DNA of 38,473 nucleotides from Melioribacteraceae bacterium (GTDB taxonomy: Bacteria; Bacteroidota; Ignavibacteria; Ignavibacteriales; Melioribacteraceae). The notes beneath the pieces are model-generated. The model had not been told where the DNA came from and searched no databases. It saw only the letters and a list, made by a program, of their open reading frames with translations. A program made the position numbers and the translations under genes. Each line of letters starts with the position of its first letter. The first letter of the stretch is position 1. Positions 1 through 38,473 of the stretch are shown one piece after another. The stretch lies in assembly GCA_027030245.1 (NCBI GenBank), contig JALVFE010000015.1, forward strand, positions 1 through 38,473, in the 5' to 3' direction.

Positions 1-560
1 TATGTGTCATAGACGGTTCAAAGGGCTTAAGGAAAGCAGTAAAAGAGACATTTGGCAAATACTGTTTAATACAGAGATGTAATTGGCATAAAAGAGAAAA
101 TGTAGTGAGTTATCTAAATGAAAAAGATCAGGAGTTCTACCGTCACAGGATGCAATCAGCCTATAGAGAACCGACATATGAAGGAGCAAAGAGCAGACTT
201 ATGGAAATACTTAATGACTTGGAGAAGAAGAATCGCTCGGCAGCGAATTCATTGAAGGAAGGTTTAGAAGAGACATTAACATTGCATAGATTAGGTTTGG
301 TAGTTGAGTTAGGCAGATCATTATCGACAACGAATTCGATAGAAAATGTCAATTCAAAACTTGCAAGATATTTAAGAAAAGTAAAACATTGGAAATCACC
401 GGATATGCTTGCAAGGTGGGTTGTATTAGGTTTAATTGAAGTTGAATCGAGATTAAGAAGAATACACAATTATAAAAAATTGTATCTATTAAGAGCTGCA
501 TTAAAAACTGAATTAGGATTAAATCAATCAAAGGTTGCTTAATTTATGTGGAGTCTCTCT
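1..560 (+). mobile_element. Partial IS256-family insertion sequence, right part
   Basis: The window begins inside an insertion sequence, of which only the 3' half of the transposase gene and its downstream flank are visible. Because the other end lies outside the window, the terminal inverted repeat and target duplication cannot be located. The right boundary given here is a guess, placed just after the transposase stop; the true end could lie anywhere up to about 600, before the methylmalonyl-CoA mutase gene. Confidence 0.7.
3..542 (+). CDS. IS256-family (mutator-type) transposase, C-terminal part
   Basis: This is the C-terminal part of a DDE transposase of the IS256/mutator family, which cuts and pastes or copies its own element. 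The frame is open from position 3 to the stop at 540-542, so the gene starts outside the window; a GTG at 105 is internal, not the start. Visible landmarks in order are the DGSKGL block carrying the second catalytic Asp, the QRCNWHK block, the EGLEETLTLHRLGL block, and the STTNSIENVN block, which probably carries the catalytic Glu. The tail LRRIHNYKKLYLLRAAL is typical of the family. No frameshift or internal stop is seen in the visible part, so the element could be intact. Confidence 0.88.
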   Translation, partial: CVIDGSKGLRKAVKETFGKYCLIQRCNWHKRENVVSYLNEKDQEFYRHRMQSAYREPTYEGAKSRLMEILNDLEKKNRSAANSLKEGLEETLTLHRLGLVVELGRSLSTTNSIENVNSKLARYLRKVKHWKSPDMLARWVVLGLIEVESRLRRIHNYKKLYLLRAALKTELGLNQSKVA

Positions 561-596
561 AAAATATTTTCAACTAAGTTTGACTTTTTGCCCTCT

Positions 597-626
597 TTTG
601 TTTTCAAAATAGTAATATTATTTTTG
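597..626 (+). promoter_or_regulatory. Possible Bacteroidota-type promoter of the mutase gene
   Basis: A TTTG at 597-600 and TATTTTTG at 619-626 fit the Bacteroidota -33/-7 consensus (TTTG and TAnnTTTG) with 18 bases between them, about 40 bases before the mutase start. Whether this lineage uses that consensus is unknown and the region is AT-rich, so a chance match is possible. Confidence 0.3.
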
Positions 627-665
627 TTATAAAATAAAAGTAGACTAACTAACTTAATAAAATCG

Positions 666-2336
666 ATGAACGATTTAGAAAAATTAAAAAACGAGCAGAA
701 ATCTTGGGAAAATTATACGTATAAAAATGCGATTGAAAAACATCCGGAACGAAGAGAAAAATTTTCAACTCAATCTTTCAAAGAAGTTAAGCCTTTGTAT
801 TCCCCGGTTGATTTGGAGAAAACCGACTATCTGAAAGATCTTAATTTCCCGGGTCAATTTCCGTACACACGCGGAATTCAACCAACTATGTATCGCGGAA
901 GATTATGGACAATGAGACAGTATGCGGGATTCGGAACGGCAAAAGAATCTAACGAACGATACAAATATTTGTTGGCTCAAGGGCAGAGTGGACTTTCAGT
1001 TGCATTCGATTTGCCTACGCAAATTGGTTACGACAGTGACGACCCGATGGCTTTAGGCGAAGTGGGTAAAGTCGGAGTTGCTATAGATACACTTGCCGAT
1101 ATGGAAATTCTGTTCGATCAAATTCCGCTTGATAAAGTTTCAACTTCGATGACGATTAACGCACCGGCGGCAATTCTTTTGGCAATGTATATTGTTGTTG
1201 CCGAAAAACAAGGTGTTCCCCAAAACGTAATCCGGGGAACAATACAAAATGATATTTTAAAAGAATATATTGCCCGTGGAACTTATATTTATCCGCCCAA
1301 ACCTTCGATGAGATTAATTACAAATATTTTCGAATATTGTGCTAAGGAAGTACCGAAGTGGAATACAATTTCAATCTCGGGTTATCATATCCGCGAAGCC
1401 GGTTCGACTGCCGCTCAAGAAGTCGGTTTTACGTTGGCGGACGGGATTGAATACGTAAAAGCAGCATTAAACGCAGGTTTGGATATTGATAAGTTTGCCG
1501 GAAGATTATCGTTTTTCTTCAATGCGCATAACGATTTGCTCGAAGAAGTTGCTAAATTCAGAGCGGCGAGAAGAATGTGGGCGCGGATTATGAAAGAGAG
1601 ATTCAACGCTAAAAAAGAAAGATCGATGATGATGAGATTCCACACACAAACCGCCGGTTCTACTCTTACTGCACAACAAGTGGATAATAATATTATCCGA
1701 GTAACCATTCAAACCTTGGCTGCGGTTTTGGGCGGAACGCAAAGTTTGCACACAAATTCCAAAGACGAAGCTTTGGCTTTACCTACGGAAAAATCGGTGA
1801 AGATTGCTTTGAGAACTCAACAGATAGTTGCACACGAAAGCGGATTGACTAACACAATAGATCCGCTTGCAGGATCATATTACGTGGAAGCTCTGACAAA
1901 CCAAATCGAAGAAGAAGCAAATGAATATCTGAAAAAAATTGAATCGCTGGGTGGAATGATTCAAGCAATCGAGAACGGATATGTTCAGCAAGAGATTCAA
2001 AAAGCTGCTTATAAGTTTAATCAAGAGTTGGAAAGCAAGGAAAAAATTGTTGTTGGAGTAAACGAATATGTGGAACCGGAAGAGCATTATTCGGATGTTT
2101 TAAAAATAGATGAGAAAGTGCAAGACGAACAGATTAATTTCTTGAAAAAGATTAAAAGCGAACGGGATAATTCCGCAGTTCAAAATAGATTGGAGAAACT
2201 TCGCAAAGCTGCGGAAGGAAGTGAAAATCTAATGCCTTATATTATAGAAGCTGTAAAAGTTTATGCGAGTATAGGAGAAATTTCCAATGCAATGAGAGAT
2301 GTATTCGGTGAATATCATGATAATGTAAAAATTTAA
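666..2336 (+). CDS. Methylmalonyl-CoA mutase, large catalytic subunit without B12 domain
   Basis: It catalyses the B12-dependent interconversion of succinyl-CoA and (R)-methylmalonyl-CoA. The 556-residue protein is the TIM-barrel substrate domain of the family only. It ends shortly after the barrel and lacks the C-terminal cobalamin-binding domain with its DxHxxG motif, so it belongs to the split architecture in which a separate small subunit binds B12. That small-subunit gene is not in the window. Compared with the Propionibacterium enzyme, the substrate residues are kept: Tyr86 in RQYAGFG (Tyr89 equivalent), Arg204 (Arg207) and His241 in SGYH (His244). Isobutyryl-CoA mutase has Phe at the Tyr89 position, so methylmalonyl-CoA is the expected substrate. 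The epimerase gene follows after 11 bases, supporting the pathway. No clear ribosome-binding site precedes the ATG. Confidence 0.92.
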
Positions 2337-2347
2337 CGGAGCAAAAA

Positions 2348-2764
2348 ATGAAAATTTCGCATATCGAACATATCGGAATTGCTGTTAAGAATTTGAATGA
2401 AGCAATTAAGTTTTACGAAGAAGTTTTAAATTTAAAGTGTTATGCCGTAGAAGAAGTGAAAGACCAGAAAGTTAAAACCGCTTTTTTTCAAGTCGGGCAG
2501 ACAAAGATAGAATTGCTTGAAGCTACAAGTGAAGAAAGTCCCATAGCAAAATTTATTGAAAAACGGGGAGAAGGAATTCATCATATCGCATTTAATGTCG
2601 ATAATGTTAAATCCGCGTTGGAAGAAATGGAAGAAAAAGGAGTAAAATTGATAGATGAAGAACCGAGAAAAGGCGCGGAAGGATTAAACATTGCTTTCTT
2701 ACATCCTAAATTCACTCATGGTTTACTCATCGAATTTTGCGGTAAAGATAACACCGATAATTAA
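2348..2764 (+). CDS. mce: Methylmalonyl-CoA epimerase
   Basis: It interconverts the (R) and (S) forms of methylmalonyl-CoA, linking the B12 mutase to propionyl-CoA carboxylase. The 138-residue protein is a two-module vicinal-oxygen-chelate (glyoxalase-fold) enzyme of normal family length. Metal-ligand candidates are visible: His8 in EHIGIAV, the His pair 78-79 in GIHHIAFNV, and Glu129 in GLLIEF. The start is supported by a GGAG at 2338-2341. It lies 11 bases after the mutase gene and almost certainly shares its transcript. Both are needed for methylmalonyl-CoA conversion in propionate formation or branched-chain and odd-chain degradation. Confidence 0.93.
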
Positions 2765-2875
2765 ACATGCTTCCAATTAGTGGCTTATTTTAACTGTTCC
2801 CAAAATTAGTATCGTAAATTTCAAATTTTTTTTATAAGTTGAAATCATCTAATTAATAGTAGTCAAGAGGAAAAA

Positions 2876-4876
2876 ATGAAAAAAATTTTTGTATTGATTT
2901 TATCGTTGACCATATTTGTTTTTATTTCCAGTTATGCTCAAAGCCTTGATCATCCTTGCGCGATTGCCAAACAAAATTATTATAAGAAGTTGTTTAAATT
3001 ATCGCACACGAATTATCCCGGGGACTCGAATATTGATGTTACATATTATAAATTAGACTTAAATATTGATCATGTAAATCAAAAAATTAAAGGAGTAATT
3101 ACCGTTAAAGCAAGAAGTATGTTGGCAGGTTTAACTGGGTTTTTCCTTGATTTACAAGATGTTTTAACGGTCGATTCGGTAAAATTAGATAACTCCCTTC
3201 TTAATTTTACTCACTCATCGAATAAAATAAATATCACCTTGGATCGCTCTTATGCCGAAGGCGAGGAATTCGAGGTTGACATATATTATAATGGTCATCC
3301 CGGCAGCTCGGGATTCGGGAGTTTCGAATTTGATTACTATAAGGGGACTCCGGTTATCTGGTCTTTAAGCGAACCTTACGGTGCGAGTGATTGGTGGCCT
3401 TGCAAGGACACACCGGCCGATAAGGCTGATTCTTCGGATGTTTGGATTACTGCCGATTATTTATTTTATTCGGTATCCAACGGTAGTTTAATGGGAATTA
3501 CGGACAACGGTGACGGAACAAGAACATTTAAATGGAAAAACCACCACCCGATAGCAAATTACTTGATATCGGTGGCAATGACCGATTATGAAATTTATAG
3601 AAATTACTTTGTTTACGCTCCCGGCGATTCGATGGAAATTGTTCATTATTTGTATCCCGATCATTTAAAATCAGAGAAAGCAAACTTGGATAAAACTCCT
3701 GAAATGTTATCGATCTTTTCAAATCTGTTTGGATTATATCCTTATATCGACGAAAAATACGGACATGCCGAATTCGGTTGGGGAGGCGGTATGGAACATC
3801 AAACCGTTTCTTCGATGGGTGCTTTCGGGCCCGGTATCGTTTCCCACGAACTTGCGCATCAATGGTTCGGTGATAAAATTACTTGTAAAGACTGGCACCA
3901 TATTTGGCTCAACGAAGGCTTTGCCACTTATTGTGAATCGTTATACAAGGAAGCTAAATACGGTCAAGATAATTACAAGTCATCAATTTCATATGAAATG
4001 TTATCCGCTAAAAACGCAGTTGGTTCAATCTACGTTCAAAATATTGATGATGTTGGTGAAATTTTCAACGGATCGAGAAGCTATGCCAAAGGAGCGGTAG
4101 TTTTACATATGTTGAGAGGTGTTTTGGGCGACTCAACATTTTTCAATGTTTTATATTCGTACATAAACGAACCGCAATTAGCTTATGGAGTTGCCACGAC
4201 TGAAGATTTTCAAAGAGTGGCCGAACAAGTTTCCGGAAAAGATTTGGATTATTTTTTCAAAGAATGGATTTACGGCGAAGATTATCCGGTTTATTCTCTC
4301 GATTGGGGATATTCACAAATTGAAAACAACAGATATAATTTAAGAATAAGAGTTCAACAAGCTAGTCATGGAAATCCTACTTTCTTTACAATGCCTGTAA
4401 CGGTTAGGGTTACTACTGCATTGGGCGATACTTCTTTATCTTTTTTTAATAATCAACAAGACCAAACTTTTTATACGGAAGTTATTGGAGAACCGCAAAG
4501 TATTGAGTTCGATCCGGATAATTGGATACTAAAAAGTATTGATACAATAACCACGGCGATGGAAGATAAACCCGTGTTACCCTTGGAGTTTAATCTTTAC
4601 CAAAACTATCCTAACCCCTTCAACCCCACTACAACAATTAAATATTCCATACCAACTTCCTCCCCTTTGACAAAGAGGAGGACCGAGGTGGGGTTCGTTA
4701 CCCTGAAAGTATTTGATATACTCGGAAGAGAAATAAAAACATTGGTAAACAAAAAACAATCTCCTGGTAGTTATTCCGTAATATTCAATGCCGGAGATCT
4801 CCCGAGCGGATTGTATTTCTACAAACTGACTGCCGGGGAATTTTCCCAAACAAAGAAAATGTTATTGCTGAAATAG
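2876..4876 (+). CDS. Secreted M1-family metallo-aminopeptidase with T9SS sorting tail
   Basis: A zinc aminopeptidase predicted to be exported across both membranes. A signal peptide covers about residues 1-21 (ending SYAQS), the M1 N-terminal beta domain follows, and the catalytic domain holds the exopeptidase motif GGGMEH around 303-308 and the zinc site HELAHQW at 324-330 with the third ligand Glu347 (HExxH-x18-E). Residues from about 568 to 666 form a T9SS type-A sorting domain with NYPNPFNPTTTIKYSIP and the closing LPSGLYFYKLTAGEF. That tail normally directs a protein through the PorT/Sov-type pore and is cleaved or anchored at the surface. A GAGG lies just before the ATG. The sorting domain carries an unusual insertion encoded by a small inverted repeat at 4659-4681. 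Substrate is not predictable; peptide scavenging is likely. Confidence 0.9.
   Translation: MKKIFVLILSLTIFVFISSYAQSLDHPCAIAKQNYYKKLFKLSHTNYPGDSNIDVTYYKLDLNIDHVNQKIKGVITVKARSMLAGLTGFFLDLQDVLTVDSVKLDNSLLNFTHSSNKINITLDRSYAEGEEFEVDIYYNGHPGSSGFGSFEFDYYKGTPVIWSLSEPYGASDWWPCKDTPADKADSSDVWITADYLFYSVSNGSLMGITDNGDGTRTFKWKNHHPIANYLISVAMTDYEIYRNYFVYAPGDSMEIVHYLYPDHLKSEKANLDKTPEMLSIFSNLFGLYPYIDEKYGHAEFGWGGGMEHQTVSSMGAFGPGIVSHELAHQWFGDKITCKDWHHIWLNEGFATYCESLYKEAKYGQDNYKSSISYEMLSAKNAVGSIYVQNIDDVGEIFNGSRSYAKGAVVLHMLRGVLGDSTFFNVLYSYINEPQLAYGVATTEDFQRVAEQVSGKDLDYFFKEWIYGEDYPVYSLDWGYSQIENNRYNLRIRVQQASHGNPTFFTMPVTVRVTTALGDTSLSFFNNQQDQTFYTEVIGEPQSIEFDPDNWILKSIDTITTAMEDKPVLPLEFNLYQNYPNPFNPTTTIKYSIPTSSPLTKRRTEVGFVTLKVFDILGREIKTLVNKKQSPGSYSVIFNAGDLPSGLYFYKLTAGEFSQTKKMLLLK
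4659..4681. repeat. Inverted repeat inserted inside the M1 peptidase coding region
   Basis: CCTCC-C-CTTTG-A-CAAAG-A-GGAGG is a near-perfect palindrome (one mismatched pair) that, with the following GACCGAGGTGGGG, encodes the in-frame residues SPLTKRRTEVG. These interrupt the normally compact linker between KYSIPTS and VTLKVFD in the sorting domain. It looks like an intergenic-type repeat that entered the gene without breaking the frame. Confidence 0.6.
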
Positions 4877-4892
4877 TATCAAACAACCTTTC

Positions 4893-5158
4893 GGGACAAG
4901 GCATGCCTTGTCCCCGCATTTCTTACTTTTCAACACACGCCAACCCCATGGATTTATCCGTGGGATAAACACATAAAAAGATAACCCAGAACCGTTTCAA
5001 CGGTTTTTATAGCGAAAAAATTATAGGCTGCGGAAACCGATAAATCGGTTTCTTTTTTGAGGTTTGTGTTTCTTAACCCGCGACTAAAGTCGCGGGGTTC
5101 AAGCTTCAACAAGAAAAAGTTAAGATTTGAACTGATGTCGAGGCCCACGCCTCGACAT
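4893..5158. repeat. Composite multi-hairpin repeat, copy 1
   Basis: This gene-free stretch contains six successive inverted repeats. (A) 4893-4914 is a perfect 22-base palindrome built on GGGACAAGGCA. (B) 4945-4964 has CCCATGGAT arms with one mismatched or wobble pair. (C) 4990-5005 is AACCGT-ttca-ACGGTT. (D) 5033-5052 is GAAACCGAT-aa-ATCGGTTTC. (E) 5075-5099 is based on CCCGCGACT-aa-AGTCGCGGG. (F) 5135-5158 is ATGTCGAGGC-ccac-GCCTCGACAT. A to E recur in the same order at 10917-11206, where homology continues past E into AAGAAAAAGTTAA. A short open frame across this region is not a gene. Confidence 0.8.
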
Positions 5159-5220
5159 GTCTTATCAAAAAATTATTCTTTTTTAAAACCTGCATTTGGA
5201 AATAATAAAACTACCGAAGA

Positions 5221-5251
5221 GGAGAATAATTTTCTCCCTTTTTATTTTTTT
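5221..5251 (+). terminator. Intrinsic terminator-like hairpin just before the 5.25 kb element
   Basis: GGAGAA (5221-5226) pairs with TTCTCC (5232-5237) over a five-base loop and is followed by a T-rich run to 5251. It may end transcription from the M1 peptidase side. The T-run directly abuts the GAGCCT element at 5252, the same layout as at 6472-6505. Confidence 0.55.
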
Positions 5252-5281
5252 GAGCCTCTTCACTTCTCTTTTACGCATATA
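5252..5281 (+). promoter_or_regulatory. Shared bipartite upstream element, copy 1 (GAGCCT-N10-CTTTTACGCATATA)
   Basis: GAGCCT at 5252-5257 is followed after ten bases by CTTTTACGCATATA at 5268-5281, ending 32 bases before the ATG at 5314. The identical two blocks with identical spacing occur at 6505-6534 and 9214-9243, each 30-45 bases before a start codon. Position and bipartite form suggest a promoter read by an alternative sigma factor, or an activator site overlapping one. Confidence 0.65.
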
Positions 5282-5313
5282 GAATATAAATAACATTTTA
5301 ACGGAGGAAAACT

Positions 5314-6219
5314 ATGAAATTTGTTAAATATTTTTTAGGGCTTGTCCTATTGTTATCATACTCACAAGTAAATTCTCAAGTTGTAACTATTGAAGAGTTG
5401 GATATATTACATGCATACAGACATTCCGATCCTCAATTCGGAGATAATATGCCCGAGTTGCATGACAATGATTTAAATACCTATGCAACTTGGAAAGTTG
5501 GAAATGTAAATAATCCCGATTGGGGAATAATTGAATTATATTATTCCTTTTTCGTAATTACTGAAATTCAATTGTATCCCAAATACCTTGGTTACCCGCA
5601 TAGCTGGGATTTTAACATCTATATAAGAAGACAGTTTGAAAGTGGCGACGGAACATTGGTTTATACAAATGACCAATATTTGCAGCCTCAAGAATGGATA
5701 TCGATCCCCGTAGATGATGTACCGGGATATGAAGTAATTTTTAAAGGTTCGGATAATACGCCCGTAAACGGAACGGACATTGGATTTTACGAAATTAAAG
5801 TACTTGGCCGGTATAAAGTTGATGATATTATAACAAAAATCTTTTTAGAAGGACCATATGAAAATGGAAACATGGGAGAAGGAAGAACATATATACCAAC
5901 CAGCCAACCGTTTTTTAATAAATACGGATATAACGGAACGGAAGTAATACAAGACCCTAATCCAAGCACATTTATAACAAATCATAAGGTAATTGATTGG
6001 GTTTTGTTAGAAATTTATAGGGGAACACCTCCGGATAATTTATCGCTATTTAGCAGTCGGGCAGCATTATTAACAAGTGACGGAGATGTAATAGAGACCG
6101 ATGGAACCTCCGGTGTTGAAATTAAAGTATTTGGCAATGAAAGTTATTACTTGGTAATTAGACAAATGAACCATTTAGACGTGATGAGTTCGGAAAAAAT
6201 TTATCTACCCGGTCACTAA
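5314..6219 (+). CDS. Secreted discoidin-like protein with a C-terminal KxFLEGP domain
   Basis: A predicted exported protein of 301 residues with no assigned function. The signal peptide covers about residues 1-22 (ending NSQ). Residues about 25-165 resemble a galactose-binding (F5/8 type C, discoidin) fold: a DNDLNTYATWKV stretch, a strand with ITEIQLYP, and a buried SWDFNIYIR. From Lys175 (KIFLEGPYENG) to the end is a domain of Bacteroidota surface proteins, recognised by DWVLLEIYRG, SRAALL, DTDG-like and NHLDVMSS blocks. The same domain ends the next gene. There is no T9SS sorting tail, although a decayed one lies just downstream at 6272-6426. A GGAGG precedes the ATG, which follows copy 1 of the shared element. 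Carbohydrate or surface binding is an inference from the fold. Confidence 0.75.
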   Translation: MKFVKYFLGLVLLLSYSQVNSQVVTIEELDILHAYRHSDPQFGDNMPELHDNDLNTYATWKVGNVNNPDWGIIELYYSFFVITEIQLYPKYLGYPHSWDFNIYIRRQFESGDGTLVYTNDQYLQPQEWISIPVDDVPGYEVIFKGSDNTPVNGTDIGFYEIKVLGRYKVDDIITKIFLEGPYENGNMGEGRTYIPTSQPFFNKYGYNGTEVIQDPNPSTFITNHKVIDWVLLEIYRGTPPDNLSLFSSRAALLTSDGDVIETDGTSGVEIKVFGNESYYLVIRQMNHLDVMSSEKIYLPGH

Positions 6220-6271
6220 TTAAACCAAAATTATTATGAGTTTTTTCTTTTCTTCTCAGACTAATAGTAAT

Positions 6272-6426
6272 AACATTTTAATGAAAGAAGTAGCAACACT
6301 TGTAAAGAAAAAACAATATCCCGGTTTTATGAAGTTACTTGTGATGACTCAAATCTGCCAAATGGAATTTATGACTATAAACTTTAAACCGGCATTTTTG
6401 TTGAAATTAAGAAGATGATTCTATAA
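6272..6426 (+). pseudogene. Decayed T9SS C-terminal sorting domain
   Basis: The first frame reads NNILMKEVATLVKKKQYPGF from about 6272. After the TTT at 6326-6328 homology continues one frame over as YEVTCDDSNLPNGIYDYKL, then an in-frame TAA (6385-6387), then TGIFVEIKKMIL and a natural stop at 6424-6426. Intact tails of this kind read NILGKEVATLV, YEV, DAxNLPSGIYxYKL and AGxFxxxKKMIL. The remnant therefore has a one-base deletion at the GGTTTTATG stretch and a nonsense mutation. It may be the lost tail of the preceding gene or of another exported protein removed by rearrangement. Confidence 0.75.
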
Positions 6427-6471
6427 CGGTAAATAAGTGGACAAAATATTAACATTAAATAAAACTCAAAA

Positions 6472-6504
6472 GGGAGAAGAATTTTCTCCCTTCTTTATTT
6501 GTTT
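6472..6504 (+). terminator. Intrinsic terminator-like hairpin before copy 2 of the element
   Basis: GGGAGAA (6472-6478) pairs with TTCTCCC (6484-6490) across a five-base loop and is followed by TTCTTTATTTGTTT. It resembles the hairpin at 5221-5251 in stem, loop and contact with the following GAGCCT, so the whole hairpin plus element unit appears duplicated. Confidence 0.6.
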
Positions 6505-6534
6505 GAGCCTTTTCATTTATCTTTTACGCATATA
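6505..6534 (+). promoter_or_regulatory. Shared bipartite upstream element, copy 2
   Basis: GAGCCT at 6505-6510, ten bases, then CTTTTACGCATATA at 6521-6534, ending 39 bases before the ATG at 6574. Both blocks match copies 1 and 3 exactly. The intervening bases (TTTCATTTAT) resemble copy 1 (CTTCACTTCT) but not copy 3, so the two blocks are the conserved part. Confidence 0.65.
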
Positions 6535-6573
6535 CCAGTAAGACGAATTATCCTAATAGAATAGAGTAAAACA

Positions 6574-8661
6574 ATGAAAAAAATTTACATTCATTTTATG
6601 CTGTGTTTTTTAACAGCAACAATTTTTGCTCAAACGCAAAATGATTATGAAGTAATACAAACCCAAAAAAACGGAATAGTTGTTTTTGAAAAAGTTAACA
6701 AGAAAAAACTGCATAATAAATCCTTAGGGAAAACAAAATTAAATAGTCCGAACAGCACCTCAACCGTTACGTATTTGGCTAATGAAAGTTTTGAAACTTG
6801 GATACCTACGGGATGGGATGTTTACGCAGATGTTTCTTCGTGGGAACAAGATAACAGCGAGTTTCATACGGGGCAAAATTCTGCTTGGTCTACTGCGGAA
6901 CCTTATGCGGATACATGGCTCATAAGTCCTTCAATTGATTTAAGTACCGCCACTTCTGCATTTTTAAAATACTACGAAAACTTTTTTCTTCAAGATATAT
7001 ATTTGAACGACCAGTATAATGTACGTGTTTCAACAAATTACACAAATAACGGCAATCCCTACTCTGCAAGTTGGGACCTCATACATAGCGGCGTTGGTAC
7101 TGAAGATTCTTGGACATTCCAGGTGATAGATTTGCAAAATTATGTAGGAAGCAGTAATGTTTTTATTGCTTTCCAATATGTTGGCAGTGACGATGGTTCA
7201 GGTAATCCACCCTATGGTTACGATTGGTATATAGATGATGTAAGCGTTACCGATGATAGTTGTACCGGAACGGAACCCGCACCGGACTGTGCAACAATTG
7301 CTTCACCGCCAAATGGTTCTACTTTACTTCCAACCGACTTGCATGTTCAGTGGCATGAACCTGATTTTACGACAACAACAAAACAATTACTTTATGTCGG
7401 TACAGACGGCGGAGGAATAACCACACCGACAAATTATTATAACGGAATAGAACTCAGTTCAACAACTTTTGGTGTGCATGGTTCAACACCTTTAACACCA
7501 AACACTACTTACTATTGGCAAGTAATTCCGGTTAATTGTTCATCCGAAGCTCAAAATTGTCCTATTTGGTCCTTTACAACCGGAGACGGAAATGTAAATA
7601 CCGGAGGGGGCGGACCAACTCAGGGGGAATACATCTTTACAAACTCAATTGCCGGTACACAGTCTCAACCTACGTATAATTGGATAGACATTTCCGGTAC
7701 CGGCACCGATTTAATTTCCTCGATTGGTGATGAAGAAACCAAAGGACCTTATGATTTGGGTTTTTCATTTAATTTTTTTGGTAATATTTATACTCAGTTC
7801 TATATAAATTCAAACGGGTTTATTACTTTTACAAATACAACCGGCTCAACAAACTTTCCATTTGCAATTCCCGGTAATTACACCCCCGATAATATCATTG
7901 CCGGATATTGGATGAATTTAAATCCTACAAACGCAAATGTTACCGGCAAACATTTGTATTACGGAATGAAAAACGGGGAGATGGTTATTACTTATGAAAA
8001 ATATCCTCAAATATATTGGGATGGCTCTGCATACGTTCCCAACGATGCAAACGGCTGGATAACTTTTCAAATTATTCTTAACCCGAATGGAATTATCAAA
8101 ATTCAGTTTAAAGAAAAAGGAAGCTCTTTCGTTGACGCTGATTTTTATACCGGAACGGTAGGCATAGAAAACAGTAATGGAACTCAAGGAATTTCATACA
8201 GAAGACAAGATAAAGAAGGACCGATATTTGACGGAACCTCTCCTTTAGCAGTAGAATTTACTCCCGTTCATGTAAGTGCGGCAGTAAAAATATTTTTAGA
8301 AGGTCCGTTCAATTCCGGTAGTATGAGTACATCTTTAGGAACATCCATTCCATTAACACAGCCGTATTCTAATTCGCCGTGGAATTATAACGGTAACGAG
8401 AAAACAACACAATCTTTTATTTCAAATAATAATATAGTCGATTGGGTTTTAGTTGAATTAAGAACCGGCAGTTCGGCTGCAACGGCAACAACAGTTGTTT
8501 CAACAAGAGCAGCATTGCTTAGAAACGACGGTGTAATTTTAGATACGGACGGTTCAACCGATATAGATTTTTACGGAATAGGCAACGGTGATTATTATAT
8601 AGCCGTTTATCATAGAAATCATTTGGCAGTTCTGAGTTCTTCTTCCGTAAATCTGAATTAA
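6574..8661 (+). CDS. Secreted multidomain adhesin-like protein
   Basis: A 695-residue exported protein. A signal peptide covers about residues 1-19 (ending TIFAQ). Residues about 65-225 are a choice-of-anchor J / MAM-like domain (NESFETWIPTGWDV ... WLISPSIDLS ... YGYDWYIDDVSV). About 235-335 is fibronectin-III-like (PPNGSTLLPTDLHVQW ... TYYWQVIPVN). About 345-565 is a nidogen-like beta domain (SIGDEETKGPYDLGFSFNFF, FYINSNGFITF, GTVGIENSNG). From Lys572 (KIFLEGPFNSG) to the end is the same terminal domain as in the preceding gene, with DWVLVELRTG, TRAALLRNDG, DTDG and YHRNHLAVLSS. No T9SS tail is seen, so the mode of surface attachment is unclear. It follows copy 2 of the shared element. The regulator gene at 8684 starts 22 bases after its stop. 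Adhesion is inferred from domain type. Confidence 0.82.
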   Translation: MKKIYIHFMLCFLTATIFAQTQNDYEVIQTQKNGIVVFEKVNKKKLHNKSLGKTKLNSPNSTSTVTYLANESFETWIPTGWDVYADVSSWEQDNSEFHTGQNSAWSTAEPYADTWLISPSIDLSTATSAFLKYYENFFLQDIYLNDQYNVRVSTNYTNNGNPYSASWDLIHSGVGTEDSWTFQVIDLQNYVGSSNVFIAFQYVGSDDGSGNPPYGYDWYIDDVSVTDDSCTGTEPAPDCATIASPPNGSTLLPTDLHVQWHEPDFTTTTKQLLYVGTDGGGITTPTNYYNGIELSSTTFGVHGSTPLTPNTTYYWQVIPVNCSSEAQNCPIWSFTTGDGNVNTGGGGPTQGEYIFTNSIAGTQSQPTYNWIDISGTGTDLISSIGDEETKGPYDLGFSFNFFGNIYTQFYINSNGFITFTNTTGSTNFPFAIPGNYTPDNIIAGYWMNLNPTNANVTGKHLYYGMKNGEMVITYEKYPQIYWDGSAYVPNDANGWITFQIILNPNGIIKIQFKEKGSSFVDADFYTGTVGIENSNGTQGISYRRQDKEGPIFDGTSPLAVEFTPVHVSAAVKIFLEGPFNSGSMSTSLGTSIPLTQPYSNSPWNYNGNEKTTQSFISNNNIVDWVLVELRTGSSAATATTVVSTRAALLRNDGVILDTDGSTDIDFYGIGNGDYYIAVYHRNHLAVLSSSSVNLN

Positions 8662-8683
8662 ACAATTATTTATAGGAGTTAAC

Positions 8684-9163
8684 ATGAACTTAGAGCAGCT
8701 TGGAACAGATAATATTAAAATGCAATCAGAAGTTACAAATATCATGGAAAATCTGAATGTCATTGTATGTACAGTTAATGAAAAGGATGAAAACCATATT
8801 CAACTAATAATCTCGGAAAATGTTAAATATTCTACAAAAGCCAATACGGCATCGGATATTTTTAGGATAATAAGAAATAATTACGAATCCATATTTTCCC
8901 AAAATAATTACAATAAAAAGATAGTTTTTCTGCTTGAAAAACCGGAACAACAGAACGAAACCAAGTTGCTGAGCGAAAGGGAAAAAGAAGTTTTATCATT
9001 CCTTGCTTTGGGGAAACGATATAAGCAAATTGCCGATGCTTTATTTATCAGTGTTAACACAGTACATTTTCATATAAAAAATATCTACAAAAAATTAAAC
9101 GTTCACTCACAATTGGAAGCAGTAAATATAGCTGCAAAAATGGGATTAATAGCAAGCGGTTGA
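8684..9163 (+). CDS. LuxR-family HTH transcriptional regulator without a receiver domain
   Basis: A 159-residue DNA-binding protein. Residues 96-154 form a LuxR/NarL-type four-helix HTH (LSEREKEVLSFLALGKRYKQ, then IADALFISVNTVHFHIKNIY and KKLNVHSQLEAV). The first 90 residues match no domain I recognise. They are too short and lack the Asp-Asp...Asp...Lys pattern of a phosphoreceiver, and no autoinducer-binding motif is visible. A TAGGAG six bases before the ATG supports the start. With 22 bases from the adhesin-like gene it is probably co-transcribed from element copy 2. It is the only regulator inside the three-element locus, which makes it the natural candidate to act on those elements; this is inference. 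Confidence 0.85.
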   Translation: MNLEQLGTDNIKMQSEVTNIMENLNVIVCTVNEKDENHIQLIISENVKYSTKANTASDIFRIIRNNYESIFSQNNYNKKIVFLLEKPEQQNETKLLSEREKEVLSFLALGKRYKQIADALFISVNTVHFHIKNIYKKLNVHSQLEAVNIAAKMGLIASG

Positions 9164-9213
9164 GTTTATTAAAAAAGAAGAGCAAAATAATTTTTCCCAT
9201 TTCAAAATATTAT

Positions 9214-9243
9214 GAGCCTTTCCGGAGCACTTTTACGCATATA
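9214..9243 (+). promoter_or_regulatory. Shared bipartite upstream element, copy 3
   Basis: GAGCCT at 9214-9219, ten bases, then CTTTTACGCATATA at 9230-9243, ending 42 bases before the GTG at 9286. The spacer differs almost completely from the other copies while both blocks are identical, which argues for selection on the blocks. Unlike copies 1 and 2 there is no hairpin directly upstream. Confidence 0.65.
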
Positions 9244-9285
9244 AAGATGTACGTGTTTTATCTTAATATAATTGGGAGAAAAACC

Positions 9286-9876
9286 GTGAATTGTAGGAAT
9301 ATAAAAATAAAGATACTCATTCTAAGTTTAGTTATTGTACAAAGTACATTGGCTAACGGAAATACCAATGAAAAAAAATTATTGGATAGCAAAGTTGGTA
9401 AACAGACTAATATTTTATTGCTACGTTATAATTTAAAGAACTTTATCGTTTCCGATAAACTTAACAATAAAAAGAATCCGGTTTATAATGATGACGATTA
9501 TAAATCCCCATGGTTAGCATTTTTTCTTTCGATGTTTCTACCGACAGGCGGTCAAATCTATAACGGTGATTATACAAAAGCTCTTATTCAAGGTGGATTA
9601 ATGATTGGAGGATTGGGTTTGGCTGCCGGCATGTCATGTGTTGAATGCGGAGAACCGGAATCGCCACAAAAGGCATTGTTCTTTACGGGAATCGGAATTG
9701 CTCTTTCGGGATATGTATGGTCAATAATTGACGCTCCGATATCTGCCAACAGACACAACAGCAGAATACAGAAAGGTTTAACAATTTGGAAATCGGATAA
9801 AGGAAAATATACTCTAAAAGTTAGTAGAAATTTATTTAGGGAAATTTACTCACTCAATCTGCAAGTAAAATTTTAA
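9286..9876 (+). CDS. Small exported/membrane protein with a TM2-like hydrophobic core
   Basis: A 196-residue protein of unknown function. I chose GTG at 9286 because GGGAG lies eight bases upstream, the product then begins with a good signal sequence (NIKIKILILSLVIVQSTLA), and longer starts would overlap element copy 3. After a polar stretch, residues about 74-150 carry PWLAFFLSMFLPTGGQIYNG and two or three hydrophobic helices separated by a CVECGEPES loop, reminiscent of TM2/DUF5683 proteins. The tail (YTLKVSRNLFREIYSLNLQVKF) is beta-rich. The outer-membrane barrel gene follows after 31 bases, so the two probably form one transcript controlled by the element. Confidence 0.65.
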   Translation: MNCRNIKIKILILSLVIVQSTLANGNTNEKKLLDSKVGKQTNILLLRYNLKNFIVSDKLNNKKNPVYNDDDYKSPWLAFFLSMFLPTGGQIYNGDYTKALIQGGLMIGGLGLAAGMSCVECGEPESPQKALFFTGIGIALSGYVWSIIDAPISANRHNSRIQKGLTIWKSDKGKYTLKVSRNLFREIYSLNLQVKF

Positions 9877-9907
9877 TTAAATGATAACACATAATTGGAG
9901 AAATAAA

Positions 9908-10564
9908 ATGAAAAACATATTTACCTCAATCATATTGATTTTATTTTTATCAAATATTTCGTACTCACAATTTAAAATGAAAGTGGGACCGACTTTAGGT
10001 TTAAATTTTAATATTGGTACCGGATCCGATTTAAATGAAACAGCAACAGGTCTTGGTCTTTTAATCGGAGCTCAAGTTGATATGAATTTTACTCGAACAA
10101 TCGGACTTATCACCAATGTTCAATTTTACGATAACAGAAGCGGGTCTTCCTCATCGGAAGGTACGCAGAGCGGAATTAGTTATTCGATAACAAGTAGTTC
10201 ATCATTAGCTTATTTTATGATTGAACCGTTGTTTAAATTAGACTTAACCGGAAGCAGATTATATTTTGTAATGGGACCAATGGTTGGCTTTAACATTGAA
10301 GCATCCTCGGAACTTAGACTTACTTCCCAAAATAACAGGCTAACTTTTACTGACGGAAGTACAAAAATCAAACAATCAATTAAAAATACCCTAGTGCGTT
10401 TTGGAATTAAAACCGGCGCCGGTTATAATATTCCGCTAAGCAGATTGGTAGAATTAACGCCTCAATTATATTTTGAGTACGGATTAACTAATATTCAGTC
10501 AAATGTTTCCGCCCGGATACTAACATTTCAAGCATTGGTTACCGCTAAATTTAATATCCTATAA
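9908..10564 (+). CDS. Outer-membrane beta-barrel protein, PorT-like
   Basis: A 218-residue predicted outer-membrane porin-fold protein. An ATG at 9908 with GGAG at 9897-9900 is preferred over the in-frame ATG at 9881. It gives a clean signal peptide (MKNIFTSIILILFLSNISYS). The mature part begins KMKVGPTLGLNFNIG, a typical first strand of the OMP_b-brl_2 family, and continues with alternating amphipathic strands ending in the aromatic-rich FQALVTAKFNIL. Such proteins in Bacteroidota are usually of unknown role, some assisting secretion. It closes the accessory locus and is followed by a strong terminator at 10574-10628. Confidence 0.75.
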   Translation: MKNIFTSIILILFLSNISYSQFKMKVGPTLGLNFNIGTGSDLNETATGLGLLIGAQVDMNFTRTIGLITNVQFYDNRSGSSSSEGTQSGISYSITSSSSLAYFMIEPLFKLDLTGSRLYFVMGPMVGFNIEASSELRLTSQNNRLTFTDGSTKIKQSIKNTLVRFGIKTGAGYNIPLSRLVELTPQLYFEYGLTNIQSNVSARILTFQALVTAKFNIL

Positions 10565-10573
10565 CAATATTTT

Positions 10574-10628
10574 AACCACAACATGTAATTATTTCGAGTA
10601 GTTACTGTTGTGGTTTTATCTTTTTCTT
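10574..10628 (+). terminator. Intrinsic terminator
   Basis: AACCACAACA (10574-10583) pairs with TGTTGTGGTT (10606-10615), with a possible inner GTAA/TTAC pairing in the loop, and is followed by TTATCTTTTTCTT. It sits ten bases after the barrel gene stop and ends the accessory locus. Confidence 0.75.
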
Positions 10629-10629
10629 A

Positions 10630-10916
10630 TCGTGTATTCTTCTAGCGTTCAGATTGTATTTTGTGTTGTTATTTTCCATTTTTTTATAGAATCAGATTCA
10701 TTTTTTATTAAAGAATAAAAGTATTCTATCATTTCTACATTCATTCAAAAGAGATAAATTAAATGCTGATTTATTTTAACAACCGTGAATATACAGCTCT
10801 CCCCGATGTTTATAATACTTTGGTTATATTTCCATCAATGATATAACTTCCGGCAAGAAAATATTTGATTAGATTGAATATAATCTTCTTAAGATAGTAA
10901 TAAAATTAAATTCCCT
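10630..10916. other. AT-rich gene-free stretch
   Basis: Very AT-rich sequence with no credible gene. A 27-codon frame at 10763-10846 has no supporting features. I see no clear promoter or structured RNA here. Confidence 0.5.
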
Positions 10917-11206
10917 GACAAGGCACGCCTTGTCCCTACGCTTTTGCGAAAAAAATGACTCTGCCGAAATAAGAAATAGTAATGAAATGCTTTTCAATAG
11001 ACGACAACCCCATGGATTTATCCATGGGGTAAGCAATAACCCCGTGAGCTAGTGAATAATCACATGAACCGTTTCAACGGTTTTTATAATAGAAGAATAA
11101 ATGTCTCATTCGTTAGTTAAAATATAATTTTACCGGTGGAAACCGATAAATCGGTTTCTTTCTTTTCGGTTTACATTCCTTAACCCCCGACTGAAGTCGC
11201 GGGGTT
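10917..11206. repeat. Composite multi-hairpin repeat, copy 2
   Basis: Five inverted repeats occur in the same order as at 4893-5158. (A) 10917-10934 is GACAAGGCACGCCTTGTC. (B) 11008-11029 has perfect CCCCATGGAT/ATCCATGGGG arms. (C) 11067-11082 is AACCGT-ttca-ACGGTT. (D) 11139-11158 is GAAACCGAT-aa-ATCGGTTTC. (E) 11182-11206 is based on CGACT-ga-AGTCG with CCCC/GGGG flanks and one mismatch. The spacers have diverged and differ in length, but the hairpins are nearly identical, and AAGAAAAAGTTAA follows E in both copies. Confidence 0.8.
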
Positions 11207-11338
11207 CAATATTCAATAAGAAAAAGTTAAATATTTAATTGTACGCTAATTTGCCGGGGTAAAACAAAAACAATGAAATCTGCTCCCTCCCCCTTGGGCT
11301 TGCCTGCCAAGGCGGGAATTGGTAGGAACGAGGTATTC

Positions 11339-11380
11339 TTGCCGAGCTATGGACCTCGGCAACAGTGAAAGGCATGCCTT
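11339..11380. repeat. Inverted repeats upstream of the TetR gene
   Basis: TTGCCGAG (11339-11346) and CTCGGCAA (11355-11362) form an eight-base-pair hairpin. Seven bases later AAGGCATGCCTT (11369-11380), followed by GTCCTACG, is a shortened version of palindrome A found at 4893, 10917 and 37980. Confidence 0.6.
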
Positions 11381-11407
11381 GTCCTACGGTTTAATTATAT
11401 CTCCTGA

Positions 11408-11434
11408 TTGACATTTCAATTAAAATATTATAAA
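11408..11434 (+). promoter_or_regulatory. Probable promoter of the TetR-family gene
   Basis: TTGACA at 11408-11413 and TATAAA at 11429-11434 (15 bases apart; TAAATT at 11431 would give 17) resemble a sigma-70 promoter, directly upstream of the palindromic operator. Confidence 0.5.
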
Positions 11435-11436
11435 TT

Positions 11437-11450
11437 AACGAACGTTCATT
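11437..11450 (+). promoter_or_regulatory. Palindromic operator, probable TetR autoregulatory site
   Basis: AACGAACGTTCATT is a palindrome with a single mismatched pair. It lies between the likely -10 box and the ATG of a TetR-family regulator, the usual place for an autorepressor site. Confidence 0.6.
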
Positions 11451-11466
11451 TTTATTTTACTAAATA

Positions 11467-12051
11467 ATGAAAAACACAAAAGAAATAATCCTTCAAAAGT
11501 CAACCGGTTTGTTCGTCCGTAAAGGCTACTCCGGCACATCGATACGTGATATCGCGAAGGAAGTCGGCATAAGAGAAAGCGCAATTTACAACCATTTTTC
11601 ATCTAAAAAAGAAATATTTGCGGAATTAATTAATAGACTTACCCCGGAATCTTTACCCGCAATTATCCTTACCGATGAATTATTAGACGAAATCAGCAAT
11701 CCGGAAATATTTATCCGTAATTTTGCCCGGAAAATTTTCGAGCACTGGAATTCCAGTAGTGAACGGTCGTTAATTAAAATTATTCTCGGTGAACAGTTTT
11801 ACAATAATACGGAGATTGACATTTCTTTCAGTTCGTATTATTCCGGTTATTTTGAAATGACAAAACTTATTTTTTCCGAAATGATGAAACACAAATTTAT
11901 TAAAAAAAGCGATGCAGATGTTTTAGCGGACAGCTTTCTGGCCTATCTTTTTCTACTCCGCTTAAAAAACCCTGATTCACTCGAAAACAAAGAACTTATT
12001 CGAAAAATAGATGAACATTCAAAATTATTTTGGGAGAATGTAAAGAGATAG
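11467..12051 (+). CDS. TetR/AcrR-family transcriptional regulator
   Basis: A 194-residue one-component repressor. Residues about 5-51 form the TetR HTH (EIILQKSTGLFVRKGYSGTS, then IRDIAKEVGIRESAIYNHFS with SKKEIF). The all-helical C-terminal part (residues about 60-190) would bind an unknown ligand and dimerise. The ATG lies 16 bases after a palindromic operator, so autorepression is likely. No transporter or enzyme gene follows on the same strand: the next gene is a convergent lipoprotein gene. Its targets therefore cannot be named from the window; many Bacteroidota homologues control efflux or lipid genes. Confidence 0.88.
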   Translation: MKNTKEIILQKSTGLFVRKGYSGTSIRDIAKEVGIRESAIYNHFSSKKEIFAELINRLTPESLPAIILTDELLDEISNPEIFIRNFARKIFEHWNSSSERSLIKIILGEQFYNNTEIDISFSSYYSGYFEMTKLIFSEMMKHKFIKKSDADVLADSFLAYLFLLRLKNPDSLENKELIRKIDEHSKLFWENVKR

Positions 12052-12104
12052 AAAATCATGTTCATTTTTTAAAAAACGGAAATCTGCACCGCCCTTTCTT
12101 TGCT

Positions 12105-12122
12105 GTTCTTTATTTAAAGAAC
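12105..12122. terminator. Possible AT-rich bidirectional hairpin between convergent genes
   Basis: GTTCTTTA (12105-12112) and TAAAGAAC (12115-12122) are perfect arms separated by two bases, between the TetR gene and the convergent lipoprotein gene. The stem is weak and T-runs are short. Confidence 0.3.
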
Positions 12123-12130
12123 ATTTGTAT

Positions 12131-12661
12131 CTAAAGGTTAAATAAATTATCCGTCAATAACTTTTGAATACTTATTACCTTACCCCTTTTTTCTTCCGTC
12201 AAATCATCCGCAAATTCACTCTTGCATTCGTAAAATTTACCGTTGATATTAAAGACAATTACATAAGAAAACAATTTTCCGTTTTTCAAAATTTCATAAG
12301 CCAACATATTTTTGTTTCCGGTTTCTTTATTCTTGAAACCGACCGGATCACCGTACAAAACTTTGTTGGCTGCTTTACTTATTTCAACAGCATCGTGCAA
12401 ATTATTTCCTTTTGAATCAAATGTAATTAGAGTGAATTTTATCGACGACGAATAATCATCGCTTACGAGCCATATATCCGAATCATTCTCTCCCGCATCG
12501 AATGCTTGAAACCAACCGTTTGGAATTTTAATTCTAAGTCCCGATTTCCCCGAAACGTAATTTTCCTTTAAAGTTTTTTTAGAGACAGAATAGCGCGCAC
12601 CGGAGCAACCAAAAATCAACAGGACCGAAAACGCAATTACCAAAAAAGATTTATTGTTCAT
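12131..12661 (-). CDS. Predicted lipoprotein of unknown function
   Basis: A 176-residue lipoprotein. The N-terminus MNNKSFLVIAFSVLLIFGC ends in a lipobox with Cys19, followed by SGARYS. The rest looks like one globular alpha/beta domain beginning GLRIKIPNGWFQAF, a pattern loosely like PsbP/MOG1-type folds, with strands DIWLVSDDY and IKFTLITFD and a C-terminal helix (VISIQKLLTDNLFNL). I cannot assign a family with confidence. A GGAG precedes the ATG. A terminator for the upstream PorV-like gene lies just before it, so it is probably transcribed separately. Confidence 0.75.
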   Translation of the reverse strand: MNNKSFLVIAFSVLLIFGCSGARYSVSKKTLKENYVSGKSGLRIKIPNGWFQAFDAGENDSDIWLVSDDYSSSIKFTLITFDSKGNNLHDAVEISKAANKVLYGDPVGFKNKETGNKNMLAYEILKNGKLFSYVIVFNINGKFYECKSEFADDLTEEKRGKVISIQKLLTDNLFNL

Positions 12662-12673
12662 CTTAACTCCGCA

Positions 12674-12696
12674 AAAAAATAGCGCCTTTGTGGCGC
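12674..12696 (-). terminator. Intrinsic terminator of the PorV-like gene
   Basis: Read on the minus strand, GCGCC-acaaa-GGCGC (12696-12682) is followed by TATTTTTTT. It lies about 37 bases after the stop of the PorV-like gene and before the lipoprotein start. Confidence 0.65.
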
Positions 12697-12732
12697 CATT
12701 CTAAAAAATTCTTTTCCAATATTTTCCCGCTT

Positions 12733-13773
12733 CTAACTTCCGCGCATAAATTTAGGTTGTTCCAAGGTTAAAATCAACGATATTCTGTGCGTATCGGGCA
12801 GTCTGTCAACTTCGCTTTTGTTGAACCTTGCGAACGAGTAGTCGATATTTAACTTTGGAAGTTTTACTCCCGCGCCAATTGTAAATTGTTTCACATCGTT
12901 ATAACCGCCGCGGACGGAAATAAGATTTTTGTAGTTAATTTCAATTCCCGTTCTAACGTCAAAGCTAACCGGACCAACGTTAAAATTCGATGCGAACCGG
13001 CGGTTTTCAAATCTTACGTTAAAATCGAGTGCAGGAATGAAGTTGAGTCCGAGAAATTCTTGAACGTATGCGGCGCCGATTTTAGCGGTTGGCGTAATCA
13101 ATTCCGTTCTGCCGGTATTCCAAGCCAAAAAAGTGGTTGTTATATCCATAATGTTTGCCCCGAGATAAAGACGGTCTGCGGGTTTATAAACCGCTCCGAT
13201 ATCGAATCCGATTCCCGTAGCTCCGAATTCCGCCAAATCCCTACGAATTATTTTAACATTAGCTCCCCAATAAAAATTTTCCGAATGCCTTTTAGCAAAC
13301 GTTAAATAAACCGCCCAATCGGTATTGTTAAACTCAGTTACTTTTGTCGGATCGAGAACAGAATTGGGATTATTTATATCGTAAATTACATTTCCCGTAA
13401 CCCTGTCGATTAATGCGTTACGCGTATCGGGAATTCCGTCAACGCTAAGTCTGATAACGCTTAATCCAAAACTCATATCTTTTCCGTAAGGGATTGCAAC
13501 AGCGGCGTAGTTATAATTTACCAAACTACCGAAATGTTCTTCGTGCATAAGGGAAATCTGTGGATAATCGATTCTTGCCAATCCGCCGGGATTCCAATAA
13601 CCTGCAGTTACATCGGAAACAACGGCAACGTGCGCTCCGCCCATTCCCAATGCACGACCCCCGACACCGAGTGCGAGAAATTCCCCGGCATATTTACCTA
13701 CAACAATCTGAGCAGACAAATTCATTTGAAAGAATGCCAAGCCAATAAGGAAGAAAACTATTTTTTTTATCAT
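12733..13773 (-). CDS. PorV/PorQ-family outer-membrane protein
   Basis: A 346-residue outer-membrane beta-barrel of the FadL-like PorV/PorQ group. In T9SS organisms PorV shuttles cargo from the secretion pore to the surface attachment complex, but many paralogues of unknown role exist. The ATG at 13773 gives a signal peptide (KKIVFFLIGLAFFQ, ending LSAQ); an upstream in-frame TTG at 13797 is less likely. After it comes the family signature YAGEFLALGVGGRALGMGGA and VVSDVTAGYWNPGGLA (split here for length), then repeated amphipathic strands ending DTHRISLILTLEQPKF. Its presence fits the T9SS sorting tails elsewhere in the window. Whether it is PorV itself or a paralogue cannot be decided here. 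Confidence 0.82.
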   Translation of the reverse strand: MIKKIVFFLIGLAFFQMNLSAQIVVGKYAGEFLALGVGGRALGMGGAHVAVVSDVTAGYWNPGGLARIDYPQISLMHEEHFGSLVNYNYAAVAIPYGKDMSFGLSVIRLSVDGIPDTRNALIDRVTGNVIYDINNPNSVLDPTKVTEFNNTDWAVYLTFAKRHSENFYWGANVKIIRRDLAEFGATGIGFDIGAVYKPADRLYLGANIMDITTTFLAWNTGRTELITPTAKIGAAYVQEFLGLNFIPALDFNVRFENRRFASNFNVGPVSFDVRTGIEINYKNLISVRGGYNDVKQFTIGAGVKLPKLNIDYSFARFNKSEVDRLPDTHRISLILTLEQPKFMRGS

Positions 13774-13902
13774 TCGAATACAAGCTTTTGTTTGCAAATA
13801 TTTAATTAATACCGAAAATGTAGAAATTCACCGATAAAATCAAGGGCAATTACCCATCAATTATTACATATCACATAACCGGCGTAAACAAAAAATTTTA
13901 TG

Positions 13903-14649
13903 TTACTTGGCTTTTGTTTGATTTGCCACCGCGTTTATGCGCTTTGCTATTGCTTCTTGGTCTCCAAGATAATAATGCTTAACCGGTTTCAGCTCTTCAT
14001 CCAACTCGTAAACCAACGGAACACCGGTGGGAATATTGAGTTTAACAATCTCTTCTTCGCTCATATTATCCAAATATTTAACCAATGCACGCAGACTGTT
14101 TCCGTGTGCGGCAATTATAACTTTCTTTCCACTTTTAACTGTAGGTACTATTGTATCGAGCCAATACGGAACGAATCTTGCAACTGTATCTTTCAAACTT
14201 TCGGTAAGCGGAATTTCTTCTTTTTTCAGACCGGCATACCGCGGATCTTTTCCCGGATAGCGTTCATCGTTTTCATCCAAAGCCGGCGGCGGCACATCGT
14301 AACTTCTTCTCCACAGCAACACTTGTTCGTCTCCGTATTTTTTAGCTGTTTCGGCTTTGTTAAGTCCTTGCAAAGCACCGTAATGTCTTTCGTTCAATCT
14401 CCAATTTTTTACATCGGGTATCCACATTAAATCCATTACATCCAATACAATGTTCAATGTTCTTATTGCCCTTTTCAATACAGATGTATAAGCAATATCA
14501 AATGTGAAGCCGCCTTCTTTTAACAGTCTTCCGGCTTCTTCTGCTTCTTGCCTTCCTTTCTCGGTTAAATCGACGTCCGTCCAGCCGGTAAACAAATTGA
14601 GTTTATTCCATTCGCTTTCCCCGTGTCGCAGTAAAACCAATTTATACAT
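13903..14649 (-). CDS. gpmA: 2,3-bisphosphoglycerate-dependent phosphoglycerate mutase
   Basis: It interconverts 3- and 2-phosphoglycerate in glycolysis and gluconeogenesis. The 248-residue length is normal for GpmA. The phosphohistidine motif [10 protein letters not shown] places the catalytic His at residue 9. The second active-site His is His182 in [14 protein letters not shown], and [14 protein letters not shown] carries the substrate-contacting Glu and Arg. GGAG about ten bases upstream supports the ATG. It stands alone on the minus strand, divergent from the cysteine peptidase gene. Confidence 0.96.
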
Positions 14650-14819
14650 TTCAATTCTCCTTAATTTTTTTTACGAATCCCTTTTTATTTTAACTACCAA
14701 TTTAATTAAAAATATCGTTTAACGTTGAACCGAATTCACGAAAGATACTATACAAAAATACTTAACACCATATTTTATTATTTTACGGTATTGTTTTCAC
14801 AGAAATTCCGGAGGAAGAA

Positions 14820-16055
14820 ATGAAACGGTTATTTAGAATTTTAATCATTTTTGTTTTTACTATATTATTTGCCGGACAAACATTCCCGCAAGAACGTCAT
14901 AAAGATAAAGGGGTCTTCGTAGAGAAAAAACCGGGATATTATCAAAACGTAATAATGAAAAGCATTCGGGAATTTAATAATAAAAGGCAAGAACCGAAAA
15001 AAATTTTCCGGGTTGACGTAAGTAATTACGATTTACCCAAATCCGTTGACGAATTTAAATCCGTATGGCACAACGCTCCCATTTCCCAAGGGAATACGGG
15101 AACATGTTGGTCTTTTTCCACAACGTCTTTTTTTGAATCGGAAGTTTACAGATTAACAGGCAAAAAAGTAAAGCTTTCCGAAATGTTTACGGTCTATTGG
15201 GAATATGTAGAGAAAGCAATGGAGTATGTCCGCACACGGGGAAAATCCCTTTTCGCCCAAGGTTCCGAAGCAAACGCGGTTACGCGGATTTGGAAGGAAT
15301 ACGGGATAGTTCCGGAAAGCGAATATCCGGGATTGTTACCGGGGCAGAAATTCCACGACCATTCCAAAATGTTCGGCGAAATGTATTCTTATTTAAAAAG
15401 CGTAAAGGAAACGAATGCGTGGAACGAAGAACTGGTTCTTTCCACAATAAAATCGATATTAGATAAATATATGGGCATTCCGCCGAGCGCTATTGAAATA
15501 AACAATAAATTTTATTCTCCGAAAGAATATCTCCGGGATTATCTAAAACTAAATTTGGATGATTATGTTGATATATTGTCTTACATGCAAGCGCCATATT
15601 ACGAAAAGGTTGAATACAAAGTTCCGGATAACTGGTGGCACAGCAAAGATTATGTTAATGTTCCTTTGGATGAATTTATGAACATATTGGATAACGCAAT
15701 TCGCAAAGGATTTTCTTTGGTCATAGGTGGGGACGTTTCCGAACCGGGAAGAATACCGGAAAAAGATGTGTTTGTTATTCCTTCTTTCGATATTCCGGCT
15801 GAATATATTGATGAAAACGCAAGACAATTCAGATTCGGAAACGGAACTACCACCGACGATCACGGAATTCATTTAATTGGTTATACCCAAAAAGGCAACG
15901 ATACTTGGTATCTCATCAAAGATTCGGGTTCGAGTTCGAGAGACGGACAAAATAAAGGTTACTACTTTATGCAAAAGGATTACGTAAAACTTAAAATAAT
16001 GGATTTTATGGTTCACAAAGACGCAGTTGGGGATTTGTTAAACAAAATTAAATAA
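14820..16055 (+). CDS. Exported C1-family (bleomycin hydrolase-like) cysteine peptidase
   Basis: A 411-residue papain-superfamily peptidase closest in motifs to the C1B (bleomycin hydrolase/PepC) branch. A signal peptide covers about residues 1-23 (RILIIFVFTILFAGQTFPQ), so it acts outside the cytoplasm, unlike typical PepC. Catalytic landmarks are Gln90 (oxyanion hole) and Cys96 in SQGNTGTCWSF, and His348 in DDHGIHLIGY. The third position, normally Asn in KNSWG, is Asp368 in IKDSGSS, and the Trp is absent. The central insertion (about 180-310) is long. GGAGG precedes the ATG. The Asn-to-Asp change may alter activity or mark a Bacteroidota subfamily. Aminopeptidase or endopeptidase activity cannot be told from sequence. 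Confidence 0.85.
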   Translation: MKRLFRILIIFVFTILFAGQTFPQERHKDKGVFVEKKPGYYQNVIMKSIREFNNKRQEPKKIFRVDVSNYDLPKSVDEFKSVWHNAPISQGNTGTCWSFSTTSFFESEVYRLTGKKVKLSEMFTVYWEYVEKAMEYVRTRGKSLFAQGSEANAVTRIWKEYGIVPESEYPGLLPGQKFHDHSKMFGEMYSYLKSVKETNAWNEELVLSTIKSILDKYMGIPPSAIEINNKFYSPKEYLRDYLKLNLDDYVDILSYMQAPYYEKVEYKVPDNWWHSKDYVNVPLDEFMNILDNAIRKGFSLVIGGDVSEPGRIPEKDVFVIPSFDIPAEYIDENARQFRFGNGTTTDDHGIHLIGYTQKGNDTWYLIKDSGSSSRDGQNKGYYFMQKDYVKLKIMDFMVHKDAVGDLLNKIK

Positions 16056-16188
16056 CAATGTTTAATTCTACCACCGTATGGACGGCGGTAGCAGTGAAAT
16101 TTAAAATCCCGTCTGTGTGAATCTGTGCCAAAATCTGAGTGAATCTGTGGTTTTAAAAAGAACCACAGATTTTCACAAAATAGAAACA

Positions 16189-16238
16189 GTCATCCCGTCC
16201 GCCACGGCGGATCGTTTCGGGATCTGAAATGAACTCTC
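16189..16238. repeat. CATCCCG-class dispersed repeat, copy 1
   Basis: GTCATCCCG opens the unit and TTTCGGGATCTGAAATGAAC closes it. ATCCCG pairs with CGGGAT, and an inner TCCGCC-ac-GGCGGA hairpin sits between them. Related units are at 16356, 33059 and 37862. Confidence 0.75.
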
Positions 16239-16355
16239 TTTCTACCACAAACCGAACTCGAACAGAGTGCTCACAGTTTTTCTGACCAAGACCTGAATTT
16301 GATTAACAGTTTAGTAGATGCTGAAACAAGTTCAGCATGACACAGAATAGAAACT

Positions 16356-16404
16356 GTCATTCCGTCCGCCACCGGCGGATTGTTTCGGGATCTGAAATAA
16401 ACTC
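16356..16404. repeat. CATCCCG-class dispersed repeat, copy 2
   Basis: Begins GTCATTCCG, contains TCCGCCACCGGCGGA, and ends TTTCGGGATCTGAAATAAAC. It is preceded by CACAGAATAGAAACT, which also precedes the copies at 33059 and, with small changes, 37862. Confidence 0.75.
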
Positions 16405-16636
16405 ATAATTTAAATCAGATGCTGAAATAATCCGCTTGTATGGGAAATCTCGGGTTCTAAAGAGAACCCCCTTTTTTCATCCGGCAAACGCCATCGGTGT
16501 GACACATTTTGTCATTAGGAAAATGTCATTAGACATTAGTCACTTGTCATTTGGAATTGGTCAATTGGAATTTGATGTTTGAAATTTGGGATTTGTTATT
16601 TGGAATTTCCGTTCTTGTAATTTCGTTATCCGTATA

Positions 16637-16670
16637 TAAAAAAAGCCCGGCATCCAAATGGAACCGGGCT
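16637..16670 (-). terminator. Intrinsic terminator of the TonB receptor gene
   Basis: On the minus strand AGCCCGG (16670-16664) pairs with CCGGGCT (16650-16644) and is followed by seven T. It lies 26 bases after the receptor gene stop. Confidence 0.85.
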
Positions 16671-16695
16671 ACAAATAAAAGCAATTTATCTCAAA

Positions 16696-19600
16696 TTACT
16701 CGAAGAAATAACGCAAACCGAGCTGCATTTGCCAACGTGAGAATAAACCGGGATCGTCGACAAAAGTTTCCGGTGCCGCATTTCTGAAATTAAAGATTGG
16801 TGCACCGTCCGGAATATTGTTATTCGGATCGTCATCGAATCTTGTTAATTCAAGCGGTGAAGTTGCAGCGGAATTTGCAACTTTCCTTACACCCCAATTG
16901 GAGTTAAGTAAATTCGGTAAATTCAAAATATCCAAACTTACTTGGAAAGTATGTTTCTGATTTCCCATGTTGAATGAGAAATCTTGAAGAATCTTCAGAT
17001 CGATATTGAAATACCAAGGATTTACCAATCCGAATCTTTCCGCAATTTCTCCTCTGTGTTTACTGAGATATTCATCTTGTTCGATAAATGCGTTGAAGTT
17101 ATTCCACTGTTCATCTGCAGTTACGGTATTACCGTTTGCATCCGTGTACGGGTCAAAGAATATTTCATTCTTGTTTGCCGGAATGTAAATCAAATCGTTA
17201 CCGGGCTGACCGTCTCCGTTAACATCGCCCGAATAAGTGAAAGAATATCTGTTTCCGCCGGCGCCTGCAAATCTGTTACCTTCTCCGGCTTCAACAAATA
17301 TTCCGAAACTCGTAGCAAAAGTTTCGTTCCATTCATGTCTGTAAGTTGCCGAAGCAATAATTCTGTGTCTTTGTCCGAATTCGGAATAACTTAATTCAGG
17401 TTTATTCGGATCGCCTTTAACCGGATTTCCCGACCAAAGAACGCTTGCAATTTCAGTTGATTTCATAAGGTTTTTAGCTTCCGTAAAACTGTAACCAAGC
17501 GAAAGATTCAAACCGAAATCGAATTGCTTTCTGAGTTGAGCGGTGAAGTTCATGTGATAACCTTCGTTTGAATTGTCAATCACATAAACTCCGGCGCCGC
17601 CGTCGGGATTTAATTCATGACCGTTAGCATCGGAGAAATACGGACGATGATCAATCGGTAAATATCTAACCGGTGCTTTCAAATCGGCATTTCTCACATA
17701 AATGGAATTAATGTCTTTTCCGTAAATGAATTCTAGAGTTCCCAACCAATTGTATGGTAATTTTTGGTCTATTGCCAAATTCGTCGTCCATACTTGCGGC
17801 CATTTGAAATCTTCCGTCATTGCGTTCAAATCGAAAGACTGCATCAATACTGCATCATCGGAAGTATAAATCGGGTCTTTTGCCGGATAGAGATTGGGGT
17901 TTGCGCCTGGATTGGATATTACATTTCCAACCCAAACAAACGGGATTCTACCGGTGAATATTCCCGTACCGCCGCGTAATTGAGTTGAACGGTCTCCTGT
18001 TACATCGTAATTAAATCCGATGCGCGGAGAAAATAATGGTTGAACCCCGGCCAATTTACTTTGGTCAACCGTTTCGGGTTGATCGTTTTCATCTAACAAT
18101 GTTAACGATCTCGAGAACGGATTATCGACCGGTTTTGTGAAATACATCGGCATATCGACTCTCAATCCGAGAGTAAGACTCAATCTCTCTGTTGCCAGAT
18201 ATTCATCTTGAGCATAAAACGATAATTGACCGACTTCTATTTTTTCACCTTTATACGGACCGGAACCTATCATTCCTCTGAAATTTATCGGATTGCTCGG
18301 ATCGGTTGCCGCAAAAAATTCCGCTAACGACGGGAACATACTTCCGTTCGGAATTCCGTCGCCTTCAAAATCCAAGAAATACGGTAGCATGAACAAACCG
18401 TGCCGGAAAATATTAAACGAGTTGAAGAAACTGAAATATTCAAACGTAGAACCTACCGTAAAAACATGGTTCCCGAAATAATAACTGAAGTTATCGGTCA
18501 ATTGTAAAACATCTTGATCGAGTATGTTATGGATGGAAAACGGTTCGTGTCCGAGTGTAGTATAGGTAACTCCGTTTTCAGCAATATCGATTGTAGGGAA
18601 CGGTTCGCTGAACGGATCGCGGTAATCCCTAAATCTGTTGTAACTGACGAAAAATCTGTTAGCAAAAGAAGAATAACGGCTATTAAGCTCTAACGCGAAC
18701 GAATTCAATCTGTTGTTAATTCTGTAACCTGCATTTTGGAACGGAAGACTGTTTTCATTCGGACCGCGCCCGGTGTTATTCGGACTAAGAACAAACGGAT
18801 GCGGGGGAAGTTGTCTGCGTGCATCCAACCTGTTATATCTGAACGTAAGGTTATTTTTATCGTTGATGTTCCAATCGAGTTTAATCAACAATTTTTCATT
18901 ATCAGTGGAATGAATGTAACCTTCGTATGGTCCGGTCTCGTAATTGTAAACTTCTTTCATTCTTTGTCTAATCGAATCCATAGTTTGAGCCCTTACTCTG
19001 GATTCCCCGAACACAACGTTCCCGTCGCGGTCGGCAATAAAGTTTGTACCGGGATCGTCCCTTCTTTCAATTTCACCGTTTAAGAAAAAGAACAATTTGT
19101 TTTTGATAATCGGTCCGCTTACGGAAACACCGGATTGATTAAACGAAAGAGACGGATTAGCAATCACTTGTTTACCGCTTACGGTATTACCCATCAAATT
19201 TTCGTTACGCATATAACTGTAAATGGAAGCTTTGAAATTATTGGTACCGCTTTTGGTAACCGAGTTAATGCCCGCTCCGGTAAATCCGCCTTCGCGAACA
19301 TCGAACGGAGCAACGGAAACGGTAACCTGTTCAATTGCATCGAAGGGAACGGGTTCCGCATTGGCTTGACCGCCAGGCGCAGGATCGTCCAATCCGAACG
19401 GATTGTTAAAGTAAGAACCATCGAGCGAAATATTATTGAATAACCAGTTTTTACCTGCAAAACTGAAATTACCGTCGCTTCTCGGATCGAGACGTGTCAA
19501 ATCCCTCGTACTTCTTTTAATAGTAGGCATAACCTTTACTTCGTCGGGATTAATGTAAGTTGCGGCACCGGTTCTGTTTCCGTTCAAAACTTCGTCTGCT

Positions 19601-19974
19601 TGTGCAGTAACCTGAACTTCTCCAAGTTTAACCGATGAAGATTTTAACTTAAAATCCAGACGTAACTTTTGACCTAACTTCAGATAAATATTTTTTTGAG
19701 TTTCTTTAACATAACCGACGTACGAAACTGTAACCGAATAAGGTCCGCCTATTTTCAAGTTCGGTAAGTTGTACAATCCGTTTGTTCTGGTTGAAGCTCC
19801 GTATTGAGTTCCGCTGGGTTCGTGCACGGCAATCACGTTAGCGCCCGGTAGCGGATTACCGTCGGCATCCGTAACAATACCGTTGATTGATGCCGTTGTT
19901 AAACCTTGTGCGAAAAATACGGAGAAGTAACCACCGAGAAATAAAATGGAAAGGAATAGATAGATTTTTCTCAT
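16696..19974 (-). CDS. Oar-like TonB-dependent outer-membrane receptor
   Basis: A 1092-residue outer-membrane protein. A signal peptide covers about residues 1-22 (ending FFAQG). A carboxypeptidase-regulatory-like beta-sandwich (about 27-110, SINGIVTDADGNPLPGANVI) precedes a TonB plug (about 120-245, with GEVQVTAQADEV and TGAGINSVTKSGTNNFKASI). The rest is a long barrel ending LGLRYFFE with a terminal aromatic pair. This is the architecture of Myxococcus Oar and related Bacteroidota receptors that take up peptides or serve as secretion factors; cargo is unknown. AAGGAG six bases before the ATG supports the start. Transcription ends at the hairpin 16637-16670. No SusD partner is adjacent, so it is not a classical SusCD pair. 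Confidence 0.9.
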   Translation of the reverse strand: MRKIYLFLSILFLGGYFSVFFAQGLTTASINGIVTDADGNPLPGANVIAVHEPSGTQYGASTRTNGLYNLPNLKIGGPYSVTVSYVGYVKETQKNIYLKLGQKLRLDFKLKSSSVKLGEVQVTAQADEVLNGNRTGAATYINPDEVKVMPTIKRSTRDLTRLDPRSDGNFSFAGKNWLFNNISLDGSYFNNPFGLDDPAPGGQANAEPVPFDAIEQVTVSVAPFDVREGGFTGAGINSVTKSGTNNFKASIYSYMRNENLMGNTVSGKQVIANPSLSFNQSGVSVSGPIIKNKLFFFLNGEIERRDDPGTNFIADRDGNVVFGESRVRAQTMDSIRQRMKEVYNYETGPYEGYIHSTDNEKLLIKLDWNINDKNNLTFRYNRLDARRQLPPHPFVLSPNNTGRGPNENSLPFQNAGYRINNRLNSFALELNSRYSSFANRFFVSYNRFRDYRDPFSEPFPTIDIAENGVTYTTLGHEPFSIHNILDQDVLQLTDNFSYYFGNHVFTVGSTFEYFSFFNSFNIFRHGLFMLPYFLDFEGDGIPNGSMFPSLAEFFAATDPSNPINFRGMIGSGPYKGEKIEVGQLSFYAQDEYLATERLSLTLGLRVDMPMYFTKPVDNPFSRSLTLLDENDQPETVDQSKLAGVQPLFSPRIGFNYDVTGDRSTQLRGGTGIFTGRIPFVWVGNVISNPGANPNLYPAKDPIYTSDDAVLMQSFDLNAMTEDFKWPQVWTTNLAIDQKLPYNWLGTLEFIYGKDINSIYVRNADLKAPVRYLPIDHRPYFSDANGHELNPDGGAGVYVIDNSNEGYHMNFTAQLRKQFDFGLNLSLGYSFTEAKNLMKSTEIASVLWSGNPVKGDPNKPELSYSEFGQRHRIIASATYRHEWNETFATSFGIFVEAGEGNRFAGAGGNRYSFTYSGDVNGDGQPGNDLIYIPANKNEIFFDPYTDANGNTVTADEQWNNFNAFIEQDEYLSKHRGEIAERFGLVNPWYFNIDLKILQDFSFNMGNQKHTFQVSLDILNLPNLLNSNWGVRKVANSAATSPLELTRFDDDPNNNIPDGAPIFNFRNAAPETFVDDPGLFSRWQMQLGLRYFFE

Positions 19975-20150
19975 GTGAACTCCTTAATGTTTGTTAAGTT
20001 GAAAGTGAATTATAATTTGAACTCTATTTTGGAATCCCTCGAGGAAGGAATTCAACAATTTTCATTAAAGAATTTTCAGTCTGATTTTTAATATAATAAT
20101 TTTTACCCGAAAATTTCCAATTGGAATTTCCCAAATACTTTAAAGAAAGG

Positions 20151-21269
20151 TTATTCTCGGAATAAAGATTTTTGATAAAAATTTAATAATTTACCGGTCA
20201 ATTTCTCTATTTCAAAAAGCTCAACCGCTCTTTCTCTTGCTTGAGTGCCGAGATTTTTCCTCAATTCGCCCGAAATTATCAACTTTTCAAGTTTCTTCTC
20301 TAAGTCTGCGGCATCTTTTGTCTTAAAAAATAAAGATGTTTCGCCGTCAACGGCAATATCCAAAATTCCGTTAGAATCCGAACAGACGGAAGGAACACCT
20401 ACAGCCATTGCTTCTACCAAAGCAATACCGAATGCTTCCGAATGCGAAGGAAAAACAAAAATATCCATTGCACCGAGCAAATCAACTACATCTTCTCGGT
20501 AACCGGTTAGAATTATTTTATCTTCCAAATTCAAGGAAATTATCAACTGCTTTATCTTTTTTTCATATTCCATTTCACCGCGACTTGCTTCTCCGACAAT
20601 CATAAATTTTATGTTGCCGTATTTTTTTTTCAAAACTTCGGCGGCTTGTAAAAATTCTTCGTGACCTTTACCCCAAGTAAACCGGGCTATCATTCCTACC
20701 AGAATTTCATCTTTATTTATTCCGAATTCCTTCCGGATCTGTTCACCGTTTGAATTTCCCGGACTGAATTTCCGTGTGTCAATTCCGTCGTGTAAAATTT
20801 TAATTTTTTCCTCGGGTAAAGTCGTTGTTTCCAAAAGATTATTTTTAATAACGGTACTAATCGCAAATGCGGTATTTACCCGCTTGTAAAGCGAACGGTG
20901 AAACAAATCTTTCTTTTTTATAAACGAACCTACATGTTTGGTTAAGAACAGCGGGGTTTTTAATCTTGATAAGCGCAAAGCCGGTACGAGCAACCATAAA
21001 TCTTTAGAAGCATGCGTATGTATTACATCGAAATTTTCATTTTTTAAGTACCCGGATAACTTAAATATTTCCACCGGATGAAAATATCCATTTGCTCCGG
21101 AAGTAATTGCGTGAATTCCTTTTTTCTTAGCTTCAAGATGAATCTTTGAACCGGGATAACACAAAAGTGTGACTTCTACGTTTTTTTTCTTTAATTGGAG
21201 TGCGGTAGTAACCGTGTACATTTCCATGCCGCCCCAACTGAGAGACAAACATGACTGCAGTACTTTCAT
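20151..21269 (-). CDS. GT4-family glycosyltransferase
   Basis: A 372-residue GT-B fold retaining glycosyltransferase (GT4, WbnH/RfaB-like). The N-terminal acceptor domain starts KVLQSCLSLSWGGMEMYTV with the Gly-Gly loop. The C-terminal donor domain includes ARFTWGKGHEEFL (Arg196 and Lys201) and the E-x7-E motif at Glu278 and Glu286 in SEAFGIALVEAMAVG. It transfers a sugar from a nucleotide donor to an envelope glycan or lipid at the cytoplasmic face; donor and acceptor cannot be predicted. Its ATG overlaps the stop of the SpoIID-domain gene by four bases (ATGA), implying translational coupling. Confidence 0.9.
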   Translation of the reverse strand: MKVLQSCLSLSWGGMEMYTVTTALQLKKKNVEVTLLCYPGSKIHLEAKKKGIHAITSGANGYFHPVEIFKLSGYLKNENFDVIHTHASKDLWLLVPALRLSRLKTPLFLTKHVGSFIKKKDLFHRSLYKRVNTAFAISTVIKNNLLETTTLPEEKIKILHDGIDTRKFSPGNSNGEQIRKEFGINKDEILVGMIARFTWGKGHEEFLQAAEVLKKKYGNIKFMIVGEASRGEMEYEKKIKQLIISLNLEDKIILTGYREDVVDLLGAMDIFVFPSHSEAFGIALVEAMAVGVPSVCSDSNGILDIAVDGETSLFFKTKDAADLEKKLEKLIISGELRKNLGTQARERAVELFEIEKLTGKLLNFYQKSLFRE

Positions 21270-22621
21270 TGATACAATCTTGTTATTGATGCGCCTTTGA
21301 AATAGTGAAGAAGAATTTCATCGAATTTATAACCCATGTGACTCATAACGGCAGCGCCTATTTGACAAAGACCAACGCCGTGACCCCAACCGGCTCCGGT
21401 TAAAACAAACTTTTGCGGAACGTCGTTCTGAATATCAAACTTATCTACAACAAAAGCCGAACTGTACAAATGTGAATCGGAGAGAATTTTTCTGATATAT
21501 AATTCTTTCCCCACCGTTAAAGTTTTTTTCGTCCCAACAATTTTAAGCTTTATTATTCTACCGGATTCCCCGCGTTGTACTGGAATCAAATCCAAAATTT
21601 CACCGAAATCGATACCCGATTTTGTGGAAATCAACCCGGAAATTTCTTTTTGCGTGTATTCCTTTTTCCAACGGTAGAAGTCCTTTGTTTCCTGGTCATA
21701 ATCCAATAAAACTTGCGAAAGTATTTTTTCGTCCGTGGTATTACAAAATGCGGGCGGTGAATTTCTAATCCACTTTTGAGCGTTTTCTTCAATCGTTAAA
21801 TCCAATTCGTATCCGTCGGGTTCAAACTTATAGTCGATAATTTTTGTCAAATACGGTTTAGGTTCGGGTTCCCAAACATTTTCGAACGGTTCGGTAATTC
21901 CGCCGCACGATTTCGAAAACCTAGTATCGCAAATTTTATCTTCGAAAGTTAAAACGAGTCCGCGTGTTTCTTGCACTGCATTTTGAGCATTGTGTGCAAT
22001 AAGTTTTGTAATCCCTTGATAACGTTGGCAATGATCGTCGGCGCACACATCGTAAAGCGTATGATCTTCCCTGTCGTACCATTTTATGAATTCCGTTTCT
22101 GTTTTAATCTCCGGTTTATAACTTACCCTTTGCTCCCGCAATTCCTTGCTTTTTTCCATTTGAGCCAATAACCAACTGCGCGAAATAATTGCATGGGCTT
22201 TAAGTAATTCTTTCGGACTCGTCGCACTCATTTCCGAAGATATTACACTGGTAAGATAATTCTCGACAGGCAAAATATTAACCGCGGTGATTTTATTATT
22301 CTCAATAAGAAATTTCAAATGCCCGAGAAACCTTTGATTCTCCTTTTTTTCCCAATGGAATCTTTTCCCGATTATAACGTTGCGTAGCACAAAAGAATCG
22401 GCTTCAAAATCTTCGGGTGAAAAAAGTGTGCCGCTTTCAATTTCAAACTTTTCAGATTCGCTTTCGAGTATAATTTTTCCGTTTTCGATATAAGCCTTAC
22501 ACTTGCCGTTCAATATTTTTTTGCCGTCCGAAGAAACGTAATTCCCGTAAATAACTAAATTGATTTCATCGTCGGAGAGAATTGCAACACTAACATCCGG
22601 TTCGGAGATATGTTTAACCAT
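21266..22621 (-). CDS. SpoIID/LytB-domain protein
   Basis: A 451-residue protein with the SpoIID/LytB (amidase enhancer) domain, known in Bacillus SpoIID as a peptidoglycan lytic transglycosylase acting on stem-free glycan. The core starts near residue 116 with VENYLTSVISSEMSAT, where Glu130 matches the catalytic Glu, and AHAIISRSWLL follows. The C-terminal signature GAGWGHGVGLCQIGAAVMSH lies near 408-428. A Cys/His-containing insertion (VCADDHCQRYQG) lies between. No signal peptide or lipobox is visible at the annotated N-terminus, which is odd for a peptidoglycan enzyme, and no better start is seen upstream. It overlaps the glycosyltransferase gene, suggesting joint work on a wall or surface glycan. 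Confidence 0.87.
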   Translation of the reverse strand: MVKHISEPDVSVAILSDDEINLVIYGNYVSSDGKKILNGKCKAYIENGKIILESESEKFEIESGTLFSPEDFEADSFVLRNVIIGKRFHWEKKENQRFLGHLKFLIENNKITAVNILPVENYLTSVISSEMSATSPKELLKAHAIISRSWLLAQMEKSKELREQRVSYKPEIKTETEFIKWYDREDHTLYDVCADDHCQRYQGITKLIAHNAQNAVQETRGLVLTFEDKICDTRFSKSCGGITEPFENVWEPEPKPYLTKIIDYKFEPDGYELDLTIEENAQKWIRNSPPAFCNTTDEKILSQVLLDYDQETKDFYRWKKEYTQKEISGLISTKSGIDFGEILDLIPVQRGESGRIIKLKIVGTKKTLTVGKELYIRKILSDSHLYSSAFVVDKFDIQNDVPQKFVLTGAGWGHGVGLCQIGAAVMSHMGYKFDEILLHYFKGASITRLYQ

Positions 22622-22800
22622 TTTAATCCGTATTCAAGATTATTGAGAAAATATCTTACAAATCGATTTGCAATAGAACAAAATAATTTGTTTCCCAATC
22701 TATAAAAAATTTATTCCTCTGGAAAATATCGTTGAAGATATAAATTTCTCCTTCCGCCAGGAAACAAAACAATATGCTTACGTAAACAATGAAAAAGTTT

Positions 22801-23136
22801 TTATTTCATTTTGAAATTTTTGTGGAGTTTGAACTTTCGAATAGTGTAATTGATTTTGGGATCGGGTTTATAATTTGGCATTTTTATGCTTTTCGATAAA
22901 TCGGGGATATAAAACGGCATGTTATCAAAATCCGATTTGGCAAGCTTTCCATTTTTGAATAAAAAAAGTTTTTTGGGCGGAAAATTAGGGATGTTGTGCA
23001 AATCGGGTTTGGGAAATTGGAGCTTCAAACGGTATTCGCGGGGAACCTTATTTTTATCGTTGGCAGTTTGAGCAACAGTCTCACCGGAAAAACCGAAAAG
23101 AAAAGTTAAAATTACGGCGGGTAATAAAAAATTCAT
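22801..23136 (-). CDS. Small secreted protein of unknown function
   Basis: A 111-residue protein with a signal peptide (LLPAVILTFLFGFSGETVAQ). The mature part is basic and rich in Pro, Lys and aromatic residues with repeated short motifs (FPKPDLHNIPNF, MPFYIPDLSKSIKMPNYKPD). I recognise no family. GAGG before the ATG supports the start. It sits alone between the SpoIID gene and the DUF2905 gene on the same strand. Confidence 0.6.
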   Translation of the reverse strand: MNFLLPAVILTFLFGFSGETVAQTANDKNKVPREYRLKLQFPKPDLHNIPNFPPKKLFLFKNGKLAKSDFDNMPFYIPDLSKSIKMPNYKPDPKINYTIRKFKLHKNFKMK

Positions 23137-23272
23137 GCTGACCTCAAAGTTAATATTTGTTTTTGTTTCATAATTCCAAAATGGCTTTATATGGAAATCA
23201 ACAACGGCGATATTATTAAAATTTTACATATTCGTAAAATATTTTGTTCCAATTATTCAAGATTCAACAAGA

Positions 23273-23479
23273 TTAGAAAAGCTTACGGATTAACCACATA
23301 AGGAGAGAAAGAACAACGCTGATTAAAATCATTGTTGTTATTGGAATATAAATCTTTACATTTGGCTTATCTATGATAATATCGCCCGGCAGATGCCCCA
23401 ACGGCAACTTCGAAATTACCGGCCATAGCAATCCCGCAACAATTAAAATTATTCCGCCGAAAATTAATATTTTTTGCAT
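23273..23479 (-). CDS. DUF2905 small membrane protein
   Basis: A 68-residue inner-membrane protein with two hydrophobic helices (about 4-22 and 46-65) joined by the family signature GHLPGDIIID, where a short Gly-Asp loop precedes a strand with KIYIPITT. This matches the DUF2905 family of tiny two-helix proteins of unknown function, and the length is right for the family. Confidence 0.85.
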   Translation of the reverse strand: MQKILIFGGIILIVAGLLWPVISKLPLGHLPGDIIIDKPNVKIYIPITTMILISVVLSLLMWLIRKLF

Positions 23480-23720
23480 GTGCTTAACCGATTCTTCTTT
23501 AGTAAAAATACAAAACTCAAATGAAAATTTACCAAACCTAATTAATTTTATTCAAAGTGAAATATCGAATAATCACCGGATTGGGAAACTGCGTTCCCGC
23601 TTGATTGTTTGAAATCCGGGTTTTGTGATTTGTTAATTTAATCCAGGCAATATTGAATTATTTTTGATTATATTTGTTTAATCATCACTACAAAAATGAT
23701 TAATAAAAACCGGGAAAAAA

Positions 23721-24620
23721 ATGAAATTCATAAATGCGATATTATTCGGAACACTTTTTATTTTTCTTACAAGTTGCACCGGCGGAAACAAACCGCATGC
23801 AAGCAAAGAATACTTGCAGGAAATGGATGCATGGCGGGCGAAAAGAATAAAAAACCTTAAAAGCGAAACCGGTTGGTTGAATCTTGTTGGATTAAATTGG
23901 TTAAAGGAAGGAGAGAATACTTTCGGTTCTGGGAAAAACAACGATATAATTTTCCCGGAAGACACTCCAGAACAAATCGGGACATTCGTTTTGAAGAACG
24001 GAAAGGTAACCGTAAACATTAATCAAAACGTTGACGTTGAAATTAACGGTAAAAAAATTACAACGTCCGAATTGGAAAATGATTTACACGGAAAACCGAC
24101 TGTTTTATCGTGGAAAAATTACCGCTGGTTCATAATAAAACGAGCCGACCGCTTCGGTGTACGGTTAAGAAATCTCGAAGCAAAATTAGTTAAGGAATTC
24201 AAAGGAATCGAATCTTATCCCGTGGATGAAAAGTGGAAGGTTCCGGCAATTTTCGTAAGATATAAAACTCCCAAACTTCTTGAAATCCCAACAATTATCG
24301 GAACGATTGAAGAAGATACGGCGAAAGGCTATTTGCAATTCGAGCTTGAAGGCAATCAATTCACTTTGGATCCGATTGATTCGGGAGATAAATTTTTTAT
24401 CATATTTGCCGATAAAACAAGCGGGAAAGAAACTTACGGCGGCGGAAGATTTTTGTATGTCCCGAAGCCGGATTCATCCGGCAAAACGGTAATCGATTTC
24501 AACAAAGCTTATAATCCGCCTTGTGCATTTACGAAATACGCTACTTGCCCGTTACCGCCTAAAGATAATTACTTGAAAATTGCAATAACAGCGGGTGAAA
24601 AAAATTACGGGGAACATTAA
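23721..24620 (+). CDS. DUF1684-family lipoprotein
   Basis: A 299-residue exported protein. The N-terminus ends in a lipobox (FIFLTSC, Cys19). The DUF1684 signature is clear: WRAKRIKNLKSETGWLNLVG, a WLKEGENTFGSG strand, DRFGVRLRN, then the highly conserved C-terminal block KTSGKETYGGGRFLYVP, IDFNKAYNPPCAFTKYATCP and LPPKDNYLKIAITAGEK. The family is widespread in Bacteroidota and actinobacteria but has no established biochemical role; the PPCAF...CPLPP segment may hold a disulphide. It is convergent with the DUF547 gene. Confidence 0.9.
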   Translation: MKFINAILFGTLFIFLTSCTGGNKPHASKEYLQEMDAWRAKRIKNLKSETGWLNLVGLNWLKEGENTFGSGKNNDIIFPEDTPEQIGTFVLKNGKVTVNINQNVDVEINGKKITTSELENDLHGKPTVLSWKNYRWFIIKRADRFGVRLRNLEAKLVKEFKGIESYPVDEKWKVPAIFVRYKTPKLLEIPTIIGTIEEDTAKGYLQFELEGNQFTLDPIDSGDKFFIIFADKTSGKETYGGGRFLYVPKPDSSGKTVIDFNKAYNPPCAFTKYATCPLPPKDNYLKIAITAGEKNYGEH

Positions 24621-24678
24621 AAATCAACATGATTGTTGAAAAATAGAATTAGTAAGTTTTTAATTATTTCAATATAAA

Positions 24679-25458
24679 TTATTCTTTTTCTTCGTTCAAT
24701 CCCCAATCATAATCGAGATAATCGATTTCCCATTTTTCCGCATTCTCTTTTATGTCGCGGGCAATTTCTTCCGGTAAATACGGAGAGATAAACATCAATA
24801 TCTCTTCATCAGAATTGCCGAAATCGCTTTCGTACCAATCCATTATTTTGGAAAGCTCCGCCGTTCTTGTTTTAAGATTAAATTTGTTTTTGGTTGAATC
24901 GTTAAAAAATAATTTCGCTTGGTCATCCAACTGACGCTCCAATTCAGCTCCTTCGTAAGCTTCGTTTCTTAGCGGCGGGCAACTCAGCGCACCGCATACA
25001 AGCGCAAAATGAATTCGCGGTTCCTTAAACTTCTTGCGGATAATATCGTGTTCAATATTATTTAACGATATCGATTTACCGTTTACCTTAAAAATTTCTT
25101 TGTGCCATACCGTAGTTCCCAAAACATGACCCAAAATTCTTCCGCCTGTATGCAATTCGTTTATACTTTTTACGGGATAATTATCAGTTATCACTTTCAA
25201 CGTAAAAGCGTTATACGCATTTATCCAAAAAGCAAGCCGGTCGTTTTTATCCGCTATGGTATCGGGATTAATATTATTCAACATTTCCACGTATTCGTTC
25301 AACTGTTTATCGGTTTTTAATGCAGAGTAATTAACCAATCCGTTGTGAACATATTGTTGCAATATTGCCGTAAAAAGTTCATGCTTTTTTTTGGCGTTTG
25401 TTATTGACGCCGTCAGCGAAAAAATTAATATTAGAATTAACTTTATATTAATTTTCAT
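24679..25458 (-). CDS. DUF547-family exported protein
   Basis: A 259-residue protein with a signal peptide (KLILILIFSLTASITNA). The DUF547 core contains LAFWINAYNAFTLKVI, SLNNIEHDIIRKKF, and IHFALVCGALSCPPLRNEAY with the conserved Cys pair and Cys-Pro-Pro, then a C-terminal ...SDFG segment. The family is of unknown function, possibly a catalytic Cys-containing fold. It begins 20 bases after the stop of the TIGR04282-like gene with AAGGA upstream, so it is the last gene of a four-gene operon with three glycosyltransferase-type genes. Confidence 0.88.
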   Translation of the reverse strand: MKINIKLILILIFSLTASITNAKKKHELFTAILQQYVHNGLVNYSALKTDKQLNEYVEMLNNINPDTIADKNDRLAFWINAYNAFTLKVITDNYPVKSINELHTGGRILGHVLGTTVWHKEIFKVNGKSISLNNIEHDIIRKKFKEPRIHFALVCGALSCPPLRNEAYEGAELERQLDDQAKLFFNDSTKNKFNLKTRTAELSKIMDWYESDFGNSDEEILMFISPYLPEEIARDIKENAEKWEIDYLDYDWGLNEEKE

Positions 25459-25478
25459 TTGAATATTCCTTTCATTAA

Positions 25479-26141
25479 TTAATCCCCGAACACCGCTTTA
25501 CGTAAGCTTTCTTTGAAATTTGTATCGCCTTTTTTTGACTTCAACCAGTTGAGTAATTCCAGTTCCGTATCTATATCGTGTAATTTATTAAGCAGCTTTG
25601 GTTTTAATCCCAGTTCTCTAAGCTTCCTTAATGTTTGATCAAATACATGATGAGTACTCCACTCGATATTCCGGAAAATCGACGGAATTGGCCCTTTAAG
25701 TCCAAGCAGATAATAGCCGCCGTCGTATGTAGGACCGATTACAACATCATGCCGTTCCAATTCATCAAAAGCCTTTTTCAATAATTCCGAATCCACGTCC
25801 GGTATATCCGTTCCCACTATTACAACTTTTTCCATTCCCTTAGCGAATGCTTCGTTGAAAGAGCGGTTCATCTTTGTTCCCAAATCGCCATTTGATTGCG
25901 GCAAATAATTAAAATCTTTCGATACCCATTCTTTAATTTTCTTCAATTCATTTTGCGGATAGAAATACAGAAAAATTTCCGTATCGCCGTTCAGCGCTGC
26001 TGCAGCGTCAAAAAGATGCTTGGCACAAACATTATAAAACTTTATCGCTTTTTCATTGCCGATAGTTGCGGCAAGCCGGGTTTTTACTTTGCCGTATTGC
26101 GGATATTTTGAAAATATTATCAAACCGTTCCGTTTATTCAT
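25479..26141 (-). CDS. TIGR04282-like (DUF2064) glycosyltransferase / nucleotidyltransferase-fold protein
   Basis: A 220-residue protein of the family named TIGR04282 'arsenosugar biosynthesis glycosyltransferase', a GT-A-like fold related to CofC/MobA. It begins NGLIIFSKYPQYGKVKTRLA, with the K-T-R-L loop typical of nucleotidyl or sugar-nucleotide binding, then VVIVGTDIPDVDSELL (metal-binding Asp region), DVVIGPTYDGGYYLLGLK and EWSTHHVFDQTL. I chose ATG 26141 because AAAGG lies upstream; the earlier ATG at 26168 would add nine residues. It overlaps the end of the TIGR04283-like gene, implying coupling. Arsenosugar synthesis itself is not supported here, because no ArsM or ArsS gene is present. 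Confidence 0.85.
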   Translation of the reverse strand: MNKRNGLIIFSKYPQYGKVKTRLAATIGNEKAIKFYNVCAKHLFDAAAALNGDTEIFLYFYPQNELKKIKEWVSKDFNYLPQSNGDLGTKMNRSFNEAFAKGMEKVVIVGTDIPDVDSELLKKAFDELERHDVVIGPTYDGGYYLLGLKGPIPSIFRNIEWSTHHVFDQTLRKLRELGLKPKLLNKLHDIDTELELLNWLKSKKGDTNFKESLRKAVFGD

Positions 26142-26805
26142 CGTAATACCTTTTGTAAATTTCTTCATCCGTCTTGCCGGAATAGTAAAGTATAAAATAC
26201 ATTATGTTGCTAAACTGTGTTTTAATATAACCTTTTTTTTCGAACCTGCGGGAAGAAGTTATCACTTTTGGTTTAAGTTTAATTATTTTGGTTTTGTTAC
26301 GTACCTTTCTCAAAAAGGAAACATCCTCAAAAATTTTCACATCCGGGAAACCGCCCAACTCTTCAAAAAATTTTTTCCTTACAATTATTACTTGATCGCC
26401 GAATGTGGTAAACACCGATTCGAATCTGGTGAAATAAGAATAAAGAGATAAGATAAAATTAGAATTATCAAACTTTAAATTAAATGTTGCTATCCGCACA
26501 TTTTTATCTGCAAAGCGATTGCTTATGATTTCGAAAGCATTGGGGGGCAAAAAAGTATCGGCATGCAGAAAAAGAAGAATATCGCCGCGTGCAATTTTAG
26601 CCGCAGTATTCATCTGGATTCCCCTACCGCGCTTCCCGTTTATTATTTTCACCGGAAAAGTTCCGGCAATTTCCCGAGTTTTGTCAGTCGAATTTCCGTC
26701 GCTTATAATAATTTCGAATTCTGCGTTATGAGAAATTAAATTCCCAAGCGTCTTTCCGATTATCCGCTCTTCGTTATATGTCGGGATAATTACCGAGTAT
26801 TTCAT
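26134..26805 (-). CDS. TIGR04283-like family 2 glycosyltransferase
   Basis: A 223-residue GT-A inverting glycosyltransferase of the TIGR04283 type. It starts MKYSVIIPTYNEERIIGKTL, with the nucleotide-binding segment FEIIISDGNSTDKT, the metal-binding LFLHADTFLPP, and the acceptor-side block FGDQVIIVRKKFFEELGGFP with EDVSF. The ATG at 26805 puts the fold at the N-terminus; a start at 26910 would add an unrelated leader overlapping the previous gene. It is paired with the TIGR04282-like gene, as the two families often are. The sugar and acceptor are unknown. Confidence 0.85.
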   Translation of the reverse strand: MKYSVIIPTYNEERIIGKTLGNLISHNAEFEIIISDGNSTDKTREIAGTFPVKIINGKRGRGIQMNTAAKIARGDILLFLHADTFLPPNAFEIISNRFADKNVRIATFNLKFDNSNFILSLYSYFTRFESVFTTFGDQVIIVRKKFFEELGGFPDVKIFEDVSFLRKVRNKTKIIKLKPKVITSSRRFEKKGYIKTQFSNIMYFILYYSGKTDEEIYKRYYDE

Positions 26806-26866
26806 AATATTCAAAAATAGAAAAAGTGAGTATGAGATTTTGTCGTTTGCACGATAGCGTGGAGTA

Positions 26867-27574
26867 TTAGGATTTAGCCTTTTTCCTTTCTCCTTTAATT
26901 GCGTAAGCAAATATCGTTTTCAATATGATTATGCTTGCCATAACCGTACCTTTTATTGTTCCGGTTACTTTCGATTTTCCTATTCTTTTGCGGTAGCGGA
27001 CGGGAATTTCTTTTATTTTATAATTTTTTTGAGCAGCTTTCATCTGCATTTCAACAGTCCAGCCGTACCATTTATCCTTCATCCGCAACTCTAAAAGTTT
27101 ATCCAGCTTAATTGCGCGGAAAGGACCCAAGTCGGTATATTTTACACCCCAAAACAAATTAATTAAAAATCCGGCAATGATACTTCCAATACGGGATTGC
27201 AACGGTAATGCGCCTTTTTCGCGTTTGCCGAGAACCCTGCTGCCTAAAACGAAATCGTAATTTTCTTTGATTATGGGATCGAGTAATAATCCGATTTCTT
27301 CCGGGTAATCGCTGTAATCCCCGTCCATGAAAACTATGATATCGTAATTTTTCCTTTTACAGTAATCGATACCGGTTAAGCAAGCCGCTCCGTAACCTTG
27401 GAATGTTTCGGTCAGTACTGTTGCTCCGGCATTCCGTGCAACTTCAACGGTGCCGTCGGTAGAATTATTGTTCACAACAATTATTTCATCAACATAAGTC
27501 AAGGGAATTTCTTTAACAACCTTACCTATCGATTGCTCTTCGTTGTACGCCGGAATTATTACTGCAACTTGCAT
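26867..27574 (-). CDS. GT2-family polyprenyl-phosphate glycosyltransferase-like protein
   Basis: A 235-residue GT-A glycosyltransferase of the DPM1/polyprenyl-phosphate mannosyl- or glucosyltransferase group. It shows MQVAVIIPAYNEEQSIGKVV, DEIIVVNNNSTDGTVEVA, the DxD-like MDGDYSDYP (residues 84-86), and GVKYTDLGPFRAIK with the conserved TDL-GPFR block, then EMQMKAAQ and PVRYRKRIGKSKVTG. A hydrophobic C-terminal segment (about 205-225) may touch the membrane. It is the first gene of a four-gene operon, 61 bases before the TIGR04283-like gene. It probably charges a lipid carrier with a sugar for later glycan assembly. Confidence 0.85.
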   Translation of the reverse strand: MQVAVIIPAYNEEQSIGKVVKEIPLTYVDEIIVVNNNSTDGTVEVARNAGATVLTETFQGYGAACLTGIDYCKRKNYDIIVFMDGDYSDYPEEIGLLLDPIIKENYDFVLGSRVLGKREKGALPLQSRIGSIIAGFLINLFWGVKYTDLGPFRAIKLDKLLELRMKDKWYGWTVEMQMKAAQKNYKIKEIPVRYRKRIGKSKVTGTIKGTVMASIIILKTIFAYAIKGERKKAKS

Positions 27575-27800
27575 AAAATGAACCTAACGAAAAATGAAGA
27601 ATAAAATAACCTATTAAATCAGGTGATTCGAAACCGTAAAAACAAAAAGATTAAATTCAAATAAAAGATGATGTTCGACAAAGTAGCCCGGTTTACGAAA
27701 AAGAAACGCAACAATTCGGATGCATATAATTACAAATTATTAAGTTATTAATTTTTATATCTGAAGTTTTAATAGAATTTAGAAAAACGGTACAATCGAA

Positions 27801-29324
27801 TTAATCCAACGGACCTATTTCTTTTTCCACTTCTTCCAAAATCTCGCACGATTTCACCAACTCTTTCATTTTCGTATGATCGTTGTACAACGGTCTGTCT
27901 ACATCCAAATGTTCCACATGTTTTCGTATAACTTCTTTGGCTTTGGTAACACCTTTACCCGGAGTAAATTCACGGAAATCGAGTGCCTGAGCAGCCGCCA
28001 TAAATTCTATACCCAAAACACCGTAAGCGTTATCGAGAATTTGTGCGTTTTTTATAGCCGTGTTCATTCCCATCGAAACAAAATCCTCTTGATCCGCAGC
28101 AGCCGGAATCGATTGAATGGATGCGGGAACGGATAAAATCCTTTGCTCAACAATTAAAGAATCGGCAGTGTATTGACTTAACATCATACCGGAGAACATT
28201 CCCGCGCCTTTAGTTAAAAATGCTGGAAGTCCAACATTCAATGCCGGGTTAAGCAATCTGTTCAACCTTCTTTCGGAAAGAACGCTTACCATTGTTACCG
28301 CAGCGCCTACCATATCCATCGGAAGCGAAACCGGTGTGCCTTGAAAGTTAGCGCCGGTTAAGGTTAATTTTTCATCGGGAAAGAAAACGGGATTATCGCC
28401 CACACCGTTTAATTCCGTTTCTACTTGGGTTTTAGCCCATGCCACCGCATCGCGTGCGGCACCAATCACTTGCGGAGTGGAACGCATCGAATATGCGTCT
28501 TGAACTTTGGTTTTATATTTACCGCTCAGCAAATCGCTTCCCTCAATACATTTTGCAATGGAACGCGAGCTTTTAATCGCGCCGGAAAATCCCCTCGCTT
28601 CGTGCAATTTTGTATTATAAGGTTTCATATTTGCGAGCAAAGCTTCCAAACTCATTGCGGCGGCTATTTCCGCTTGTTTCAACCAACGTTCAATATCATA
28701 AAGATGTATTGCGCTCATTGCCGTAAGTAAATTCGAACCGTTAATTGTGGCAAGTCCGTCTCTTGCTTCCAGTCCGGGAATTTTTATTCCTGCCCTCTCA
28801 AACGCAACCTTGCCCGGTAAACGTTCGCCATTGTAAAAAGCTTCTCCTTCGCCCATCATAAGCAGGGCGATTTGGGACATGGGAGCCAAATCACCGCTGG
28901 CGCCTACGGAACCTTTTTGGCAAACAACGGGAGTTACGCCTTTGTTCAACATTTCCACAAGCGTTAATGTTATTTCCGGGCGGCATCCCGATTGACCGTG
29001 TGCGTGAACGTTAATTCTTCCTGCCATTGCGCCGCGCACGTATTCGATTGGCGCCGGTTCGCCGATTCCGGCCGAATGGTTATATATCAAATATTTCTGG
29101 AATTCTTTAACTTGGTCGTCGTCCAAAATTATTTCGGAAAATTCGCCGATCCCCGTGTTTATTCCGTACATTATTTCCCGCGCTTTTATCTTTTCTTCCA
29201 GCATTGCCCTGCACTTTTTTATCCGTGCAAGTGCATCGGCGGATAATTCCACTTTTTCGTTGTGGCGGGCAATCCGCACTAATTTTTCTATAGTTAAACC
29301 GGAACCGTCTAAAACAATTGCCAT
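27801..29324 (-). CDS. Histidine/aromatic amino acid ammonia-lyase, MIO-dependent
   Basis: A 507-residue enzyme of the HAL/PAL/TAL family, which eliminates ammonia from an aromatic amino acid through an MIO cofactor made from its own Ala-Ser-Gly. That triad is Ala142-Ser143-Gly144 in GSVGASGDLAPM. Length and NHSAGIGEP, GDNPVFF and ADQEDFVSMG match histidine ammonia-lyase best. However, the HAL-typical QEDHVSMG reads QEDF (Phe415), and the usual GYSG loop reads GQSG, so the substrate may not be histidine. No hutU, hutI or hutG gene is near, which removes the context that would confirm histidine degradation. AGGAG before the ATG supports the start. Confidence 0.85.
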   Translation of the reverse strand: MAIVLDGSGLTIEKLVRIARHNEKVELSADALARIKKCRAMLEEKIKAREIMYGINTGIGEFSEIILDDDQVKEFQKYLIYNHSAGIGEPAPIEYVRGAMAGRINVHAHGQSGCRPEITLTLVEMLNKGVTPVVCQKGSVGASGDLAPMSQIALLMMGEGEAFYNGERLPGKVAFERAGIKIPGLEARDGLATINGSNLLTAMSAIHLYDIERWLKQAEIAAAMSLEALLANMKPYNTKLHEARGFSGAIKSSRSIAKCIEGSDLLSGKYKTKVQDAYSMRSTPQVIGAARDAVAWAKTQVETELNGVGDNPVFFPDEKLTLTGANFQGTPVSLPMDMVGAAVTMVSVLSERRLNRLLNPALNVGLPAFLTKGAGMFSGMMLSQYTADSLIVEQRILSVPASIQSIPAAADQEDFVSMGMNTAIKNAQILDNAYGVLGIEFMAAAQALDFREFTPGKGVTKAKEVIRKHVEHLDVDRPLYNDHTKMKELVKSCEILEEVEKEIGPLD

Positions 29325-29406
29325 AATTTTCTCCTAAGTTTCCAAAATAACCGAATTCAAAATTAACAATTCATTCCGTCAAATCTAAAATAATTTTCTA
29401 TGCGTT

Positions 29407-30669
29407 TTATCTTCCCGCCATTCTTTTGATTTTGTTGTAATTGGCTAAATCGGTTCTGAACCGGATTGTGCTTAATTCGTCATCGTATTTTACCGAAAGC
29501 ACATTTGCCATAGAATGGATTTTTGCAATAAGCTCGGGTTTGTTAATCGAAATTTTTATACTGTCTTCCACAAAATTATTCTCGTAAATCTCATTTATCA
29601 TTTCTTTTAATTTATTGATGTTCATTCCCCGTGCGGCGGAAAGTACAATCGCATTTTTATATTTGTTAAGAACATATTCGATAGTCCGTTTGTCTTCCAG
29701 AAGGTCGACTTTATTAAACACTTTTATCTGATACTTCTTATCGCATTGCAATTCTTTCAAAGTGTCGTCTACAACTTTTATATGATCTTCGAAAGCCGGA
29801 TTGGAAATATCGATCACATGTAAAATCAAATCGGCATCGCGCACAACGTTCAACGTGCTCTTAAACGATGCGACAAGATGATGCGGCAATTTGCGGATAA
29901 ATCCAACGGTATCGCTTACGAGAACGGTTTTGTTTTTTCCCAATTTCAACGAACGGGTGGTGGAATCGAGCGTTGCGAAAAGTTTGTCTTCCGTCAAAAC
30001 GTCGGCTTTCGTGAGTAAGTTCAGTAACGTCGATTTGCCCGCATTGGTATAACCCACGAGCGACACTTTGAAAAATCCTTTACGCGGAAGGCTTTTGGTT
30101 ATTTGCTGCGATTCAATTTTCTTTAGCTTTTCTTTGAGTTTGCTAATCCGGTTTCTTATTAATCTTCTGTCGGTTTCAATTTGCGTTTCACCCGGACCTT
30201 TGGTCCCTATACCACCGTATTGCTTGGAAAGGTGCGTCCACGCCCGGGTTAACCTTGGAAGCATATATTGTAATTGCGCGAGTTCAACTTGGGTTTTAGC
30301 TTGGTTCGTTTTCGCATGCGAAGCAAAAATATCAAGTATCAATCCGCTTCTGTCCATTATTTTTCTGTTTATCAATTTTTCAAGGTTCCGGACTTGCGTC
30401 GGATTTAAATCTTCATCAAATATCACAAGGGAAATATCGTTCAGTTCAACAAGCTCCGCAATTTCTTCCGCTTTTCCTTTTCCGATAAAATATGCCGGAT
30501 CTATCCGTTCGCGTTCTTGAATGATTTTAATTAACGTTTCGGCGCCGGCGGTTTCTGCTAGCATTTCAAGTTCGTTCAAATGTTCTTCTGCCGTTTTTTT
30601 CGGAATTCTCCTGTTTTTAATTCCGATTAAAATCGCTCTTTCTTTTATTTCGTTTTTTATCTCTTCCAT
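29407..30669 (-). CDS. hflX: GTPase HflX
   Basis: A 420-residue ribosome-associated GTPase that splits stalled or stress-damaged 70S ribosomes. The N-terminal HflX domain includes DPAYFIGKGKAEEI and FDEDLNPTQVRNLEK with GLILDIFASHAKTNQAKTQV, and a coiled linker precedes the G domain. GTPase motifs are G1 GYTNAGKS at 206-213, a G2 Thr in ATLDSTTR, G3 DTVGFIRKLP, G4 NKVD and G5 SAARG. All key residues are kept. It starts 14 bases after the BatA-type gene stop and is likely co-transcribed with it. Confidence 0.96.
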   Translation of the reverse strand: MEEIKNEIKERAILIGIKNRRIPKKTAEEHLNELEMLAETAGAETLIKIIQERERIDPAYFIGKGKAEEIAELVELNDISLVIFDEDLNPTQVRNLEKLINRKIMDRSGLILDIFASHAKTNQAKTQVELAQLQYMLPRLTRAWTHLSKQYGGIGTKGPGETQIETDRRLIRNRISKLKEKLKKIESQQITKSLPRKGFFKVSLVGYTNAGKSTLLNLLTKADVLTEDKLFATLDSTTRSLKLGKNKTVLVSDTVGFIRKLPHHLVASFKSTLNVVRDADLILHVIDISNPAFEDHIKVVDDTLKELQCDKKYQIKVFNKVDLLEDKRTIEYVLNKYKNAIVLSAARGMNINKLKEMINEIYENNFVEDSIKISINKPELIAKIHSMANVLSVKYDDELSTIRFRTDLANYNKIKRMAGR

Positions 30670-30683
30670 AAAGTTTTAATTAG

Positions 30684-32762
30684 TTAAATATTTTCCAAAT
30701 CCTTTTTCGCACTCTTCGAAACAAACATTTCCAGCAAAGCCAATACCAACGCAATAATTAAAAAATAACGCCATAATTCTGTTCCGAAGCGGGATTGATA
30801 AATAATTTTTTTAAAATTTTCTTCAGGTTTCAGATTAATTACTTTCCCCGGGTAATTTAAAGTTTTCAGAACGTTTTCGAATTCCGTTTCGCTCAAAACC
30901 GAAAGATCGGACTCCGCCGGATTAAAATTCACCGCATAATAATCAATCAATTTTTTACCTGAATAAAATTTATAAATTCCGCTTTTACCTGTTTTTGAAT
31001 AAGCATAAAATTTACCCGCTTTTTTCAAATCCAGTTCAATAAATTCCTCTCCGCCGGGTTTAACAACTTTAATTTGGGGAAGCGAAACATTTCTTAAACT
31101 CAAATCGATTTTATCCCCCGTTCTAATTACGCTGATTTTTTGATTTGAAGAAGTTAAGTAATAAACCAATTTATTCATTAACGGGGCAAAAATTCCTTTC
31201 AACGGAAAATCGCTCCATTCGAGTCCCGGCGCTACCGAGAAAAACATTATTTTACCTTTGCCGAGATTATATTCGCTTAAAAAAGACGAATTATCGATTA
31301 ACGAAATTATACTTTTCCCTTTGCCTTGAGTGTTCATTTGCAAATATTTGTAAATCAAGGGCGAATCGAGTTTAGGATTAAAATTTTTTCTGAATAAGTT
31401 TGAGAAAACCGGATGATTCAAATCTATTTTTTCAAAAACAACGGGATTATCCGGGAAATTATTGATTTGCTCCGGTAAAGGTAAATTCAATTTTTCACAA
31501 AAGCTCCGGACTTTGCTGAGTTCATCGTTGGAAGCGGGCATAAAAATTAAATTACCTCCGTTTAACAAATAATCTTTCAGCACGCCGGTATTTACCGTAA
31601 GCGCACCCAAAACAAAAATCACATCGTAATTTTTAAGATTGCGGGAAGCTATCTGCTCTTTGCTAATTTTTTCAAGCGAAATTGCTCCGGCTATTTCCGG
31701 CTTTAATGCAAGCGAAGGAAATTTCGCATCGTAATTTTTACCGGTAATTAATAAAACTTTTATTTTCTCCGGGACATAAATTCCCAAATACATTTTGTTA
31801 TCCCTCAAAATATCATCGTCGTCCAACTCGGCTGAAATTTCCAGTAATCCTTTTTCTTTAAGCGTAGTAGTTAATTTATAAGATTTGCTTTCACCTGCGG
31901 CAAGTTTTACTCCCGCATGCGCACGCCGCTTGCCGTTAATAAATAAAGTTATTGTAGCATTGTTAATGTTTTGAGCGGAATTGTTTTTCACGGTGACCGT
32001 AAATTCAACCGGTTTGTTAAATTCAAAAATCTGATTGTCCGATTTAAAATCCGTTACCGTTAAATTAGTAACGTTTTTAGGGTTAAACCTTATTTCGTAA
32101 AATCTGCTTTCCGGTAAGTTTTCAAACTTTTGTTTATTATTTTTGTTTAATTTCAAATAATTTATTTTCTGAAAATCCGAGATATAATAAATCTCTTTGT
32201 TAAAGTTCATCGAATTTTCAAGTTCCTCAAATACTTTCATTAAAACGGGAGAATGTTGGGAAGTTATATCGGAAATTTCAGATTGTTTAATAATTTTTTT
32301 CACGGCAGAAAAATCTTGCGAAGGTTTAACGGCATTTCCGTTCAAACCCGAAGTAAAAACAACAGAAATTTCATCTCCTTCTTGAAGGTTATCGATTAAC
32401 TTTCCGGCGATAACTTTAGCTTGATTAAAATAAGCGCCTTTTTCGTCAATCACGCTCATGCTGTAAGAGTTATCGATAATAAAGTAAGCCGATGTTTTTG
32501 CCGCCGAATTCCCAAACGAAATACTCTTGATTGTCGGTCTGGCAAACGCCATTACGAGAAAAGCAATGATCAACATTCTGATAGCAAGCAAGAGCCATTG
32601 CTTCAGACGGATTTTTCTTATTTTACTTTTCCGGAGCTCTTTAAGGAAAGCAAGCGTGCTGAATTCTACTTTTTTTAAACGCTTTAAATTTAATAAGTGG
32701 ATGATAACCGGAATTGCCGCGGCAAGCATTCCGATTAAAACAGCGGGATTTAAAAATACCAT
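30684..32762 (-). CDS. BatA/vWA-domain membrane protein
   Basis: A 692-residue inner-membrane protein. The BatA N-terminal domain (MVFLNPAVLIGMLAAAIPVI, IHLLNLKRLKKVEFSTLAFL) gives one membrane helix with the typical LKR-rich cytoplasmic loop. A second helix (about 56-74) is followed by a von Willebrand A domain whose MIDAS motif is Asp97-x-Ser99-x-Ser101 in IIDNSYSMS. A periplasmic beta-rich region and a glutamine-amidotransferase-like segment (YDVIFVLGALTVNTG) follow, and a final helix lies near 665-683. This is the large BatA-like paralogue common in Bacteroidota. The family is linked to stress or aerotolerance, but its biochemical role is unproven. It leads directly into hflX. Confidence 0.87.
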   Translation of the reverse strand: MVFLNPAVLIGMLAAAIPVIIHLLNLKRLKKVEFSTLAFLKELRKSKIRKIRLKQWLLLAIRMLIIAFLVMAFARPTIKSISFGNSAAKTSAYFIIDNSYSMSVIDEKGAYFNQAKVIAGKLIDNLQEGDEISVVFTSGLNGNAVKPSQDFSAVKKIIKQSEISDITSQHSPVLMKVFEELENSMNFNKEIYYISDFQKINYLKLNKNNKQKFENLPESRFYEIRFNPKNVTNLTVTDFKSDNQIFEFNKPVEFTVTVKNNSAQNINNATITLFINGKRRAHAGVKLAAGESKSYKLTTTLKEKGLLEISAELDDDDILRDNKMYLGIYVPEKIKVLLITGKNYDAKFPSLALKPEIAGAISLEKISKEQIASRNLKNYDVIFVLGALTVNTGVLKDYLLNGGNLIFMPASNDELSKVRSFCEKLNLPLPEQINNFPDNPVVFEKIDLNHPVFSNLFRKNFNPKLDSPLIYKYLQMNTQGKGKSIISLIDNSSFLSEYNLGKGKIMFFSVAPGLEWSDFPLKGIFAPLMNKLVYYLTSSNQKISVIRTGDKIDLSLRNVSLPQIKVVKPGGEEFIELDLKKAGKFYAYSKTGKSGIYKFYSGKKLIDYYAVNFNPAESDLSVLSETEFENVLKTLNYPGKVINLKPEENFKKIIYQSRFGTELWRYFLIIALVLALLEMFVSKSAKKDLENI

Positions 32763-32907
32763 AAATCTTTAACCTTCGTTAATCTACTCATCTTACTTTC
32801 CTATAAAGCAATGGTTCCAAAACAAAAATACTAAAATTGGCGATTAAAGACATTTCCGAAATTTGATATTTATCTATTAGTCATACATGATACTTGTTTG
32901 GACAGTC

Positions 32908-32994
32908 AGCCGCTAATGCGCGAATGAAAAAATCATTTTTGGGAATGCAAGGTTTGTATTTCTACTGCTGGATGGATGGTCGTAGCAGTGAAAA
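32908..32994. repeat. Dispersed direct repeat (AGCCGCTAATGCGCGAATG unit), copy 1
   Basis: AGCCGCTAATGCGCGAATGA is followed by AAAAATCATTTT, a GGGAA...AAGGTTT stretch and a GGATGG..GGTCGTAGCAG end. It aligns with 37905-37980 over about 80 bases. Confidence 0.7.
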
Positions 32995-33058
32995 TTTATT
33001 TTAATTAGATGCCGGACCAATTCGCCTCTGGCAAACAGAATGCCACAGAATAGAAACC

Positions 33059-33098
33059 GTCATCCCGAACTGGTTTCGGGATCTAAAATGAACTCTCT
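33059..33098. repeat. CATCCCG-class dispersed repeat, copy 3
   Basis: GTCATCCCGAACTGGTTTCG followed by GGATCTAAAATGAACTCTCT. It is nearly identical to the unit at 37862 and has the same preceding CACAGAATAGAAAC. Confidence 0.75.
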
Positions 33099-33112
33099 AT
33101 TTCATCCAGCAA

Positions 33113-33273
33113 ACGCCGTAGGCGTGAAATAGTTATAGAACAAGTTTTCAACCACAAAAGCAAAACTCCATCGGAGTGACACAAAACCACAGCAAAAATT
33201 TAATGTGTCACCCCGCTGGGGTTTTTATGTTAAGGGGTTCATGGGTATTATAAATATTCCACCCCTCCGGGGT
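33113..33273. repeat. Cluster of four 13-base mini-hairpins
   Basis: Four units share the layout of five-base arms around a three-base loop: ACGCC-gta-GGCGT (33113-33125), ACTCC-atc-GGAGT (33165-33177), ACCCC-gct-GGGGT (33210-33222) and ACCCC-tcc-GGGGT (33261-33273). A related unit, ACGCC-atc-GGTGT, is at 16488-16500. Arm bases change in complementary pairs. Confidence 0.7.
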
Positions 33274-33504
33274 TCGGTTGTTCTTTGATGATTGAAAAAT
33301 TGCCACGAATTCGCAAATAAAAAATAATTTTTGGGAACGCAAGGTTTGTATTCCCTACAATTTATGGCTTGAGATTTGGTATTTGTTATTGGTAATTGGT
33401 CATTTCTTTTCTTTGTGATTTTTGTGGTTTTTCCTTTGTGCTCTTAGTGGTTAAGAGAAGAACCACAGAAAAACACAGATTGTGCAAAAAATATTTGAGA
33501 TTTG

Positions 33505-34236
33505 CTAATTGGAATTTTGTTGTTTCATATTTCCTTTTAGTCTAAAAAATATTCCCCACATTGCAACGGAAATTAATAAAACTCCAACGGCAAACAAATA
33601 CCAATTATAAAACGACGGAACATAGTGCGAAGTAATATCAAGAAATTTCTTGTTATTCATTAAACTAAAAAAACCGGACAAAAAGCCGTTAGCAATAATT
33701 AACGAAGCATAATCCCATAAAAATGTAGCAAGAATCAAAAAGATTCCGGCGAGCGTTAAACTTAATTCACGTCCGTTTAGTTTTACGTTAATTCCTTTCT
33801 CTTCAAAATATAAAATCAATAAAGCGAATAAAATCATGCCCACCGAACAAATAACCGGCGCAAGCACCGGACCCAACCAAGGAACCGGGATTAAAAATAA
33901 AATATCCCACGTTAAAAAAGATTCAGGCCAATCAAGAAACAATTTTAAAGCCACGTAATAAAAAATATCCCACAAGGCGAAAGCGATTAAAAAATAAGAG
34001 AATTTCTGAATCCGGGTTCGTCCGGCAAGAACACCGGCGGAAACCAACATTATTATTGTTGTTATTTCCCTAATGATTTCAACAAAATAAATTTTATGGG
34101 GAATTAATTTCATCGGGAAGGCAAAGCCGCCAGGGTAATACAACTCCCGTAAATAAACAACCACTATTGCTTCCAGAAAACCGAATGCAACGGCAAATGC
34201 GGCAAGCGGAATTAATTTATTTCTTAACCGGCTCAT
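33505..34236 (-). CDS. Multi-pass inner-membrane protein of unknown function
   Basis: A 243-residue membrane protein with about six or seven hydrophobic helices (for example LIPLAAFAVAFGFLEAIVVV, EITTIIMLVSAGVLAG, LAGIFLILATFLWDYASLII and WYLFAVGVLLISVAMWGIFF). I recognise no family. The ATG at 34236 has GGAGG just before it; the ATG at 34260 lacks a site. The gene overlaps the end of mfd by about 20 bases, so it is probably translated from the mfd transcript. A conserved WDIFYYVALK segment lies near residue 88. Confidence 0.75.
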   Translation of the reverse strand: MSRLRNKLIPLAAFAVAFGFLEAIVVVYLRELYYPGGFAFPMKLIPHKIYFVEIIREITTIIMLVSAGVLAGRTRIQKFSYFLIAFALWDIFYYVALKLFLDWPESFLTWDILFLIPVPWLGPVLAPVICSVGMILFALLILYFEEKGINVKLNGRELSLTLAGIFLILATFLWDYASLIIANGFLSGFFSLMNNKKFLDITSHYVPSFYNWYLFAVGVLLISVAMWGIFFRLKGNMKQQNSN

Positions 34237-37200
34237 TTTCCTCCGTCTCCGTTCTTTCATATAATTTCAAAACTCTCTTACAAAACGCCGTAACATACTC
34301 AAGCGTTTCCTCAACGGAAGAAAAATTATTATCCAATTCGAGCTTCATCGAATCTTTATTTTGAGTGAATCTAACCGTTTTATTAAATTCGGTCATGATT
34401 AGTTCCATTAAAGCCGGAAATTTCTTTTCGTAAAATTCTTCTTTTTTACCGTCGGGCAATACCAAAGATATTTTTCTTTTCGTTATCACAACCCTTTCGA
34501 AAAGCGCCAGCGACGCGTAAAACCTGAGAACGGCGGTATCTATCAATCTCTCCACAACTTGCGGGAGCTTTCCGAAACGGTCTATCATTTCTTCTTTTAT
34601 GTCGTCAACTTCTTCTATACGAAGCATCGAGAAAAGAGCGGAATAGAAACTCAATCTATCCGATTGATCGGGCATAAAATTTTTGGGAATATTTATTTCG
34701 TAAAAAGTATCTACAGTTGTTTCCGCCCTTTCCATTTGTTTGGGCAAATCTTTGAAAATATCCGCGAATTCGTTTTCTTTCAATTCGTTGACCGCTTCAT
34801 CCAAAAGTTTAACATACATATCGAAACCGACCGAATCGATTGCGCCGCTTTGTTCGGTACCCAAAAGGTTTCCGGCGCCCCGTATTTCCAAATCCCTCAT
34901 CGAAATGTTAAATCCTTCTCCCAAATCGGTATATTCTTCGATTGCCTGCAATCTTTTTACTGCTTTTTTCGTAATTGTATTAAACGACGGAACAATCAGA
35001 TAAGCGTACGCCTGCCTATCCGATCTGCCAACTCGCCCGCGCAATTGATGAAGCTCCGCCAATCCGAATCTATCCGCACGATTGATGATAATCGTATTTA
35101 CGTTCGGTATATCCAATCCCGATTCGATTATTTTAGTGCTGATAAGAACATCGTATTTTTTTGCCAAGAATCCGTGAATCACTTTCTCGAGTTCGGACGG
35201 CTTCATCTGTCCGTGGGCTACCGCAACGTTAATCTCCGGAATATATTTTTTGACGTAAGCGGCAAGTTTATCGATGGAATTTACGCGATCGTGCACAAAG
35301 TAAACTTGTCCGCCTCTGTTTTTTTCCTTAATAATCCAATCTCTGATTTTCGTAATATCAAATTTTTCAACCTTTGTGTAAATCGGTTGGCGGTTGGGCG
35401 GTGGCGTGGCAATAATCGATAAATCCCTTGCACCAAGCAAAGACATGTTCAACGTACGTGGTATGGGTGTTGCCGTTAGTGTAAGCGTATCGACGTTAAC
35501 GCGTAATTTTCTTAATTTTTCCTTCGCCATTACTCCGAACCTGTGTTCCTCGTCGATTATCAACAAACCCAAATCTTTAAATTTTACATCCTTCGAAAGT
35601 AACCGGTGCGTACCGATTAACATATCAACTTTACCGCCGGCCAAATCTTTAATTATCACATTTTGTTTTGATTTCGGGATGAACCTCGAAAGTACTTCCA
35701 CGCGCACAGGGAACATAGACAAGCGGTCTTTAAATGTATTGAAATGCTGCTCGGCTAAAATTGTTGTGGGAACAAGCATGGCAACTTGTTTTCCGTTACT
35801 AATTGCTTTGAAAGCGGCGCGGACGGCAATTTCGGTTTTTCCGAAACCTACGTCGCCGCAGACTAATCTGTCCATCGGGTTTTCCGATTCCATGTCTTTC
35901 TTAACTTCTTCAGTAACCGTTACCTGATCGATCGTCGGCTCGTAAAAAAACGAAGCTTCCAATTCTTTTTGCCATATTGTGTCCGGACCGTATGCAATAC
36001 CTTTCGTAGCTTTTCTTTGCGCGTATAATTTTATTAACTCTCGTGCGGCATCTTTAATTTTACTTTTGACTTTTTTCTTCGTTGTTTTCCATTCGCTGCC
36101 TCCCAATTTTGAAAGTCGCGGCGGCGCTTTATCTTGCGAAGAATATTTTTTCACAAGAGATAAATAATTTAAGTTTACATAAACCACGCCGTTATCGGCA
36201 TATAAAATTTTGATGCTTTCCTGTTCTACCGGTCCGATATTGATTGTTTCCAGTCCGTCATATTTTCCGATTCCGAATTTTTCGTGAACCACAAAATCGC
36301 CCCGTTTTAAAGATGCCAAATCTTTTGCCGACGACTTCTTGTATTTCCTCTTCGACGGTAATTTCGTACGGTACGGTTTGTTAAAAATTTGATAATCGGA
36401 GAGAACTACCGTTCTCGCTTCCTTTGATATGAAGCCGGTTTTTATTGCCAGCACTTCCACTTTAACTTTACCCGACTCAAGTAGTTCGAGTAATTCTTCG
36501 TTAAAATCGCTTAACAAATCGGTCAGTCTTTTCGCTTGGAGTTCGTTTTCCGTCGTAATATAAATCGCGAAATTTTTTGCAGCGTAATCGGATAAAAATG
36601 AAAACAGCAATTTAAAATTAGCGTTAAACTCGGGCGGATTTGTTAAACCCGAATCGATTCTACCGGGGAAAGCGCCGAGTTCGTCTTCCACAATCCAGAT
36701 TGCTTTTTCGTTAAAGCTGAACTCCTTTTCTTCATTAACCGGAACTTTAAATTCATCAAATTGTTCTTCAACGGGTTTACCGTCGAATAATTCTTCGAGC
36801 AACTCTTCGTCCAAATCGTTTGCGGTAATTTTTTCATCAACATCTTTTTTCAGTGTCAAGCCGTTCAATTCCGATTGAGCCGCAAATACGACCGGGTTGT
36901 TCAAATAATCAAAAATATCCGAATTGAACTTTTGACTTACGGAATCGATTTTGGAAGCAAGAGTAACATTAGGAATATTTTCAAGCGAACGTTGAGAATC
37001 AGGATCGAAATATCTAATCGATTCGATAAAATCACCGTCGAATTCTAATCTTGCAGGCTGTTTTTCACTGTATGACCAGAAATCGATAATGGAGCCACGC
37101 ACAGAATAAAATCCGGGTTCAACTACAAACTTTTCCCTTTCATATTCAAGAAGATTAAGATATTCCAGAAGATCATCGTAAGCCAAATCCCCGCCGATTT

Positions 37201-37588
37201 CAATTTTGGTAGTGTTTTTACTAAGTTCGTCTTTAGCCGGTAATTTAACGTTGATAAGTTCGTATGTGGAAATTAATATAACCTTATCCCGGTCCGCCGC
37301 GCCGGTTAATTTTTCTTGTAGGGTTTCCAAATCGAGATCGGTAATTTTGATTACGTTTTCATCAAATCCCAATATGCTGAGTTCAACGCAAAATTCGTTT
37401 ACTTTTTGTTTATCGTGCAAAAGCAGTAAAACGGTTTTCCCTTTCCCGTAAACGTAACGCACCAATAACGATTTTGCTGTATCGGGTAAAGCGGAAACCG
37501 GGATTAATTTTTCGCCGCTTTCTAATTTCTTATTTATTTCACTTACGAAACGAAGTCCTTCAAAACGGCGGACAACATAGTCTTTCAT
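34217..37588 (-). CDS. mfd: Transcription-repair coupling factor
   Basis: A 1123-residue SF2 translocase that removes RNA polymerase stalled at DNA lesions and recruits UvrA. The N-terminal UvrB-like module (about 1-350) includes EPGFYSVRGSIIDFW. The RNA-polymerase interaction domain starts near RGDFVVHEKFGIGKYDGL. The helicase core has Walker A GDVGFGKTE at 578-586 and the DEEH box at 679-682 (DEEHRFG), with GARDLSIIATPP and the RQAYAYLIVP RecG-like block. The C-terminal TRCF domain completes it. Length is normal for Mfd and no frameshift is seen. The multi-pass membrane protein gene overlaps its 3' end. Confidence 0.97.
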   Translation of the reverse strand: MKDYVVRRFEGLRFVSEINKKLESGEKLIPVSALPDTAKSLLVRYVYGKGKTVLLLLHDKQKVNEFCVELSILGFDENVIKITDLDLETLQEKLTGAADRDKVILISTYELINVKLPAKDELSKNTTKIEIGGDLAYDDLLEYLNLLEYEREKFVVEPGFYSVRGSIIDFWSYSEKQPARLEFDGDFIESIRYFDPDSQRSLENIPNVTLASKIDSVSQKFNSDIFDYLNNPVVFAAQSELNGLTLKKDVDEKITANDLDEELLEELFDGKPVEEQFDEFKVPVNEEKEFSFNEKAIWIVEDELGAFPGRIDSGLTNPPEFNANFKLLFSFLSDYAAKNFAIYITTENELQAKRLTDLLSDFNEELLELLESGKVKVEVLAIKTGFISKEARTVVLSDYQIFNKPYRTKLPSKRKYKKSSAKDLASLKRGDFVVHEKFGIGKYDGLETINIGPVEQESIKILYADNGVVYVNLNYLSLVKKYSSQDKAPPRLSKLGGSEWKTTKKKVKSKIKDAARELIKLYAQRKATKGIAYGPDTIWQKELEASFFYEPTIDQVTVTEEVKKDMESENPMDRLVCGDVGFGKTEIAVRAAFKAISNGKQVAMLVPTTILAEQHFNTFKDRLSMFPVRVEVLSRFIPKSKQNVIIKDLAGGKVDMLIGTHRLLSKDVKFKDLGLLIIDEEHRFGVMAKEKLRKLRVNVDTLTLTATPIPRTLNMSLLGARDLSIIATPPPNRQPIYTKVEKFDITKIRDWIIKEKNRGGQVYFVHDRVNSIDKLAAYVKKYIPEINVAVAHGQMKPSELEKVIHGFLAKKYDVLISTKIIESGLDIPNVNTIIINRADRFGLAELHQLRGRVGRSDRQAYAYLIVPSFNTITKKAVKRLQAIEEYTDLGEGFNISMRDLEIRGAGNLLGTEQSGAIDSVGFDMYVKLLDEAVNELKENEFADIFKDLPKQMERAETTVDTFYEINIPKNFMPDQSDRLSFYSALFSMLRIEEVDDIKEEMIDRFGKLPQVVERLIDTAVLRFYASLALFERVVITKRKISLVLPDGKKEEFYEKKFPALMELIMTEFNKTVRFTQNKDSMKLELDNNFSSVEETLEYVTAFCKRVLKLYERTETEENEPVKK

Positions 37589-37861
37589 TTGATAATTTAA
37601 GTTTTTAGTATTGTCAAATAATATAACTTACCCTTTCTCCGAAGAGAAAAGATAATTGAGATGTAAATTTAAGTATAATCCGGCATTCCGCAATAACTTT
37701 TTTAAGCAGGTTGGGGCGCAGGGTTTTCGCTCCGCAATCAATTGTGGTTTGGGATTTGTTAATTCTATAACCGTATGGATTGATATTTAAAAGTATAATG
37801 GAAAGAAAAAACATGTTATCCCGTCCGCCTCTGACGAACAACATTACACAGAATGGAAAAT

Positions 37862-37895
37862 GTCATCCCGAACTGGTTTCGGGATCTAAGATGAA
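37862..37895. repeat. CATCCCG-class dispersed repeat, copy 4
   Basis: GTCATCCCGAACTGGTTTCG followed by GGATCTAAGATGAAC. It has the same core as the unit at 33059. Confidence 0.75.
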
Positions 37896-37904
37896 CAATT
37901 TAAT

Positions 37905-37980
37905 AGCCGCTAATGCGCGAATGAAAAAATCATTTTGGGGAACAAGGTTTTTGTTTTTACCACTGTATGGATAGGTGTGG
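37905..37980. repeat. Dispersed direct repeat, copy 2
   Basis: AGCCGCTAATGCGCGAATGA continues through AAAAATCATTTT and AAGGTTT to TATGGATAGGTGTGG, matching 32908-32994 with small gaps. Confidence 0.7.
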
Positions 37981-38001
37981 GGACAAGGCATGCCTTGTCC
38001 C
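37980..38001. repeat. Palindrome A, isolated copy
   Basis: A perfect 22-base palindrome built on GGGACAAGGCA, identical to the one at 4893-4914, here without hairpins B to E. Confidence 0.8.
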
Positions 38002-38022
38002 TACGAATCCGGTCATTTAATT

Positions 38023-38349
38023 CTATTTTAGTAAAATCATCTTGCGAATTAATTGATATTTCCCGGCTTGAAAATGATAAATATATATTCCGCTTGGTAA
38101 ATTAGTTGCATCGAAACTTACATTATAATATCCTGCTTCTTTATCTCCATTTACCAGTGTAGCTACTTCCTTACCTAATGTATTATAAACTCTAAGTAGT
38201 ACATGACTTTTCTTTGGTAATTGATATGCAATTGTAGTTGTTGGATTAAACGGGTTAGGATAATTTTGAAGTTTATAGCTAAGCGGTATATCTACATTAT
38301 TGTTTGATTTAAGCAATAAAGTGGGTTGGCCTAAAGTTTTAACTACTGA
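38023..38349 (-). pseudogene. T9SS-tailed secreted protein, C-terminal fragment cut by an IS3 insertion
   Basis: The frame on the minus strand reads VVKTLGQPTLLLKSNNNVDI, then a complete T9SS type-A sorting domain with QNYPNPFNPTTTIAYQLP, VYNTLGKEVATLVNGDKEAG and NLPSGIYIYHFQAGKYQLIR, ending KKMILLK-style at 38023. Upstream it runs straight into the end of an IS3-family element and hits a stop at 38350-38352 inside the inverted repeat. A TTG at 38316 could be read as a start but is not a real one. The catalytic or binding part of the protein is lost, or lies beyond the element outside the window. Confidence 0.8.
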
Positions 38350-38473
38350 TCAGCGCCCCAAAAAGTAGACAGAAAATTAATACACATTTTCATTCGTTTC
38401 AAATTTTTCTCTAAACTCAACCGGTGAAATATAACCCAAAGCCGAATGAATTCTATTTCTATTATAGAAAATC
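38348..38473 (-). mobile_element. IS3-family insertion sequence, one end
   Basis: The element's terminal inverted repeat starts at about 38348 with TGATCAGCGCCCCAAAAAGT then AGACAG. The TGA...CCCC form is typical of IS3-family ends. The transposase stop lies 30 bases inside. The rest of the element, the other inverted repeat and the target duplication are outside the window. Confidence 0.8.
38377..38473 (-). CDS. IS3-family transposase (OrfB), C-terminal end
   Basis: The last 31 codons of the integrase-type transposase are visible: IFYNRNRIHSALGYISPVEF followed by REKFETNENVY and a TAA. YNxxRxHSALGYxSPxEF is the diagnostic end of the DDE integrase core of IS3-family OrfB. The gene continues beyond the right edge, so intactness cannot be judged. 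Confidence 0.88.
   Translation of the reverse strand, partial: IFYNRNRIHSALGYISPVEFREKFETNENVY

Follow-up and report, generated by a model that had tools for sequence, protein, structure and literature searches.

Candidate promoters of a predicted kinase-activated ECF43-like sigma factor in a Melioribacteraceae bacterium and its relatives

The window analysed here (the whole stretch of DNA under study, a contig of 38,473 bases from a Melioribacteraceae bacterium) carries three identical two-block sites, which in our judgement are very probably −35/−10 promoters of one alternative sigma factor, namely the ECF43-like factor encoded together with a neighbouring kinase on another contig (C26) of the same genome. 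The best reading of the sequence is a regulon of four promoters, serving mostly exported proteins and governed by an ECF43-like sigma factor whose gene lies outside the window and which a kinase is predicted to activate. An earlier note on this DNA had suggested promoters for an alternative sigma factor, for instance one of the ECF type. That suggestion is supported by a fourth site and its three counterparts, all four of which immediately follow an ECF sigma-kinase operon in their respective genomes, and by the genome-by-genome co-occurrence of site and sigma factor in the sampled family. The same note spoke of a local regulon; this holds only in part, because a different contig carries both the sigma factor gene and the fourth promoter. 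Because the same site adjoins relatives of the C26 sigma factor in other bacteria, the genes of the regulon can be predicted, and once a promoter is defined, the sigma-kinase pair has a regulon that can be predicted and an output that can be tested.

Three identical sites before gene starts

The motif GAGCCT-N10-CTTTTACGCATATA occurs at 5252, 6505 and 9214 on the forward strand, with all three copies exact as the earlier note had it, and the distances that it gave from block end to start codon (ATG, ATG and GTG) are correct (Table 1). These are the only window matches at ≤3 mismatches, in keeping with the claim that the window holds no further full copy, and 100 dinucleotide shuffles of the window gave 0 matches. 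The invariant part is one base longer than first noted, with a T preceding GAGCCT in 3/3 copies, which makes TGAGCCT and CTTTTACGCATATA the invariant blocks. The sites fit an ECF promoter with −35 TGAGCC, 17 bases and −10 CGCATA, and TTTT is conserved before the −10. As for ECF sigma promoters generally, the motif has two blocks ∼16–17 bases apart, near gene starts and beside a presumed cognate sigma gene (see below).

The spacer of copy 3 was said to be unrelated to the other two, and it indeed has only 3/10 bases in common with each, whilst the spacers of copies 1 and 2 are alike at 7/10. Since copies 1 and 2 also each lie behind a terminator-like hairpin, they may be related by duplication. 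The region contains five such hairpins against a shuffle mean of 4.3, i.e. no excess.

Table 1. Features of the window and of related loci (window coordinates unless a contig is named; G000 is the genome of this bacterium, G005 a relative)
Feature	Location	Strand	Remarks
Reading frame at window start	105-542		resembles a transposase end (by eye)
Terminator-like hairpin	5221..5237	+	just upstream of site 1
Promoter-like site 1	5251..5281	+	TGAGCCT-N10-CTTTTACGCATATA, exact; 32 bases before ATG 5314
Gene 1, 301 aa	5314..6219	+	signal-like N-terminus (by eye); C-terminal domain in common with gene 2; no Pfam match
Terminator-like hairpin	6470..6492	+	just upstream of site 2
Promoter-like site 2	6504..6534	+	TGAGCCT-N10-CTTTTACGCATATA, exact; 39 bases before ATG 6574
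Gene 2, 695 aa	6574..8661	+	signal-like N-terminus (by eye)
LuxR-type (GerE) regulator, 159 aa	8684..9163	+	22 bases behind gene 2
Promoter-like site 3	9213..9243	+	TGAGCCT-N10-CTTTTACGCATATA, exact; 42 bases before GTG 9286; 49 bases behind LuxR-type gene
Gene 3, 196 aa from GTG	9286..9876	+	DUF5683 match weak, below cut-off
Outer-membrane beta-barrel protein (PF13568)	9881..10564	+	4 bases behind gene 3
ECF sigma factor, PF07638/TIGR02999 (ECF43-like)	G000:C26:4586-5149		
Membrane Ser/Thr kinase with TPR repeats	G000:C26:5167-7725		17 bases behind sigma gene
Fourth site	G000:C26:7743-7773		starts 17 bases behind kinase gene stop; 42 bases before start of 29-codon reading frame
29-codon frame, then at once two transposase-like frames	G000:C26:7816-9268 (L025)		transposase-like frames on opposite strand (label by eye)
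Relative of the 6574 protein	G005:C24:58446-59987		53% over residues 42-571 of the 6574 protein

A fourth site behind a sigma-kinase operon

The motif was searched for in the complete assembly (3,808,077 bases, 40 contigs), as the earlier note had proposed. A single extra site at ≤3 mismatches was found, GAGCCA-N10-CTTTTACGCATGTA at C26:7744-7773, behind an ECF sigma-kinase operon. Five of the one-mismatch copies of CTTTTACGCATATA were viewed in context and discarded, 0/5 having GAGCCT at the right distance. A refined pattern, TGAGCCW-N11-TTTTNCGCATRTA, was drawn up from the window, C26 and related sites; it matched this genome at four places with 0 mismatches, at none with 1–2 and at four with 3, against two places in all for its reversed control. 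The window sites (TGAGCCT...CATATA) differ from the four operon-linked sites (TGAGCCA...CATGT) at two positions, with T for A and A for G. The short frame behind the fourth site looks as though an insertion had cut the gene.

The C26 sigma factor scored 192 bits against PF07638 (cut-off 21.1) and 217 bits against TIGR02999 (cut-off 126), models that we take to stand for ECF43. It is the only strong match of this type in the genome, where three other ECF genes reached E about 4e-4. The factor may instead belong to a kinase-linked group such as ECF59, 61, 62 or 217. The kinase (Pkinase E 1.7e-48) retains its catalytic motifs; a strongly hydrophobic stretch begins at residue 399 and is followed by the TPR repeats. 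Region 2.2 of the sigma factor reads QTTE here and in the related genomes G001, G005 and G411, with the acidic DxxD absent and a Thr at the described place. Upstream of the sigma gene there was no site at ≤3 mismatches that would point to autoregulation of the operon.

Conservation in related genomes

Corresponding operons were present in G001, G005 and G411, each with a sigma factor 69–79% identical to that on C26 followed by a kinase-TPR gene, and in each the site lies 35–68 bases behind the kinase. This kinase-linked site is the best match of the genome in G001 and G005 and one of two equal best in G411; the second G411 site, on another contig, is followed after 44 bases by a gene for a protein with a signal-like N-terminus. 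When the four gaps behind the operons were compared without alignment gaps, the 21 block positions agreed in 112/126 pairwise comparisons (89%), as against 18/60 for the spacer and 82/240 and 64/216 for the flanks (30–34%). Thus, the blocks are conserved and their surroundings are not.

Site and sigma factor also go together within the family. Among 26 sampled genomes, a sigma factor of this type (E ≤1e-25) was found in this genome and G005 only, and no genome but these two had a site at ≤1 mismatch. Two genomes of the same genus that have no orthologous sigma factor (G002 and G003) had no site at ≤2 mismatches; G002 encodes a relative that is 46% identical to the C26 sigma factor and is not its orthologue.

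Genes behind the window sites

The LuxR-type gene is presumably transcribed together with gene 2, and the beta-barrel gene presumably together with gene 3 (Table 1). The products of genes 1 and 2 have a C-terminal domain in common (39% over 127 residues) that gave no Pfam match. Its predicted fold is confident (pLDDT 85) and the model had no PDB match at E ≤0.001, whilst a single-sequence model of the whole gene 1 product was unusable (pLDDT 31). Many more copies of this domain (∼125 residues; window 5836-6207 and 8287-8658) were seen in this genome and its relatives. With the whole 6574 protein (gene 2) as query, 21 places in its own genome matched, both window genes included, mostly via the C-terminal domain.

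Matches to the 6574 protein were present in 21 of 30 genomes searched, its own included. Across the 29 others, the sole match covering more than half of the protein was in G005 (Table 1), ∼2 kb downstream of the site at the G005 sigma-kinase operon. A second, weaker site (3 mismatches) stands between that site and the relative; a gene begins 36 bases downstream of this weaker site and in turn precedes the relative by 36 bases.

Occurrence beyond the Ignavibacteria

A weight matrix built from seven sites was run over 59 ECF loci, three of which hold training sites, with 40 column-permuted controls per locus. All 40 controls were outscored at four of the 56 held-out loci (∼1.4 loci expected by chance), at three of them in non-coding DNA: L069 (Terriglobia) clearly, at 30.4 versus 16.5 for the controls; L078 (Planctomycetota) clearly, at 19.2 versus 13.2; and L071 (Acidobacteriota) marginally, at 16.1 versus 16.0. 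The matrix match in L092 fell within coding sequence and was dropped, as were the Bryobacterales matches as a group (L092, L093 and L095), which lie within coding sequence and have surroundings that are alike. At L069, three strong sites lie beside the ECF43-like gene, and despite their closeness (sigma factors 48–58% identical) L067, L068 and L070 had no good site. The genome of L069 (G414) has four sites at ≤2 mismatches, and its ECF43-like gene shares a contig with three of these. For 3/4 a downstream gene can be named, starting 119, 245 and 484 bases away, farther than in Ignavibacteria. Near-identical sequence stands upstream of two to three of the G414 sites (L069 48, L069 2744 and L234 9913), which looks as though promoter segments had been copied before different genes. 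In G355, a site lies between the ECF43-like gene and its kinase.

Sites were also selected by the −10 block alone. TTTNCGCAT was sought within 300 bases of 82 ECF43-like genes, with 100 permuted patterns as the control. It occurred near 6/82 genes (permuted mean 1.08, maximum 5), and the seven sites at these six genes had TG (7/7), in most cases TGA (6/7), at the same distance upstream. TTTTNCGCAT was near 5/82 genes (permuted mean 0.45, maximum 3). The signal was weaker for TTTNCGCATNT (3/82, with 1/100 permuted patterns reaching 3) and CGCATGTA (3/82, with 4/100 reaching 3), and TGAGCCA alone was not enriched near these genes (3/82, equalled by 66/100 permuted patterns). The other 76/82 genes had no TTTNCGCAT within 300 bases, so their promoters would lie elsewhere, or other sub-clades would read other sequences.

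A phylum-wide search at ≤1 mismatch found 55 places in 45/395 genomes, against 31 for the reversed control (counted by hand), and these matches are mostly due to chance. Four of the 55 are in the genome of this bacterium and one is in G005. From the other 50 places, 40 regions were examined, the remaining 10 all coming from one family (f26); the gene beside the site was ECF43-like in one region and an RpoE-like ECF gene in five, and 34 regions had no ECF43-like profile match (E ≤1e-3).

With slightly less than even confidence, we propose that TGA(G)CC-N11-TTTTNCGCAT(R)T represents an ancient kind of promoter belonging to kinase-controlled ECF43-like sigma factors and retained by sub-clades in Ignavibacteria, other Bacteroidota, Acidobacteriota and Planctomycetota. 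Many uncharacterised sigma-kinase regulons might thus be readable from sequence; in Ignavibacteria these would be small sets, mostly of exported cell-surface proteins.

Alternative explanations

The five RpoE-like cases raise the possibility that the sites, though ECF promoters, serve a different factor of the genome, an RpoE-like ECF, with the site at the C26 kinase operon as one of its targets. In family f32 (L157, L158, L161, L162 and L163), a similar site adjoins an RpoE-like ECF gene, and the genome of this bacterium has nine genes matching that factor, at best with 35% identity. Yet 0/4 of its zero-mismatch sites lie beside any of the nine RpoE-like genes, and four genomes have the site together with the ECF43-like operon, whilst genomes without the operon lack it, so that we regard this reading as improbable. 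The f32 sites do support the ECF nature of the motif whilst weakening its tie to one sigma family: given their position beside an RpoE-like ECF gene, the motif is perhaps not specific to one family, and similar promoters may be recognised by ECF factors of two unrelated families. As 5/5 of these f32 genomes also encode an ECF43-like gene elsewhere, the reader of the f32 sites could be either factor. Near position 9950 of each f32 locus, a site of closely similar form stands before genes with signal-like N-termini.

The earlier note also offered an activator site, and the LuxR-type gene between copies 2 and 3 would be a possible source of a protein that binds beside ordinary promoters. This has become the less likely of the note's two options, and we give it little credence, because no close relative of the gene is near the sites of other genomes: the best LuxR relatives in G001, G005, G411 and G414 (31–37% identity) are on contigs other than those with the sites. 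Moreover, neither block is a repeat of the other, and the pair has the spacing of ECF promoters and lies near start codons. That the copies are functionless remnants of duplicated or mobile segments is scarcely credible. Copies 1 and 2 do resemble each other in spacer and upstream hairpin, and genes 1 and 2 have their C-terminal domain in common; but the spacer of copy 3 departs from both, the blocks are conserved across four genomes where the surroundings are not, and the genome contains no partial copies at 1–2 mismatches. Promoters of the C26 ECF43-like factor thus remain the preferred reading.

A model for the regulon

By analogy with EcfP/PknT and EcfK/PknS, some signal would cause the C26 kinase to phosphorylate a Thr in sigma region 2.2 (QTTE), whereupon the phosphorylated sigma factor would bind RNA polymerase and direct transcription of four units, with putative limits: the short gene behind the kinase, 5314-6219, 6574-9163 and 9286-10564. 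The predicted output is mostly exported or envelope proteins, together with one LuxR-type regulator that could supply a second tier within the regulon. The C26 kinase would accordingly serve as a receptor kinase, turning on four promoters. For Ignavibacteria, this suggests a role in which a handful of exported proteins is switched on by an envelope signal.

Comparison with known systems

ECF43-kinase pairs are already known, and kinase-activated ECF sigma factors are widespread, although the reviews consulted describe few of them (PMC13147305, PMC8999054, PMC8103513). No target promoter for such pairs was found in the portions of the literature searched; as the main ECF classification paper lay outside that search, we do not claim priority. 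A literature search with the motif letters brought up, among the matches listed, only apparently unrelated papers.

ECF41 promoters, as excerpted in PMC3426412, resemble the sites described here in having two conserved blocks with a 16 ± 1 base spacer and very few targets, and in having been recognised by genome comparison. They differ in their −35 (TGTCACA) and −10 (CGTC), and ECF41 is controlled by a C-terminal extension rather than by a kinase. The f32 locus likewise has a similar two-block site beside an ECF gene and ahead of genes whose products have signal-like N-termini, but its sigma factor is of another family, its match to the ECF43-like profile reaching no better than E about 1e-5, and has, unlike the factor here, an acidic region 2.2.

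The closest parallels are with EcfP/PknT of Vibrio parahaemolyticus and EcfK/PknS of Xanthomonas citri, in which, as here, the ECF gene adjoins a gene for a membrane Ser/Thr kinase. According to the excerpts of PMC8999054 and PMC8103513, ECF43 sigma factors lack the usual acidic residues in region 2.2 and gain activity only once a Thr there is phosphorylated by a neighbouring Hanks-type kinase; for EcfK, the excerpted account adds that linker phosphosites matter too and that the T51A variant is functional (PMC13147305). Region 2.2 is without DxxD and has Thr at the described place in all three systems, reading STTA in EcfP and QATE in EcfK in the excerpted texts and QTTE here, which agrees with the ECF43 pattern as represented there by QTTA, STTA and QATE. 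Phosphorylation is a prediction in the present case and, unlike in the two known systems, predicted targets also lie on another contig. Whereas the targets of EcfP/PknT and EcfK/PknS are polymyxin resistance or a type VI secretion system, those predicted here are exported and envelope proteins.
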